This document shows positions 1 to 64,000 of a stretch of 64,000 nt of DNA, piece after piece. The translations under genes and the position numbers were made by a program. The stretch spans positions 61,548 through 125,547 of the forward strand of contig NZ_QTQI01000025.1 of NCBI RefSeq assembly GCF_003853705.1. Direction: 5' to 3'. The notes beneath the pieces were generated by a model that made no database searches, was not told the DNA's origin, and was given only the letters and a program-made list of their open reading frames with translations. How positions within the stretch are numbered: the first letter of the stretch is position 1; every line of letters begins with the position of its first letter. The stretch is from Burkholderia sp. Bp8992 (GTDB taxonomy: Bacteria > Pseudomonadota > Gammaproteobacteria > Burkholderiales > Burkholderiaceae).

Positions 1-960
1 GCCGTACTCGTCGGCGAAGCGCTGCTGCATCGCGGCCGGCAGTTCGGGCATGCCGGACTGCACGCGCTCGATCCAGTCCTGGCCGATCACGAGCGGCATC
101 AGGTCGGGGTCGGGGAAGTAACGGTAGTCGTGCGCGTCTTCCTTGCTGCGCATCGAGCGCGTCTCGCGCTTGTCCGGATCGTACAGGCGCGTTTCCTGCA
201 CGACTTCGCCGCCGTCCTCGATCAGCTCGATCTGGCGACGGACTTCGTAGTTGATCGCTTCCTCGAGGAACCGGAACGAGTTCAGGTTCTTGATTTCCGC
301 GCGCGTGCCGAACTTCTCCTGGCCGACCGGGCGCACCGACACGTTCGCATCGCAGCGGAACGAGCCTTCCTGCATGTTGCCGTCGCAGATGCCGAGCCAC
401 ACGACGAGGCCGTGCAGCGCCTTCGCGTAGGCGACGGCCTCGGCCGCGCTGCGCATTTCCGGCTCGGTGACGATCTCGAGCAGCGGCGTGCCCGCGCGGT
501 TCAGGTCGATCCCGGTCATCCCGGCGAAGTCTTCATGCAGCGACTTGCCCGCATCTTCCTCGAGGTGCGCGCGGGTCAGGTTGACCGTCTTCTCGTACGC
601 GGCCTTGCCGGCCTTCTCGTTGGCGGGCACCTGGATCGTGATCTGGCCGCCCTGCACGACCGGAATCTCGTACTGGCTGATCTGATAGCCCTTCGGCAGA
701 TCGGGGTAGAAATAATTCTTGCGTGCGAAGATGCTGCGCGGCGCGATGGTCGAGCCGATCGCGAGGCCGAAGCGGATCGCCCGCTCGACCGCGCCGCGGT
801 TCAGCACCGGCAGCACGCCCGGCAGCGCCAGGTCGACCGGGCAGGCCTGCGTGTTCGGCTCGGCGCCGAACTGCGTCGATGCGCCCGAGAAAATCTTCGA
901 GACGGTCGACAGTTGCGCGTGCGTCTCGAGACCGATGACGACTTCCCATTGAGTAGCCAT
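1..960 (-). CDS. gatB: Asp/Glu-tRNA amidotransferase subunit B (partial)
   Basis: GatB is the tRNA-binding and kinase subunit of GatCAB, which converts misacylated Glu-tRNA(Gln) or Asp-tRNA(Asn) to the amide form in the cytoplasm. The visible 320 residues begin [17 protein letters not shown], the conserved GatB N-terminus. Further in are [23 protein letters not shown] and [18 protein letters not shown] segments, both diagnostic of the family. The reading frame is open to the left edge, so the C-terminal third (YqeY-like tail) is outside the window. The start lies 4 bases after the gatA stop, so gatC-gatA-gatB is one operon. Confidence 0.97.
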
Positions 961-964
961 ATGC

Positions 965-2455
965 TTACACCCCCGCCGGAACTTGCTTGTGCCAGTCGGT
1001 CGCGCGCTGGAACGCGTCGGCGACCTGCAGCATCCGGGCTTCGTTGAAATAGTTGCCGATGATCTGCAGGCCGACCGGGCGCTTCGCGTTCGCGCCCGCG
1101 CCGAAGCCGCACGGCACGCTCATGCCGGGCAGGCCCGCGAGGCTCACCGACAGCGTGTAGATATCCGCGAGATACATCTGCACCGGATCGTCGCCCTTCG
1201 CGCCGAGATCCCATGCGACCGTCGGCGACGCCGGGCCCATGATCACGTCGCAGGACTTGAACGCTTCCTGGAAATCGTTCGCGATGATGCGGCGGATCTT
1301 CTGCGCCTGCAGGTAGTACGCGTCGTAGTAGCCGTGCGACAGCACGTACGCGCCGACCAGGATGCGGCGCTTCACCTCGGGGCCGAAGCCTTCGGCACGC
1401 GACTTCTTGTACATGTCGAGCAGGTCGCCGTACTGCGCGGCGCGATGGCCGAAGCGCACGCCGTCGAAACGCGACAGGTTCGACGATGCTTCCGCCGGCG
1501 CGATCACGTAGTACACGGGGATCGACAGCTCCGTCTTCGGCAGCGACACCGGCACGAGCGTCGCGCCGAGCGCTTCATACTGCTTCAGTGCCGCGTCGAT
1601 CGTCGCGCGCACGTCGTCGGCGAGGCCTTCGCCGAAATACTCGTTCGGCAAACCGATGCGCAGGCCCGCGAGCGGCTTGCCCGCGTCGTTGCCGGCCGCC
1701 CACGGCTGGCCGAGGTGGCGCGTGAAGTCTTCGTCGTCGCGCTCGAGGCTCGTCGAGTCGCGCTCGTCGAAGCCGGCCATCGCGTTCAGCAGCAGCGCGC
1801 AGTCGGACGCGCTCTGCGCCATCGGGCCGCCCTGGTCGAGCGACGACGCGAACGCGATCATCCCGTAGCGCGACACGCGGCCGTAGGTCGGCTTGATGCC
1901 CGTCACGCCCGCGAACGACGCGGGCTGGCGGATCGAGCCGCCGGTGTCGGTGCCGGTCGCGGCCGGCGCGAGACGCGCGGCGACGGCGGCCGAGCTGCCG
2001 CCCGAGCTGCCGCCCGGCACCGCGTTGGTGTCCCACGGGTTCTTCACCGCGCCGAACGCCGAATTCTCGTTCGACGAGCCCATCGCGAACTCGTCCATGT
2101 TGGTCTTGCCGAGCGTGACCATGCCGGCCGCCTGCAGGCGGGCGACGACGGTCGCGTCGAACGGGCTCTCGTAATTCGCGAGCATCTTCGAGCCGGCGGT
2201 CGAGCGCCAGCCGCGCGTGACGAAGACGTCCTTGTGCGCGATCGGCAGGCCGGTGAGCGCGCCGCCCGCGCCGCGCGCGAGCTCCGCGTCGGCGGCTTTC
2301 GCCTGCGCGAGGGTCAGATCGGCATCGACGTGGACGAACGCGTTCAGGTCGCGTGCGGCGTCGATCCGTTTCAGGTAGTGCTGCGCGAGCTCGACGGCCG
2401 AGCATTCCTTGGCGGCGAGCGCGGCGCGCAGTTCGGTCAGGCTTTTTGCGTGCAT
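965..2455 (-). CDS. gatA: Asp/Glu-tRNA amidotransferase subunit A
   Basis: GatA is the glutaminase subunit of GatCAB and releases ammonia from glutamine for tRNA-bound amidation. The 496-residue product is normal length. It carries the amidase-signature catalytic set: the lysine in GLPIAHKD, the glycine/serine-rich [13 protein letters not shown] stretch, and the nucleophile serine in [13 protein letters not shown]. The start codon gives [13 protein letters not shown], which matches family N-termini. It lies between gatC (69-base gap) and gatB (4-base gap) and should be cotranscribed with both. Confidence 0.97.
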
Positions 2456-2524
2456 TGAGTGGTTTTCCTGGGAATTCTGGGTGGCGCGCGGCGCAGGGCG
2501 GCCGGCGCGCTTGTCATCGAATGC

Positions 2525-2824
2525 TTACTCGATCACCTTCGGCACGAGATAGAGGCCGTCCTGGACGGCCGGCGCCGGACGCTGGTTGTCGTCGCGATTG
2601 ACGACTTCCGTCACGGCGTCGTCGCGCAGGCGCTGCGCGACTTCCTGGATCTGTTCGATCGGGTGGGCAAGCGGCGCGATGCCGGCGGTATCGACCGCCT
2701 GCATCTGCTCGACGAGGCCGAAGAATTCATTGAGCTGGCCGAGCATGTGCTCGGCGTCGGCGTCGGCCATTTCGAGTCGCGCCAGGTGCGCGATGCGTTT
2801 CACATCGGTCAGGGTCAGGGCCAT
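2525..2824 (-). CDS. gatC: Asp/Glu-tRNA amidotransferase subunit C
   Basis: GatC is the small subunit that wraps around and stabilises GatA-GatB. The 99-residue product begins [19 protein letters not shown], the typical GatC helix (V..IA.LARLE). It continues with [16 protein letters not shown] and a C-terminal half rich in P and V around [15 protein letters not shown], as in the family. It is the first gene of the operon. A good -10 box lies about 140 bases upstream. Confidence 0.95.
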
Positions 2825-3191
2825 GCGATCACCGGAAAAACAAGGCTGCGCAGCGCATCGAAAGCAGCACTGCGGCGGGGGGTTGGAGGGTGCGATCCCA
2901 CCCTCAAAAATCGGGGCCGAAGCGGCAAAAATACCGCCCGTTTCGATTCAAATACCGAGAAATTATAAGGTATCATTACGCGTTCGACCCAAACCCGGCA
3001 GCCTTTTCCCGCACCGTTTCGCCCCGCTTCGGCAAGCCGTGCGTGCATCGTGCGATCCCCGGTAGACATCACTCGCAGCTTCGTGCGCCGCGGCGGCCGC
3101 TTCCGCCACGCTTCCCGAGGCTGTTATTTTTTCCGCTGCCGCCCTCAGCGCTCGCTATGCAGGGCCGGCCCAGAGCGAAACAGGATTCTGA
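2825..3191. other. Divergent gatC / mreB intergenic region
   Basis: This 367-base gap separates the divergent gatCAB and mreB operons. It holds the strong minus-strand -10 box described separately. I found no convincing -35/-10 pair for mreB and no open frame resembling a gene. Confidence 0.6.
2962..2967 (-). promoter_or_regulatory. Putative -10 box of the gatCAB promoter
   Basis: Read on the minus strand these bases are TATAAT, a perfect sigma70 -10 hexamer in otherwise GC-rich DNA, facing gatC. The best upstream -35 candidate (TTGGGT) sits at a long 19-base spacing, so the -35 is weak or the promoter is activator-dependent. The predicted transcript start is near 2954, giving a leader of about 130 bases. 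Confidence 0.5.
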
Positions 3192-4235
<1,044 letters not shown>

Positions 4236-4362
4236 TCGCCTAAGCAGTCCCGTTTGACATGACGCACCCGCGGCGTGGCCGGATCGCTCGTTCAGAACGA
4301 ACCGCCGCGCCGTTTGCGCGTCTGAGCATCATTTAACCGATCACACGCGCCCGGCGCCGACC

Positions 4363-5430
4363 ATGGAATACAGTCCGCCGCCCCTCTTCAAGCAAGGTCC
4401 GCCCGCGCTCGCGCGGCTCATCTTCTTCGTCGCCCTCGCCATCGCGCTCCTCGTGTCGGACGCGCGCTTCAGCACGCTCGAAATCGTGCGCGGCGTGCTC
4501 GGCACCGTGCTCTATCCGCTGCAGCGCGCGGCGCTCGTGCCGCGCGACCTGTTCATGGGCGCGGCCGACATCGCCGTCACTGGCGCATCGCTGCGCCACG
4601 AGAACGACGATCTCCGCAAACGCAACCTGCAGCTGTCCACGCAGGCCAACCAGGCCGCCGTGCTCACGCAGGAAAACGCGCACCTGCGCGCGGTGCTCGA
4701 GTTGCGCCAGCACATCGCGACGCAATCGACGCCGGTCGAGATCCAGTACGACACGAGCGATCCGTTCACGCAGAAGATCGTGATCGGGCAAGGTTCGCAA
4801 CAGGGCATCCAGAACGGCTCGCCGGTCGTCAGCGAAGACGGCGTGGTCGGCCAGGTCACGCGCGTGTTCCCGCTGCAGGCCGAAGTCACGCTGATCACCG
4901 ACCGCGATCTCGCGATTCCCGTGCAGGTGCTGCGCACCGGCCTGCGCAGCGTGATCTACGGCACGCCGAAGGGCGATTCGCTCGACCTGCGCTTCGTGCC
5001 GACGAGCGCGGATCTCGTCGCCGGCGACGAGCTCGTCACGAGCGGCCTCGACGGCGTCTATCCGCCCGGCCTGCCGGTAGCGAAGGTCGCGCGCGTCGAC
5101 AAGCTCGCCGATACCGCCTTCGCACGCGTGACCTGCGCGCCGGTCGCCGCCGTGCGCGGCGCGCGCCAGATGCTCGTGCTGCATTACCAGAACGACATCC
5201 CGCCGCGCCCGGTCGAGCCCGATCCGGCTGCCGACAAGAACGCGAAGGGCAAGAAAGGCGCGAAAGCCGCCGCGAAGGGCGAGAAAGCCGACAAGGCCGA
5301 CGCGAACGCGAAGCCGGCCGCCGCGGCCCAGCCCGCCGCGAAGCCTGCGCCGGCGGCGCCCGCCGCCCCGGCCAAGCCGGCCGCCGCGCCCGCGAAGCCC
5401 GCCGCCGGGCAACCAGGAGCCCAGCGATGA
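4363..5430 (+). CDS. mreC: Rod-shape-determining protein MreC
   Basis: MreC is a bitopic inner-membrane scaffold linking MreB to PBP2 and RodA. The 355-residue product has a short cytoplasmic tail, one membrane segment near residues 22-38 (FFVALAIALLVSDA), then a coiled coil rich in heptad leucines (DDLRKRNLQLSTQANQAA). The periplasmic beta domains follow (GSQQGIQNGSPVVSEDGVVG). The last ~70 residues are an unusually low-complexity Lys/Ala then Ala/Pro tail. The gene overlaps mreD by 4 bases. Confidence 0.96.
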   Translation: MEYSPPPLFKQGPPALARLIFFVALAIALLVSDARFSTLEIVRGVLGTVLYPLQRAALVPRDLFMGAADIAVTGASLRHENDDLRKRNLQLSTQANQAAVLTQENAHLRAVLELRQHIATQSTPVEIQYDTSDPFTQKIVIGQGSQQGIQNGSPVVSEDGVVGQVTRVFPLQAEVTLITDRDLAIPVQVLRTGLRSVIYGTPKGDSLDLRFVPTSADLVAGDELVTSGLDGVYPPGLPVAKVARVDKLADTAFARVTCAPVAAVRGARQMLVLHYQNDIPPRPVEPDPAADKNAKGKKGAKAAAKGEKADKADANAKPAAAAQPAAKPAPAAPAAPAKPAAAPAKPAAGQPGAQR

Positions 5431-5939
5431 ACCGCCCGCAATACATCCTGCAGCCGGTCAATCCGTACTTCATCGTCTTCAGCCTCGCCGCCGCGTTCCT
5501 GCTGAACCTGATGCCGTGGGGCCGCCTGCCCGGCGTGCCCGACTTCGTCGCGCTCGTGCTGCTGTTCTGGAACATCCACCAGCCGCGCAAGGTCGGGATG
5601 GGCGTCGCGTTCGCGCTCGGCATCCTGATGGACGTGCATGACGCGGGGCTGCTCGGCGAGCACGCGCTCGCCTATACGCTGCTGTCGTACGGCGCGATCA
5701 CGATCCACCGCCGCGTGCTGTGGATGCCGATCGGCGTGCAGGTGCTGTATGTCACACCGCTGCTCGTCGTCGCGCAGCTCGTGCCGTTCGTGATCCGTCT
5801 CGTGATGGGCGCCGCGTTCCCCGGCTGGCGCTATCTCGTCGACGGTTTCGTCGAAGCCGCGCTGTGGCCGATCGCGAGCCACCTGCTGCTGATGCCGCAG
5901 CGCCGTCCGGTCGATCCGGACGATACGCGCCCCATCTGA
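5427..5939 (+). CDS. mreD: Rod-shape-determining protein MreD
   Basis: MreD is a small polytopic inner-membrane protein of the elongasome. The 170-residue product is almost entirely hydrophobic, with about five predicted membrane segments and the family-typical region GILMDVHDAGLLGEHALAY (normally G...D...G..lG..al.y). Its start overlaps the mreC stop (ATGA), indicating translational coupling. The next gene, mrdA, begins about 100 bases on. Confidence 0.95.
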   Translation: MNRPQYILQPVNPYFIVFSLAAAFLLNLMPWGRLPGVPDFVALVLLFWNIHQPRKVGMGVAFALGILMDVHDAGLLGEHALAYTLLSYGAITIHRRVLWMPIGVQVLYVTPLLVVAQLVPFVIRLVMGAAFPGWRYLVDGFVEAALWPIASHLLLMPQRRPVDPDDTRPI

Positions 5940-6042
5940 GCCGGACCGACCTTGAATACCCGCCGCCCCCACGCCCGTTGCACGCCGCGTTCCGGGGCGG
6001 CACCTCGCCCGCCTGCGCGCGGGTCGGATTGCCCCTAACCGC

Positions 6043-8322
6043 ATGACCGAATTCAACGACACCCAACAGCAGCTCTCGAAGTTCCGCCTGCGCGTCGCGG
6101 CGGCGGGCGTGTTCGTGTTCGTCTGCTTCGGGCTGCTCGCGAGCCGCTTCTTCTACCTGCAATTGATGCAGCACGGCAAATACGCGCTGCAGGCCGAGGA
6201 AAACCGCATCTCGGTCGCGCCGATCGTGCCGAACCGCGGGATCATCACCGACCGCAACGGCGTGATCCTCGCGAAGAACTATTCGGCCTACACGCTCGAG
6301 ATCACGCCGTCGAAGCTCGACGACACGCTCGACAACACGATCGACAAGCTGTCCGAGATCATCCCGATCGACGCCCGCGACCGCCGCCGCTTCAAGAAGC
6401 TGCAGGAAGACTCGAAGAACTTCGAGAGCCTGCCGATCCGCACGCGGCTCACCGACGCGGAAGTCGCGCGCTTCACCGCGCAGCGCTTCCGCTTCCCCGG
6501 CGTCGACGTGCGCGCGCGGCTGTTCCGGCAATACCCGCTCGGCATGACGGCCGCGCACGTGATCGGCTATATCGGCCGGATCTCGAAGCGCGACCAGGAT
6601 CGTATCGACGCGATGAGCGACGAGAACGACAGCGATCAGGAAAACTACGATCCGCGCCGCGATGCGAACAACTACAAGGGCACCGACTACATCGGCAAGA
6701 TCGGCGTCGAGCAGAGCTACGAAGCCGAGCTGCACGGGCTGACGGGCTTCGAGGAAGTCGAAGTGACGGCCGGCGGCCGGCCGGTGCGCACGCTGTCGCG
6801 CACGCAGGCGACACCCGGCAACAACCTCGTGCTGTCGCTCGACATCGGGCTGCAGCAGGTCGCCGAGCAGGCGTTCGCCGGCAAGCGCGGCGCGCTCGTC
6901 GCGATCGAGCCGAAGACGGGCGACGTGCTCGCGTTCGTGTCGTCGCCGAGCTTCGACCCGAACTCGTTCGTCGACGGCATCGACCAGCAGACCTGGGACG
7001 AGCTGAACAACTCGCCCGACAAGCCGCTCCTCAACCGCCCCCTGCACGGCACCTACCCGCCCGGCTCGACGTACAAGCCGTTCATGGCGCTCGCGGGCCT
7101 GACGCTCGGCAAGCGCACGCCGGGCTGGGGCTTCCAGGATCCCGGCTACTTCACGTTCGGCGGCCACACGTTCCGCAACGACGTGCGCTCCGGCCAGGGC
7201 TGGGTCGACATGAACAAGGCGATCATGGTGTCGAACGACACCTACTTCTACATGCTCGCGCGCGACCTCGGCGTGAACTCGATCGCGAACTTCATGAAGC
7301 CGTTCGGCTTCGGCCAGATCACCGGGATCGACATCCAGGGCGAGGCGCGCGGGATCCTGCCGTCGACCGACTGGAAGAAGAAGGCGTTCAAGAAGGCCGC
7401 GCAGCAGAAGTGGTTCGACGGCGAGACGATCAGCCTCGGGATCGGCCAGGGCTACAACTCGTTCACGATCCTGCAGCTCGCGCACGCGACCGCGACGCTC
7501 GCGAACAACGGCGTCGTGATGAAGCCTCACCTCGTGAAGGAGGTCGAGGATCCGATCACGCGCGGGCGTCACCTGACCGTGCCGAAGGAAAGCGAAGTGA
7601 TCCCGCTCAAGCAGGCCGACATCGACGTCGTGAAACGCGGGATGGAGAACGTGATCGAGAACCCGTCCGGCACCGCATACAAGGTGTTCCGCGGCGCGCC
7701 GTACCTCGCCGCCGGCAAGACCGGTACCGCGCAGGTGTTCTCGCTGCAGGGCTCGAACTACAAGGGCCACCTGCTCGCCGAGCACCTGCGCGACCACGCG
7801 CTGTTCATCGCGTATGCACCGGTCGACCATCCGCAGATCGCCGTCGCGCTGGTCGTCGAGAACGGCGGCTGGGGCGCGCAGGCCGCGGGCCCGATCGCGC
7901 GCCGCGTGCTCGACTACTACCTGGTCGAGCGCCAGAACCCGAAGAACGAGGCCGCGGCCGTGGCGGCCGCCGCGTCGGCGACCGAACCCATCAGCGCGCC
8001 GGTGATTGGCGACGCGAACAAGCCCGCCGCCGTCGCGGCCGGCTTCACGGCGCTGCCGCAGCCGGTCGTGCCGACCGCGGCCAGCGCGGCAGATGCGGCA
8101 TCGGCTGCATCGGCTGCATCGGCTGCGTCGGCCGCCAGCGCGGCCCAGCCGGCCGACGCGAGCGCCGCGGCGCCGCGGGCCGCGAGCCTGCCGCCGATCC
8201 GGCGCCCGCACCGGCCGCGCCGGCCTGCCAGCGATGCGCAGCCGCTCGTCGCCACGCCGCGGGACGACAACCACCGTGCGACGGCCCCCGCGAAAGCCGC
8301 GGACGCCGGCACCGCTCATTAA
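6043..8322 (+). CDS. mrdA: Penicillin-binding protein 2 (elongasome transpeptidase)
   Basis: PBP2 is the D,D-transpeptidase that crosslinks new lateral peptidoglycan with RodA. The product has an N-terminal membrane anchor (residues ~18-40) and a pedestal domain starting at NRGIITDRNGVILA. The transpeptidase triad is complete: the serine of GSTYKP near residue 340, SND in MVSNDTYFYMLA, and KTGT near residue 560. At 759 residues it is about 120 longer than the E. coli protein. The surplus is an Ala/Ser/Pro-rich C-terminal tail containing a 9-base DNA repeat. Confidence 0.97.
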   Translation: MTEFNDTQQQLSKFRLRVAAAGVFVFVCFGLLASRFFYLQLMQHGKYALQAEENRISVAPIVPNRGIITDRNGVILAKNYSAYTLEITPSKLDDTLDNTIDKLSEIIPIDARDRRRFKKLQEDSKNFESLPIRTRLTDAEVARFTAQRFRFPGVDVRARLFRQYPLGMTAAHVIGYIGRISKRDQDRIDAMSDENDSDQENYDPRRDANNYKGTDYIGKIGVEQSYEAELHGLTGFEEVEVTAGGRPVRTLSRTQATPGNNLVLSLDIGLQQVAEQAFAGKRGALVAIEPKTGDVLAFVSSPSFDPNSFVDGIDQQTWDELNNSPDKPLLNRPLHGTYPPGSTYKPFMALAGLTLGKRTPGWGFQDPGYFTFGGHTFRNDVRSGQGWVDMNKAIMVSNDTYFYMLARDLGVNSIANFMKPFGFGQITGIDIQGEARGILPSTDWKKKAFKKAAQQKWFDGETISLGIGQGYNSFTILQLAHATATLANNGVVMKPHLVKEVEDPITRGRHLTVPKESEVIPLKQADIDVVKRGMENVIENPSGTAYKVFRGAPYLAAGKTGTAQVFSLQGSNYKGHLLAEHLRDHALFIAYAPVDHPQIAVALVVENGGWGAQAAGPIARRVLDYYLVERQNPKNEAAAVAAAASATEPISAPVIGDANKPAAVAAGFTALPQPVVPTAASAADAASAASAASAASAASAAQPADASAAAPRAASLPPIRRPHRPRRPASDAQPLVATPRDDNHRATAPAKAADAGTAH
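8098..8133 (+). repeat. Short in-frame tandem repeat in the PBP2 tail
   Basis: Three exact copies of the 9-mer GCATCGGCT (8098-8106, 8107-8115, 8116-8124) are followed by a fourth diverged copy, GCGTCGGCC. They encode repeated Ala-Ser-Ala in the C-terminal extension of PBP2. Copy number could change by slippage without breaking the frame. Confidence 0.8.
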
Positions 8323-8333
8323 CGGAGAAAGGC

Positions 8334-9482
8334 ATGCAATTCGACAAGCGCGCCTGGCTCGACAAGATCAAGCAGATGTTCGCGGGCTTCGACCGCCCGC
8401 TCGCCCTCATCGTGTTCCTGCTGCTGTGCGTCGGCATCGTCACGCTGTACAGCGCGGCGATCGACATGCCGGGCCGCGTCGAGGACCAGTTGCGCAACAT
8501 CCTGCTGACGTTCGTGCTGATGTGGGTGATCGCCAACATCCCGCCGACCACGCTGATGCGCTTCGCGGTCCCGCTCTACACGTTCGGGGTCGCGCTGCTG
8601 ATCGCCGTCGCGCTGTTCGGGATGACCAAGAAAGGCGCGAAGCGCTGGCTGAACGTTGGCGTCGTGATCCAGCCGTCCGAAATCCTCAAGATCGCGACAC
8701 CGCTGATGCTCGCGTGGTACTACCAGCGCCGCGAAGGCGGACTGCGCTGGTACGACTTCCTCGCCGCGTTCGGGATCCTGATGGTGCCGGTCGGGCTGAT
8801 CGCGAAGCAGCCCGACCTCGGCACGGGCCTGCTCGTGTTCGCGGCCGGCTTCTTCGTGATCTACCTCGCCGGCCTGTCGTTCAAGCTGATCGTGCCGGTG
8901 CTCGTCGCCGGCGTGATCGCGGTCGGCTCGATCGCCGTGTTCGAGGAGCGCATCTGCCAGCCCGAAGTGCAGTGGCCGCTGATGCATGATTACCAGAAGC
9001 ACCGCGTGTGCACGCTGCTCGACCCGACCTCCGACCCGCTCGGCAAGGGCTTCCACACGATCCAGGCCGTGATCGCGATCGGCTCGGGCGGCGTGCTCGG
9101 CAAGGGCTACCTGAAAGGCACGCAGGCGCACCTCGAATTCATTCCGGAAAAGCACACCGACTTCATCTTCGCGGTGTTCTCGGAGGAATGGGGGCTCGTC
9201 GGCGGGCTCGTGCTGCTGACGCTGTACATGGCGCTGATCGCGCGCGGGCTCTACATCGCCGCGCAGGGCGCGACGCTGTTCGGCCGCCTGCTCGCGGGCT
9301 CGCTCACGCTCGCGTTCTTCGTCTATGCGTTCGTCAACATCGGGATGGTGAGCGGCGTGCTGCCGGTCGTCGGCGTGCCGTTGCCGTTCATGAGCTACGG
9401 CGGCACCGCGCTCGCGACCCTCGGCATTGCGATCGGGATGATCATGAGCGTCGGGCGGCAGCGGCGGCTGATGAAGAGCTGA
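8334..9482 (+). CDS. rodA: Peptidoglycan glycosyltransferase RodA
   Basis: RodA is the SEDS-family glycosyltransferase that polymerises lipid II as PBP2's partner. The chosen start (MQFDKRAWLDKIKQMF) is preceded by GGAGAAAGGC and lies 11 bases after mrdA. The 382-residue product has about ten membrane segments. SEDS landmarks include KGAKRWLNVG, PSEILKIATPL, KQPDLGTGLL, the large periplasmic loop ending in PEKHTDFIFAVFSEEWG, and the C-terminal PLPFMSYGGTALA. It is the last gene of the operon. Confidence 0.97.
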   Translation: MQFDKRAWLDKIKQMFAGFDRPLALIVFLLLCVGIVTLYSAAIDMPGRVEDQLRNILLTFVLMWVIANIPPTTLMRFAVPLYTFGVALLIAVALFGMTKKGAKRWLNVGVVIQPSEILKIATPLMLAWYYQRREGGLRWYDFLAAFGILMVPVGLIAKQPDLGTGLLVFAAGFFVIYLAGLSFKLIVPVLVAGVIAVGSIAVFEERICQPEVQWPLMHDYQKHRVCTLLDPTSDPLGKGFHTIQAVIAIGSGGVLGKGYLKGTQAHLEFIPEKHTDFIFAVFSEEWGLVGGLVLLTLYMALIARGLYIAAQGATLFGRLLAGSLTLAFFVYAFVNIGMVSGVLPVVGVPLPFMSYGGTALATLGIAIGMIMSVGRQRRLMKS

Positions 9483-9511
9483 CCGCGCGGCCCGCATCGC
9501 GGTCAAGGAAC

Positions 9512-9535
9512 ACGGCGCCCCAGGGCGCCGTTTTT
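9512..9535 (+). terminator. Intrinsic terminator of the mre-rodA operon
   Basis: A perfect 9-bp GC-rich stem (ACGGCGCCC / GGGCGCCGT) with a 2-base CA centre is followed by a T run. It lies 30 bases after the rodA stop and is the natural end of the rod-shape operon. Confidence 0.85.
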
Positions 9536-9563
9536 CATGGGGCGGACCGAACGCCGCGTGCGC

Positions 9564-10316
9564 TCACAGCGGCGGCGCATGCGGGCCGCCCGGCTCCGCT
9601 CCGCTGCCCGATGCCGGCCCCTGCGACTTCAGCCGCGCGCTCAGCTCCTTGAATTTCAGCCCGGCCGTCTCGTCGCCCTGCGCGGCCGCCGCCGCGTAAT
9701 ACGCCCGCGCGATGTTCAGGTTCTGCGCGACGCCGTCGCCGCCGCGCTCGTAGAACGACGCGGTCACGTACTGCGCGGTCGGCTCGCCCGCGTCGGCGGC
9801 CTGCTTGTACCACGCGAACGCCTGCCGGTTGTCGCGCGGCGTGCCGCGCCCGTCGAGGAACTGGTTCGCGAGCGACAGCGCGGCCTGCACGTGCCCCTGT
9901 TTCGCCGCGCGCAGGAACCAGCGGTGCGCTTCGGCCGGATTGCGCGCGACGAACTCGCCGTCGTCGAACATCCGGCCGTACACGTACTGCGCATGCGACA
10001 TGTTCGCGTCGGCCGCGCGCTTCAGCCAGCGCAATCCTTCGTCGACGTTCGCGGTCACGCCTTCGCCCGTCAGCAGCATCATCGCGTAGTTGAATTGCGC
10101 GAGACGATCGCCGCGCTCGGCCGCGTCGTGGAACTGCACCAGCGCCGCACGAAAATCGCCGGCGTTGTAGTCGGCGACCGCCGACTGCGTCTCGCGCGAC
10201 GGATCGGGCTTCGCTTGCGGCGCACCCTGCGCGGCCGCCGCGATACACAGGGCCCACAGGCCGAACATCACACCGATCCGCGCGCGCCCGCGGCACGCGC
10301 CGTCTGCGCCGTTCAT
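9564..10316 (-). CDS. Sel1-repeat secreted protein
   Basis: This 250-residue protein has a signal peptide (hydrophobic GVMFGLWALCIAAAAQGAPQ after a basic start), so it is probably periplasmic. It then carries about five Sel1/TPR-like repeats of roughly 36 residues. Examples are FNYAMMLLTGEGV, WLKRAADANMSHAQYVYG, WFLRAAKQGHVQAALSLA and WYKQAADAGEPTAQYV. Such repeats act as protein-interaction scaffolds, and the partner cannot be read from the sequence. The start overlaps the stop of the upstream aldolase gene by 4 bases (ATGA), so the two are coupled despite having no obvious functional link. Confidence 0.85.
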   Translation of the reverse strand: MNGADGACRGRARIGVMFGLWALCIAAAAQGAPQAKPDPSRETQSAVADYNAGDFRAALVQFHDAAERGDRLAQFNYAMMLLTGEGVTANVDEGLRWLKRAADANMSHAQYVYGRMFDDGEFVARNPAEAHRWFLRAAKQGHVQAALSLANQFLDGRGTPRDNRQAFAWYKQAADAGEPTAQYVTASFYERGGDGVAQNLNIARAYYAAAAAQGDETAGLKFKELSARLKSQGPASGSGAEPGGPHAPPL

Positions 10317-11098
10317 GACCGCACCTCCTGCAGCGCCTGCCGCGTCGCGCGCAACAGCCAGCTCACGTCTGCCGATACCGTGATCATCCGGTAGCCGGCC
10401 TCGCGGTACTGGCGCGCGACCGCCGTATCGCCCGCGAAGATGCCGACCGCGACGCCGGCCTGCCGGCCGGCCGCGAGCACGCGCGCCATCGCGGTTTCGA
10501 CGTCCGGGTGGCGAATGTCGCCGAGATGGCCGAGGCTCGCCGCGAGATCGGCGGGGCCGACGAACAGGCAGTCGACGCCAGGCGTCGCCGCGATCCGCTC
10601 GACCTCGTCGACACCGCGCGCCGATTCGATCTGCACGATCACCGCAACCTGCGCGTTCGCCGTCTGCACGTAATCGCGGCGCATGCCGAACGCCGCCGCG
10701 CGCACCATGCCCGCGACGCCGCGCAGCCCGTCCGGCGAATCGGGCGACGGATAGCGCGTGAGCCGCACCGCATGCGCGGCTTCGTCGGGCGTCTCGATGC
10801 CGGGAAACATCAGCGTGCGCGCACCGGCGTCGAGCGCACGCTTCACGAGCCACGGCTCGCGCGCCGGCACGCGCACGACGGGCTCGCTCGGCAAGTGGGC
10901 GGCCGCGATCGCGCGCAGTTGCGAAGCGACGTCGCGGCTGTCGTTCGGCGCGTGCTCCATGTCGATGCAGAGCCAGTCATAGCCGGCGTGCGCGAGCGCT
11001 TCCGCGGCCGATTCACTGCCGAGCGACAGCCACAGGCCGTACAGCGGATCGTCGCCGTCACGCAGGCGCTGCTTGAGGGAATTGGTGAGCGTGCTCAT
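10313..11098 (-). CDS. HpcH/HpaI-family class II aldolase
   Basis: This is a metal-dependent pyruvate-type aldolase of the HpcH/HpaI (RhmA, GarL) family, which cleaves 2-keto-3-deoxy acids to pyruvate and an aldehyde. The 261-residue product shows GLWLSLGSESAAEALAHAGY, the metal/acid region WLCIDMEHAPND, a second metal site in VIVQIESARGVDEV, and VDCLFVGPADLAASLG. The start chosen (MSTLTNSLKQRL) aligns with family N-termini. Longer upstream frames are unlikely coding. The physiological substrate cannot be assigned. Confidence 0.88.
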   Translation of the reverse strand: MSTLTNSLKQRLRDGDDPLYGLWLSLGSESAAEALAHAGYDWLCIDMEHAPNDSRDVASQLRAIAAAHLPSEPVVRVPAREPWLVKRALDAGARTLMFPGIETPDEAAHAVRLTRYPSPDSPDGLRGVAGMVRAAAFGMRRDYVQTANAQVAVIVQIESARGVDEVERIAATPGVDCLFVGPADLAASLGHLGDIRHPDVETAMARVLAAGRQAGVAVGIFAGDTAVARQYREAGYRMITVSADVSWLLRATRQALQEVRS

Positions 11099-11414
11099 CG
11101 ATACGGCCTCCTGGACGGAACGGCAATCGAACGGGACAAGCAACTGGCGAAGCGGAGCGCGACACGTCGTGCAGCGCAGCAAGGCGGCTGCACCGGATCG
11201 CACTCTGGAACGTTAGTCGGCGACGGGCAGCCGATCTGACAGCACGCGCGGCGCGACGGCGCACGGACGCATTGTCCGGTGCCACCCAACGATCATAGCG
11301 CGGCGTTACGCGGAATGTGGGAACAGGCGGGAAGCTGCGCCGGTGCGGGCGAAGCCGCACGGCACGGTGACGGGCAGCCCGCGCCGGCCGGCGCGGGCTG
11401 CCGGGAAGGCAGGA
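11099..11414. other. Intergenic region between queD and the aldolase gene
   Basis: This 316-base gap, between genes that both read leftward, contains the long palindrome at 11373-11402. The rest should hold the promoter of the aldolase/Sel1 pair. I could not pick a convincing -35/-10 pair, and no small gene is evident. Confidence 0.5.
11373..11402 (-). terminator. Long GC palindrome after queD, possible terminator
   Basis: A perfect 15-bp inverted repeat with no loop bases (GGCAGCCCGCGCCGG and its complement) lies 12 bases past the queD stop. There is no U run, so it may be a Rho-associated or processing hairpin rather than a classical intrinsic terminator. Confidence 0.5.
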
Positions 11415-11867
11415 TCAGCGGCCGGGCTGGCGCTCGACGTCGGCCCAGCAGTTCGGCGTCTCGTACAGGCGCACGCGCTCGAGGCGCAGGTTCACGCCGT
11501 AGTGCGCATCGTACACGTTCGCGAGCAGGTCGAACGCGATTGCGGCGAGGTTCTCGACGGTCGGGATCCGGTCGATCACGACGGTCTTGTGGTCGGCCAT
11601 CTGTTCGAGGAACGAGCGCACGACTTCGTCGCGCGCATAGACAAGGAACGCGTGGTCCCACTTGCTGACGAGGTGCTCCATCGCGAGCGCCTTCACGTCG
11701 GCGAAATCCATCACCATGCCGCGGTCGGGCGCCCCCTCGGTATCGACGAGATCGCCGCGCAGCGTGATTTCGAGCACGTAGCGATGGCCGTGCAGGTTCC
11801 TGCACTGGCTGCGGTGATCGGGGATGCGGTGGCCCGCGTCGAATTCGAGTTTTCGGGTAATCAGCAC
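11415..11867 (-). CDS. queD: 6-carboxytetrahydropterin synthase
   Basis: QueD converts dihydroneopterin triphosphate to 6-carboxy-5,6,7,8-tetrahydropterin in 7-deazaguanine (preQ0, queuosine) synthesis. The 150-residue product has the zinc histidines in FDAGHRIPDH and NLHGHRYVLEI. It also has the catalytic region around MVMDFADVKAL and the C-terminal RVRLYETPNCWADV. It follows queC and queE on the same strand with an 18-base gap from queE. Confidence 0.95.
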   Translation of the reverse strand: MLITRKLEFDAGHRIPDHRSQCRNLHGHRYVLEITLRGDLVDTEGAPDRGMVMDFADVKALAMEHLVSKWDHAFLVYARDEVVRSFLEQMADHKTVVIDRIPTVENLAAIAFDLLANVYDAHYGVNLRLERVRLYETPNCWADVERQPGR

Positions 11868-11885
11868 GATGTCAAAAGCCGTGGC

Positions 11886-12518
11886 TCAGGGAATGTTCAG
11901 ATATTTATGGGTCTGCATCGACAGCCGCCACTGCGGATGACGCTTGCACCAGTCGATCGCGAGCTTCGTATTGAGGTCGCGCGACGGGCCGTCCATCGGC
12001 TGGACCAGGAAGTACTCGAAGTCGAGCTTCGCATAGTCGGCCAGCCGCTGGTTGTCCTGCGGGATCACGACTTTCAGCTCGTTGCCCTTCGTGACGACGA
12101 GCGGCGCATCGGCCTTCGGGCTCACGCAGATCCAGTCGATCGATTCGAGCACCGGCAGCGAGCCGTTCGTCTCGATCGCGATCTCGAAGCCGGCCGCGTG
12201 CAGCGCGTCGACGAGCGGCTGGTCGAGCTGCAGCATCGGCTCGCCGCCCGTGCAGACGACGAAGCGGTGCGCCTCGCCCTCCGGCCACAGGCCGGCGATC
12301 GTCGCGACGAGCGCATCGGCGTCCTTGAACTTGCCGCCGTTCTCGCCATCAGTGCCGACGAAGTCGGTATCGCAGAAGCGGCACACGGCCTCCGCACGAT
12401 CCTCTTCGCGGCCCGACCACAGGTTGCAGCCGGCGAACCGGCAGAACACGGCCGGCCGGCCCGCATTCGCGCCTTCGCCCTGCAACGTGTAGAAAATTTC
12501 CTTGACCGCGTAAGTCAT
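11886..12518 (-). CDS. queE: 7-carboxy-7-deazaguanine synthase (radical SAM)
   Basis: QueE rearranges carboxytetrahydropterin to 7-carboxy-7-deazaguanine with a [4Fe-4S] cluster and SAM. The cluster cysteines follow the non-canonical C-x14-C-x2-C spacing (FAGC, 14 residues, then CRFC). This is the form I recall from the structurally characterised Burkholderia multivorans enzyme. The N-terminus MTYAVKEIFYTLQGEGANAGRP and the CTGGEPMLQLD segment are also typical. The 210-residue length is normal for this subfamily. Confidence 0.96.
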   Translation of the reverse strand: MTYAVKEIFYTLQGEGANAGRPAVFCRFAGCNLWSGREEDRAEAVCRFCDTDFVGTDGENGGKFKDADALVATIAGLWPEGEAHRFVVCTGGEPMLQLDQPLVDALHAAGFEIAIETNGSLPVLESIDWICVSPKADAPLVVTKGNELKVVIPQDNQRLADYAKLDFEYFLVQPMDGPSRDLNTKLAIDWCKRHPQWRLSMQTHKYLNIP

Positions 12519-12593
12519 CGTGCTTCGTCCGGCTCGCGCCGCTCGTTGTCGATCAGAATCCGTTATTCAATCCGTGCTGCCGATGCACCCGCA

Positions 12594-13328
12594 TCACAGC
12601 GGCGCTTCGGTCACCCGCTCGCCCTTCAGGTAAGCCTCGTAGCCGCGCTTGCGCAGCTTGCAGGCCGGGCATTCGCCGCAGCCGAAGCCCCAATCGTGCA
12701 GTTCCGCGCGCTCGCCCACGTAGCACGTGTGCGTCTCGACGCGGATCAGCTCGACGAGCGCCTCGCCGCCGAGCTGCTCGGCGAGCTGCCACGTCTGCGC
12801 CTTGTCGAGCCACATCAGCGGCGTCTCGAGCACGATGCGCGTGTCCATCCCGAGGTTCAGCGCGACCTGCAGCGCCTTCATCGTATCGTCGCGGCAGTCG
12901 GGGTAGCCCGAGAAGTCGGTCTCGCACATCCCGCCGACCAGCACGCGCAACCCGCGACGATAGGCGATCGCCGCGGCGATCGTCATGAACATCAGGTTGC
13001 GACCGGGCACGAACGTGTTCGGCAGGCCGTTCGCGGCCGTCTCGATCTCGATCGTGCGCGTCATCGCGGTATCGCTGATCGCGCCGAGCACCGACAGGTC
13101 GATCATGTGATCGTCGCCGAGCCGGTCCGACCAGGCGGGAAAGTCGCGCTTCAGCGCTTCGCGCACGCCCTCGCGACATTCGAGCTCGACGCGATGGCGC
13201 TGGCCGTAATCGAAGCCGAGCGTCTCGACCGTCTGATAGCGTTCGAGGGCCCATGCCACGCACGTGGCCGAGTCCTGCCCGCCGGAAAACAACACGAGCG
13301 CGCCGTCTTTAGCGTCTGTCCGAATCAC
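12594..13328 (-). CDS. queC: 7-cyano-7-deazaguanine (preQ0) synthase
   Basis: QueC is the ATP-dependent ligase that turns 7-carboxy-7-deazaguanine into preQ0. The 244-residue product has the PP-loop ATP motif [11 protein letters not shown] near residue 15. The zinc-binding cysteine cluster [14 protein letters not shown] lies near the C-terminus. It is the first gene of queC-queE-queD. queF (preQ0 reductase) is not next to it and must lie elsewhere if queuosine is made. Confidence 0.96.
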
Positions 13329-13679
13329 CGTGATACTCCGTGAATGTGTAGGCTCGCGTCGCGCTGCGCCCCCAGGGCCGACTGCCGCCGGGCGGCCCGA
13401 CGCGGCCGGCCTGCGCCGGCTCGACCAGTATAGGCAGCGCGGGCGGCCGCGAACGCGGCGGTGCGCTTATACCGCCCATCGCGCGGCATCGTTGCCGCGT
13501 GTCACGGCGGCGCGAGATTCGCAGCCTGCCGTGCGCGTGAAGCGATGCGCTAAGTCATTGAGCGGGCACGGATTTTATCACGCCCGTGCGAATGCTGCCG
13601 GCCACACCGCCCACGACACGCAATACCCACCACAAACGAAAAACCCCAAGAACCTTCCGATTCTTGGGGTTTTAAATGC
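13329..13679. other. Intergenic region between queC and tRNA-Phe
   Basis: This 351-base non-coding gap holds the tRNA-Phe terminator at its right end and presumably the queC promoter. I looked for a preQ1-type riboswitch (short hairpin followed by an A-rich tail) upstream of queC and saw none that I would defend. Confidence 0.5.
13639..13673 (-). terminator. Intrinsic terminator after tRNA-Phe
   Basis: A perfect hairpin (CCCCAAGAA / TTCTTGGGG) has an 8-base loop, A/T runs on both sides and an 8-bp-plus stem. It lies 7 bases past the tRNA 3' end. The flanking A and T runs allow it to work in both directions. Confidence 0.9.
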
Positions 13680-13755
13680 TGGTGGCCTGGGACGGAATCG
13701 AACCATCGACACGCGGATTTTCAATCCGCTGCTCTACCAACTGAGCTACCGGGCC
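13680..13755 (-). tRNA. tRNA-Phe (GAA)
   Basis: This 76-base cloverleaf begins GGCCCGGTAGCTCAG and ends with an encoded CCA. Its anticodon loop is TTGAAAA, giving anticodon GAA (phenylalanine). The T arm GGTTCGATTCC is standard. It stands alone between its own promoter and terminator. Confidence 0.98.
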
Positions 13756-13768
13756 AACGAAGAATGAA

Positions 13769-13797
13769 AGTATATCGAGCTATTCATCCCTGAGCAA
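13769..13797 (-). promoter_or_regulatory. tRNA-Phe promoter
   Basis: On the minus strand this reads TTGCTC, 17 bases, TATACT, a good sigma70 promoter. The -10 box ends 13 bases before the tRNA, so the 5' leader is only a few bases. Confidence 0.8.
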
Positions 13798-13815
13798 GTG
13801 CTTTCGCAAAATATT

Positions 13816-14517
13816 TTAAAGCGCGCCTTCGGACGGCTTCTTGCCGAGCTCGACGCCGAGCTGCTTGAGCTTGCGATACAGGTGCGTGCGCTCGAGGCCC
13901 GTCTTCTCCGCGACGCGCGTCATGCTGCCGTTTTCGCGCGCGAGGTGATATTCGAAGTACGCGCGCTCGAACGCATCGCGTGCTTCGCGCAACGGGATGT
14001 CGAACGGGATCGCGGCCGTCTGCCCCGCGAGGCCGAGTGCCGCCGCCATGTCGTCGCCGAGCGTCGGCAGCGCTGCCGCGGACGCCACCGCCGCCGGCCC
14101 CGCCGCCTGCCCGGCGCCGGCCTTCGCCGCCGCATTCGCGGACACGGGCGCCGCACCGCGTGCGAGACCGTGCTCGACGGACTTCAGCAGCTTCTGCAGT
14201 GCGATCGGCTTCTCGAGGAAATCGAGCGCGCCGATCTTGGTTGCCTCGACGGCCGTATCGATCGTCGCGTGCCCGGACATCATGATCACGGGCATCGTCA
14301 GCAGCCCCTGCGCCGCCCACTCCTTGAGCAGGGTCACGCCGTCGGTATCGGGCATCCAGATATCGAGCAGCACGAGATCGGGCGCCTGATTCAGCCGGTA
14401 TTCCCGCGCGGCCTGCGCGTTCTCCGCTGCCTCGACGACATGTCCTTCATCGCTGAGGATCTCCGAGAGCAATTCCCGGATGCCCATTTCATCATCTACC
14501 ACCAGGATGGTTGCCAT
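13816..14517 (-). CDS. NtrX-like response regulator lacking the AAA+ domain
   Basis: This is the response regulator of a two-component pair with the adjacent NtrY-like kinase. The receiver domain spans residues ~1-120, with acidic pocket D8/D9, phospho-acceptor D52 in LVLLDIWMPDTDG, and K103 in FLEKPIAL. After an Ala/Gly-rich linker, a Fis-type helix-turn-helix occupies the C-terminus (MTRVAEKTGLERTHLYRKL). At 233 residues it lacks the ~230-residue sigma54-activating ATPase module of canonical NtrX. It therefore probably acts as a plain DNA-binding activator or repressor. The start is directly adjacent to the kinase stop. Confidence 0.9.
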   Translation of the reverse strand: MATILVVDDEMGIRELLSEILSDEGHVVEAAENAQAAREYRLNQAPDLVLLDIWMPDTDGVTLLKEWAAQGLLTMPVIMMSGHATIDTAVEATKIGALDFLEKPIALQKLLKSVEHGLARGAAPVSANAAAKAGAGQAAGPAAVASAAALPTLGDDMAAALGLAGQTAAIPFDIPLREARDAFERAYFEYHLARENGSMTRVAEKTGLERTHLYRKLKQLGVELGKKPSEGAL

Positions 14518-16932
14518 TTACGCTGCCTTTGTCTGCTCACTTGCTTTTGTCTTGGCGGGTGCCGCCCCGTCCTGCGCGCCCGATGCGGCGTCTGGCGCAT
14601 CGCTCGCCATCTGCAGGAACAGGATCGACACCTGCGCACCCTCGACGGTCTCGCCGTGCATGCGATTGCGCAAATCGATCCGCGCACCATGCTCGTCGAC
14701 GATTTTCTTGACCGTGGCCAACCCGAGCCCCGTGCCCTTCGCCTTCGTCGTCACGTAAGGCTCGAACGCGCGGGTCAGGATGCGTGCCGGAAAACCGGGC
14801 CCGTTGTCGGACACGGTAAGACGTACCGCGACGCGCGTTTTGCCCTCGGCGTCGGGATCGCCATATTCTACTGTCTTGGTTTCGATCAACACACGCGGAT
14901 GCGCAGACTCCGCGACCGAATCCTGCGCATTCTGCAGCAGGTTGTGAATCACCTGGCGCAATTGCGTCGCATCACCGCGAATCACGGGCAGCGACGGCGC
15001 GAGCTCGGCGACGATCGGGCTCTTGCCTTCGCCGACACCATACAGCCCGAGCACCTCGCTCGCCAGTTCGTTCAACTGCAGGTTCGCGAGCACCGCCGGC
15101 GGCGTGCGCGCGTATTCGCGGAAATCGTCGACCATCCGCTTCATCGCGGCCACCTGGTTCACGATCATCGTCGCGCCGCGCTTGAGCACGTCCGCGTCGG
15201 GCGGCGCGAGCTTGTCGGACAGCTTCATCTGCAGCCGCTCGGCCGACAGCTGGATCGGCGTCAGCGGATTCTTGATCTCGTGCGCGAGCCGGCGTGCGAC
15301 TTCGCCCCACGCGACCGACCGCTGCGCGGAAATCACGTCGGAGATGTCGTCGAACACGACGACGTAACCGGACGTCTGCGGATCGTCGGCCTGCCCCTCG
15401 ACCGTCGACACGAGGCGCGTGCCGCGCACGAGCAGCGTCAGCGGATCGGTTTCGCCCGGCACCTCGATCGCGAACTGCTGCTGCCAGTGGCCGCGATCGC
15501 CGCTGCCGCCGTCGGACGCCGCCTCGCGATCGGCGAACGCCTTGCGCACCATCGCGCCGAATCCCGCCGCCACGCCGATCCGGTCGAGCGTCGTGCCGAT
15601 CAGCGAATTGAACGGCTGCCGGAAGATCCGCTCGGCGCCGCGATTGGCTGTCGTCAGCCTGAACTGGCGGTCGAGCACGAACACGCCGGCCGTCAGGTTC
15701 GCGAGGATGCTTTCGAGATACGTCTTCGAATGCTCGAGCGCGATGCGGTTCTTCTCGACCGCCAGCCGCGCCTCGGACAACTGGCGCGTCATCGCGTTGA
15801 ACGACTGCGTGAGGAAGCCGAGCTCGTCGCGCGTCTTGATCTCGCGCTTCGGCGTGTAGTCGCCTTCCGTGATCTCCTTCGTGCCCTGCGCGAGCAGGAA
15901 CAGCGGCCGCGCGAGCTGCTGGCCGAGCGCGAGCGCGAGCATCATCGCGATGAAGGTCGCGAGGAACAGCGCGAGCGTCAGCGTGCCGATGTACATCTTG
16001 CGCAGCCCCGTGCGGCCGAGCGACTTTTCCTGGTACTCGCGATACGCGCGCTGCACGGCGTCCGCGTTGTGCGCGAGCGTCGGCGGCACCGGCTGCGTGA
16101 GCTGCAGGAAGCGCTCCGCCGGCTGCAGCAGCGACGTCGTCGCATCGGGAATCGGCCGCACGACGCGCAGCCGCAGCGCACCCTTCGCGCCATGCGCGCG
16201 CGGGTCGCCGTCGACCTCGCCCTCGATCGCCGCGTACGCGCCGTGTTCGCGCGCCTGATTCAGCATCAGCGGCGTCGGCAGGTCGTCCGGAATCAGCGCC
16301 GCGAAATTGCCCGACGCCTGCGCGACGATGTGCAGCTCGGGCGCCGCACCCGAGCCGCCGCGGCCCGGCTCGACGATCGTCGCGTCCTGCACGCCGAACT
16401 GATCGCGCAGCCGCAGCAGCGTGAGCGTCGTGCCGTTCGTGTTCGCATCGACGCTCGCGAGCTGGTCGGACATCAGCCGCGCCTTCGTCTGCAGGTCGGA
16501 CAGCGACGCATCGAGCATGCCGCGACCGAGGTTCAGGCCGGCCGTCAGCGCGGTCTCGACGTTCACGTCGAACCACGACTCGATACTGCGCGACACGAAC
16601 TGGTACGACACGATGTAGATGATCCCGCCCGGCACCACGCCGACGAGCGCGAAGAACACCGCGAGCTTCGCGAGCAGCCGCGTGCCGAACTTGCCCTTCC
16701 TCAGGCGCACGACGATCATCCCGATCAGCCCGAGCACCACGAGCAGGAACACGAGCGCGACGACGATGTTCGTCGCGTACAGCCACGAGTAGTAGCGATC
16801 GAAGAATTCGGTGTTCGCGCTCGCGGCCGCGAGCAGCACGAGCAGCAGCAGCGCGGTCAGCGCGACGGTCGAGACGATCACGCGGACGAGGAGGCTCTTC
16901 CCGCTGGCCGCGCGGCGCACTTTATTTAGCAC
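14518..16932 (-). CDS. NtrY-like membrane sensor histidine kinase
   Basis: This 804-residue inner-membrane histidine kinase has N-terminal membrane helices (VIVSTVALTALLLLVLLAAA and further ones to ~residue 100) and a large periplasmic region. Another membrane helix near residue 320 precedes a HAMP domain, and a PAS domain (ANLTAGVFVLDRQFRL) follows. The H-box RLAHEIKNPLTPIQL lies near residue 550. N (NLLQNAQDSV), G1 (VSDNGPGFPA) and G2 (GTGLGLATVKK) ATP-site boxes follow. It overlaps the DUF4390 gene by 11 bases. The signal is unknown. NtrYX relatives respond to nitrogen or redox state. Confidence 0.93.
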   Translation of the reverse strand: MLNKVRRAASGKSLLVRVIVSTVALTALLLLVLLAAASANTEFFDRYYSWLYATNIVVALVFLLVVLGLIGMIVVRLRKGKFGTRLLAKLAVFFALVGVVPGGIIYIVSYQFVSRSIESWFDVNVETALTAGLNLGRGMLDASLSDLQTKARLMSDQLASVDANTNGTTLTLLRLRDQFGVQDATIVEPGRGGSGAAPELHIVAQASGNFAALIPDDLPTPLMLNQAREHGAYAAIEGEVDGDPRAHGAKGALRLRVVRPIPDATTSLLQPAERFLQLTQPVPPTLAHNADAVQRAYREYQEKSLGRTGLRKMYIGTLTLALFLATFIAMMLALALGQQLARPLFLLAQGTKEITEGDYTPKREIKTRDELGFLTQSFNAMTRQLSEARLAVEKNRIALEHSKTYLESILANLTAGVFVLDRQFRLTTANRGAERIFRQPFNSLIGTTLDRIGVAAGFGAMVRKAFADREAASDGGSGDRGHWQQQFAIEVPGETDPLTLLVRGTRLVSTVEGQADDPQTSGYVVVFDDISDVISAQRSVAWGEVARRLAHEIKNPLTPIQLSAERLQMKLSDKLAPPDADVLKRGATMIVNQVAAMKRMVDDFREYARTPPAVLANLQLNELASEVLGLYGVGEGKSPIVAELAPSLPVIRGDATQLRQVIHNLLQNAQDSVAESAHPRVLIETKTVEYGDPDAEGKTRVAVRLTVSDNGPGFPARILTRAFEPYVTTKAKGTGLGLATVKKIVDEHGARIDLRNRMHGETVEGAQVSILFLQMASDAPDAASGAQDGAAPAKTKASEQTKAA

Positions 16933-17512
16933 GTTCGGTCACCGTGAAGTTGAAGCGCTTCCAGTCCGACCCGAGCGTCCAGTCGCGGTTGTTCACGGCA
17001 TCGACCTGGAACGGCTTCGGCATCAGCGCCGTGTCGAGCTGCATCCGCACCGACGCCGTGTAGGTTTCGCCCGCGCGCACCTGGTTGCGGTCGATCACGT
17101 GCCACGACGTGATGTGCCGGACCACCGCGAGCGCGTCCTTCAGCGACGGGAAGCCGAGCTGCAGGCCGCCGGTCGACACGCGGTACTCGCGCGTGAGCGG
17201 CTGGAACGACAGGCGGATCGTCTGCGTGACCGCCACCGGCTGCTCGTCGAACCAGTACCAGCGCGCGCGGCTCAGTTCGAAGTCGGTCGTGAAGTAAAGC
17301 GGGATACCCTTGTTGACGGCATCCTCGAGGTTCGGGTTCAGCTCGAAGTCGAAACGCGCGTCGAGGCTCCAGCCGCTTCCGTCGGACTGGAGCGACGCGC
17401 GCTGCACGGCGATCGATTCGGCATGCGCCGGCCGGACGACGGCCAGGCACAGCATCAATGCGACCAGCAGGACGGCCGCGAGCCGAAATGGAAAAAGGTG
17501 TTTGATCGTCAC
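16922..17512 (-). CDS. DUF4390 secreted/periplasmic protein
   Basis: This 196-residue product has a clear signal peptide (LAAVLLVALMLCLAVVRPAHA), then a beta-rich domain with LQSDGSGWSLDARFDFEL, LYFTTDFELSRARWYWFDE and a C-terminal WKRFNFTVTERAK. This fits the DUF4390 family, whose function is unknown. It lies between rsmB (4-base overlap) and the NtrY-like kinase (11-base overlap). That linkage suggests it may be an accessory periplasmic partner of the kinase, which is inference from position only. Confidence 0.85.
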   Translation of the reverse strand: MTIKHLFPFRLAAVLLVALMLCLAVVRPAHAESIAVQRASLQSDGSGWSLDARFDFELNPNLEDAVNKGIPLYFTTDFELSRARWYWFDEQPVAVTQTIRLSFQPLTREYRVSTGGLQLGFPSLKDALAVVRHITSWHVIDRNQVRAGETYTASVRMQLDTALMPKPFQVDAVNNRDWTLGSDWKRFNFTVTERAK

Positions 17513-18900
17513 CGTTTCTGGAACCGCGCGTAGAAAAATCCGTCGTGATCGGTGTTCTGGTCGAGTGCGGCGGCGGCCGCCCGTCCCTGCACGCTGCCCG
17601 GCAGCAGCTGGCCGGGGGCGTCCAATCGTACCGCATCTTCACAGGCCGCTTCAAACCAGCGCGCCTGCAATTCACCTTCCTCGGGGAAGATCGAGCAGGT
17701 CACGTAAAGCAGCTCGCCGCCCGGCTTCACGAGCGGCCACAGCGCCGACAGGATGCGGCGCTGTTCCGCGACGAGCGCCGGAATGTCGGCCTCGCGGCGC
17801 AGCCAGCGAATGTCGGGGTGCCGCCGCACGATGCCGGACGCCGAGCACGGAACGTCGGCGAGGATACGGTCAAACGGGCGCCCGTCGTACCACGCGTCGG
17901 GCGCACCTGCATCGCCGACGCGCACGTCCGCTTCGAGCGACAGGCGCACGAGGTTCTCGCCGATGCGCGCCGCGCGCGTTGCATCGCTTTCGAGCGCAAC
18001 GACTTCCGCGTCAGCCAGCTCGAGAATGTGGCCGGTCTTGCCGCCGGGTGCCGCGCATGCATCGAGCACGCGCATGCCGCCGCGCGCGTCGAGCCATTCG
18101 GCCGCGAGCTGCGCGCCGGCGTCCTGCACCGACACCACGCCGTCGGCGAAGCCCGGAATGCGCTCGACCGGCAGCGCCGACGCGAGCCGCACCGCGTGCC
18201 GGCCGATCGCGGTCGCGTCGATCCCGCTCGCCCGCAGTGTGTCGAGATACGCGTCGACGCTCGCGCGGCGCGCATTCACGCGCAGCGTCAACGGGCCCTG
18301 GCGTTCGCCGGCCGCGAGGATCGCCTGCCATGCATCGGGCCATGCGCGCTTCACCGCATCGACCCACCATGCGCGGTAATTCCAGCGCGCGACCGGGTCG
18401 GCCTGCATCGCCGCGACGAGCGCGTCGCGCTCACGCAGGAAACGGCGCAGCACCGCGTTGACCATGCCCTTCGCGAACGCGCACTCGCGCCGCGCGCCGA
18501 TCACGGTGACGGCCTGATCGACCACCGTGAACGCCGGATACGCGGCGGCGTCGGCCGGGTCGAGCAGCAGCGCGAGTGCGCCGGCGAGCACGGCGTGCAC
18601 GTGCGCGGGCGGTGCCTTGCTGACGAGTTTGCCGACCAGCCAGTCCGCGCTGCCGAGGCGACGCATCGTCCGGTACGCGACGTCCTGCGTCGCGCCGCGC
18701 GCGAGCGCCTGCGCACCGGACGGCATCTGTGCGAATACCGCCGACAACGCTGCCGGCAGCGCCGTGCCGCGCCGTACCGCGTCGACCGCCTGCGCGGCCG
18801 CGTCGAGCGCGAAGCCGAGCGAATCGGGCGCCAGATGCAGCGCGGCCAGACGCGCCGGGCGGCCGGAAGAAGACGGAGCGGAAGAACGGGTTCGTGTCAT
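17509..18900 (-). CDS. rsmB: 16S rRNA (cytosine-967-C5)-methyltransferase
   Basis: RsmB methylates C967 of 16S rRNA. The 463-residue product has an N-terminal NusB-like RNA-binding domain. The SAM-dependent domain follows, with DACAAPGGKTGHILEL (SAM motif), ILADVPCSASGIVRRHPD (one catalytic cysteine in PCS) and LYVTCSIFPEEGE (second cysteine in TCS). I chose the ATG giving MTRTRSSAPSSSG because upstream residues look non-coding. The gene begins the rsmB-DUF4390-kinase-regulator set. Confidence 0.94.
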   Translation of the reverse strand: MTRTRSSAPSSSGRPARLAALHLAPDSLGFALDAAAQAVDAVRRGTALPAALSAVFAQMPSGAQALARGATQDVAYRTMRRLGSADWLVGKLVSKAPPAHVHAVLAGALALLLDPADAAAYPAFTVVDQAVTVIGARRECAFAKGMVNAVLRRFLRERDALVAAMQADPVARWNYRAWWVDAVKRAWPDAWQAILAAGERQGPLTLRVNARRASVDAYLDTLRASGIDATAIGRHAVRLASALPVERIPGFADGVVSVQDAGAQLAAEWLDARGGMRVLDACAAPGGKTGHILELADAEVVALESDATRAARIGENLVRLSLEADVRVGDAGAPDAWYDGRPFDRILADVPCSASGIVRRHPDIRWLRREADIPALVAEQRRILSALWPLVKPGGELLYVTCSIFPEEGELQARWFEAACEDAVRLDAPGQLLPGSVQGRAAAAALDQNTDHDGFFYARFQKR

Positions 18901-19059
18901 CGGTACGGAATCGGCAATCAGGCGCGGCAAGCAGGCGCAGCAATCAAATACGGCAAACGGCAGGATCGCGGCGCCGCAAGGCCTCGCGATCCCAAACCGC
19001 GCATTGTAGCCTGCGACCACGCGGCCCCTTTGGCCCCTTTACGGCGCGCACAAATGAAA

Positions 19060-19087
19060 CACCCCGCAGCGCGAAGCGTGCGGGGTG
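19060..19087 (-). terminator. Hairpin terminator after htpX
   Basis: A stem of CACCCCGCA pairs with TGCGGGGTG across a CGCGAAGCG-type centre that is itself partly self-complementary. On the minus strand it is followed by TTTCATTTG. It lies 45 bases after the htpX stop and separates the def-fmt-htpX group from rsmB. Confidence 0.65.
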
Positions 19088-19132
19088 GCGTGACGGCCCC
19101 CGTGCGGCAACGGCCGCGCGGGATGCCGGGGT

Positions 19133-19990
19133 TCAGTCGAAGCGGCCGGTACGCGCCATCTCCATCAGGCGCGCGATGCGCTCCTCGGTGGCCGGGTGCG
19201 TCGAGAACAGGTTCTGCAGGCCGCCGCCATGCAGCGGGTTCATGATCATCATCTGCGCGGTGGCCGGATGGGCCTCGGCCGCCTGGAACGGGATACCCGC
19301 CGCATAGCGATGGATCTTGTCGAGCGCGGTGGCGAGCGACTGCGGATCGCCGGAAATCTGCGCGCCGCCGCGATCGGCCTCGAACTCGCGTGCCCGCGAA
19401 ATCGCCATCTGGATCAAGGCGCCTGCGATCGGGGCGAGCAGCGCGACCGCGATACCCGCGATCGGGTTGGCCGGCCGGCCGTTCTCGTCGCGCCCGCCGA
19501 AGAACATCGCGAAGTTCGCGATCGCCGAGATCGCGCCTGCCATCGTGGCGGTGATCGTCGAGATCAGGATGTCGCGGTGCTTCACGTGCGCGAGCTCGTG
19601 CGCCATCACGCCGCGCATCTCGCGCTCCGACAGCACGCGCAGGATGCCGGTCGTCGCGGCGACCGCCGCGTGCTCGGGGTTGCGGCCCGTCGCGAACGCG
19701 TTCGGCGCGTCCTCGTTGATCAGGTAGACGCGCGGCATCGGCAGGTTCGCGCGCGTGGCCAGCTCGCGCACCATCCGGTAGAACTGCGGCGCCGTGTTCT
19801 CGTCGACTTCCTGCGCGTTGTACATGCGCAGCACCATTTTGTCCGAGAACCAGTAGGAAAAGAAATTCATGCCGAGCGCGAACAGCAGCGCGATCGTCAT
19901 GCCCCGCGAACCGCCGATCATTCCGCCGATCACGATGAACAGGGCCGTGATCGCGGCCATCAGCATCGCCGTTTTGACCCAATTGAACAT
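19133..19990 (-). CDS. htpX: Membrane metalloprotease HtpX
   Basis: HtpX is an inner-membrane zinc protease that degrades misfolded membrane proteins. The 285-residue product has two N-terminal membrane helices, the zinc motif [12 protein letters not shown] near residue 131, a second hydrophobic pair, and a downstream glutamate region [11 protein letters not shown]. The ATG at 19990 (MFNWVKT) is preferred over the in-frame GTG two codons earlier. It has AGGAG at an 8-base spacing and matches the family N-terminus. Confidence 0.95.
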
Positions 19991-20090
19991 ACCCACTCCT
20001 TATCCGTCAGGGGACCCGCCGCGCATCACCGGGCGCGGCGGAAAATTGTAAGCGATTTGTTAGATAAGGTCTTGCCGGAAAAATTCAATC

Positions 20091-20732
20091 TCAACGTTGC
20101 GATGTTGCAAGACGCAGCCCGAGGCCGACGAACGCGCTGCCAACCGTGCGGTCGAGCCACTTCCTGACGCCCGGCTTGCCGGAAAAGTGCTGCGTGACAC
20201 TGCCCGCGACCCACGCGACGAGGCTGGTCCAGACCGTGCTCATCGCGACGAACACCGCGCCGAGGGTCAGGAACGCCCATGCCTTGTGCGGGCTGTCGGC
20301 CGACACGAACTGCGGGAAGAACGACACGAAGAACAGCACGACCTTCGGATTCAGCACGTTGGTCCAGAAACCCTGCATGAACAGCTGGCGCAGCGGCTTG
20401 GCGGCCGTGGCCTGCGCGGCATCGGCGCCCGACGGCGCGGCGGCTTGCTTCGCGACGATCATCCGTACGCCGAGGTAGATCAGGTAGGCCGCGCCGACCA
20501 GCTTGATCACCGTGAACGCGGTGGCCGACGCCGCGAGCAGCGCGGTCAGGCCGAATGCACAGGCGAGCGCGTGAACGCAGCAGCCGGCCGAGATGCCGAA
20601 TGCCGACATCAGCCCCGCGCCGCGGCCCTGCGCGACGCTGCGGCCGACGATGTAGGCCGTGTCGGGGCCGGGCGTGACGTTCAGCAGGAATACCGCGAAC
20701 ACGAAGAAGCCGAAATGGGTGATGCCGAACAT
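20091..20732 (-). CDS. LysE/RhtB-family amino-acid exporter
   Basis: This 213-residue inner-membrane exporter has about six membrane segments. The family signature lies near the N-terminus (FLLNVTPGPDTAYIVGRSVAQG, with the conserved TPGPD) and is followed by GAGLMSAFGISAGC. Members of this family export homoserine, threonine, leucine or similar amino acids, and the substrate cannot be told here. It lies between fmt and htpX, 120 and 100 bases away respectively, so it may have its own promoter. Confidence 0.88.
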   Translation of the reverse strand: MFGITHFGFFVFAVFLLNVTPGPDTAYIVGRSVAQGRGAGLMSAFGISAGCCVHALACAFGLTALLAASATAFTVIKLVGAAYLIYLGVRMIVAKQAAAPSGADAAQATAAKPLRQLFMQGFWTNVLNPKVVLFFVSFFPQFVSADSPHKAWAFLTLGAVFVAMSTVWTSLVAWVAGSVTQHFSGKPGVRKWLDRTVGSAFVGLGLRLATSQR

Positions 20733-20852
20733 GAAGACCTCGAAACCGGGGAGCGCAGGGAAATTCTACGCGCGCCTGCCGCGGCGTGCGACTCGGCCGT
20801 CCGGCCGATTGCGCAGCGTCGGCCGACCGTGTCGAATGGCGATCAGCCCGTG

Positions 20853-21845
20853 TCAGGCAACGTCGGGCAGCGCGAAATGCTGGCCTGCGGCGAGCGGCGA
20901 GCCGGCCAGGAATTCGCGCGCGGGCAGCCGCTTGCCGCCCGGCTTCTGCAACTGCGTGACGCGCAGCGCGCCGCTGCCGCATGCGACGACCACGCCTTCC
21001 GGCGCGGCTTCGACGATCGTGCCGGGCGCCTCGTTGGCAATCGTGCCGCGCGCCGCCACGGGCTCGGCCGCCCACAGCTTGATCGCCGCGCCGTCGAGCG
21101 TCGCGACACCGCCCGGGAACGGATCGAACGCACGCACCTGGCGCGCGAGCACGTCGGCAGGCTTGCGCCAGTCGAGCGCCGCTTCGTGCTTGCCGATCTT
21201 TTCCGCGTAGGTCACGCCGTCGGCCGGCTGCGGCGTCGCCGGCAGCGTGCCGTCGCGCTCGAGCCGCACGAGCGCATCGACGATCAGCCGCGCGCCGTCG
21301 GCGGCCAGACGGTCGTGCAGCGTCGCGGTCGTGTCGTCGGGCGCAATCGCGATGCGCGCCTCCTCGATCATCGCGCCGGTGTCGAGGCCGACGTCCATCT
21401 GCATCAGCGTGACGCCCGTCTCGGCGTCGCCGGCTTCGATCGCGCGATGGATCGGCGCCGCGCCGCGCCAGCGCGGCAGCAGCGATGCATGGATGTTGAT
21501 GCAGCCGGCGCGCGGGATGTCGAGCACTTCCTGCGGCAGCAACAGGCCGTAGGCGGCCACCACCATCACGTCGTGCGGCGTCGTGCGCAGCAGCTCGATC
21601 GCGTCGGCCGCCTCGGCCGGGTACTTGCCCGCGCGGCGCAGCGACGGCGGCTGCGCGACGGGCATCCCGTGCTCGACGGCGTAGCGCTTCACGGCGCTCG
21701 CCTGCAGCTTCATCCCGCGCCCCGCAGGGCGATCGGGCTGGGTGAGCACGAGCGGCACCGGGAAACCGGCCTCGTGGATCGCGGCAAGGGCAGCCGCGGC
21801 GAATTCCGGCGTGCCGGCAAAAATCACGCGCAACGTATGGGTCAT
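20853..21845 (-). CDS. fmt: Methionyl-tRNA formyltransferase
   Basis: Fmt formylates initiator Met-tRNA using 10-formyl-THF. The 330-residue product has the N-terminal formyltransferase fold ([17 protein letters not shown]) and [13 protein letters not shown]. The catalytic Asn/His region is [20 protein letters not shown], and a C-terminal OB-like domain follows. It sits 34 bases downstream of def, the usual def-fmt pairing that couples formylation with deformylation. Confidence 0.97.
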
Positions 21846-21879
21846 GACAGCGTTCGGGGTCGGGCAGCGTGAACGCGCG

Positions 21880-22383
21880 TTACATCGCGCGTTCGAGTTT
21901 CTTCATCTTCGTCTTGATGCGCGTCTGCTTGAGCGGTGACAGGTATTCGACGAACACGCGCCCCATCAGGTGATCCATCTCGTGCTGGACGCACACGGCG
22001 AGCAGGCCTTCGCAGTCGAGCTCGAAGGTCTCGCCCTGTTCGTTGAGCGCGCGCACGCGCACATGGTCGGGCCGCTCGACTTCGTCATAGATGCCGGGCA
22101 CCGACAGGCAGCCCTCTTCGTAGATCTGCTTCTCGTCGCTCGACCACACGATCTCGGGGTTGATGAACGCGCGCAGCTCGTTCTTCTCCTCGGAGACGTC
22201 GATCACGATCACGCGCTCGTGCACGTCGACCTGCGTGGCCGCCAGGCCGATGCCGGGTGCCGCGTACATGGTCTCGGCCATGTCGGCGACGAGCTTGCGG
22301 ATCCGGTCGTCGACCTTGTCGACGGGCTTGGCGACCTTGTGCAGCCGCTTGTCGGGGTAATGAAGAATATTGAGCAAAGCCAT
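21880..22383 (-). CDS. def: Peptide deformylase
   Basis: Peptide deformylase removes the N-formyl group from nascent proteins. The 167-residue product has the three family motifs: [18 protein letters not shown] (metal-binding cysteine) and QHEMDHLMG (metal-binding histidines and catalytic glutamate). The start gives [20 protein letters not shown], the expected N-terminus. It is divergent from dprA. Confidence 0.97.
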
Positions 22384-22613
22384 GGTGTTCGGTATTCGGT
22401 GGAGCGGCGTGCCGCATCGGCCATCCGGCCGGCTGGTGCCGCCGCCGGGATGCAATGAAGATGAGGCGGATGCGTGGCGAATCAACGCCGCGAATCGCGC
22501 CTCCTGCAATTGGCCGGGCACTCGTGCGCGCGGCCCTGTCGAGTATTTCGGATGATGAAAATTTTATCATGGCGCCACGCGGTCCGCTGGCCGCCGCATT
22601 CGAGGGCTGTCTC

Positions 22614-23891
22614 ATGTCGCCGCAAGCGCTGACGCCATCCGCGCTGCGCGCGTGGCTGCAGCTCGCGCATGCGCCCGGCCTCGCGCCCGCCGTGCTGCAG
22701 ATCCTGCTCGATGCATTCGGCTCACCGGCCGCGCTGTTGCGCGCATCCGACCCGGCCATCGCCGCGGTGAGCAGCCCCGCCGCCGCACAAGCCGTGCGCG
22801 CGAGCGAGCGCGGCGATCTCGACGCGCGCACCGAGGCCGCGCTCGCGTGGCTCGACGCGCCGGGCAATGCACTGGTCACGCTCAACGATCCGGCCTACCC
22901 GTCGCGGTTGCGCGACCTGCACGATCCGCCGCCCCTGCTATATGTAAAGGGCCGGCTCGACCTGCTGCATGCCCGCGGCCTCGCCGTGGTCGGCAGCCGG
23001 CATGCGACACCGCAGGGGCTCGCCGACGCAACGGGCTTCGCGCGTGCGTTGTCCGACGCGGGGCTCTCGATCGTCTCCGGCCTCGCGCTCGGAATCGACG
23101 GTGCCGCGCATCGCGGCGGGCTCGACGGCTGCTCGGGCACGGTCGCCGTCATCGCGACGGGCGCCGATCTCGTCTATCCGGCGCGGCATCGCGCGCTCGC
23201 GCACGAAATCGCCGCGCACGGGGCGATCGTGTCGGAATGGCCGCTCGGCACGCCGGCCCGTGCCGCGCATTTCCCGCAGCGCAACCGGCTGATCGCCGCA
23301 CTGGCGATCGGCACGCTCGTCGTCGAGGCCGCGCCGCGCTCCGGCTCGCTGATCACCGCACGGCTCGCGAACGAACTGGGGCGCGATGTGTTCGCGGTGC
23401 CGGGCTCGATCCACGCGCCGCTCGCGCAGGGCTGCCACGCGCTGATCCGCGACGGCGCGAAGCTCACGGCGGCGCCGCTCGATGTGCTCGAGGAGTACGG
23501 GCTGGCCGAACCGGCCGCGCGTGCAACCGGCCGCACGGCTCGCGCCGGGCATCATCCCGGCACGAACGCCGACGGCATCCTCGCGATGGCAGCGGCCGGC
23601 GCCGACCAGGCGGGCCTCGCCATGGCGGCCACCGCCGCACCGTCCCGAATCGACGCCCCGCCACCGCCAGGCACCGCGTCCGAGCATGCGGTACTGGCCG
23701 CCTTGGGATACGGCCCCGTGACCTACGAATGGCTCGCCGAGCACAGCGGCCTGTCCGACGACGTGCTGCACGGCGCGCTGCTGGCGCTGGAGCTGGCCGG
23801 CCGTGTCGCCAGCCTACCCGGCGGGCGCTTCGCGCGGCTTGACGCCGCGCCCACCCCGGCCGCACGCGGCGTGCTACATTCCCCGGCATAG
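22614..23891 (+). CDS. dprA: DNA-processing protein DprA
   Basis: DprA loads RecA on incoming single-stranded DNA during natural transformation. The Rossmann-like domain carries VVGSRHATPQG, SGLALGIDGAAHRG, GTVAVIATGADLVYPARH and AAPRSGSLITARLANELGRDVFAVPGS. A C-terminal winged-helix (DML1-like) follows after an Ala/Gly/Pro-rich linker. The ATG at 22614 is preferred for its GAGGG ribosome site. An in-frame ATG at 22569 would add 15 residues. Confidence 0.94.
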   Translation: MSPQALTPSALRAWLQLAHAPGLAPAVLQILLDAFGSPAALLRASDPAIAAVSSPAAAQAVRASERGDLDARTEAALAWLDAPGNALVTLNDPAYPSRLRDLHDPPPLLYVKGRLDLLHARGLAVVGSRHATPQGLADATGFARALSDAGLSIVSGLALGIDGAAHRGGLDGCSGTVAVIATGADLVYPARHRALAHEIAAHGAIVSEWPLGTPARAAHFPQRNRLIAALAIGTLVVEAAPRSGSLITARLANELGRDVFAVPGSIHAPLAQGCHALIRDGAKLTAAPLDVLEEYGLAEPAARATGRTARAGHHPGTNADGILAMAAAGADQAGLAMAATAAPSRIDAPPPPGTASEHAVLAALGYGPVTYEWLAEHSGLSDDVLHGALLALELAGRVASLPGGRFARLDAAPTPAARGVLHSPA

Positions 23892-23927
23892 GGGCGGCCG
23901 CGCCGCCGACGATATCCAAGGAATTCC

Positions 23928-24308
23928 ATGCCCGCGCTGAATCTCGACACCGATGCGGATCGGATCGCCGAGCGCCTCGCCGATCCCGGCACGTTGCTCG
24001 TCGCCTGCCTGTGCGCCGAGTGGTGCGGCACGTGCCGCGACTACCGGACGGCCTTCGACCAGCTCGCCGACGCGCACCCGGACGCCTGTTTCGCCTGGAT
24101 CGACATCGAAACGCATGCCGACCAACTCGACGATCTCGACGTCGAGAACTTCCCGACGATCCTGATCGAGGACGCCAACACCGCACGCTTCTTCGGCACG
24201 GTGCTGCCGCACGCGGCGATCGTCGAGCGGATGCTGTCCGACCTGAGCGCGGTACCCGGCGCGCCGCACGCACCGAAATTGCGCAACGTCCTGATCGTCG
24301 AAGCCTGA
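23928..24308 (+). CDS. Thioredoxin-like protein
   Basis: This 126-residue cytoplasmic thioredoxin-fold protein has the redox motif CAEWCGTCRDY (active site WCGTC) and the cis-proline region VENFPTILIED. The fold is otherwise short and lacks a signal peptide. It lies 36 bases after dprA and about 190 bases before topB, so it is probably cotranscribed with dprA. The role is thiol-disulphide exchange with unknown partners. Confidence 0.88.
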   Translation: MPALNLDTDADRIAERLADPGTLLVACLCAEWCGTCRDYRTAFDQLADAHPDACFAWIDIETHADQLDDLDVENFPTILIEDANTARFFGTVLPHAAIVERMLSDLSAVPGAPHAPKLRNVLIVEA

Positions 24309-24501
24309 ATGCGCGGGCCGGCGCGGCGATTTGGCGCGCGTTTGCGCGCCCCGCCGCGGCGGGCGCTTGCCGCCGTTGCAGCCCCCCTCTATGATGAGCC
24401 GCTTTTTACACGCTGAGCCGCCGTCGCTGCGGCGTGTGCTATAAAGCGGTCGTAAAAGGGACCCACAACCGGCGAACCCGGTCTACCAACACACACCTGT
24501 C

Positions 24502-27099
24502 ATGTCCAAAGCACTGATCATTGCGGAAAAGCCTTCTGTCGCGAACGACATCGCACGCGCTTTGGGCGGCTTTACCAAGCATGACGAGTATTACGAGAGC
24601 GACGATTTCGTCCTTTCGTCCGCTGTCGGCCACCTGCTGGAAATCGCCGCCCCGGAAGAGTACGAGGTCAAGCGCGGGAAATGGAGCTTCGCGCATCTGC
24701 CCGTCATCCCCCCGCATTTCGACCTGAACCCGATCGCAAAAAGCGAGTCGCGCCTCAAGGTGCTCACGAAGCTGATGAAGCGCAAGGACGTCGACCGCCT
24801 GATCAACGCATGTGACGCGGGACGCGAGGGCGAGCTGATTTTCCGCCTGATCGCGCAGCACGCGAAGGCGAAGCAGCCGGTCCAGCGCCTGTGGCTGCAG
24901 TCGATGACGCCGCAGGCGATCCGCGACGGTTTCGCGAACCTGCGCAGCGACACCGACATGCAGCCGCTCGCCGACGCCGCACGCTGCCGCTCGGAAGCCG
25001 ACTGGCTCGTCGGGATCAACGGCACCCGCGCGATGACCGCGTTCAACAGCAAGGGCGGCGGCTTCTTCCTGACGACCGTCGGCCGCGTTCAGACGCCAAC
25101 GCTGTCGATCGTCGTCGAACGTGAAGAGAAAATCCGCCGCTTCATCCCGCGCGACTACTGGGAAGTGAAGGCCGAATTCGCGTGTGCGGGCGGCTTCTAC
25201 GAAGGCAAGTGGTACGACCCGAAATTCAAGCGCGACGAATTCGATCCGGAAAAGCGCGACTCCCGCCTGTGGAGCCTGCCGGCCGCCGAAACGATCGTCG
25301 CCGCATGCCGCGACCAGGTCGGCACGGTGTCCGAGGAATCGAAGCCGTCGACGCAACTGTCGCCGCTGCTGTTCGACCTGACGAGCCTGCAGCGCGAGGC
25401 GAACAGCCGTTTCGGCTTCTCCGCGAAGAACACGCTCGGCCTCGCACAGGCGCTGTATGAAAAGCACAAGGTGCTGACCTACCCGCGTACCGACGCGCGC
25501 GCGCTGCCGGAAGACTACCTGTCGACGGTCGAGTCCACGCTCGAGATGCTCAAGGAGAGCAACAACTACCTGCCGCATGCGAAGCAGGTGCTCGACAAGG
25601 GCTGGGTGAAGCCGAACAAGCGGATCTTCGACAACTCGAAGATCAGCGACCACTTTGCAATCATCCCGACGCTGCAGGCGCCGAAGTCGCTGTCCGAGCC
25701 GGAGCAGAAGCTGTACGACATGGTCGTGAAGCGCTTCCTCGCCGTGTTCTTCCCGGCGGCCGAATTCCGCGTCACGACGCGGATCACCGAAGTCGCCGGC
25801 CATCACTTCAAGACCGAAGGCAAGGTGCTCGTCGAGCCGGGCTGGCTGCAGGTGTACGGCCGCGACGCCGAAGGCGCGGACGCGAACCTCGTGCCGGTGC
25901 AAAAGGACGAGAAGGTGAAGACGGACGAAATCGCCGCCGTCGCGCTCGTGACGAAGCCGCCCGCACGCTACTCGGAAGCGACGCTGCTGTCCGCGATGGA
26001 AGGTGCGGGCAAGCTCGTCGAGGACGACGAACTGCGCGAGGCGATGGCCGCGAAGGGTCTCGGCACGCCGGCGACGCGCGCGGCGATCATCGAAGGCCTG
26101 CTCGGCGAGAAATACCTGCTGCGCGAAGGCCGCGAACTGATCCCGACCGCGAAGGCATTCCAGCTGATGACGCTGCTGCGCGGGCTCGGCGTGAAGGAAC
26201 TGACCGCGCCCGAGCTGACCGGCGAATGGGAATACAAGCTGTCGCAGATGGAGCGCGGCAATCTCGGGCGCGATGCGTTCATGCAGGAAATCGCCCGCAT
26301 GACGCAGCAGATCGTCAAGCGCGCGAAGGAATACGATTCCGACACGATCCCCGGCGATTACGCGACGCTCGAGACGCCGTGCCCGAACTGCGGCGGCCAG
26401 GTGAAGGAAAACTACCGCCGCTTCGCGTGCACGAAGTGCGAGTTCTCGATCTCGAAGATCCCGGGCAGCCGGCAGTTCGAGATCCCGGAAGTCGAGGAGT
26501 TGCTGCAGAAGAAGGAAATCGGGCCGCTGTCCGGGTTCCGCAGCAAGATGGGCCGCCCGTTCTCGGCGATCCTCAAGCTGTCCTTCGACGACGAGACGAA
26601 GAACTACAAGCTCGAGTTCGATTTCGGCCAGGACCAGGGCGGCGAGGAAGGCGAAGCGCCCGACTTCTCCGCGCAGGAGCCGGTCGGCGCGTGCCCGAAG
26701 TGCAAGGGCCGCGTGTTCGAGCACGGGATGAGCTACGTGTGCGAGCACTCGGTGGCGAACCCGAAGACCTGCGACTTCCGATCGGGCAAGGTGATCCTGC
26801 AGCAGGAAATCACGCGCGAGCAGATGGGCAAGCTGCTGGCCGACGGCCGCACGGATCTGCTGCCGAACTTCAAGTCGTCGCGTACCGGCCGCAACTTCAA
26901 GGCGTTCCTCGTGAAGCAGCCGGACGGCAAGATCGGCTTCGAGTTCGAGAAGAAGGAACCGAAGGCCGCTGCCGCGAAGAAGACGGCAAAATCGGCGACG
27001 AAGGATGCCGAAACCGTGACGGAAGGCGCCGAAGAGAAACCGGCACCGGCCCGTAAAACGGCCGCCCGCAAGACGACTGCGCGCAAGACGGGTTCGTGA
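24502..27099 (+). CDS. topB: DNA topoisomerase III (type IA)
   Basis: TopB is a type IA topoisomerase that decatenates and relaxes DNA. The 865-residue product starts with the Toprim domain (LIIAEKPSVANDIARALGG; CDAGREGELIFRLI). The catalytic tyrosine lies in VLTYPRTDARALP near residue 327. Two cysteine zinc ribbons follow (CPNCGGQ...CTKC; CPKCKGRVFEHG...C). The protein ends in a basic Lys/Ala/Thr-rich tail suited to DNA binding. TopB rather than TopA is called from the N-terminal EKPSVA and the overall arrangement. Confidence 0.93.
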   Translation: MSKALIIAEKPSVANDIARALGGFTKHDEYYESDDFVLSSAVGHLLEIAAPEEYEVKRGKWSFAHLPVIPPHFDLNPIAKSESRLKVLTKLMKRKDVDRLINACDAGREGELIFRLIAQHAKAKQPVQRLWLQSMTPQAIRDGFANLRSDTDMQPLADAARCRSEADWLVGINGTRAMTAFNSKGGGFFLTTVGRVQTPTLSIVVEREEKIRRFIPRDYWEVKAEFACAGGFYEGKWYDPKFKRDEFDPEKRDSRLWSLPAAETIVAACRDQVGTVSEESKPSTQLSPLLFDLTSLQREANSRFGFSAKNTLGLAQALYEKHKVLTYPRTDARALPEDYLSTVESTLEMLKESNNYLPHAKQVLDKGWVKPNKRIFDNSKISDHFAIIPTLQAPKSLSEPEQKLYDMVVKRFLAVFFPAAEFRVTTRITEVAGHHFKTEGKVLVEPGWLQVYGRDAEGADANLVPVQKDEKVKTDEIAAVALVTKPPARYSEATLLSAMEGAGKLVEDDELREAMAAKGLGTPATRAAIIEGLLGEKYLLREGRELIPTAKAFQLMTLLRGLGVKELTAPELTGEWEYKLSQMERGNLGRDAFMQEIARMTQQIVKRAKEYDSDTIPGDYATLETPCPNCGGQVKENYRRFACTKCEFSISKIPGSRQFEIPEVEELLQKKEIGPLSGFRSKMGRPFSAILKLSFDDETKNYKLEFDFGQDQGGEEGEAPDFSAQEPVGACPKCKGRVFEHGMSYVCEHSVANPKTCDFRSGKVILQQEITREQMGKLLADGRTDLLPNFKSSRTGRNFKAFLVKQPDGKIGFEFEKKEPKAAAAKKTAKSATKDAETVTEGAEEKPAPARKTAARKTTARKTGS

Positions 27100-27151
27100 C
27101 GGCCCGGCCGCCGGCCCTGCCCCGGCGCGTCAGGCTCCCTCCCGGAGCCAT

Positions 27152-27188
27152 AAAAAAACGCGGATCGATCGCTCGATCCGCGTTTTTT
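27152..27188. terminator. Bidirectional terminator between topB and the LysR gene
   Basis: An A run, a 12-bp perfect stem (CGCGGATCGATC pairs with a complementary arm around GCTC) and a T run form a symmetric intrinsic terminator. topB and the LysR gene converge here, so it can serve both. Confidence 0.9.
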
Positions 27189-27227
27189 CTTTGTGCCGGC
27201 GGCAACCGCCGCCCGGCCGTCGCGCCG

Positions 27228-28277
27228 TTACAGCGGCGACGGCACCGCGACGCGCGTGCGCGGCGAACGCGGCAGGCGCGGCGACAGGTTCGGGTCGGCC
27301 GCTTCCGGCTGCTCCGCACGCGTCTCGACGCCGATCGGCGCGAGCGCCGAACTCTGCGCGGCCCACTGCTCGCCGATCATCGCGTCGGTCGAGTGGCTGA
27401 AATGCTCGACGAGGTGGTCGATGAACGTCCGCACCTTCGCCGGCAGATGGCGCCGGCTCGGGTACGCGATGTTGATCTCGACCTGCGGCAGCCGGAAATC
27501 CGGCAGCAGACGCACGAGCGCGCCGCGCGCGATGTCGCTGCCGATCAGGTAGCTCGGCAGGATCGCGACACCCATCCCGAGCAACGCGAACTGGCGCAGC
27601 ATCGCGGTGTTGTTCGCGACGATCACATTGGTCGGGCGCACGCGCACTTCGCCGTCCGGCCCCGTGAACACGCGCTCGTCGCCCCAGTATTCGGCCGGCA
27701 GGCTCAGGCTCGGGTGCTCGGCAAGCTGCTCCGGGTGGGTCGGCACGCCGTGCTTCTCCAGATAGCTCGGCGTCGCGCACACGGTCATGCAACCGGTGGT
27801 CAGGCGCCGCGTGACGATGCTCGCGCTGCGCATCTGGCGCGTGACGACGATACCGACGTCGAAACCTTCCTCGACGAGATCGACCTGCCGGTCGACCAGC
27901 GTGAGATCCGGCACCACTTTCGGGAAATTCTCCGTGTACGACTGCAGCACGGGGGCAAGGTTGTGCAGCCCGAACACGACCGGCGCGACGATGCGCAGCG
28001 TGCCGACGGGTTCGTGATTGCGTGCGACGACCATCTGCTCGACGTCCTCGAGCTCATCGAGGATCTGGCGGGCACGCTCCAGATAGACCTGACCCGACTC
28101 CGTCAGGGAGAGGCTGCGCGTGGTGCGATTCAGCAAGCGCGTGCCGAGCCGGCCTTCCAGGTCGGCGACGTGGCGCGTCGCGACCGCGTTGGAGATATCC
28201 ATTGCGCTCGCGGCCCGCGCGAAACTGCCGAGATCTGCAACCTTCACGAAAACGCGCATCGACTGCAAGTGATCCAT
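27228..28277 (-). CDS. LysR-family transcriptional regulator
   Basis: This LysR-type regulator has the winged HTH in residues 1-60 (MRVFVKVADLGSFARAASAM; VADLEGRLGTRLLNRTTRSL). The effector-binding domain follows from residue ~90. The 349 residues exceed the usual ~300 because of a C-terminal extension rich in Pro/Arg (LPRSPRTRVAVPSP). It is divergent from the D-2-hydroxyacid dehydrogenase gene across a 427-base gap. It may regulate that gene or itself, and the inducer is unknown. Confidence 0.9.
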   Translation of the reverse strand: MDHLQSMRVFVKVADLGSFARAASAMDISNAVATRHVADLEGRLGTRLLNRTTRSLSLTESGQVYLERARQILDELEDVEQMVVARNHEPVGTLRIVAPVVFGLHNLAPVLQSYTENFPKVVPDLTLVDRQVDLVEEGFDVGIVVTRQMRSASIVTRRLTTGCMTVCATPSYLEKHGVPTHPEQLAEHPSLSLPAEYWGDERVFTGPDGEVRVRPTNVIVANNTAMLRQFALLGMGVAILPSYLIGSDIARGALVRLLPDFRLPQVEINIAYPSRRHLPAKVRTFIDHLVEHFSHSTDAMIGEQWAAQSSALAPIGVETRAEQPEAADPNLSPRLPRSPRTRVAVPSPL

Positions 28278-28704
28278 AAACGACTCCTGCCGCTAGTACA
28301 ACTTCAAAAAGATGAAGCAAATGCGTAATTCTCCTACGACAGCGGAAATGATGCAGAGTTGCTCAACAAGGGGGCTGTTGACGATAAAAATAGTCAAAAA
28401 TCCTCGCCCTTCGCGGATAGATGATCCAATTATTCTGATTGGAGCAACAATTGGGTGAACCTCGTCGAGTAAGTAGCCGAATCAGGAAAGACGTGTTTGA
28501 TGCGACACAACAGCGCACCTTTGCGCCCCGCACGCGAGCGGCGCCGGGTCAGGCTCCCGCCAATTGCGGCGGAGCGTAACAACCTGTTAAAAAGGCACCA
28601 AGAAGGCGGCCGACGTAGCATCATGTCGGCCCCGGCCGGGCGGAACGGGTGCGCGACGTGCGCCCGCCGCCACTGCCGCTTTCAACGCGCGACACCCGTT
28701 CACC
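28278..28704. promoter_or_regulatory. Divergent regulatory region, LysR / dehydrogenase
   Basis: This 427-base non-coding stretch is more AT-rich than its surroundings, especially 28360-28500. It contains CCAAT-7-ATTGG at 28426-28442 and a further AATTGG at 28449-28454, a clustered dyad of the kind LysR proteins bind. I could not fix a promoter with confidence. Confidence 0.4.
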
Positions 28705-29718
28705 ATGAAAATTGCCATCCTCGACGACTACCAGGACGCCGTCCGCAAGCTGAACTGCTTCGAGATGCTTGCCGGCCACGACGTGAAGGTCTTCAACAAC
28801 ACGGTGCGCGGCCTGGGACAGCTCGCCAGCCGCCTGGCGGAAGTCGAGGCGCTCGTGCTGATTCGTGAACGGACCCCGATTTCGTCGCAACTGCTCGCCA
28901 AGCTGCCGAACCTGCGCATGATCAGCCAGACCGGCCGCGTGTCGAGCCACATCGACCTCGAAGCCTGTACCGACCGCGGCATCGCGGTGCTCGAAGGCAC
29001 CGGCTCGCCGGTCGCGCCCGCCGAACTGACGTGGGCGCTCGTGATGGCCGCCCAGCGCCGTATCCCGCAGTACGTCGCGAACCTGAAGCAGGGTGCCTGG
29101 CAGCAGTCGGGCCTGAAGACGTCGGCGCTGCCACCGAACTTCGGCCTCGGCCAGGTGCTGCGCGGCCAGACGCTCGGCATCTGGGGCTACGGCAAGATCG
29201 GCCGGCTCGTCGCCGGCTACGGCAAGGCCTTCGGGATGAACGTGCTGATCTGGGGCCGCGAGCATTCGCTCGAAGCCGCGCGCGCCGACGGCTACACGGC
29301 GGCCGAGAGCCGCGAGGCGCTGTTCGAGCAGAGCGACGTGCTGTCGCTGCACCTGCGCATGCACGACGACACGCGCGGGATCGTGAAGCAGGAAGACCTG
29401 ATGCGGATGAAGCCGACGTCGCTGCTCGTCAACACGAGCCGCGCCGAACTGCTCGAGGAAAACGCGCTCGTCAACGCGCTGTCGCACAACCGGCCGGGCA
29501 TGGTCGCGATCGACGTGTTCGAAAGCGAGCCGATCCTGCAGGGCTACAGCCTGCTGCGGATGGAAAACGTGATCTGCACGCCGCACATCGGCTACGTCGA
29601 ACGCGAAAGCTACGAGCTGTATTTCAGTGCAGCATTCCGCAACATTCTCGCGTTCGACGACGGCGACATGTCGAGCGTCGCCAACCCCGAAGCGCTGACG
29701 CCGATCCGCAAGCGCTGA
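28705..29718 (+). CDS. D-2-hydroxyacid dehydrogenase family protein
   Basis: This NAD-dependent D-2-hydroxyacid dehydrogenase has 337 residues. The nucleotide-binding domain carries GIWGYGKIGRLVAGYGKAFG. The catalytic arginine is in LLVNTSRAELLEE, an acidic residue is in VAIDVFESEPI, and the catalytic histidine is in CTPHIGYVERESYE. The family includes phosphoglycerate dehydrogenase and glyoxylate/hydroxypyruvate reductases. Substrate cannot be told from sequence alone. It is a single gene with a divergent LysR neighbour. Confidence 0.9.
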   Translation: MKIAILDDYQDAVRKLNCFEMLAGHDVKVFNNTVRGLGQLASRLAEVEALVLIRERTPISSQLLAKLPNLRMISQTGRVSSHIDLEACTDRGIAVLEGTGSPVAPAELTWALVMAAQRRIPQYVANLKQGAWQQSGLKTSALPPNFGLGQVLRGQTLGIWGYGKIGRLVAGYGKAFGMNVLIWGREHSLEAARADGYTAAESREALFEQSDVLSLHLRMHDDTRGIVKQEDLMRMKPTSLLVNTSRAELLEENALVNALSHNRPGMVAIDVFESEPILQGYSLLRMENVICTPHIGYVERESYELYFSAAFRNILAFDDGDMSSVANPEALTPIRKR

Positions 29719-29771
29719 ACGCACGGGCTGCGCGCGTCGCGCGGCCCCCGCTCCCCCTCCGTTCCCGACCG

Positions 29772-30638
29772 TCAGGCGGCCACGCGGCCGCCCGTCATTG
29801 CGCCGACGCGCGTGAGGAAATGCTCGCCGTCGTGCCGCCCGAGGTCGTACGCATGCCGCATCTGCTGCGGGCTCGTGTAATCCCAGCTCGAAATCGGCAC
29901 CTTGCTCGACGGCTGTACGTACAGCCGCCGCTGGTCGCCATGCGCGACCGTGAACATCTGCGGGCGCGGATACAGCCGCGTGACGAGCACCAGCACGTCG
30001 CCCGGCGACGGATCGAGCGCGTCGACCGGCACGTTGTCGACCATTCCGCCATCGAGCACGGGCCGGCCGCCGCGGCGCAACACCGGCGTAAACGGTGGCG
30101 TGCACGACGACTGCAGGATCAGGTCGGCGAGCTCGTCGACTTGCGTGCAGGACTGCGCACGCGCGAACTCGGGCCGAAAGCCGAGCGTGCGCCCGAGCGT
30201 CGGGTGCAGCGTCTTGCGCACGTATTTCTCGATGTTGTACGCGACGAGCCCGGCGGCGACCGCGCTGCGCGCGCCGAGCCACCGCGGCACGTGCGACACG
30301 CCGATGCGGATCTCCGGCGCGTCGGCCAGCTTCGCGAACGGCTCGCCGTAGATGTCGAGCAACGCCTGGCGGTAGATCCGGTAATGCGGAAACACGGGCT
30401 CGCGCCCGAACAGGTTGCCCCAGTACGCGTTCTTCCGGTTGTGGCGCAGCGCCTCCTCGTAATAGCGCATCACCCATGCGGCGTCACGCGTATACAACAT
30501 GCACGCGGTCGCCGCGCCGGCCGAGATGCCGGTAATCACGCGCGGACGCAGGTCGAGCGCCGGCCGCGCGACATCCCAGAAGCCGGCCTGCCACCAGCAG
30601 CGATTGCCGCCGCCCGCGAAGACGATCTGGTCGAACAT
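29772..30638 (-). CDS. Patatin-like phospholipase
   Basis: This 288-residue patatin-fold lipid acyl hydrolase has the oxyanion motif VFAGGGNRCWW near the N-terminus and the nucleophile serine in VITGISAGAATA (G-x-S-x-G). The catalytic aspartate is in VLDGGMVDNVPVD (DG-dyad). The start (MFDQIVFAGGGN) is 8 bases after the thioesterase stop, so the two are cotranscribed. No signal peptide is seen, so it is probably cytoplasmic. The physiological lipid is unknown. Confidence 0.88.
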   Translation of the reverse strand: MFDQIVFAGGGNRCWWQAGFWDVARPALDLRPRVITGISAGAATACMLYTRDAAWVMRYYEEALRHNRKNAYWGNLFGREPVFPHYRIYRQALLDIYGEPFAKLADAPEIRIGVSHVPRWLGARSAVAAGLVAYNIEKYVRKTLHPTLGRTLGFRPEFARAQSCTQVDELADLILQSSCTPPFTPVLRRGGRPVLDGGMVDNVPVDALDPSPGDVLVLVTRLYPRPQMFTVAHGDQRRLYVQPSSKVPISSWDYTSPQQMRHAYDLGRHDGEHFLTRVGAMTGGRVAA

Positions 30639-30646
30639 CGCGCCGC

Positions 30647-31051
30647 TCAGCTGACGAGCGCGTAGGTCGACGTCGCGTGGACGGCCATCTTGCCGTCCTC
30701 GTCGAACAGCTCGACTTCGCCGAACACGAGGTTGCGGCCCATCCGCAGCACGCGCGCGGTGACGAGCACGTCGCCCTTGCGCACGGGACGCATGAAGTTG
30801 GTGTTCAGCGATACCGTCGTCATCGGCCGGAACTCGCCGAGCGCGGACGAGATCGCGACCACCATCGCGGTATCGGCGGCCGCCGTGAACACCTGGCCGC
30901 AGATGATGCCGCCCGAATGGCGGAATTCGCCGGAAAACGGCAGGCGCAGCGTGACGCTGTCGTCGCCGATCGACACGGGGACCAGACCGAGCGAGCGGAC
31001 CCACGGGGCCAGCAGGCGATCCAGCAATTCGCGGACTGCGTTTTCGTCCAT
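30647..31051 (-). CDS. PaaI-family hotdog thioesterase
   Basis: This 134-residue hotdog-fold thioesterase of the PaaI/YbgC-like family has the characteristic segment SGGIICGQVFTAAADTAMVVAI (HxGG/D region) and FMRPVRKGDVLVTARVLRMGRNL. It presumably hydrolyses acyl-CoA. The start (MDENAVRELLDRLL) lies in an otherwise non-coding leader. Pairing with the patatin just downstream suggests a lipid or acyl-CoA turnover pair, which is inference. Confidence 0.85.
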   Translation of the reverse strand: MDENAVRELLDRLLAPWVRSLGLVPVSIGDDSVTLRLPFSGEFRHSGGIICGQVFTAAADTAMVVAISSALGEFRPMTTVSLNTNFMRPVRKGDVLVTARVLRMGRNLVFGEVELFDEDGKMAVHATSTYALVS

Positions 31052-31199
31052 CTTCGAATGTCCAGAAAGTGTTGCGCGACCGCCGCGCAACACGTGTGGC
31101 GTCATCATACCGGGAGCGCGCAAACTGCGACCGCTCGTTGCCGCGCCGGCTGCCGCCATCGGCGTGACGAAATATTTTCAGGAAATTTGCAGAAAGGTC

Positions 31200-31228
31200 T
31201 TGCCAAGCCCAAAAGGCTCGTGCATAAT
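31200..31228 (+). promoter_or_regulatory. tRNA-Lys promoter
   Basis: TTGCCA (31200-31205), a 17-base spacer and CATAAT (31223-31228) form a good sigma70 promoter. It ends 13 bases before the tRNA. Confidence 0.8.
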
Positions 31229-31241
31229 CTTTCTTCTGTTG

Positions 31242-31317
31242 GGGGCGTTAGCTCAGTTGGTAGAGCAGCGGACTCTTAATCCGTAGGTCGAGTGTTCGAG
31301 TCACTCACGCCCCACCA
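31242..31317 (+). tRNA. tRNA-Lys (CTT)
   Basis: This 76-base cloverleaf starts GGGGCGTTAGCTCAG and ends with an encoded CCA. The acceptor stem is GGGGCGT/ACGCCCC. The anticodon loop CTCTTAA gives CTT, which reads AAG (lysine). It is a single gene with its own promoter and terminator. Confidence 0.98.
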
Positions 31318-31646
31318 GGAATTTCAAAGGCCGGTCAGCGCAAGCTGACCGGCCTTTTCCTTTTTCGCCGCCGTATTCACGGCGCGTGCCATTCGCAGCA
31401 TGCGACCGCACGCATCTTGCGCACCGTTTCCGCTAGAATCGTCCGACAAATATCACACGACCGGCACAGGCACCGTCGTTTGCCCGCCGGCACTGAGAGA
31501 ACATGGGACGTCAGACATGGAAGCATGTGAACGAGACGCGACCATTCAGAGGGCATGGTTGCGCCGATATCGGCCTGTCCGTCGGGACGAGCCGTTCACC
31601 CGATCACACCCGAATCCGCCGCGCGGCGCACGAACCGGATCGGGTC
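31318..31646. other. Gap between tRNA-Lys and the DUF3592 gene
   Basis: These 329 bases contain the tRNA terminator and then sequence with no recognisable gene. In-frame upstream starts for the next gene exist here, but the residues they would add look non-coding. Confidence 0.5.
31326..31358 (+). terminator. Intrinsic terminator after tRNA-Lys
   Basis: A perfect 13-bp-plus stem (GGCCGGTCAGC / GCTGACCGGCC) is flanked by A and T runs. It begins 9 bases past the tRNA. Confidence 0.9.
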
Positions 31647-32555
31647 ATGCCCGGTAAGGGCCCGCTCGTCGCGATGCTGCTCGGCATCGTGCTGCTCGTG
31701 CTGGCCGGCGTGCTCGCCGTCACGGCCGGCGGCGCGACCGGCCGCCTGGTCCGCGCGCCGGGCACGGTCGTGCGCATCGTGCAGGACAGCGACGCGATGC
31801 GCGCGTACCGGCCGATCGTCGCGTACCTCTCGAACGACGGCCGGCGCCGCGAAGTTGCCGGCAATACCGCGTCGACCGTCCCCGCGTACGACATCGGCGA
31901 GAACGTCGACGTGCTGCTCGACCCCGACCATCCCGACCGCCCCGCGCTGATCGACGATTTCGCGCAACACTGGTTTCCGGTGGTCGTGCCGGCGCTGCTC
32001 GCCGTCGTATCGTTCGCGATCGGCGGCCTGCTGATCGCCGGCGAGCGTCGCCGCCGGCAATCCGATCCCGCACCGCCGACCCGCGCCGCACGCAGGGAGA
32101 CGCGGCGCCGCTGGGATATCGCGATCGTGGTGATTCCGATCGCGATCGGCACGAGCTTTCTCGCCGGCGCCGGCGCGGCCGGCCTGCGCCAGTGGCAGAT
32201 CGTCCATCACTATGCGCGCTCGACCGGCCATGTCGTCGAGATCGCGACGAACGGAACATCGTCGCGGTCGCGCACGTCGCTGTATTCGGCGATCGTCGCG
32301 TTCACGACCGACAGCGGGCGGCTGATCACGTTCGCGCAGGGCTCGGCGTCGTCGCATCCGGGCCTGCACGAAGGCGACGCGGTCAACGTGCTGTACGACC
32401 CCGTCACCCCCGAGCGCGCAATCGTCGACCGCTTCTGGGATCGCTGGGGCCTCACGGCGATCCTGTTCGCGATCGGCGCGCCGTTCGTCGCGGCCGGGTT
32501 GTTCATCGCCGCGACGCTGTGGCCCGATCACCGGCCGCACGAAGCCGCCCAATGA
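31647..32555 (+). CDS. DUF3592 membrane protein, tandem domains
   Basis: This 302-residue inner-membrane protein seems built from two similar halves. Each has a membrane segment, a beta-rich soluble stretch starting at a G-x-V motif (APGTVVRIVQDS; STGHVVEIATNG), a Gly-x-x-V-x-V-LYDP-type segment (NVDVLLDPDHPDRP; AVNVLYDPVTPERA) and a further membrane helix. This pattern fits tandem DUF3592 domains. Function is unknown. The start is the ATG just before the first hydrophobic segment (MPGKGPLVAMLLGIVLL). Confidence 0.75.
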   Translation: MPGKGPLVAMLLGIVLLVLAGVLAVTAGGATGRLVRAPGTVVRIVQDSDAMRAYRPIVAYLSNDGRRREVAGNTASTVPAYDIGENVDVLLDPDHPDRPALIDDFAQHWFPVVVPALLAVVSFAIGGLLIAGERRRRQSDPAPPTRAARRETRRRWDIAIVVIPIAIGTSFLAGAGAAGLRQWQIVHHYARSTGHVVEIATNGTSSRSRTSLYSAIVAFTTDSGRLITFAQGSASSHPGLHEGDAVNVLYDPVTPERAIVDRFWDRWGLTAILFAIGAPFVAAGLFIAATLWPDHRPHEAAQ

Positions 32556-32592
32556 TGCGCGTGCGGCGCGGCAGTCGTCACGCCGCGCCGCT

Positions 32593-33207
32593 TCACCGCT
32601 CCCGAAACGCCTCCACCTTCGCGCGATTCCCGCACGTGCGCATGTCGCACCAGCGGCGCCCGACGCCGCGGCCACGGTCGACGAAGAACCACGTACACCG
32701 GCCGCACTGCCGCACGCGCGCGAAATCGTCGCTGCGCAGCAACTGCTCGAAGCCGAGCGCGGCCGCATCGATCCAGCGCGACGCGGCGCGCGCGTCGGGC
32801 CGCCATGCGAAACGGCCGTCGACCGCGTTGAACGCACTGCGCCCGATCGCTTCGCGGATCGCCACCGCGAGCCGATCCGCCGCGCGCGGGCCGTCGCTGC
32901 CACCGCCTGCCGCCGTCAGGTGCGCAACCGCGACATATGCATCGTCGCGAAAGTGACGCAGCGCAGCCAGCTCGTCAGGCCCGTCCTGCCGCGGATGACG
33001 CAGCAGCCGCGCCAGATCGACCGGCGCCAGCAATCCCGATTGCTCCGCCCACGCGCGCACGGCCGGCCAGTCGACGAGCTTGTCCTCGCAGCGCGTCTTG
33101 CCCGTGTCGGCCACCGTATTGAGAAAATCGAGCGCCGGATGGCCGCCGACGAAATCGGCCGCACCCCATGCGTGCGCGTGTCGCGCAGGCTCGGATCGAG
33201 TAACCAT
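32593..33207 (-). CDS. CGNR zinc-finger regulator
   Basis: This 204-residue protein has an N-terminal ABATE-type domain (FVGGHPALDFLNTVADTG) and a C-terminal CGNR zinc finger. The finger reads CGRCTWFFVDRGRG, then WCDMRTCGNRAKVEAFRER, with the namesake Cys-Gly-Asn-Arg. Members are putative transcription regulators. It is divergent from the alpha/beta hydrolase across 81 bases, so it probably regulates that gene. Confidence 0.9.
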   Translation of the reverse strand: MVTRSEPARHAHAWGAADFVGGHPALDFLNTVADTGKTRCEDKLVDWPAVRAWAEQSGLLAPVDLARLLRHPRQDGPDELAALRHFRDDAYVAVAHLTAAGGGSDGPRAADRLAVAIREAIGRSAFNAVDGRFAWRPDARAASRWIDAAALGFEQLLRSDDFARVRQCGRCTWFFVDRGRGVGRRWCDMRTCGNRAKVEAFRER

Positions 33208-33288
33208 TTAATTTCACCTATCGGTTTCACATCCGGAGAATCCGGCGTAACCTGTTAACAACCAAAACAGGTTAGCACGGAGAAGCCG

Positions 33289-34104
33289 ATGCTCGAACTC
33301 GCGAATCGCTTCAATTTCGAAGGCCACCGGATTGCATGGGGCGCGCTCGGCGAAGGCCCGCCGCTCGTGCTCGTGCACGGCACGCCGTTTTCGTCGCAGG
33401 TATGGCGCCGGATCGCGCCGTGGCTCGCGCGGCGGCATCGCGTGTATTTCTACGACCTGCTCGGCTACGGCCAGTCCGACATGCCGGACGCCGACGTGTC
33501 GCTCGGCCGACAGAACGCGTTGTTCGGCGCAATGCTGAACGAGTGGGGAATTTCGCAGCCACGCGTGCTCGCGCACGACTACGGCGGCGCCACCGTGTTG
33601 CGCGCGCACTTTCTCGACGGCATCGCGTACGCGGATCTCACGCTCGTGAACCCGGTTGCGATCGCACCGCAAGGCTCGCCGTTCGTGCGGCATGTCGCGC
33701 AGCACGAAGCCGCATTCACCGGCTTGCCCGCGTATGCGCATCACGCTCTCCTGACGGCCTATCTCGGCAATGCAGTGGCGCGGCCGCTGGGCGACGAAGC
33801 GCTGTCGATCTACCGCGCGCCGTGGCTCACGCCGGCCGGCCAGGCCGCGTTCTATCGCCAGATCGCGCAGATGCGCCAGCGCTACATCGAGGAAGCCGAG
33901 GCGCGCTACGCGCCACCGGACTTCCCCGTGCGCATCGTGTGGGGCGAGGACGACGCGTGGATTCCGCTCGAGCAGGGGCAGGCGCTTGCCGATCGCATCG
34001 CGAACGGCACGCTGATCAGGGTGCCGCGCGCCGGGCACCTGGTCCAGGAGGATGCACCGGAGGCGATCGTCGCCGCGGTACTGGATGGGCACGCGCCGGG
34101 CTGA
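33289..34104 (+). CDS. Alpha/beta hydrolase with aspartate nucleophile
   Basis: This 271-residue alpha/beta-hydrolase-fold enzyme has the oxyanion region LVLVHGTPFSSQVW. The nucleophile elbow is LAHDYGGATV, where D97 replaces the usual serine. The acid is in WGEDDAWIP (D221/D222) and the histidine is H250 in RAGHLVQEDAP. An Asp nucleophile points to haloalkane-dehalogenase or epoxide-hydrolase chemistry rather than an esterase, but the substrate is unknown. No signal peptide is seen. Confidence 0.85.
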   Translation: MLELANRFNFEGHRIAWGALGEGPPLVLVHGTPFSSQVWRRIAPWLARRHRVYFYDLLGYGQSDMPDADVSLGRQNALFGAMLNEWGISQPRVLAHDYGGATVLRAHFLDGIAYADLTLVNPVAIAPQGSPFVRHVAQHEAAFTGLPAYAHHALLTAYLGNAVARPLGDEALSIYRAPWLTPAGQAAFYRQIAQMRQRYIEEAEARYAPPDFPVRIVWGEDDAWIPLEQGQALADRIANGTLIRVPRAGHLVQEDAPEAIVAAVLDGHAPG

Positions 34105-34128
34105 ACGCCATCGGCATCGCGTGCCGCA

Positions 34129-34887
34129 TCAAAACGCCGGCACGCCCTGCGCGAGCGTCGCGACGAACTTCGCGGTGCGCGGGTCGCGCGGCCGGCCGAA
34201 CAGGTCGCGCGATGCGCCGGCTTCGACGATGCGGCCGTCGGCGAGGAATACCGCGTCGTGCGCGATCGACGCGGCCAGGCGCAAGTCGTGCGTGGCCATC
34301 AGCATCGTCGTGCCTTCGCGCGCGAGCTGGCGCAGCACCTCGACCACTTCGACGGACAGCTCCGGATCGAGCGCCGACGTCGGCTCGTCGCACAACAGCA
34401 CCTGCGGAGACGGCGCGAGCGCCCGTGCGATCGCGACGCGCTGCTGCTGCCCGCCCGACAGCGTGGCCGGCCATGCATCGGCCTTGTCCGCGATACCGAC
34501 CTTGTCGAGCAGCGCGAGCGCCCGCTCACGCGCCCGTTCGCGCGGCCAGCGCTGCACGGTCACGAGCCCTTCCATCACGTTCTGCACGACACTCAGGTGC
34601 GGAAACAACTGGAAGTTCTGGAACACCATGCCGGTCTGCTTGCGCACCGCGAACACCGCGTCGCGCGACGGCCGGCGCCCCGGCGCGAATTCGATGCGCG
34701 CATCGCCGACCGCGAGCGTACCGGCCTCCGGCACTTCGAGCAGGTTCACGCAGCGCAGCAGCGTGCTCTTGCCGCTGCCGGACGGGCCGATCAATGCGGT
34801 CACGCTACCCGGCTGCAACGCGAGGTCGATCCCGCTCAGCACGCGATGCGAGCCGAACGACTTGTCGATGCGTTCGAGTCGGATCAT
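34129..34887 (-). CDS. Polar amino-acid ABC transporter, ATPase
   Basis: This 252-residue ABC ATPase of the GlnQ/HisP class has Walker A GPSGSGKSTLLRCVN, signature LSGGQQQRVAIARAL and Walker B VLLCDEPTSALDPEL. The H-loop is in MATHDLRLA. It is the last gene of a three-gene transporter operon (binding protein, permease, ATPase), with its start overlapping the permease stop by 4 bases. Confidence 0.95.
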   Translation of the reverse strand: MIRLERIDKSFGSHRVLSGIDLALQPGSVTALIGPSGSGKSTLLRCVNLLEVPEAGTLAVGDARIEFAPGRRPSRDAVFAVRKQTGMVFQNFQLFPHLSVVQNVMEGLVTVQRWPRERARERALALLDKVGIADKADAWPATLSGGQQQRVAIARALAPSPQVLLCDEPTSALDPELSVEVVEVLRQLAREGTTMLMATHDLRLAASIAHDAVFLADGRIVEAGASRDLFGRPRDPRTAKFVATLAQGVPAF

Positions 34888-35564
34888 CGCAACTCCGCCT
34901 GAAACAGCGCGTGGCGGCCGAAGCGAAGCTCCAGTCGGCGTTGCAGCGACGACAGCACCGAGCTGAACAGCAGATAGATCAGCGCGGCTTCGGTATAGAG
35001 GATCAGCGGTTCGTAGGTCACGGCCGCGATGCGTTGCGCGGCCTGGAAGATCTCGGGCACGGTCAGCACGGCCGCGAGCGACGTGTCCTTCACAAGCGAA
35101 ATGAATGAATTAGACAGCGCGGGCAATGCGACGCGCGCGGCCTGCGGCAGGATCGCGCGGCGCAGCGCCTGCGCGCGCGTCATCGCCATCGAGTACGCGG
35201 CTTCCCACTGCCCCTTCGGGATCGACTCGATCACGCCGCGGATCACCTCGGCGTTGTACGCACCGACGTTCAGCGAGAAGCCGATCACGGCGGCCGCCAG
35301 CGGATCGAGCACGATGCCGACGTTCGGCAATCCGTAGAAGATCACGAACAGCTGCACGAGCAACGGCGAGCCGCGGAACAGCCAGATATAGAAGCGCACG
35401 GCGGCCTGCGCCCAGCGCGGCCCGAACAGCCGCGTGAGCGCCGCGCCGAATGCGAGCAGCAGGCCGATCGCGAACGACGCGAGCGTGAGCGGAACCGTGA
35501 ACACGAGCCCTGCGTAAAGCAGGGGTCGCAGCGATTCCGCCGTCAGGTGCAGCCAGGCCGGCAT
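34884..35564 (-). CDS. Polar amino-acid ABC transporter, permease
   Basis: This 226-residue inner-membrane permease of the HisMQ type has about five membrane segments. The EAA loop ESIPKGQWEAAYSMAMTRAQALRRAILPQA contacts the ATPase. It presumably homodimerises because no second permease gene is present. It lies 14 bases downstream of the binding-protein gene. Confidence 0.94.
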   Translation of the reverse strand: MPAWLHLTAESLRPLLYAGLVFTVPLTLASFAIGLLLAFGAALTRLFGPRWAQAAVRFYIWLFRGSPLLVQLFVIFYGLPNVGIVLDPLAAAVIGFSLNVGAYNAEVIRGVIESIPKGQWEAAYSMAMTRAQALRRAILPQAARVALPALSNSFISLVKDTSLAAVLTVPEIFQAAQRIAAVTYEPLILYTEAALIYLLFSSVLSSLQRRLELRFGRHALFQAELR

Positions 35565-35578
35565 CGTTCAGCCTCGCG

Positions 35579-36361
35579 TCACGGCTGCGACACGTCGCGG
35601 CCGAAGTACTTCTGCGAGATCTTCGCGTAGGTACCGTCCGCCTTGATGTCCGCGAGCGCCTTGTCGATCGCAGCCACCAGCGCGGGGCTGCCCTTGCGCA
35701 GCAGCACGCCGGACGCGTCGCCCGCGCCGCTCGTGTCGGTCGCCGCGATCTTCAGTTTCGCGTCGGGCTTGTGCTTGCGGAAATCGAGGTACGACAGCGA
35801 ATCGTTGATCGTCGCATCGACGCGGCCGGACGTCAGCAGGTCGATCGATTCGTTGAAGCCCTGTACGGGCACCACGTCGGCGCCGTGCGCGGCCGCGAGC
35901 TTGCCGAAGTTGCTCGTCAGCGTGTTCGCGGACTTCTTGCCCTTCAGGTCGTCGAACGAGCGGATCGTCGTGTTGTCCGCGCGCACGATCAGCACCGCGT
36001 GCGACGTGATGTACGGTGACGAGAAATCGTATTTCGCCTTGCGCGCGTCGGTGATCGACACTTCATTGACGACCGCATCGTAGCGGTTCACGTCGAGGCC
36101 CGCGATCAGGCCGTCCCACTTGCCTTCGACGAACTGCGGCTTCACGCCGAGGCGCTGCGCGATCGCCGTGGCGATATCGACGTCGAAACCCGTCAGCTTG
36201 CCCGTTTCGTCGTGGTACGTGAACGGCGCGTAGGTGCCTTCGGTGCCGACCCGGAACACGCCGGCCGATTTGATCTGCGACAGGTCGTCGGCAGCCAGCG
36301 CACTGGTGGCCGCCGTGGCCTGCAGCAGTGCGACGATCAGGATGGAACGGAGGAATTTCAT
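35579..36361 (-). CDS. Polar amino-acid ABC transporter, binding protein
   Basis: This 260-residue periplasmic binding protein has a signal peptide (SILIVALLQATAATSALA). The family-3 domain then includes FRVGTEGTYAPFTYHDETGK, TGFDVDIATAIAQRLG and WDGLIAGLDVNRYDAVVNEV. Its best resemblance is to cystine/glutamine-type receptors (FliY-like), but the ligand is not certain. It is the first gene of the operon with permease and ATPase. Confidence 0.92.
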   Translation of the reverse strand: MKFLRSILIVALLQATAATSALAADDLSQIKSAGVFRVGTEGTYAPFTYHDETGKLTGFDVDIATAIAQRLGVKPQFVEGKWDGLIAGLDVNRYDAVVNEVSITDARKAKYDFSSPYITSHAVLIVRADNTTIRSFDDLKGKKSANTLTSNFGKLAAAHGADVVPVQGFNESIDLLTSGRVDATINDSLSYLDFRKHKPDAKLKIAATDTSGAGDASGVLLRKGSPALVAAIDKALADIKADGTYAKISQKYFGRDVSQP

Positions 36362-36688
36362 GGTGCGGACCCCGAATGATTGGAGAGAATCATCCCGCCG
36401 GCATGCATGCGCCGTTCGAGAGGTCCGCGAATTCTACCGACGCGTTGGGGCGCGGCAAAAACGCAAATCGGCTAACGATATGAGCGCTACGAATAACGCG
36501 CCGGCCAGCCACCGTCATCCCGCCGATGAGATCCGTCGCGATGCAGCGCGGCAATCGTCCGACGATTCGTTACCGGTGGTTACAGAAGCGACACCGCGGT
36601 ATCACCCGTTCCGCATGCGCTACGTACCATGAAGGCAGGTAAAACTGTTGCTCGCGGGCCTCGCCCCCGCGAACGGAGTGAACGGCAA
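36362..36688. other. Divergent gap upstream of the ABC operon
   Basis: This 327-base gap lies between two divergent genes. It must contain both promoters. I could not identify hexamers I trust, and no further gene is apparent. Confidence 0.5.
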
Positions 36689-36961
36689 ATGAAACGCATC
36701 CTGTTCTCCAGTGCCGTCGGCCTCGCGGCCGCCTGCCTGTCGGCAAGCGCATTCGCGCACGCCGATGTCGGCGTGTACTTCGGCGTGCCGGGGCCGGTGA
36801 TCGAGGCGCCACCGCCTGTCTACTACACGCCGCCGCCCGTCGTGTACGAGCCGGCACCGGCCTATTACGGCCCGTACTACGGCGAATATCGCTACCGGCG
36901 CTACCGGCACGACAACGGCTGGCATCGCGGCTGGCGACATCACCGCGACGACGACGATTGA
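36689..36961 (+). CDS. Small secreted Pro/Tyr-rich protein
   Basis: This 90-residue protein has a good signal peptide (MKRILFSSAVGLAAACLSAS, AFA|HA cleavage). It continues into a Pro/Tyr-rich stretch (PPPVYYTPPPVVYEPAPAYY) and a basic, His/Asp-rich tail ending RHHRDDDD. The composition suggests a periplasmic or surface protein that may bind metal through its His/Asp tail, which is inference. The start at 36689 is chosen because the signal peptide begins there. A longer frame from 36629 looks non-coding. Confidence 0.78.
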   Translation: MKRILFSSAVGLAAACLSASAFAHADVGVYFGVPGPVIEAPPPVYYTPPPVVYEPAPAYYGPYYGEYRYRRYRHDNGWHRGWRHHRDDDD

Positions 36962-37008
36962 CCGTCGCCTGCCGGCCATCACGGCCGCATCCCGCCCCGG
37001 GGAAATTC

Positions 37009-37036
37009 CGCGCGCCGGCCTTCGAGCCGGCGCGCG
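37009..37036 (-). terminator. GC hairpin after phnY
   Basis: An 11-bp stem (CGCGCGCCGGC / GCCGGCGCGCG) has a 6-base loop and is followed by GAATTTCC on the minus strand. It lies 15 bases past the phnY stop and probably ends the phnA-phnY transcript, though the U run is weak. Confidence 0.6.
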
Positions 37037-37051
37037 CGCATCACACGCCGC

Positions 37052-38506
37052 TTACCACGGCAGCGAATACGTCTTCGTATTCGTGAAGCTCTTCATCGCC
37101 TCCTGCACGCCTTCCTTGTACCCGAGCCCCGAATCCTTCACGCCGCCGAACGGCGTCAGTTCGAGCCGGTAGCCCGGCACCTCGCGCACGTTCACGCTGC
37201 CGACTTCCAGCTCGGTGATGAAGCGCGTGATGTGGTCGAAGCGGTTCGTGCATACCGACGACGACAGCGCATAGTCGGTGCTGTTCGACATCCGGATCGC
37301 TTCGTCGATGTCGCGAAAGCGCATGATCGGCGACACGGGGCCGAAGGTTTCATACTTCACGAGCGGCATGTCGGGCGTCACGCGATCGATCACCGTCGGC
37401 GAATACAGTGCGCCGTTGCGCACGTTGCCGACCAGCAGCCGCGCGCCGCGCGCAATCGCATCGTTCACCTGCTGCTCGCAGAACTTCGCGGCCGCCTCGT
37501 CGATCACCGTGCCCATGTCGACCGACGGATCGGACGGATTGCCGTACGACCACGCACGCGTCTTCTCGACGACGAGTTCCGTGAAGCGATCGGCCACCGA
37601 TTCATGCACGAGCATCCGCTTGATCGCCGTGCAGCGCTGCCCCGAGTTCTTGTACGACCCCGACACCGCGAGCGTGCTCGCTTCGTCGAGATCGGCATCC
37701 TCCATCACGATGATCGGATCGTTGCCGCCGAGCTCGAGCACCGCGCGCCGGTAGCCCATGCGCGACGCGATCGACTTGCCGATCGACACGCCGCCCGTGA
37801 ACGTGATCAGGTCGATCGCCGGGTTCGTGATCAGTTCGTCGGCAATCTCCTTCGGGTCGCCGGTAATCACCTGCAGCATCTGCGGCGGCAAGCCGGCTTC
37901 GTACAGGATGTCCGCAAAGAGATAGCACGACAGCGGCACCTTCTCCGACGGCTTCACGACGATCCGGTTGTTGGTCGCGACCGACGGCACGATCTTGTGC
38001 GCGACCTGGTTCATCGGATGGTTGAACGGCGTGATCGCCGAAATCACGCCGAGCAGCGGATCGCGCTGCGTGTACACGCGACGCTTCTTGCCGTGCGGCG
38101 TCAGATCGCACGAGAAGATCTGGCCGTCGTCCTTCAGCACCTCGCCCGCGCCGAACGTCAGCACGTCGGCCACGCGGCCCGCCTCGTACGTCGAATCCTT
38201 GATGCACAGCCCGGCCTCGGCCGTGATCAGCGCCGCGATCTCCGCGGTGCGCGCACGCACGATCTCGGCTGCGCGGCGCAGGATCGCCGCGCGCTCGTGG
38301 CGCGTGAGCGTCGGCCGGTATGCACGCGCGACCGCGAATGCGCGCCGCACGTCGTCCAGCGTCGCCTTCGGCACGGTGCCGACCAGCGAGCCGTCGTACG
38401 GATTGCGCACGTCGATGGCCGCGTCCCGATGAATCCGTTCTCCATTGATTCGCAGTGCTTCGCGTCGAATCCCTCGGACGTCCGTCGATGCTGCAATGGC
38501 GTTCAT
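37052..38506 (-). CDS. phnY: Phosphonoacetaldehyde dehydrogenase
   Basis: PhnY is the aldehyde-dehydrogenase-superfamily enzyme that oxidises phosphonoacetaldehyde to phosphonoacetate with NAD. The 484-residue product has the ALDH motifs in order. TPFNHPMNQVAHKI is the coenzyme region, ELGGNDPIIVMEDADLD contains the glutamate region, and the nucleophile cysteine is in NSGQRCTAIKRM near residue 290. The substrate is called from context with phnW, phnA and the 2-AEP transporter. It follows phnA by 29 bases. Confidence 0.92.
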   Translation of the reverse strand: MNAIAASTDVRGIRREALRINGERIHRDAAIDVRNPYDGSLVGTVPKATLDDVRRAFAVARAYRPTLTRHERAAILRRAAEIVRARTAEIAALITAEAGLCIKDSTYEAGRVADVLTFGAGEVLKDDGQIFSCDLTPHGKKRRVYTQRDPLLGVISAITPFNHPMNQVAHKIVPSVATNNRIVVKPSEKVPLSCYLFADILYEAGLPPQMLQVITGDPKEIADELITNPAIDLITFTGGVSIGKSIASRMGYRRAVLELGGNDPIIVMEDADLDEASTLAVSGSYKNSGQRCTAIKRMLVHESVADRFTELVVEKTRAWSYGNPSDPSVDMGTVIDEAAAKFCEQQVNDAIARGARLLVGNVRNGALYSPTVIDRVTPDMPLVKYETFGPVSPIMRFRDIDEAIRMSNSTDYALSSSVCTNRFDHITRFITELEVGSVNVREVPGYRLELTPFGGVKDSGLGYKEGVQEAMKSFTNTKTYSLPW

Positions 38507-38535
38507 GAGTGTGTCCCCTTACGGATGCATGCGTA

Positions 38536-41039
<2,504 letters not shown>

Positions 41040-41136
41040 CGCGGCAACCGGTAGCGGGGCCGCGCAGCGCGCCGCCCCGCGCCACCCTTCCCCTCGTCGA
41101 ATCCGGCCTCCGGGCCGCCCCAGCATGGAGGCGCGC

Positions 41137-42228
41137 ATGGCACCTTACCTGAGCGTAGAACGCATCGAGAAGCGGTACAACGACACGCAGGTCCTCACCG
41201 ACATCAACCTGAGCGTGATGAAGGGCGAGATGATCTGTTTCCTCGGGCCGTCCGGCTGCGGGAAAACCACGCTGCTGCGGATCATCGCGGGGCTCGAGAC
41301 GCAGAACGCCGGCCAGATCATGCAGGACGGCCGCGACATCTCGCGGCTGCCGCCGCAACTGCGCGACTACGGCATCGTGTTCCAGTCGTACGCGCTGTTC
41401 CCGAACCTCACCGTGTACGACAACGTCGCGTACGGGCTCGTGAACCGCAGGATGAAGCGCGACGCGATCCACGAGCGCGTGCACACGCTGCTCGCGCTGG
41501 TCGGCCTGCCCGACAGCCAACGCAAGCATCCCGGCCAGCTGTCCGGCGGCCAGCAGCAGCGGATCGCACTGGCGCGTGCGCTCGCGACGTCCCCCGGCCT
41601 GCTGCTGCTCGACGAGCCGTTGTCGGCGCTCGATGCGCGCGTGCGCGTGCGGCTGCGCCAGGAGATCCGCGCGCTGCAGCAGCGGCTCGGCGTGACGACC
41701 ATCATGGTCACGCACGACCAGGAAGAAGCGCTGTCGATGGCCGATCGCATCGTCGTGATGAACCACGGCGTGATCGAGCAGATCGGCACGCCGCTCGAAA
41801 TCTACCGGCAGCCGGCTTCGCCGTTCGTCGCGGACTTCATCGGCCGCGTCAACACGATTCCCGCCGAAGTCGCGCAGGACGGCACGCTGCGCGCGGGCGC
41901 GGTCGGCCTCGACTGCCGCCACGGCGCGGCCCGCCCCGCGCAAGGCGCGGCGGTATCGGTCTACGTGCGGCCCGAGGACCTGCGCATCCGCGTGCCGGGC
42001 GAAACGGCCGACAACGTGCTGGCCGGCCGCGTCGAGAAGCTCGAGTTCCTCGGCGCGTTCTGCCGCGTGAGCTTCCGGATCGACGGGCTCGACGGCCAGG
42101 AGATCGTCGCCGACCTGTCGTATCACGACGTCGACCGCACCGGCGTGCAGGCCGGCGCGCGCATCGACCTCGCGCTCGATCGCGAGCATGTCCGCGTGTT
42201 CCCGTGCGCGAAGGAGCGACTGCAATGA
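41137..42228 (+). CDS. phnT: 2-aminoethylphosphonate ABC transporter ATPase
   Basis: This 363-residue ABC ATPase of the PotA/FbpC type has Walker A LGPSGCGKTTLLRII, signature LSGGQQQRIALARAL, Walker B LLLLDEPLSALDARV, a H-loop in MVTHDQEEALS and a C-terminal TOBE-like domain. The ATG at 41137 has GGAGG at a 6-base spacing, whereas the in-frame ATG at 41125 lacks a clear ribosome site. Its stop overlaps the phnU start. Confidence 0.94.
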   Translation: MAPYLSVERIEKRYNDTQVLTDINLSVMKGEMICFLGPSGCGKTTLLRIIAGLETQNAGQIMQDGRDISRLPPQLRDYGIVFQSYALFPNLTVYDNVAYGLVNRRMKRDAIHERVHTLLALVGLPDSQRKHPGQLSGGQQQRIALARALATSPGLLLLDEPLSALDARVRVRLRQEIRALQQRLGVTTIMVTHDQEEALSMADRIVVMNHGVIEQIGTPLEIYRQPASPFVADFIGRVNTIPAEVAQDGTLRAGAVGLDCRHGAARPAQGAAVSVYVRPEDLRIRVPGETADNVLAGRVEKLEFLGAFCRVSFRIDGLDGQEIVADLSYHDVDRTGVQAGARIDLALDREHVRVFPCAKERLQ

Positions 42229-43952
42229 GCACCGTCCTCACCGAGCGCCGCCGCGGCGCCTCCGCTCCCGCCGACGTGCGGCAGATCACGCACTGGCACG
42301 ACCGCATCGCGCAGCTCGCGCTCGTCGCGATGGCCGCGCTGATGTCGCTGTTCCTGCTGCTGCCGCTCGCGCTCGTCGTGCAGAAATGCTTCGTCGACGC
42401 GGACGGGCGCTTCGTCGGCGCGCACAACTTCGTCGAGTATCTCGAGGACAGCGGCGTGCTGCGCTCGATGCTGCATTCGCTGACGGTCGGCGCACTCGTC
42501 ACGCTGATCGTCGTGCCGATGGCGTTCACGTTCGCGTATGCGCTGACGCGCTCGTGCATGCCGCTGAAGAGCGCCGCGCGCACGATCGCGCTGCTGCCGC
42601 TGCTCGCGCCGACGCTGCTGTCGGCCGTGTCGTTCATCTACTGGTTCGGCAACGCGGGGCTGCTGAAGCCGCTGCTGCACGGCCATTCGATCTACGGGCT
42701 GCCCGGTATCGTGCTGAGCATGGTGTACGCGTCGTTCCCGCACGTGCTGATGATCCTCGTCACCGCGCTGTCGCTCGCGGACGGCCGGCTCTACGAGGCC
42801 GCCGACGCGATGGGCACGAGTCGCATCCGCAAGTTCTTCACGATCACGCTGCCCGGTGCGAAGTACGGGCTGATCAGCGCGACGATGGTCGCGTTCACGA
42901 TGTGCATCAACGACTTCGGCGTGCCGGTCGTGATCGGCGGCTCGTACAACGTGCTGTCGACCGACATCTACAAGCTGATCATCGGGCTGCAGGATTTCAA
43001 CCGCAGCGCGGTCGTGAGCCTGATGCTGCTGTGTCCGGCGCTGGTCGCGTTCGGCGTCGACTTCTTCATCCGCCGCCGCCAGCAATCGCAGCTCGGCGCG
43101 CGCTCGACGCCGTACCAGCCGAAGCCGTCGCGCGGCTTCGACGCCGCGATGCTCGCGTACTGCACGCTCGTGTGCGCGTTCTTCATCGCGGTGGTCGGCA
43201 TCTCGGTGTTCGCGTCGTTCGTGAAGTTCTGGCCGTACCAGATGAGCGTCGGGCTGCAGCACTACGAGATGGGGCTGATCGGCGCCGGCATCTTCGACGC
43301 GTACAAGAACAGCCTGCGGATGGCCGCGACGGTGGCGGCCGGCGGCACGATCGTCGTGTTCGGCGGCGCCTACCTGATCGAGAAGACGCGCGGCGCACGG
43401 TGGCTGCGCGGCTTCATCAGCCTGTGCGCGATTTTGCCGATGGGCGTGCCGGGGCTCGTGCTCGGCATCAGCTACATCTTCCTGTTCAACGCGCCGGGCA
43501 ATCCGCTGAACGCGCTGTACGGGTCGCTGTGGCTGCTCGCGATCGTCACGGTCGTCCACTACTACGCATCGAGCCACCTCACCGCCGTGACCGCGCTCAG
43601 GCAGATCGACAGCGAGTTCGAGGCCGTGTCCGCCTCGCTGAAGGTGCCGTTCTACAAGACCTTCCTGCGCGTGACGGTGCCCGTGTGCCTGCCGGCGATC
43701 CTGCTGATCGCACGCTACCTGTTCGTCAACGGGATGACGACGGTCTCGGCCGTCGCGTTCCTCTACTCGCCGGACACGCAGCCCGCATCGGTCGCGATCC
43801 TGAACCTCGACGACGCGGGCCAGATGGGCCCGGCCGCCGCGATGGCCACGCTCGTGCTCGCGACCTCGTCGTTCGCGTGCGTGCTGTTCGCCTGCATCTC
43901 GCATCGACTGTTGCGCCGTACGCAGGCCTGGCGCAACCCGCATCGCCACTGA
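42225..43952 (+). CDS. phnU: 2-aminoethylphosphonate ABC permease, fused double domain
   Basis: This 575-residue inner-membrane permease is a head-to-tail fusion of two permease modules, each with about six membrane segments. The first carries its EAA loop around [20 protein letters not shown]. The second carries [20 protein letters not shown]. In organisms such as Salmonella these are separate PhnU and PhnV proteins. AAGGAG lies 8 bases ahead of the start, which overlaps the phnT stop (ATGA). Confidence 0.92.
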
Positions 43953-44001
43953 TTTTTTTAGCCGCATTCACGTGACGTCCCGACTTCATCAAGGAGACAC
44001 C

Positions 44002-45132
44002 ATGCCGCTCGCCGCCCAGCCCATCCTGCTCACCCCCGGCCCCCTGACGACCTCCGACACCACGCGCGACGCGATGCTGCGCGACTGGGGGTCGTGGGAC
44101 AGCGACTTCAACGCGATCACCGCGCGGCTGCGCGAACGCCTGCTGCAGATCGTGCACGGCGAAGGCACGCACGAATGCGTGCCGCTGCAAGGCAGCGGCA
44201 CGTTCTCGGTCGAGGCGGCCCTCGGCACGCTCGTGCCGCGCGACGGTCACGTGCTCGTGCCGAACAACGGCGCGTACTGCCAGCGCATCGCGAAGATCTG
44301 CCGCGTGCTCGGCCGCCGGCTGACGACGATCGACTACCGCGAGGATCGCCGCGTCGATCCGGCCGACGTCGAGCGCGCGCTCGCTGCCGACCCGACCATC
44401 ACGCACGTCGCGCTCGTGCACTGCGAGACGGGTGCCGGCGTGCTGAACCCGCTGCACGACATCGCGCAGGTCGTCGCGAAGCACGGACGCGCGCTGATCG
44501 TCGATGCGATGAGCTCGTTCGGCGCGATCGACATCGACGCGCGCACGACGCCGTTCGACGCGGTGATCGCGGCGTCCGGCAAATGCCTCGAGGGCGTGCC
44601 GGGGCTCGGCTTCGTGATCGCGAAGCGCAGCGCGCTCGAACGCTGCGAAGGCAACAGCCATTCGCTCGCGATGGACCTGTACGACCAGTGGGTCTACATG
44701 CAGCGCACGACGCAGTGGCGCTTCACGCCGCCGACGCACGTGGTCGCGGCGCTCGACGCGGCCGTCGCGCAGTACGTCGACGAAGGCGGGCTCGCCGCGC
44801 GCGGCGGCCGCTACCAGCGCAACTACCGCGCGCTGATCGACGGGATGCTCGCGCTCGGCTTCCGGCCGTTCCTCGATCCGGCGATCCAGGCGCCGATCAT
44901 CGTCACGTTCCACGCGCCGGACGATCCGAACTACGACTTCAAGCGGTTTTATCAGGAAGTCAAAAAGCGCGGCTACATTCTGTATCCGGGCAAGCTGACC
45001 GAAGTCGAGACGTTCCGCGTCGGCTGTATCGGCCACTTCGGCGAAGCCGGTATTCCGGGCGCCGTCGCGGCGATCGCCGACACGTTGCGCGCGATGGGCG
45101 TGCGCCGCGTGTCGGCCGAAGCGGCAGCATGA
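44002..45132 (+). CDS. phnW: 2-AEP:pyruvate aminotransferase
   Basis: PhnW is a PLP-dependent class V aminotransferase that converts 2-AEP and pyruvate to phosphonoacetaldehyde and alanine. The 376-residue product starts [20 protein letters not shown], preceded by AAGGAGACACC. It has the PLP-binding lysine K194 in [16 protein letters not shown] and an aspartate in [13 protein letters not shown]. It supplies the substrate for PhnY. No phnX (phosphonatase) is nearby, so the route is PhnW-PhnY-PhnA. Confidence 0.95.
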
Positions 45133-45150
45133 CGACGTGACACGATGCAC

Positions 45151-45188
45151 CCGGCCGCGTGCTTACGCGCATGCGGCCGGCCGTTTTC
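45151..45188 (+). terminator. Hairpin between phnW and the FAD oxidase gene
   Basis: A 12-bp stem (CCGGCCGCGTGC paired with GCATGCGGCCGG, one G-U pair) has the loop TTACGC and is followed by CCGTTTTCC. It could stop or attenuate phnSTUW transcription before the oxidase gene. The T run is short. Confidence 0.6.
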
Positions 45189-45234
45189 CGGCCGTGCGCG
45201 GCACGTGCCCCGACCCTTATAGACGAACACCCCG

Positions 45235-46623
45235 ATGCGACCCTTCTGGATCGAACAAGCGCTGTTCAACGACGGCGATCTCGCCCCCGCGCTGCAGGGC
45301 GCGACGCAGGCCGACGTGTGCATCGTCGGCGGCGGCTTCACAGGGCTCTGGACCGCGATCCAGGCGAAGCAGCAACACCCCGCGCTCGACATCGCGATCG
45401 TCGAGGCCGACCTGTGCGGCGCCGGCGCGAGCGGCCGCAACGGCGGCTGCCTGCTCACGTGGTCCGCGAAATTCCTGACGCTGCGGCGCCTGTTCGGCGA
45501 AGCCGAGGCGATCCGGCTCGTGAAGGCCTCCGAAGCGGCCGTGCAGCACATCGCCGATTTCTGCCGCGCGCACGCCATCGACGCCGAACTGCGGCTCGAC
45601 GGCACGCTGTACACGGCGACGTCGCGCGCACAGGTCGGCACGCTCGCGCCGGTGCTCGACGCGCTCGCCGCGTGCGGCATCCACAGCTACGAACCGCTGC
45701 CACCCGCCGAAGTCGCGCGCCGCTCGGGTTCCGCGCGCAATCTCGACGGCGTCTACTCGCCGATCGCCGCGACCGTGCATCCCGGCAAGCTCGTGCGCGG
45801 GCTGCGCCGCGTCGCGCTCGCGATGGGCATCCGCCTCTACGAACGCACGCCGATGCTCGACTTCACGCCGGGGCAGCCGGCCGTCGTGCGCACGCCGTCG
45901 GGCAGCGTCACCGCAGGCAAGCTCGTGTTCGCGATCAACGCGTGGATGGCGAGCCGCTTCCCGCAGTTCGAGCGCACGATCGCGGTCGTGTCGAGCGACA
46001 TGGTGATCACCGAGAAATGCCCGGAGCTGCTCGAAAAAACCGGGCTCGTAGACGGCGTGTCAGTGCTCGATTCGCGAATCTTCGTCTACTACTACCGCAC
46101 GACGGCCGACGGCCGGCTGATGCTCGGCAAGGGCGGCAACACATTCTCATGGCGCAGCCGCATCGCGCCGGTGTTCGACCGGCGCTCGCCGTACGAGGCG
46201 CAGCTCACGCACAGCCTGCGCGAGTTTTTTCCGTCGCTCGCCGGCGTGCCGGTCACCGCGAGCTGGAACGGACCGTCGGATCGCTCGGTCACGGGCTTCC
46301 CGTTCTTCGGCCGCCTCGACGACGCGCCGAACGTGTTCTACGGCTTCGGCTATTCGGGCAACGGTGTCGGGCCGACCTACATGGGCGGGCAGATCCTGTC
46401 GTCGCTCGTGCTCGGCCTCGACAACGCGTGGACGCGCAGCCCGATCGTGCGCGGCCCGCTCGGCCACTTCCCGCCGGAGCCGATCCGCTATGTCGGCGCG
46501 CACGTCGTGCGCAACGCGATCCGCCGCAAGGAGCGCGCGGAGGACGAGAGCCGGCAGCCTTCGGTAGTCGATACGTGGCTCGCGAAGTTTGCGAGCGCGG
46601 CGGGGAAGGCGGACAAGGCGTGA
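45235..46623 (+). CDS. FAD-dependent amine oxidase of the phosphonate cluster
   Basis: This 462-residue DAO/glycine-oxidase-type flavoenzyme has the Rossmann motif VCIVGGGFTGLWTAIQAK at residues 28-45. The FAD-linked region is GASGRNGGCLLTW, and the C-terminal flavin motif is GFGYSGNGVGPTYMGGQ. Genes of this type recur beside phnW. I recall that some have been shown to act on N-methylated or other derivatives of 2-AEP, feeding PhnW. Assigning this copy such a role is inference from position. It starts 102 bases after phnW, past a hairpin. Confidence 0.82.
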   Translation: MRPFWIEQALFNDGDLAPALQGATQADVCIVGGGFTGLWTAIQAKQQHPALDIAIVEADLCGAGASGRNGGCLLTWSAKFLTLRRLFGEAEAIRLVKASEAAVQHIADFCRAHAIDAELRLDGTLYTATSRAQVGTLAPVLDALAACGIHSYEPLPPAEVARRSGSARNLDGVYSPIAATVHPGKLVRGLRRVALAMGIRLYERTPMLDFTPGQPAVVRTPSGSVTAGKLVFAINAWMASRFPQFERTIAVVSSDMVITEKCPELLEKTGLVDGVSVLDSRIFVYYYRTTADGRLMLGKGGNTFSWRSRIAPVFDRRSPYEAQLTHSLREFFPSLAGVPVTASWNGPSDRSVTGFPFFGRLDDAPNVFYGFGYSGNGVGPTYMGGQILSSLVLGLDNAWTRSPIVRGPLGHFPPEPIRYVGAHVVRNAIRRKERAEDESRQPSVVDTWLAKFASAAGKADKA

Positions 46624-46718
46624 CGGCATCGAGCAGACGACGTGTCGATTCATTTCGAGCATGTGCAGACCAGGATCGTCGCGATACGATTCGTGATCTC
46701 GCCAATACATATGAAGAA

Positions 46719-46991
46719 ATGATGCGCTTTCTGCTGTTCGCCGCACTCGCCGTGATGGTCGGTGCGTGCTCGAAATATAGAGATGAGAAATGGACGGCGC
46801 TTCGTGAAATGCCGGCCTTCGCCGAACCAAACGACGATAGGACCCAACCGATCTTTACGGTCAGGAAAGGCGAGTCCTGCGCCCCCGTGGCGGATCGGGC
46901 TGCAAAGGTCTATGCATACACGCAAGTGCGCTGTGAATCCGGAACCGGTTGGGTACTGGACGACTTCTTCGATAAACAGCGCGGCAGATGA
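46719..46991 (+). CDS. Small lipoprotein
   Basis: This 90-residue product (MMRFLLFAALAVMVGACSKY) has a lipobox, VGAC, giving a mature N-terminal lipidated cysteine. The short globular domain has a Cys pair (GESCAPVA; VRCESGTGW) that could form a disulphide, and looks SH3-like. The ATG at 46722 is an equally possible start. The stretch is less GC-biased than its neighbours, which may point to later acquisition. Function unknown. Confidence 0.65.
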   Translation: MMRFLLFAALAVMVGACSKYRDEKWTALREMPAFAEPNDDRTQPIFTVRKGESCAPVADRAAKVYAYTQVRCESGTGWVLDDFFDKQRGR

Positions 46992-47168
46992 TCCGTTGCG
47001 AGGGATCACCGCATTCGGGCGGACATCGTCAACGTCGAGTGAAGCGTCGGCCGCCATATTCGGCTGCACAAACGAGCCGTAGGTAGGCCCGCTTCGACCA
47101 CGAAAGGCCGTAAGTCAACCGTTCCGTGGCTTTTCGTCGTCAACGTGCGGGACAGATAACACGTCCAC

Positions 47169-47894
47169 TCACGCGCCGGTCTTCTCCCGCGCCGCCTTGC
47201 CCGCCGCTGGCAGCCCCTGCTCATGCGTACGACGCATCCGCGCGAGACCGTGCGCGACGTGCTCGCGCACGAGCGCGACGGCCTTCTCCTCGTCGCCGCC
47301 CGCGAGCGCCTGCACGATCTTGTCGTGCTCGGCCGCGGACACCGAGATCGCATCCTCCTCGGCCTCGATCGCGGCCTGGCGCAGCAGCCCGAGCTGGCGC
47401 ACGAGGCGTCGGTAGGTATCGGTGAGGTGCGTATTGCCGACGCCGACGACCATCGCGTCGTGGAACTGCACGTTCAGCTCGGTATAGCGCGTGACGTCGT
47501 GCGTCTTCGCGGCATCCTTCATCGACTGGATGATGCCCTTCAGCACCTTCAGCGTATCGGGCGAGATGCGCTTCGCGAGCGCGCGGGCGACCGATTCGTC
47601 GAGCATCGCGCGCACTTCGTAGATCTCCTCGGCCTCGCGCAGCGGCACGACGCGCACCGTCACGCCGCGGTTCTTCTCGTTGCGCAGCAGGCCGGCCTGC
47701 TCCAGCGCGCGGAAAGCTTCGCGCACGGGGCCGCGCGACACGTTCAGCTTGGTCGCGATATCGACTTCGTTGAGCTTCTCGCCTGGTGCGTATTCACCGG
47801 AGACGATCGCGCGCTCGAGCATGTCCTGGACGATCATCGCGAGCGACTGGCTTTGCAGGAGTTCGATGGCGCTGAGCGCGTTCGGGGAAGTCAT
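47169..47894 (-). CDS. GntR/FadR-family regulator (probably of phn genes)
   Basis: This 241-residue GntR regulator has the N-terminal winged HTH (AIVSGEYAPGEKLNEVDIAT; VSRGPVREAFRALEQAGLL) and a FadR-type all-helical ligand domain with metal-binding histidines (VQFHDAMVVG, AAEHDKIVQAL). It lies at the end of the phosphonate cluster, convergent to it. Its promoter carries the same decamer as the divergent phnA/phnS promoter, so it probably represses them and itself in response to a phosphonate intermediate. That role is inference. Confidence 0.87.
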   Translation of the reverse strand: MTSPNALSAIELLQSQSLAMIVQDMLERAIVSGEYAPGEKLNEVDIATKLNVSRGPVREAFRALEQAGLLRNEKNRGVTVRVVPLREAEEIYEVRAMLDESVARALAKRISPDTLKVLKGIIQSMKDAAKTHDVTRYTELNVQFHDAMVVGVGNTHLTDTYRRLVRQLGLLRQAAIEAEEDAISVSAAEHDKIVQALAGGDEEKAVALVREHVAHGLARMRRTHEQGLPAAGKAAREKTGA

Positions 47895-47954
47895 GGTCGG
47901 GCAGGCAGCGACGCTGCGGGTGAAAACGAGGGCGCCATATCGGCGAATGATCCT

Positions 47955-47985
47955 TGTATACCCTCGGCTCGACACATTGTCAACA
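47955..47985 (-). promoter_or_regulatory. Promoter/operator of the GntR gene
   Basis: On the minus strand: TTGACA (47983-47978), 17 bases, TATACA (47960-47955). The decamer ATTGTCAACA (47976-47985 in plus orientation) embraces the -35 box and equals the one at 39877-39886. This is consistent with self-repression. Confidence 0.65.
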
Positions 47986-48099
47986 GTTTTCAGTTTCCAA
48001 AAGCCAATTCCGCCTGCCGGAAAGTACCTGGCGCCCCGGCAGGCGGCGATCGGCGGTCGCGCGGCGGGCGAACTTCCCGCCTCGCGCGACGTGCGGCCG

Positions 48100-50271
48100 T
48101 CAGGCCGTGGGCTTCACCGGCCCCGGATCGCTCTGGCTCGGCCGGCCCGTCTCGACGTGGCCCGCGAAGCGGCGCACGACCTTGTCGTCACCGCCGCGCA
48201 GCGTCGTCGCGGTAATCGTCAGATCGTACCAGCCGTGACTCGACGACAGCGCGAAGTGATCCTCGACACGCTCGCCCGGCTCCAGCGTGTAGGTGCGCGC
48301 CTGCGCATGGCTGTACGCGTTGTCGACCGTGATACGGCACGTCGCACGCCCGCTGTTGCGCAGTTGCAGGTACACGTGGCGGTTGCGCACGTCGTAGCCG
48401 ATCTTCGCTTCCGGGTTCGCGTGGCGGCCGTCCGCGGCGAGCCGCGTGTTGCCCTGGAACTCGCACAGATAGCCGTTCGGGCCATAGGCGGCGAGATGGT
48501 ACTCGCCGCGCGCGGCCGACGTGCTCCAGGTATCGGCGAAGCGGTCATGCGCGGACACCGCGTAACGGCGCGGCGGCGTCGCCGGGTTGCGGCGGTCGTA
48601 CACGTAGAACGCGGCGCCCGCATCACCGGAGTTCGCGAAGTCGAGCGACACGCTGTCGTCGCGGCCATGCACGTGGGCGTGCACGAACAGCTCGTACGGC
48701 AGCGCACGCGCCGGACGCGTGCCGGGCTCCTGCGCCGGCATCGACTGCTGCGCGGGCACCTGGTACGCCTGGCCGGCCGTCGCGATGTGCTGCGGCACCG
48801 TGAAGCTCACCGTGCGCGTGTCGGGACGCGCGGAGAAGTCGAACGCCGACGTGAGGTCGCCGCAGATCGACCGGCGCCATGCGCTGATGTTCGGCTCCTT
48901 CACGCCGAAGCGCGCTTCGAGGAAACGCAGCACCGACGTGTGGTCGAACGTCTCCGAGCAGACCCAGCCGCCCTTCGTCCACGGCGAGATGATGATCAGC
49001 GGCACGCGCGGCCCGAGGCCGATCGGCTGGATGCCGCCCGGGTCGGCGCCCGGCACGAGCGGGCTCATTTCGCCCGGGTACTTGTTCAGGTCGAGCAGCT
49101 CGTCGCCGAGGTTCGACAGCAGGTTCGACGACACGATGCCCTGGCCGCCCACGCCGCTCGTGACCGGCGGCACCGGCGGCACGACGTGGTCGAACAGCCC
49201 GTCGTTCTCGTCGTAGTTGAGGATGAACACCGTCTTCGCCCACACCTCCGGGTTCGACGTCAGCGCCTCGAGCACCATGTTGATGTAGAACGCGCCGTCG
49301 GTCGGCGACGCCTGCGGGTGCTCGCTGTACTTGTACGGCGACACGATCCACGACACCTGCGGCAGCCGGTTCGCCTGCACGTCGGCCTTCAGCTCGGCGA
49401 GCGTGTGGTCCGATGCGCCCTTGTCGACCAGCGGGCCGCTCGCGCCCTCCTTCACCTGGAAGCGCTTGAAGAACATCAGCGAGTTGTCGGTGTAGTTGTC
49501 GGTCGGGTCGCCCGGGATGCCCGTGCCGCCCTGGTACACCTTCCAGCTGATCTTCGCGTCCTCGAGGCGCTCGGCGTAGGTCGTCCACGTGTAGCCGTTC
49601 ACGTCGTCGCGCTCGCCGATGCCCGGGCCGTTCGGCGGGTTGCCGTAGATGTTGCGCGGGTCGACCGTGCCGGTCCACAGGTAGATGCGGTTCGGCGCCG
49701 TGTCGGCGTGCGCGGAGCAGAAGTACGAATCGCAGATCGTGAACGCGTCGGCCAGCGCGTAGTGGTACGTGAGGTCCTGGCGCTTCAGGTAGCCCATCGT
49801 CAGCACGTCCTGCTTCTGGTTCACCCACTGGTCCCACTGGCCGTTGTTCCAGGACAGGTGGCCGCTGCTCCAGCCGTGGTTGGTGCCCGGCTGGAATTCG
49901 GTCGTCTGCTTCGGGTCGAGGTAGAACGGCAGCACGTACGGCGCCGACGGATCGAGGCCGCGCGAATGGTAGTTCTTCGTGAACACCGACGCCGGCGGCT
50001 GTTGCCACACCGGCGCACCGCTCGGCAGCAGGTGCGGGCGCGGGTCGTTGAAGCCGCGCACGCCGCGCAGCCCGCCGAAGTAATGGTCGAACGAACGGTT
50101 TTCCTGCATGAAGATCACGACGTGTTCGACGTCGCGGATCGTGCCCGTGCGATAGGCGGCCGGCATCGCCAGCGCGTTGCGGATCGCGGGCGGAAAGCCC
50201 GCGTAGGCGGCCATCGCGCCGGCCGACTGCGCGGCGAGGCGCAGGAAATCGCGTCGATTGTTCGAGGACAT
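48100..50271 (-). CDS. plcN: Phosphocholine-specific phospholipase C, Tat-exported
   Basis: This 723-residue secreted phospholipase C hydrolyses phosphatidylcholine and related lipids to diacylglycerol and phosphocholine. It begins with a twin-arginine signal (NNRRDFLRLAAQSAGAMAAY). The catalytic domain follows with VVIFMQENRSFDHYFG, TNHGWSSGHLSWNNG, VHPQ-type NYDENDGLFDHVVPP and IISPWTKGGWVCSETFDHTS. It ends with two tandem C-terminal beta domains. The symbol reflects the non-haemolytic PlcN class, and individual Burkholderia paralogues cannot be distinguished here. Confidence 0.9.
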   Translation of the reverse strand: MSSNNRRDFLRLAAQSAGAMAAYAGFPPAIRNALAMPAAYRTGTIRDVEHVVIFMQENRSFDHYFGGLRGVRGFNDPRPHLLPSGAPVWQQPPASVFTKNYHSRGLDPSAPYVLPFYLDPKQTTEFQPGTNHGWSSGHLSWNNGQWDQWVNQKQDVLTMGYLKRQDLTYHYALADAFTICDSYFCSAHADTAPNRIYLWTGTVDPRNIYGNPPNGPGIGERDDVNGYTWTTYAERLEDAKISWKVYQGGTGIPGDPTDNYTDNSLMFFKRFQVKEGASGPLVDKGASDHTLAELKADVQANRLPQVSWIVSPYKYSEHPQASPTDGAFYINMVLEALTSNPEVWAKTVFILNYDENDGLFDHVVPPVPPVTSGVGGQGIVSSNLLSNLGDELLDLNKYPGEMSPLVPGADPGGIQPIGLGPRVPLIIISPWTKGGWVCSETFDHTSVLRFLEARFGVKEPNISAWRRSICGDLTSAFDFSARPDTRTVSFTVPQHIATAGQAYQVPAQQSMPAQEPGTRPARALPYELFVHAHVHGRDDSVSLDFANSGDAGAAFYVYDRRNPATPPRRYAVSAHDRFADTWSTSAARGEYHLAAYGPNGYLCEFQGNTRLAADGRHANPEAKIGYDVRNRHVYLQLRNSGRATCRITVDNAYSHAQARTYTLEPGERVEDHFALSSSHGWYDLTITATTLRGGDDKVVRRFAGHVETGRPSQSDPGPVKPTA

Positions 50272-50499
50272 GAAGAGAACCCTGTTGTCGATAGGAGTGG
50301 GGCGCCGGTCGAGCGGGGCCGGCGGTGGTGCGTTGCCGTTATTACCCCGCACCGGCATGTCCCGGCCGTGACCGGTTACCGCAGGTTTCTTTGGGTGACC
50401 CACAGGAATTTTTCGAAGCGGCGCACGACGCGCCTTTCATGCGGCCGACATACGCGTGCGCTACGCTGACGCGCGATACAGAGGGGGAGAAGCCGAGTC

Positions 50500-51417
50500 G
50501 TGTTCGATCAGCTGAAGGCGTTCCACGCGACCGTCCGGCAGGGCAGCATCACGCGCGCCGCGCGCCACCTGGGCGTGAGCCAGCCGACGATCGCCGCGCA
50601 GATCCGGCAGGTCGAGCAGGTGTACGGCGTCGAGCTGTTCTACCGCAGCGGCCGCAAGCTCGAGGTCACCGAAACGGGCATCGAGCTGCTGCCGCTCGTC
50701 GAGAAGATGATCGCGCTCGAGGCGCAGGCCGACATCATGCTGCGCAACGTCGGCGGCCTGTTCGAAGGCTACCTGCGGATCGGCGCGACGGGCCCGTACT
50801 ACATCATGGATGCGGTCGGCCGCTTCTCGAGCGCGCATCCGTCGATCGCGCTCACGTGCCGGATCGGCAACTCCGAGGAGATCCTGCAGGCGCTGCAGGA
50901 GTTTCGCATCGACCTCGCCGTCTCGTCGCAGCGCAACGACGCCGACGGCCTCGAACGCAAGGTGATCTCGACCGATCCGCTCGTGCTCGTCGTGCACCGC
51001 AACCATCCGCTCGCGCGGTTCGACGCGATCGATCCGGCGCAGCTCGCCGACGTGCGGCTGCTGATTCGTGAAGAAGGTTCGGTCACGCGCCGCTGCACGG
51101 AGACGATCCTCGCGACGGCCGGTGTCGCGTCCGTGTCGGTTGCCGAGATCGGCAGCCGCGAAGCGATCCGCGAGGCGATCCTGCACGGCGTGGGCGGCAG
51201 CCTGTTTCCGCTCGGCGAGGCCGAGCGCCATCCGGACCTGCGCGTGATCGCGCTGCGCGGCGTCGGCACGACGATCGACGAATACGTGTACTACCTGAAA
51301 GCACGCCGCCAGAGCCCCGCGATCGACGCGTTCCTCGCCTGCATCTTGCCGGACGGTGCCGAGGCGGCCCGCGCAGCCGACCAGGGACAACCCAGGCGGC
51401 GGGCGAACGCGCGCTGA
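50500..51417 (+). CDS. LysR-family regulator
   Basis: This 305-residue LysR regulator has its HTH in residues 1-60 (MFDQLKAFHATVRQGSITRA; GVSQPTIAAQIRQVEQVYG) and an effector domain from ~90. The start is GTG preceded by GGGGGAGA. It is divergent from plcN across 228 bases and convergent with lldP, so plcN is the likeliest target. A small palindrome TGGGTGACCCA (50392-50402) lies between them. The end is rich in Arg/Ala. Confidence 0.9.
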   Translation: MFDQLKAFHATVRQGSITRAARHLGVSQPTIAAQIRQVEQVYGVELFYRSGRKLEVTETGIELLPLVEKMIALEAQADIMLRNVGGLFEGYLRIGATGPYYIMDAVGRFSSAHPSIALTCRIGNSEEILQALQEFRIDLAVSSQRNDADGLERKVISTDPLVLVVHRNHPLARFDAIDPAQLADVRLLIREEGSVTRRCTETILATAGVASVSVAEIGSREAIREAILHGVGGSLFPLGEAERHPDLRVIALRGVGTTIDEYVYYLKARRQSPAIDAFLACILPDGAEAARAADQGQPRRRANAR

Positions 51418-51512
51418 GCTGCCGCGCGCTCGCCGGTTCCGCACTCGACTGGCGCTTTTCCCGCGCCTTCCCTCGTGTTTCCTCGTGCCTTCCTTCCGTC
51501 GTTGCGCTCACC

Positions 51513-53153
51513 TCATTTCGGCAGTGCCGGAATCATCCACGTCAGCACGTGCTGCTGCAGGAACACCAGCACGCCGAGCAGCAGCGTGAGGATCACGCTG
51601 TGCCAGAAGGTGCGCGCAAACACGACACCTTCCTGCCCTTTCAGGTCCGTCGTCGACACGCCCGTCGCGATGTTCTGCGGCGAGATCATCTTGCCCATCA
51701 CGCCGCCCGACGAGTTGGTCGCGGCCATCAGCACCGGATCGAGGCCGAGCTGCCGGGCGGCCACGACCTGCAGGTTGCCGAACAGCGCGTTGCCCGACGT
51801 GTCGCTGCCGGACAGGAACACGGCAATCCAGCCGAGCGACGCGGACACCAGCGGGAACAGCGCGCCCGTCGACGCGACGCCGGTGCCGAGCGTGTAGCTG
51901 ATCCCCGAGTAGTTCAGCAGGTACGCGAGCCCGACGATCATCATCACCGTGACGATCGCGATCCACGTCTGCCGCCACGTCTTCACCACGCATTCGACGA
52001 ACGCGCCGGGGCCGGTGCGCGTCAGCGCGGCCGTGACGATCGCCGACAGCAGGATCGCGGTGCCCGTGCCGAGCGGCTGGAAATCCCAGATCGCCGCGTA
52101 CGGCTTGTGATACAGCGACACGAACACGGCGTTGTGCAGGCCCGGCCACTTGATCTTCACGTCGCCGATCGCCGCGATGTTCGCGTGCACCCACACGATC
52201 ACGACCACCGACACGACGAGCCACGGCAGCCAGCCGCCGAAGCCCGCGCGCGCGGCGCCGGCTGCCGCCGGCACGCTGCGCGCGAGCGCGTACTGCGGAT
52301 CGGGCTGCGGCTTCCATACCTGCAGGAAGCCGATCGTCACGATCAGCGACGTGAGCGAGGACAGCACGTCGGTGAGCTGGTAGCCGAGGAAGTTCGACGT
52401 GACGAACTGCGCGAGCGCGAAGCTGCCGCCCGACACGAGCAGCGCCGGCCACAGCTTCGAGATCGAGCGCAGGCCGCCATACGCGCCGACCACGTAGAAC
52501 GGCAGCAGCAGCGCGAAGAACGGCAACTGGCGGCCGACCATCTGCGCGAGCGTCGCGGGCGGCAGCGACGTGACCGCGCCGAGCACGGTGATCGGCACGC
52601 CGAGCGCGCCGAACGCGACCGGCGCGGTGTTGAACAGCAGCGTATAGGTGAGCGCTTCGAGCGCGGGGAAGCCGAGCGCGATCAGCAGCGCGCTCGTGAT
52701 CGCGACCGGCGTGCCGAATCCGGAGATCCCTTCGAGCAGGCAGCCGAACGAAAACGCGACGACGAGCAGCACGAGGCGGCGGTCGTCGGGCAGGTTGTCG
52801 AGCATCCATTGCCGGAACTGGTCGAAGCGGCCCGACTTCACCGCGATGTTGTACAGCAGCAGCGCGTTGAAGACGATCCACATCACCGGCACGACCGCGA
52901 GCGCCATGCCGGCGCCGACCGCATTGAACGCGAGCCCGGCCGGCATCCCCCACGCGCCGATCGCGACCGCGAGGCCGGCGACGAGCCCGGCGAGCGACGC
53001 CTGCCACGCGGGGCGGCGCAGCACGCCGAGCGCGATCAGCGCGACGGCGATCGGGATCGCGGCGACGAGAAACGACAGCAGCAGCGAGTTCGCGACCGGC
53101 GTCAACGGCTGCGCGAAGACGATGCCGGGCGGTAGGGCGTCGGTAGGGTTCAT
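51513..53153 (-). CDS. lldP: L-lactate permease
   Basis: This 546-residue LctP-type lactate/proton symporter has about 12-14 membrane segments. Landmarks are LLEGISGFGTPVAITSALL, GALGVPITVLGAVTSL, LSGSDTSGNALFGNLQVVAA and AATNSSGGVMGKMISPQNIA, all characteristic of the family. The start is preceded by GGAGACACG. Two hairpin repeats begin 14 bases upstream of the start codon, which may bear on its translation. Confidence 0.94.
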   Translation of the reverse strand: MNPTDALPPGIVFAQPLTPVANSLLLSFLVAAIPIAVALIALGVLRRPAWQASLAGLVAGLAVAIGAWGMPAGLAFNAVGAGMALAVVPVMWIVFNALLLYNIAVKSGRFDQFRQWMLDNLPDDRRLVLLVVAFSFGCLLEGISGFGTPVAITSALLIALGFPALEALTYTLLFNTAPVAFGALGVPITVLGAVTSLPPATLAQMVGRQLPFFALLLPFYVVGAYGGLRSISKLWPALLVSGGSFALAQFVTSNFLGYQLTDVLSSLTSLIVTIGFLQVWKPQPDPQYALARSVPAAAGAARAGFGGWLPWLVVSVVVIVWVHANIAAIGDVKIKWPGLHNAVFVSLYHKPYAAIWDFQPLGTGTAILLSAIVTAALTRTGPGAFVECVVKTWRQTWIAIVTVMMIVGLAYLLNYSGISYTLGTGVASTGALFPLVSASLGWIAVFLSGSDTSGNALFGNLQVVAARQLGLDPVLMAATNSSGGVMGKMISPQNIATGVSTTDLKGQEGVVFARTFWHSVILTLLLGVLVFLQQHVLTWMIPALPK

Positions 53154-53671
53154 CGTGTCTCCAGATGTCGACCCGAGTTGGCGCTTTAGCGCTTACTCGG
53201 GTCCCATGCCTTGCGCTGTCGACCCGAGTTGGCGCTTTAGCGCTTACTCGGGTCCCATGCCTTGCGCTGACGACCCGGGCTGGCATGCCGATGCCCCCGG
53301 GTTCGGTACAAGGCGATGTCCTGCGGTCAGGACCGCGATCAGGCGCTTGCGCACGCAACGACGTTGCACGGCCAACCGATCGGTCGCTTAAAAGAGGTTA
53401 GGAGGCGCGTGGCGCTTGTACAAGGGGGACAAGCCCGATGCGCGACGACCCGATACGGCCGCGGCGCCGCACGATGACCGGCGGATGGCGGGCGGCTGTC
53501 ACGTTCGACAGGAAGTCCGGTCACGCCGTCGCCCGCGCAATGTTGCACGCGCGACAAAGGTGACTGACGGCAACGCGGGTGTTTCGTCCGGCATCCGAAG
53601 CCTAGACTGGCTGCATCGATTCCGGCCGGGCCAGAAACGGCGCGGCACCGGAACCTCACGGAGCAAGCACG
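53154..53671. other. Divergent region upstream of lldP
   Basis: This 518-base gap separates lldP and the DUF4148 gene. It holds the tandem hairpin repeats near lldP. A likely -10 (TAGACT near 53603) sits ahead of the DUF4148 gene. The remaining 300 bases show no gene that I can defend. Confidence 0.5.
53167..53268 (-). repeat. Two 51-bp tandem hairpin repeats in the lldP leader
   Basis: Two exact 51-base copies (53167-53217 and 53218-53268) are followed by a degraded third start (53269 on). On the minus strand each copy folds as an 8-bp outer stem (GACCCGAG / CTCGGGTC), a symmetric 3-base internal loop (TAA / CAA) and a 5-bp inner stem (GCGCT / AGCGC) with an AA turn. The nearer copy ends 4 bases from the GGAGA ribosome site of lldP. 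Confidence 0.85.
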
Positions 53672-53983
53672 ATGAATACGATGAAACACACGGCATGCGC
53701 CCTCCTGCTGATGGGCGCGGCCTTCGCCGCCCACGCTCAGGCGGCATCGACGGTGACGCGCGCGCAGGTCCGCCAGGAACTCGTGGAGCTGCAGGCCGCC
53801 GGCTACCGGACGAGCCTCGCAAGCAGTCCCGACTTTCCGGAGAACATGCGGGAGATCATGGAGCGTGCCGCGCGAGCGCGCGGCGAGGACGCCGGTTACG
53901 GCAACGACGGCCGGGTGAACGGTGAATCAGGCAAGCCGGCGCTGCCGCGCGCGATCGACCGCGACACGTACGCCCACCACTGA
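53672..53983 (+). CDS. DUF4148 small secreted protein
   Basis: This 103-residue protein has a signal peptide (MKHTACALLLMGAAFAAHAQ) and the DUF4148 pattern VTRAQVRQELVELQAAGYRT, typical of Burkholderia. Function is unknown and probably envelope-related. GGAG lies ahead of the start. An in-frame ATG three codons in (MKHTACA) is also possible. Confidence 0.85.
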   Translation: MNTMKHTACALLLMGAAFAAHAQAASTVTRAQVRQELVELQAAGYRTSLASSPDFPENMREIMERAARARGEDAGYGNDGRVNGESGKPALPRAIDRDTYAHH

Positions 53984-54066
53984 TCATTGACGGAACTGGC
54001 TCGATCGCACCGCAGAGCGGCGCGGCGCAGGCTGCGCCGGCCGCTTGCGCGATCGTCAGGCGCTGG

Positions 54067-55680
54067 TCAGACGCTGAAGCGGTTCAGCGTATACGCGCGG
54101 TAGGCCGCCACGAACGCGTCGAACGATCCGGCCTCCTTCGCTTCGAGCTCGGCCTGCTCGGCCAGCGACTTCGCGGCGAGCGCCTGCTCGGTGCGCAGCG
54201 TGTCCGCCGACGGCGGACGCGCGCGGAAATGCGCGGCATGCGCTTCGCTCTGCGCGAGCGCGAACGCGAGGAACGACTGGCCGTTTTCGCGCATCGTGCG
54301 CAGCACGCGCGCGGACGGCGTGCGCTCCGGATCGGCGAGCTTCTCGCGCTGCGCGGCAATCGCGCGCGCATGCTCGTCGCCGCCGCGAATTTCGTCGAGA
54401 CGGCGGCCGATGGTTTCGATATCGGCCATCAGCTCGTCGGCCCACTGCTGCAACGTGATCGACTGGCCGTCGCGCGTGAGCGCGAGCCCCGGCTTGCGGC
54501 CTTCCATCGTCACGCTGCCGAAGTTCGCGTTCGCTTCCTTGTACGCCTCGCAGTCGAGCGGCGCGCTTTCGTCCAGCGCGCACGCGAGCAGGAACGCATC
54601 GATGAAGCGCGCGGTTTCCAGCGCGATGCCGGTCGGCTCGAACGGATCGATGTCGAGGCAGCGCACTTCGATGTACTGCACGCCGCGCGACGCGAGCGCA
54701 TGCAGCGGCCGCTCGCCCGAATACGTGACGCGCTTCGGCCGGATCGTCGAGTAGAACTCGTTCTCGATCTGCAGCACGTTCGTGTTGATCTGGATCCACT
54801 CGCCGTCGCGGTGCGTGCCGATCGCCTCGTACGCCGGATACGGCTCGCTCACGGCCTTCGACAGCGCGTCGAGATAGCCGGGCAGCGTGTTGTAGTCGAC
54901 GTGCAGCGCGGCCTGGGCCGTCGTGTTCGAATAGCCGAGATCGCTCATCCGCAGGCTCGTCGCATACGGCAGGTACAGCGTATCGGCGTCGAACGTGTCG
55001 AGCTTGTGCGGCTTGCCGCGCAGGAACTTCGTATCGAGCGACGGCGACGCGCCGAACAGGTACATCAGCAGCCAGCTGCGGCGGCGGAAGTTGCGGATCT
55101 GCGCGAGATAGCGTTCCGACTGGTAGTCGACGAGCGTGGCCGTCGAGCCTTCGTCCGCATGCAGGCGCCGCCACACTTCCTCGTGAAGCGAGTAGTTGTA
55201 GTGGATGCCCGCGATGCACTGCATCGTGCGGCCGTAGCGATACGCGAGGCCGCGCCGGTACACCGTCTTCAGGCGGCCGATGTTCGACGAGCCGTAGTCG
55301 GCGATCGGAATCTGGTCGTCGGCCGGCAGCAGGCCCGGCATCGAGTCGTTCCACAGCATCTCGTCGCCGAGCGACGCATAGACGTAGCGATGCAGATCGT
55401 CGAGGCGTTCGAGCGTGATCGCGGCGTCGCGCTCGGCCGGCGTGATCAGTTCGATCAGCGCTTCGGAATAGTCGGTCGTCAGCGCCGGATGCGTGAGCGC
55501 CGAACCGAGCGCGCGCGGATGCGGCGTGAACGCGATCATCCCGTCGCGCGTCACGCGCAGGCTTTCCTTTTCGATGCCGCGCAGGCCGTCGGGCAGATGC
55601 TGCCGCGTCGGGCCCGAGCTCAGCGCTTCGAGACGATTCAGCAGCAGTTCGGACTGGCGGTGAGTCATGGTGTTCGACAT
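54067..55680 (-). CDS. gshA: Glutamate-cysteine ligase
   Basis: GshA catalyses the first step of glutathione synthesis, ATP-dependent joining of glutamate and cysteine. The 537-residue product is of the proteobacterial type (E. coli GshA length ~518). Landmarks are GIEKESLRVTRDGM, LTTDYSEALIELITP, MQCIAGIHYNYS and LPYATSLRMSDLGY. It stands alone and leaves a 464-base upstream gap. Confidence 0.96.
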   Translation of the reverse strand: MSNTMTHRQSELLLNRLEALSSGPTRQHLPDGLRGIEKESLRVTRDGMIAFTPHPRALGSALTHPALTTDYSEALIELITPAERDAAITLERLDDLHRYVYASLGDEMLWNDSMPGLLPADDQIPIADYGSSNIGRLKTVYRRGLAYRYGRTMQCIAGIHYNYSLHEEVWRRLHADEGSTATLVDYQSERYLAQIRNFRRRSWLLMYLFGASPSLDTKFLRGKPHKLDTFDADTLYLPYATSLRMSDLGYSNTTAQAALHVDYNTLPGYLDALSKAVSEPYPAYEAIGTHRDGEWIQINTNVLQIENEFYSTIRPKRVTYSGERPLHALASRGVQYIEVRCLDIDPFEPTGIALETARFIDAFLLACALDESAPLDCEAYKEANANFGSVTMEGRKPGLALTRDGQSITLQQWADELMADIETIGRRLDEIRGGDEHARAIAAQREKLADPERTPSARVLRTMRENGQSFLAFALAQSEAHAAHFRARPPSADTLRTEQALAAKSLAEQAELEAKEAGSFDAFVAAYRAYTLNRFSV

Positions 55681-56144
55681 GGAGACGCAAGTGCGTGACG
55701 GCCGCGCGCAGAGTGCCGCGCGCGGCCGGCTGGATTGTTGGTCGCTTCGTTGGTAGCGGGCACTTTAACATCTCGCCGAAACACGCGCTTGAGGTGGCTC
55801 CGGGCCGGGTGCGCGGGCTTGAGCGGGCCGCCGGACGGGCCGGCCGAGGTTCTCGAAACAAGCGTGACCGGTTCCAGGCGGCGCCGATCGTCACGCCGGT
55901 CAGCCGAATTCGTCGGACGGAACGTGGGCAGCAAACAGGTGGCGGCAGGTGCAACCGCGCTACCAAACCGACCGGGAAATGATGCGTGCGCCTGCATCGC
56001 ACGCGCGAAATCCGGCAGGCGCCGGACTCGCGGAATGGCCGCGACTGCCCGCATCCGGCGGGCAGCCTGGGGCGGCCTGCACGGCCTGCGCAACGGGTTG
56101 CATCGCGGCCCGGCCTGGTCGCACCCGGCCGCATGCCGCCGCGC
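55681..56144. other. Gap between gshA and alkA
   Basis: This 464-base gap, with genes on both sides reading leftward, must contain the gshA promoter. I see no convincing hexamers, RNA gene or coding frame. Confidence 0.45.
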
Positions 56145-57104
56145 TCACCCGCCGCGCGCGCCGCCCGCCCGGTCGGCCACTTCGTTCCACAGATGCAGCG
56201 CCGCATACGCGCGCCACGGCCGCCAGCCTTCGGTGCGGCGCTTCTGGCTGGTGAGCCGGTCGAGCGCCGGATCGCGCGCGGCGATCGACTGCATCAGCAC
56301 GAGATCGGAGGCCGGCCACGCGTCCGGGTCGCGCCACGCGCGCATCGCGATGTACTCGACGGTCCACGGGCCGATGCCCGGCAGATCGAGCCACGCGCTG
56401 CGCAGCGTCGCGAGATCGGCATGTGCGTGATCGACCGGCACGTCGCCGGCCGCTACCGCGCGCGCCACGCCCGTCAGTGCCGCCACCCGCTTGCCGGGCA
56501 TCCCGATCTTGTCGAGATCGCACGCGGCCAGCGCGTCGGGCGTCGGGAAACGCCACGCCGGCGCGCCGTCGTCCTCGTGCACCACGCGCTCGCCTGCCCT
56601 TTCCACGAGCCGGCCGACGATCGTCGTCGCCGCCTTCACGCTCACCTGCTGGCCGACGATCGCACGCACGGCCAGTTCGAACCCCGACCATGCGCCCGGC
56701 ACGCGCAGCCCCGGCGCGGCCTCGACGAGCGGCGCGAACCACGGATCGCGCGCGAGCCCGCCGCCGATCGCGGCCGGATCGGCGCCGAGGTCGAACATCG
56801 TCGCGACGCGCGCGGCGAACGCCTCGTCGACATGGCGCGCAACGGCCCCTTCGACGGTCGCGATCAGGCAATGCTTGCGCGGATGGTTCGCGACGGTGAG
56901 CCGGCCGGCATCGCCGTGCAGGTCGACGATGCGGCGATACATGCCGTTGGCGACCTGCTCGACGCCCGGGATCGCGCGCCCGCTGAAGAAGCGCAGCACG
57001 CGCGCCCAGTCGTACGGCGCCTTGTAGCGCAGCTCCATCTGCGCGGACGGCGGCACATGGCCGCCGTTCGCGATGGACGTGATCGTTGCTGTTTCGATGC
57101 TCAA
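56145..57104 (-). CDS. alkA: DNA-3-methyladenine glycosylase II
   Basis: AlkA is a base-excision-repair glycosylase that removes alkylated purines. The 319-residue product has an N-terminal beta domain, then the helix-hairpin-helix GPD core with AWLDLPGIGPWTVEYIAMRA. The catalytic aspartate is in DAWPASDLVLMQ. It overlaps the ada stop by 4 bases (ATGA), so alkylation damage induces both through Ada. Confidence 0.93.
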   Translation of the reverse strand: MSIETATITSIANGGHVPPSAQMELRYKAPYDWARVLRFFSGRAIPGVEQVANGMYRRIVDLHGDAGRLTVANHPRKHCLIATVEGAVARHVDEAFAARVATMFDLGADPAAIGGGLARDPWFAPLVEAAPGLRVPGAWSGFELAVRAIVGQQVSVKAATTIVGRLVERAGERVVHEDDGAPAWRFPTPDALAACDLDKIGMPGKRVAALTGVARAVAAGDVPVDHAHADLATLRSAWLDLPGIGPWTVEYIAMRAWRDPDAWPASDLVLMQSIAARDPALDRLTSQKRRTEGWRPWRAYAALHLWNEVADRAGGARGG

Positions 57105-58192
57105 ACCTCACTGCCCTCCGTCACTGCTTCGGGTTCATCGTTGTGGGCATGACGCGCCTCGGACGCGAGCAGCGTCGCCTTGCGGCGCACGCCCCAGCGA
57201 TATCCGGCGAGCGCGCCGCCCTTCTGCACGACACGGTGGCATGGAATCGCGAGCGCGACCGGGTTCGACGCGCACGCGGACGCGACGGCCCGCACCGCGC
57301 GCGGCGAACCGAGCGCCTCGGCAATCTCCGAGTAGCTGCGTGTTTCGCCGTACGGAATATGCGTCAGCGCTTCCCATACGCGTTGCTGGAACGCAGTCGG
57401 CGCGATGTCGAGCGGCAGGTCGAATGCGTGCCGCGTGCCGTCCAGGTACGCGCGGATCTGCGCGACGAACGGCGCAAGCCGCGCGGGCGCTTCGACCAGT
57501 TCGGCGCGGGCAAATGCGTCCTTCAGTTCGCCGACGAGCGCCGCCGGTTCGTCGCCGAACGCGATCCGGCAGATGCCCTGATCGGTCGCGGCGACGAGCA
57601 CCGTGCCGAGCGACGTCGACGCGGTCGCATACTCGATCCGCAGGCCTGCGCCCTGGCGGCGGAACGCGGACGGCGCCATCCCGAGCTCGCGCGGTACCGA
57701 CGCATAGAGCCGCGACGGCGAATTGAAACCCGCGTCGACGGCCGCCTGCGTGACCGGCTGCCCGCTTTGCAGCGCCTGCCGCAGCGCGGCGCCGCGCTGC
57801 GCTGCCTGGTACTGCCGCGGCGACACGCCGACCACGCGCTTGAAGAGCCGCTGCAGGTGGAACGGGCTCACGTGCACGGCGTCGCTCAGTTGCTGCAGCG
57901 TGAGCCGCTCGGCATGCGCGTCGAGCACCGCGCATGCGCGGTTGACGATCTCGAGCTCGCGCGGCAGCCCTTCCGGCTGGCAGCGCTTGCACGGCCGGAA
58001 GCCGGCCGCGCGTGCGGCCGCCGCATCGGTGAAGAACGACACGTTCTCGCGACGCGGCTGTCGCGATGCGCAGGTCGGACGGCAGAACACGCCGGTCGTG
58101 CTCACGGCATAGAAGAACGCGCCATCCGCATGCGGATCGCGCTCGGTCACGGCGCCCCAGCGGGCATCGTCGGTCGGATAGGCGGTTTTCAT
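57101..58192 (-). CDS. ada: Bifunctional Ada methyltransferase/activator
   Basis: Ada repairs methylphosphotriesters and O6-methylguanine and activates the adaptive response. The 363-residue product has an N-terminal zinc domain with cysteines C37, C41, C68 and C71 (GVFCRPTC; RPCKRCQ). C37 is the methyl acceptor. An AraC-type HTH (VHVSPFHLQRLFKRVVGVSP) follows, then the C-terminal MGMT domain with acceptor motif IPCHRVV. The start (MKTAYPTDDARW) is preferred over upstream frame extensions. alkA is coupled downstream. Confidence 0.96.
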   Translation of the reverse strand: MKTAYPTDDARWGAVTERDPHADGAFFYAVSTTGVFCRPTCASRQPRRENVSFFTDAAAARAAGFRPCKRCQPEGLPRELEIVNRACAVLDAHAERLTLQQLSDAVHVSPFHLQRLFKRVVGVSPRQYQAAQRGAALRQALQSGQPVTQAAVDAGFNSPSRLYASVPRELGMAPSAFRRQGAGLRIEYATASTSLGTVLVAATDQGICRIAFGDEPAALVGELKDAFARAELVEAPARLAPFVAQIRAYLDGTRHAFDLPLDIAPTAFQQRVWEALTHIPYGETRSYSEIAEALGSPRAVRAVASACASNPVALAIPCHRVVQKGGALAGYRWGVRRKATLLASEARHAHNDEPEAVTEGSEV

Positions 58193-58431
58193 CTGAACCT
58201 CGTACGCTTTAGTGTAGATGGTGCCTACTCTAGACATCGGCACATGCCGTCGCGCCCTGAATCTTGCTCTGTGATTCGATCGACGAACCGGGGACGCATC
58301 AGTTGACAATAAATCCGACGAAACGTGTGCGGCGGCCGCTCCGGCGCGATTTTCGTCATCGTCCCGTCACTCTTTTGCTGCACTGCGGATGCGACAAATC
58401 GCCGTCCTGACGTTTTTTTGCAATCGGAATA

Positions 58432-58460
58432 TTGCGTCGCACCATCGCCGTGTGTATAGT
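58432..58460 (+). promoter_or_regulatory. Promoter of the predicted small RNA
   Basis: TTGCGT (58432-58437), an exact 17-base spacer and TATAGT (58455-58460) form a strong sigma70-type promoter. The predicted start is about 58466. Confidence 0.8.
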
Positions 58461-58465
58461 TGGAA

Positions 58466-58533
58466 CTGTCTCCTCCATGTCTCCTCCTGATATGGATTAA
58501 GCCCGCTCCGCACTGCGTGAGCGGGCTTTTTTT
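58466..58533 (+). ncRNA. Predicted sRNA with two CUCCUCC motifs
   Basis: A ~68-nt transcript is defined by the promoter above and by an intrinsic terminator (AGCCCGCTC / GAGCGGGCT stem, 10-base loop, run of seven T ending at 58533). Its 5' half holds two copies of TCTCCTCC (58469-58476 and 58480-58487) 11 bases apart. These are complementary to Shine-Dalgarno sequences. There is no coding frame. CUCCUCC-bearing stress sRNAs are known in alphaproteobacteria. That this is a related functional RNA is inference. Confidence 0.8.
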
Positions 58534-58622
58534 CGTCTGTCGATTGTGCCGCGTTCCGGCCTGCGGCGCAGGCGCGATGCGCCTACACTCGATGCTCGTC
58601 GACAGCGAAGGAGTAACCGTTC

Positions 58623-59036
58623 ATGAAGCCCATCATTCGCGGGATCGACCACATCGTGCTGCGCGTGACGGACATGGCGGCGATGACGCGCTTTTACTGC
58701 GACGCCGTCGGCTGCCATATCGAGAAGGAGCAGCCCGATCTGGGCCTCGTGCAGCTGCGCGCCGGCGATGCGCTGATCGACCTGCTGACGGTCGGCGGCC
58801 CGATCGACCGTCCCGACAGCGGCCCGCCGGGCACCGGGCGCAACCTCGATCACCTGTGCCTGCGCGTCGAGCCGTTCGATCCCGACGCATTGATCGCCCA
58901 TTTCACCGCGCACGGCGCGCGGCCGGACGCGCCGGCCGAACGCTACGGCGCCGGCGGCTACGGGCCGTCGATCTACCTGTTCGATCCCGAAGGCAACATG
59001 GTCGAAGTCAAGGGGCCGCCGGCCGCGCTCGGCTGA
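58623..59036 (+). CDS. VOC-family (glyoxalase-like) protein
   Basis: This 137-residue protein has the vicinal-oxygen-chelate fold: IIRGIDHIVLRVTDMAAMTRFY opening the first beta-alpha-beta unit, LDHLCLRVEPFDP opening the second, and IYLFDPEGNMVEVKG ending it. The His/Glu residues in those segments are the probable metal ligands. The reaction is unknown. It is downstream of the small-RNA terminator, so it needs its own promoter. Confidence 0.9.
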   Translation: MKPIIRGIDHIVLRVTDMAAMTRFYCDAVGCHIEKEQPDLGLVQLRAGDALIDLLTVGGPIDRPDSGPPGTGRNLDHLCLRVEPFDPDALIAHFTAHGARPDAPAERYGAGGYGPSIYLFDPEGNMVEVKGPPAALG

Positions 59037-59057
59037 ACGCGGCCGGCGCGCGGGCCG

Positions 59058-59612
59058 TTACGCGTCCGCGCGCGCCTTCAGCACCGTCCATTCGACCGCG
59101 ACCGGATCGTGGTCGGCGCTCGAGATCCATGCGGCGCCGTCCTGCACCGTGCACTGCAGGCGCATCGTGCGCTCCGCGAGCCGCCCGAGCGCGGTCGCGA
59201 CGCCGTCGGCAAGCGACAGCACCTGCACGTTGCGCAGCCGCTCGACCTTGCTGCGCACACCCTGCCACCAGATATCCGACGTCTTGCCGCCGTACGCGAT
59301 CACCGTGACCTGCCCGGCGCGGCCGGCCGCCTTCGAGATGCGACGTTCGTCGGGCTGGCCGGCCTCGATCCATACGTCGATCGCGCCCGTCAGGTCCTTC
59401 TGCCACAGATCGGGCTCGTCGACGTCCGACAGCCCCTTGCAGAATTCGAGCCGCTCGTGCGCGAACAGCGCGAACGCGACGATGCGCACCATCATCCGGT
59501 CGTCGGTTTCCGACGGATGGCGCGCCACCGTCAGCGCGTGATCGGCGTAGTAATGCCGATCCATGTCGGCGATTTGCAGTTCGGCTTTGTAGATCGTGGA
59601 TTTCAGCGCCAT
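59058..59612 (-). CDS. yaeQ: YaeQ family protein
   Basis: This 184-residue YaeQ protein has a PD-(D/E)xK-nuclease-like fold and unknown biochemical role. Segments are MALKSTIYKAELQIADMDRH, VARHPSETDDRMMVRIVAFA, EPDLWQKDLTGAIDVWIEAG and VTVIAYGGKTSDIWWQGV. E. coli YaeQ was linked to RfaH-independent haemolysin expression. Convergent to the VOC gene. Confidence 0.92.
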   Translation of the reverse strand: MALKSTIYKAELQIADMDRHYYADHALTVARHPSETDDRMMVRIVAFALFAHERLEFCKGLSDVDEPDLWQKDLTGAIDVWIEAGQPDERRISKAAGRAGQVTVIAYGGKTSDIWWQGVRSKVERLRNVQVLSLADGVATALGRLAERTMRLQCTVQDGAAWISSADHDPVAVEWTVLKARADA

Positions 59613-59705
59613 GCGGAGTCGGCCCGGGCGGGCATTCGGTTCGGTCGGGCCGTGATGATACCGAATGCGCGCCGCCCGGCGCGTGTCATGCGTCCTCCAC
59701 AGCGC

Positions 59706-59732
59706 AACGGCCCGGCATCCGCCGGGCCGTGT
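59706..59732 (-). terminator. Hairpin after the 59802 gene
   Basis: AACGGCCCGGC pairs with GCCGGGCCGT around ATCC. It is a strong stem 70 bases past the secreted-protein stop, but the U run is poor. Confidence 0.45.
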
Positions 59733-59801
59733 TCGGTTCGCGCCGCCGGCCCATCGGGCCGGCGCGCTCGCGCGTCGTGCGACTGCGCGGGGATCGACCG
59801 G

Positions 59802-60149
59802 TTACTGCTTGACGAAGCGCGAATCGGTCCAGAGGCCTTGCTGGTCGCTGTTGTCGGCGCTGACGAACTGCACATCGCCCTGGTCGACCGACACCACGCG
59901 GAAGCGCTGGCCTTCCGGCACCGACAGGCAGCGGAAGTCGTCGAAGTATTGCTGCTTCGCCTGCGACTTCCCGTCACGCTCGTGATTCAGTACGGAATCC
60001 AGATTGTCTTTCGACAGGCAGCCCCAGGCATTCTTCGTCAACTGGATTTCCTGCTTCGGCTTGACGGCCGAATCGCCGCCGGCTTGGGCAATCGACACTG
60101 CGCAAAATGCGCCGACGAGGGCAAAAAGGATACCGGTACGCTTCATCAT
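59802..60149 (-). CDS. Small secreted hypothetical protein
   Basis: This 115-residue protein has a signal peptide (MMKRTGILFALVGAFCAVSI, then AQA|GG). The mature domain has two cysteines (WGCLSKDN; DFRCLSVPEG) that could pair, and is acidic. GGAGA lies 7 bases ahead of the start. Not recognised as a named family. It lies alone, with a 486-base AT-richer region upstream. Confidence 0.75.
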   Translation of the reverse strand: MMKRTGILFALVGAFCAVSIAQAGGDSAVKPKQEIQLTKNAWGCLSKDNLDSVLNHERDGKSQAKQQYFDDFRCLSVPEGQRFRVVSVDQGDVQFVSADNSDQQGLWTDSRFVKQ

Positions 60150-60635
60150 GTTCTGTCTCCAGGCTGCGGGCACCAGGCTTGGGTTAGCTATGCGTTTAAA
60201 GATGATCGTGAACCCGCGTTTTTCACTTTAGAAGACCGGCAAACGATAGCAAGCACATTTGTTGTGCGACCGCAATAGCGGCGGATTGTCGCACCCCGTG
60301 CGCAGCCCGTTTTTCGCTTGCCGCGCGCCAGCAGCAACGCTCGGCGCGCAGCAGGCAGGCCCGTGACGCCAGACGCAAAGCATTGCCAGGCAGGGCTTTC
60401 AGGAAAGTTACATTGCGACAATTGAACGGTTTGGATAATCCATTTCGCCATCTGGATCATTTTGATGCGCCGCACATAAAGTCATCCGAAATGATTCAAC
60501 TTTACTGCCGCGCGGAATCGCAAATACCTGATACAAGAAAAATGCCAGGTATAAGCGAATCCGTATTTATCCGTAGTTCCCCGAATGGTTACGGTGCCCG
60601 CGGAATCCCGCCGCGAGCATCTTTCGTCAGCGCGT
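60150..60635. other. AT-rich gap upstream of the secreted-protein gene
   Basis: This 486-base gap includes an AT-richer patch (~60400-60590) in which I find no gene. It follows the speG stop and should carry the promoter of the 59802 gene. Cause of the composition change is unclear. Confidence 0.5.
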
Positions 60636-61193
60636 TTACCCTGCCTTATTCGGGCTGGCTTGCTGATGCTCGAAATAATCGCGCTGGAAAATGCACATGC
60701 GATACGCGTTGTGATACGCGCCGTTGCCGAAAAACTCCTCCTTCAATTCGGCCTCGTGCTGGAATCCGCATTTCTCGTACACGTGAATCGCCGCCGCATT
60801 CGACGTATCGACGATCAGGTACAGCTTGCGCATGTTCAGCACCTTGAATGCGTACTCGATCGCGAGGCGCGTCGCCTGGCCCGCGTAGCCGCGCCCCTGG
60901 CAGTGCGGCGCGATGATGATCTGGAACTCGCCGCGGCGATGGATGTAGTCCAGCTCGATCAGTTCGACGAGGCCGACCAGTTCGCCTTGCGCATCGACCG
61001 CGACGAAACGGCGTTCGCGCTGGTCGTGCACGTGGCGGTCGTACAGTTGCGACAGCTCCGAGAAGGTTTCGTACGGTTCCTCGAACCAGTAGCGCATGAT
61101 CTTCGCGTCGTTGTTCAGCTCGTGGACGAAGCGCAGGTCCTGGCGCTCCAGCGGCCGCAGCGCGAGCGTGTTGGTGTCGTTCTGGAGTTGCAT
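60636..61193 (-). CDS. speG: Spermidine N1-acetyltransferase
   Basis: SpeG is a GNAT acetyltransferase that acetylates spermidine with acetyl-CoA. The 185-residue product closely follows E. coli Spe[54 protein letters not shown] and [20 protein letters not shown] (acetyl-CoA loop QGRGYA). The ATG at 61193 has AAGGA 7 bases ahead. The in-frame ATG at 61199 lies too close to it. Confidence 0.92.
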
Positions 61194-61344
61194 GTTCATG
61201 TCCTTTTTGATGCCGGCGCACGTGCGGAATGCCCACGCGGCACGGCCGCGTCCGGGCTCGTTTCGCACTGTAAGAAAATGAACGCGGGCCGGGTTCAGAG
61301 CCTAGAATGGGAGCAAGGGTTCCTGCCACCGCAAGGAGGCTATC

Positions 61345-61515
61345 GTGATCGAGCAAGTCATACTCGGAATATTCCTCGTGCTGCCGCTCGTCATCGTCGC
61401 GGCGCTGTTTTCCGACGAACTGTGGCAGGAGCACCGGCGCCAGCATCCGCGCGACGAAAACGCACCGCATATCGACTGGAAGCATCCGTGGCGCCGCGTG
61501 CGACGCGGTCATTGA
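61345..61515 (+). CDS. Small single-pass membrane protein
   Basis: This 56-residue protein starts at GTG with a strong AGGAGG (61334-61339) at a 5-base spacing. It has one N-terminal membrane helix (VILGIFLVLPLVIVAALF), then an acidic-basic tail (WQEHRRQHPRDENA; IDWKHPWRRVRRGH). It is divergent from speG. No family recognised. Confidence 0.7.
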   Translation: MIEQVILGIFLVLPLVIVAALFSDELWQEHRRQHPRDENAPHIDWKHPWRRVRRGH

Positions 61516-61631
61516 GCCGCTTCATCCACGATCCGCAGCATGCGACGGCCGGGCCATCCCGGGCCCGGTAACGCGCAGTGCGCCGCCCCTCCACTTCGAT
61601 CCGATTCCCGCCCAACTCGCGAGACGCCGCC

Positions 61632-61880
61632 GTGAACGACAAGCCCGCTGCCCCTGCTCACGATATCCCTCACGAAACGATCGACCTGCAGATCGCCGAC
61701 GTGCTGGCGGCCGTCCGCTACCCGGCGAACAAGGATGCGATCGTCGATGCCGCGCGCGACGCCGGCGCCAGCAACGAGGTGCTGTCGATGCTCGACGGCC
61801 TGCCCGAACAGGACTACGCGGACGTCAATGCCGTCACGCAATGGGTCGCCGGCAACTTCGGCCCGGGGCTCGGCATTTGA
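61632..61880 (+). CDS. DUF2795 small protein
   Basis: This 82-residue soluble protein matches the DUF2795 pattern: DVLAAVRYPANKDAIVDAARD then VLSMLDGLPEQDYADVNAV. The family has a short helical fold of unknown function. The start is GTG with a modest purine run ahead. It lies between the small membrane protein and the diguanylate cyclase. Confidence 0.8.
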   Translation: MNDKPAAPAHDIPHETIDLQIADVLAAVRYPANKDAIVDAARDAGASNEVLSMLDGLPEQDYADVNAVTQWVAGNFGPGLGI

Positions 61881-61990
61881 GCGGACGGCAATAACGCGAT
61901 AGGATCGGGCCGCACCGGTCGCGCCGCGATCGGGAGGCGTGCCGCCCGGCGCAAGAACGGGCGTTCGAGCACGCGTGTCCGGGGGACTCC

Positions 61991-63349
61991 ATGGAAGGCA
62001 TCCTGATCCAGCATACGACGCGCCGTCAGCTCTGGTTCGGCGCGCTGACGGCGCTCGTCATCCTGCTTGCACTCGGGATCGCCGCGCCGCACGCGAACGT
62101 CTCGCTGCCGGCCGTCGAGCCGTTCATGCCGATGTGCGCGCTCACCGTGTTCACGACCGCGAGCATCGCCGCATTCTTCCTCGGCGCGCAGTTCACCGTC
62201 ACGCGCCAGCCCGTGCTCGGTGCGCTCGGCGGCGCCTATGCGTTCACCGCGCTCGCCGTCGCGCTGCAACTGCTCACCTTTCCCGGCGTATTCGCGCCGC
62301 AGGGCCTGCTCGGCGCGCGCCCGCAAAGCGCTGCGTGGATGTGGGTCTTCTGGCATTCCGGCTTCCCGTGCTTCGTGATGGCCGCGCTGTTCGCACGCGA
62401 GCGGCTGACGCGCGCACCGGTCGGCGAGAAAGAGACGCGCCGCTGGACGGTCGCGCTCGTCGGCGGGCCGGCCGTCGCAGCGGCGCTGCTATGCGCGCTC
62501 GCGCTGAACGTGTCGCTGCCGCCCGCGTTCCATCCGCCCGGCGACGCGGCCGTGCTGCCCGTCAACGGCATCGCGCTCGTCGTGTGGATCCTCAATGTGC
62601 TCGCGCTCGTCACCGTGGTCGTCACCGGCCGGCTGCGCACGACACTCGACCTGTGGCTCGCGATCGCCGTGCTCGCGTGCCTCACCGATACGACGCTGAA
62701 CCTGCTGGCGACGAACCGCTTCACGGTCGGCTGGTATGTCGCGCGCGTGTTCAGCATGTTCACGCCCGGCGTGCTCGTGTGCGTGCTCGCGTGGGAAGTG
62801 ACGATGCTGTACCGGCAGCTGTTCGAGGCGCACGCGACGCTGATCCGCTCGTCCGCGCGCGACGGGTTGACCGGCGCGTTCAACCGCAGCCACTTCAACG
62901 ATCATTTCCACACGCTGTTCCTGCAGGCGCGGCGTCAGGGCGAACCGTTGTCGCTGCTGATGGTCGACGTCGATCACTTCAAGGCCTACAACGATGCGTT
63001 CGGCCACGTGAAGGGCGATGCGTGCCTGATCGCGATTGCGAATGCGCTGGCCGGCGCGGTGCGACGGCCTGCGGATATCGTCGCGCGCTACGGCGGCGAG
63101 GAGTTCGCGATCGTGCTGCCGAACACGGGGGCGCGCGGCGCGCGCGTGGTGGCCGACGAAGTGCGCGACGCGGTGCTGCGGCTCGATCTCGAGATGCCGG
63201 ATTCGCCGGCCGGGCGCGTGAGCGTCAGCGTCGGCTGCGCGACCGTGTCGGCCGACGATCTGTCGACGCCCGATGCGTTGATCGAAGCCGCCGATGCCGC
63301 GCTGTATCGTGCGAAGGATACGGGGCGAAACAGGGTCGTCGTCGCCTGA
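61991..63349 (+). CDS. Membrane-anchored diguanylate cyclase (GGDEF)
   Basis: This 452-residue inner-membrane protein makes c-di-GMP from two GTP. The N-terminal ~270 residues contain about eight membrane segments of a MASE-type (probably MASE4) sensor. The GGDEF domain follows, with the active-site GGEEF at residues 368-372 and inhibitory I-site RPAD at 359-362 (five residues upstream). No EAL domain is present. The signal sensed is unknown. Confidence 0.92.
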   Translation: MEGILIQHTTRRQLWFGALTALVILLALGIAAPHANVSLPAVEPFMPMCALTVFTTASIAAFFLGAQFTVTRQPVLGALGGAYAFTALAVALQLLTFPGVFAPQGLLGARPQSAAWMWVFWHSGFPCFVMAALFARERLTRAPVGEKETRRWTVALVGGPAVAAALLCALALNVSLPPAFHPPGDAAVLPVNGIALVVWILNVLALVTVVVTGRLRTTLDLWLAIAVLACLTDTTLNLLATNRFTVGWYVARVFSMFTPGVLVCVLAWEVTMLYRQLFEAHATLIRSSARDGLTGAFNRSHFNDHFHTLFLQARRQGEPLSLLMVDVDHFKAYNDAFGHVKGDACLIAIANALAGAVRRPADIVARYGGEEFAIVLPNTGARGARVVADEVRDAVLRLDLEMPDSPAGRVSVSVGCATVSADDLSTPDALIEAADAALYRAKDTGRNRVVVA

Positions 63350-63499
63350 AAACGTCTGCTGTTTGGCTAATTGTTACGGTCATTGTGACCGGAATAATCC
63401 GCCGTTACGGATTGCGCCACAGGGAAACGATCGCTTACATCCGGGGTGGGAGGCGCTCGCTATGCTGGGTTTCATATCGAACCCGAGCAGGTGAGTGCC

Positions 63500-63622
63500 A
63501 TGAAGAAAACCCTTTTGCTGATTGCCGGTGTCGCCGTGTTGTTGAGCGGCTGTATCGTGGTGCCTGACGGCGGTGGATATTACGGTGACGGGTATTACCA
63601 CCATCATCGTCATTGGGATTGA
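63500..63622 (+). CDS. Tiny lipoprotein
   Basis: This 40-residue product (MKKTLLLIAGVAVLLSGCIV) has an LSGC lipobox. The mature part is short, Gly/Tyr-rich and ends HHHRHWD, which may bind metal. AGGTGAG lies ahead of the start. It resembles other tiny His-tailed Burkholderia lipoproteins of unknown role. Confidence 0.72.
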   Translation: MKKTLLLIAGVAVLLSGCIVVPDGGGYYGDGYYHHHRHWD

Positions 63623-63747
63623 GGCGGGTGAAGATTGCGGCGCTACGGTCGCGTAAAGGTCGACGCACCATTGTTGTCGCGAAGGGTACGGATGCGTCGA
63701 TTGCCTTGTTGTCCGCAACGCGATCGATGCGCCGGACTGAAACCAGA
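63623..63747. other. Gap before the right edge genes
   Basis: These 125 bases contain no gene I can support. Sequence here is less GC-rich than the core. Confidence 0.3.
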
Positions 63748-63945
63748 TCAGGCCGGCCTGGTCAGATCGGCGTGCATCAGGAACACCTGTAGTGCGGCGA
63801 GCGTTTCGCCGTGAAGCCGCTCCAGACGCGCATCCTTTTTCCCGTCCTTGACCAGATCGCCCCTGATATCCCGCTTGTACGGCTCCCCCAGCAGTTCGGC
63901 CATGTCGAACTGGTAGTACGTGCGTAAGCGCGAAATTCTCCGCAC
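63748..63945 (-). CDS. Unrecognised small ORF at the right edge
   Basis: This 65-residue frame (GTG start) contains FDMAELLGEPYKRDIRGDLV and ARLERLHGETLAALQVFLMH, with no family I recognise. A TAG stop of another frame lies directly before its start, so it may be the second gene of a pair, or a fragment. The internal ATG at 63903 would give 51 residues. Weakly supported. Confidence 0.35.
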   Translation of the reverse strand: MRRISRLRTYYQFDMAELLGEPYKRDIRGDLVKDGKKDARLERLHGETLAALQVFLMHADLTRPA

Positions 63946-64000
63946 CTAGGCAGCGCTGCCGAATCGATCCACGATTGCGTCCGCAGACTTGAATTGCGGA
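63946..64000 (-). CDS. C-terminal end of a gene entering from the right
   Basis: A minus-strand frame is open from the right edge and ends at TAG (63946-63948), giving PQFKSADAIVDRFGSAA. Only 17 residues are visible. The stop touches the GTG of the 63748 frame. IVDRFG recalls the opening of Cro/YdaS-type DNA-binding domains, but the frame stops there, so a broken gene is also possible. Confidence 0.25.
   Translation of the reverse strand, partial: PQFKSADAIVDRFGSAA

Follow-up and report, generated by a model that had tools for sequence, protein, structure and literature searches.

Predicted PhaR control of a double-hairpin small RNA of the RF02278 family in Burkholderia and its relatives

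The window, by which we mean the whole 64,000-nucleotide stretch of Burkholderia DNA that was analysed, carries a double-hairpin small RNA (sRNA) of the Rfam family RF02278, probably of the ncS05 type, whose promoter is predicted to be gated by PhaR, the repressor that is released by polyhydroxybutyrate (PHB), the polymer in which the cell stores carbon. Stored carbon would then act through this RNA as a feedback brake. From sequence comparisons we put the probability of this reading at about 80%. The observation that carries it is order-wide: across 102 genomes, exact PhaR-type sites are found upstream of the sRNA solely where phaR is found. The sRNA itself is already known, and the new part is its predicted control by PhaR, a step that we infer in this analysis. 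No link between PhaR and RF02278 was found in full-text searches of open-licence literature.

The small RNA locus and its family

The sRNA is preceded by a -35 hexamer TTGCGT (58432-58437, + strand), with a geometry like that of the mapped promoter of Bordetella S17, and a -10 hexamer TATAGT (58455-58460, +) that is kept in orthologues. A scripted coordinate check gave a 17-bp spacer between the hexamers and a start-to-start distance of 11 bases between the two copies of the anti-Shine-Dalgarno motif TCTCCTCC. The RNA (58467-58534, +; predicted start ∼58467) matches RF02278, the Betaproteobacteria toxic sRNA, with 76.5 bits in cmscan against a gathering cut-off of 50, over model positions 1-64 of 64. 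It follows the family layout, with one CU-rich motif in the 5′ single strand, another in the hairpin 1 loop, and a terminator after them: the first motif (58469-58476, +) lies at the mostly unpaired 5′ end, the second (58480-58487, +) falls mostly in the loop (58482-58488) of hairpin 1 (58474-58496, +), and both are followed by an intrinsic terminator (58499-58534, +), whose stem spans 58499-58528 before the U tract. Folding of positions 58466-58533 predicted two hairpins for the 68-nt RNA, at a minimum free energy of -33.3 kcal/mol; shuffled sequences averaged -13.9, and none of 200 reached so low a value (z -6.9). The promoter, the motif pair 11 bases apart, the hairpin and the terminator are thus present as the first-pass annotation had placed them.

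Two copies of TCTCCTCC in 64 kb are no excess (expected 1.05; at least two in 25 of 100 shuffles), and we dropped the motif count by itself as evidence. The whole structure does exceed chance, as judged by the Rfam match (E 1e-13). Simple promoter and terminator scans listed neither the sRNA promoter nor its terminator, because TTGCGT has 3 of the 6 consensus bases and the terminator stem is bulged in the fold. The claim that the RNA has no coding capacity proved reasonable, since the single same-strand open reading frame of at least 60 aa across it (58460-59308, TTG start) starts 5′ of the predicted RNA and, in a different frame, overlaps a glyoxalase/VOC-family gene (58623-59036, +; PF00903). 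An Ada-type DNA methyltransferase/AraC regulator gene (57101-58195, -; PF02805, PF12833, PF01035) lies upstream of the sRNA. This Ada/VOC neighbourhood is common to 40 of 79 loci (L001-L079, with duplicates, paralogues and other families counted), and the region has a close match on a Burkholderia anthina contig (L273), one of the 80 named loci compared, with 92% identity over 6950 bases spanning the sRNA locus.

The annotation's term 'unannotated' was wrong with respect to both Rfam and the literature, and the reading of a new sRNA is ruled out by RF02278 together with published homologues in B. cenocepacia J2315. By the published descriptions (PMC4603805, PMC5688073), these are the double-hairpin RNAs ncS03 (59 nt), ncS05 (67 nt) and ncS62 (57 nt), and ncS27, which is 92 nt and processed; all four share with the window RNA the RF02278 fold, two CU-rich motifs and a terminator. 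ncS05 was seen as a 67-nt short transcript by dRNA-seq (PMC5688073), and its gene order in J2315 is given as complement strand, <- <- ->, which when reversed is the order of the window: Ada (-), sRNA (+), glyoxalase-family gene (+). From length and gene order, the window sRNA is probably the counterpart of ncS05 and, judged against the published description of J2315, shows no visible difference from that type. In G001, the nearest relative sampled, four of five RF02278 copies give matches of 60, 68, 62 and 58 nt, and these four lengths fit the four published J2315 types. The parts of the published J2315 account consulted do not mention control by PhaR.

RF02278 occurs in 3-7 copies in each of the 61 genus genomes sampled, and in a 300-genome sample of the order, inferred to be Burkholderiales in the GTDB sense, 188 match the family at E<=0.001 and 114 score above the cut-off. 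The tandem motif pair, which had been called notable for a betaproteobacterium, is the core of this family and not peculiar to the window locus: of 102 relatives, 95 have TCTCCTCC unchanged, and a second CTCC-type motif is present in 94 (CTCCT or longer in 93) and absent in 8. The start-to-start spacing is 10 in 77 of those 94 relatives and 11, as in the window, in 4. Across 100 unique relatives, the terminator stem shows changes on both sides with pairing kept, and the consensus fold of hairpin 1 retains 3 pairs only. Family membership and the conservation of both the CUCCUCC motifs and the terminator are shown by these comparisons. The locus very probably encodes a real sRNA of ∼68 nt whose CUCCUCC motifs, by complementarity, could pair with ribosome sites; this part of the original claim gains from homologues that are expressed and from pairing shown for S17, while broad repression is plausible.

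Three other families were tried and rejected: anti-hemB RF02837 (25.6 bits, cut-off 49.5), NmsRb RF02877 (24.3 bits, cut-off 52) and MmgR RF00519 (15.5 bits, cut-off 41). The first two, the Neisseria sibling sRNAs, are alike in their layout of CU-rich loop and terminator. Close same-strand RF02278 copies that recall these siblings were seen in three genomes (G068 C1:1646160/1646538, G270 C10:271947/272162 and G300 C1:278702/278931). With positions 58466-58541 of the window as the query, the PLSDB plasmid collection gave four short sRNA matches of 39-74 bases and no copy of the whole locus, so RF02278-like copies may be carried on plasmids too. The four matches lie in CP000617.1, NZ_CP084275.1, NZ_CP013104.1 and NZ_CP015960.1, large replicons of which one is from Burkholderia vietnamiensis G4.

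A predicted PhaR operator and its distribution

When upstream regions were compared side by side, a conserved block TATTGCGTCGCACCAT was found to surround the -35 box and to fit TGCRNYGCASMA, a consensus for PhaR binding that was derived in Bradyrhizobium with the help of DNase I footprints (PMC6201568). This consensus is external to our data, with no fitting to these loci. In the window, the predicted operator TGCGTCGCACCA (58433-58444, +) matches it at 12 of 12 positions and overlaps the -35 box. The first-pass annotation named TTGCGT as a -35 hexamer only and missed it as part of a conserved PhaR-type operator. A second PhaR-like site (58376-58387, - strand; TGCTGCACTGCG on +) has 1 mismatch and lies 57 bp upstream of the first in the opposite orientation. 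The exact predicted operator stands at -36 in 34 of 35 unique orthologues of the window locus, and a second site with at most 1 mismatch occurs at the 57-bp offset in 15 of the 35, the window included, 2 of them exact. The predicted placement over the -35 box is suited to blocking RNA polymerase, and the opposite second site could permit looping or cooperative tetramer binding. The operator sequence is like that of the known PhaR/PhbF regulon, which includes phaP and phbF among other genes. In Herbaspirillum, where PhaR goes by the name PhbF, the protein protects a 24-bp region with TG[N]TGC[N]3GCAA and is a repressor of phaP1 and of phbF itself (PMC3206438). The direct PhaR/PhbF targets named in the beta-proteobacterial accounts consulted are protein genes, not the RF02278 sRNA.

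We next consider how the site is distributed relative to phaR (PF07879), which was detected in 203 of the 300 order genomes and is present in G001, the nearest relative sampled of the source strain. Within 122 bp upstream, an exact site precedes 44 of 60 RF02278 loci, about half of which come from one genus, compared with 1 of 1253 control windows taken at those loci; one-mismatch sites precede 7 of the 60 against 51 of the 1253. In 73 further loci, exact sites occur in 29 of 46 from genomes with phaR and 0 of 27 from genomes where it was scored absent, and with up to one mismatch allowed the counts become 40 of 46 (11 of them one-mismatch sites) and 1 of 27. When pooled at one RF02278 locus per genome, with 102 of the 114 above-cut-off genomes counted and 200 bp searched upstream, the exact site occurs in 52 of the 73 phaR-bearing genomes and in none of the 29 scored as lacking it (Fisher p = 2.8e-12, a value inflated by dependence since the genomes share phylogeny). 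Absence of phaR was inferred partly from a missing row in the phaR search listing; one genome scored as lacking it (G184) is 85% complete, has a one-mismatch site, and belongs to a genus in which two other genomes have phaR. The earlier 120-122 bp search range had missed sites of the f4 family, which has long leaders, and the extension to 200 bp gained sites in genomes with phaR only.

As controls, 300 column-shuffled patterns over the same 200 bp matched a mean of 0.08 and a maximum of 1 of the 73 phaR-bearing genomes, and among 296 control windows of that length a single one has the exact site. Counted by family, at least one exact site is present in 15 of 18 families with phaR and in 0 of 10 without. 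The exact site is absent within 200 bp upstream of the one RF02278 locus taken in 21 of the 73 phaR-bearing genomes, and these 21 include the genomes of families f43 (0 of 2 with a site), f48 (0 of 3) and f39 (0 of 1) and half of those of f8, among others. Named genomes were also scanned for the motif with TGTCTCCTCCA after it, which gave at least 120 stretches, with a Betaproteobacteria label on 78 of the 80 listed. Ten of these matches were checked, and all 8 betaproteobacterial ones are RF02278 and both outliers are not; PhaR is present in 5 of 5 scan genomes checked, one of them labelled Methylotenera.

An alternative is that some other regulator with a PhaR-like site, whose distribution follows phaR by chance, binds the motif upstream of RF02278. 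The co-occurrence of site and phaR is partly phylogenetic, and two f43 genomes have phaR and no site at the sRNA, which both leave room for such a protein. Against it stands the same motif before the phasin genes, the classic PhaR targets: in 20 phaR-bearing genomes, with 30 of 56 phasin matches taken and controls drawn from the same loci, the exact site lies upstream of 25 of the 30 genes and in 2 of 207 control windows of 250 bp, which indicates that the motif also marks PhaR-type targets in this order. PhaR and PhbF footprints also span the motif core in the published accounts (PMC6201568, PMC3206438). The promoter of phaR itself gives no support, with an exact site within 250 bp at just 1 of 10 loci. 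Taken together, we regard binding by another regulator as rather unlikely.

The predicted PhaR site is not equally strong at all copies of the RNA. Copies of the ncS05 type have the exact site, the ncS03-length copy of G001 has a one-mismatch site, and the ncS62-length copy has an exact site in G018 and 3 mismatches at best in G001. Copies of ncS27 length have one mismatch at 121 bases upstream (G001) or two mismatches at best (G018). An upstream motif was reported as common to three of the four homologues, without a regulator in the published description, and this motif may be the predicted PhaR site.

Promoter geometry, Bordetella S17 and the phaR-less lineages

It is also conceivable that TTGCRNYGCASMA is a mere lineage-typical extended -35 element with no repressor involved. 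We examined all but two (L161 and L181) of the 52 positive loci, breaking -10 ties towards +20, and found a TANNNT match to the -10 box in 38 of these 50, of which 27 have it 22 bases after the start of the site; in these loci the preceding base plus TGCRN sit at the -35 position with a 17-bp spacer, as an extended -35 element would. The base before the site is T in 36 of the 50 loci. Arguing against a plain promoter element, the -10 match lies at other distances (11, 13, 27 or 40-42 bases after the site start) in 7 of the 38, an opposite-strand second site is kept 57 bp upstream in those 15 of 35 orthologues, and phasin promoters bear the motif on either strand at varying distances. TTGCRNYGCASMA is also uncommon in the 7.6-Mb genome of G001, with 54 matches against 31 for the reversed pattern, an excess that may reflect further PhaR targets in Burkholderia. 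We therefore hold the promoter-element explanation to be very unlikely. Between the site and the RNA body lie 24 to 137 bases, a spread that points to a leader being made in some families.

Leaders are of interest with regard to S17 of Bordetella pertussis, which by the published account (PMC11722255) has nearly the same 5′ motif block. Unlike the window sRNA, S17 is made as a long 190-nt transcript, which RNase E cuts to ∼70 nt, and it is Bvg-responsive. Its mapped promoter, TTGCAT-17-TACTAT, has the same geometry as that of the window, is described as activator-independent, and led its authors to postulate a repressor (PMC11722255). In the f4 family, loci L042 and L048 have TTGCATCGCACAA followed by TACTAT at the 17-bp-spacer geometry, with hexamers equal to those of S17. 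Because the mapped S17 -35 and -10 boxes equal those of these operator-bearing loci, PhaR may be the repressor postulated for the S17 promoter.

A different element marks most of the lineages that lack phaR. Among the 102 loci, 21 of the 29 without phaR have ATTAGANAATNC in the 130 bp before the RF02278 body, against 1 of the 73 with phaR, and it often takes the palindrome-like form ATTAGATAATTCTAAT. It was noticed among loci L120-L146, L041 and L058, at the sRNA promoter. The two f43 genomes, G351 (L040) and G149 (L163), have phaR and an sRNA without the site; in G351, phaR has a phasin-like gene nearby that is itself preceded by an exact operator, and L040 bears ATTAGANAATNC like its phaR-less relatives.

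A possible brake fed by stored carbon

The proposed control could work as follows. At low PHB, PhaR would sit on the operator and block RNA polymerase. As carbon becomes excessive and PHB granules form, PhaR would move to the polymer, in accordance with its reported departure from operators as PHB forms (PMC6201568), and the promoter would open, allowing the ∼68-nt RNA to accumulate. The CUCCUCC motifs in its 5′ single strand and loop would then base-pair with the GGAGG ribosome sites on mRNAs for transport and catabolism, and the uptake of carbon and amino acids would fall. In this way RF02278 would form the RNA branch of the PhaR regulon and act as a brake fed by stored carbon.

Several published findings bear on the later steps. 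RF02278 RNAs were predicted to pair with ribosome sites (PMC4603805, PMC5688073); in S17, site 1 represses a target, with pairing shown by compensatory mutations (PMC11722255); overexpression of ncS27 slows growth (PMC5688073); and a review describes genes for the metabolism and transport of amino acids and sugars as affected by ncS27 (PMC10987360). In glucose medium, ncS05 rises 6.9-fold and ncS03 8.0-fold, and ncS27 rises 4.3-fold (PMC5688073). Control by PhaR fits the rise of ncS05 and ncS03, but ncS27, which has no clear site, rises too.

The picture drawn in the first-pass annotation, of an undescribed, constitutive and non-specific inhibitor of translation, could appeal to the complementarity of the motifs to GGAGG and to the toxicity reported for RF02278 members in E. 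coli (PMC4603805), a toxicity that S17 is reported not to share to a similar degree. Its novelty is refuted by the RF02278 family and the J2315 homologues, and in the published accounts homologues respond to conditions and act on particular gene sets, leaving this picture with next to no credence.

PhaR-gated expression of RF02278 would have a parallel in Sinorhizobium, where PhaR/AniA represses the sRNA mmgR (PMC8401924). MmgR (RF00519, alpha-r8) is alike as a short sRNA under a PHB-responsive repressor. It differs from RF02278, as described, in belonging to another RNA family, in being controlled also by NtrC, and in acting on phasins. Joining these lines, we think it likely, with somewhat less assurance than for the window locus, that RF02278 belongs ancestrally to the PhaR regulon across Betaproteobacteria as its RNA branch, released by PHB and braking carbon and nitrogen uptake, with ATTAGANAATNC in place of the operator in most phaR-less lineages and PhaR as the repressor of S17.

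Double-hairpin sRNAs are among those abundant in B. cenocepacia biofilms, and the regulation of biofilm-abundant sRNA accumulation was stated to be unknown (PMC5688073); according to a 2021 review, the part that riboregulation plays in PHB synthesis by Cupriavidus necator had yet to be deciphered (PMC8401924). If the predicted control is true, the carbon store itself would gate a broad brake on translation, and the PhaR-mmgR arrangement of alphaproteobacteria would extend to a second sRNA family in another class. This would matter for bioplastic production and for the way in which associates of plants and animals control nutrients.
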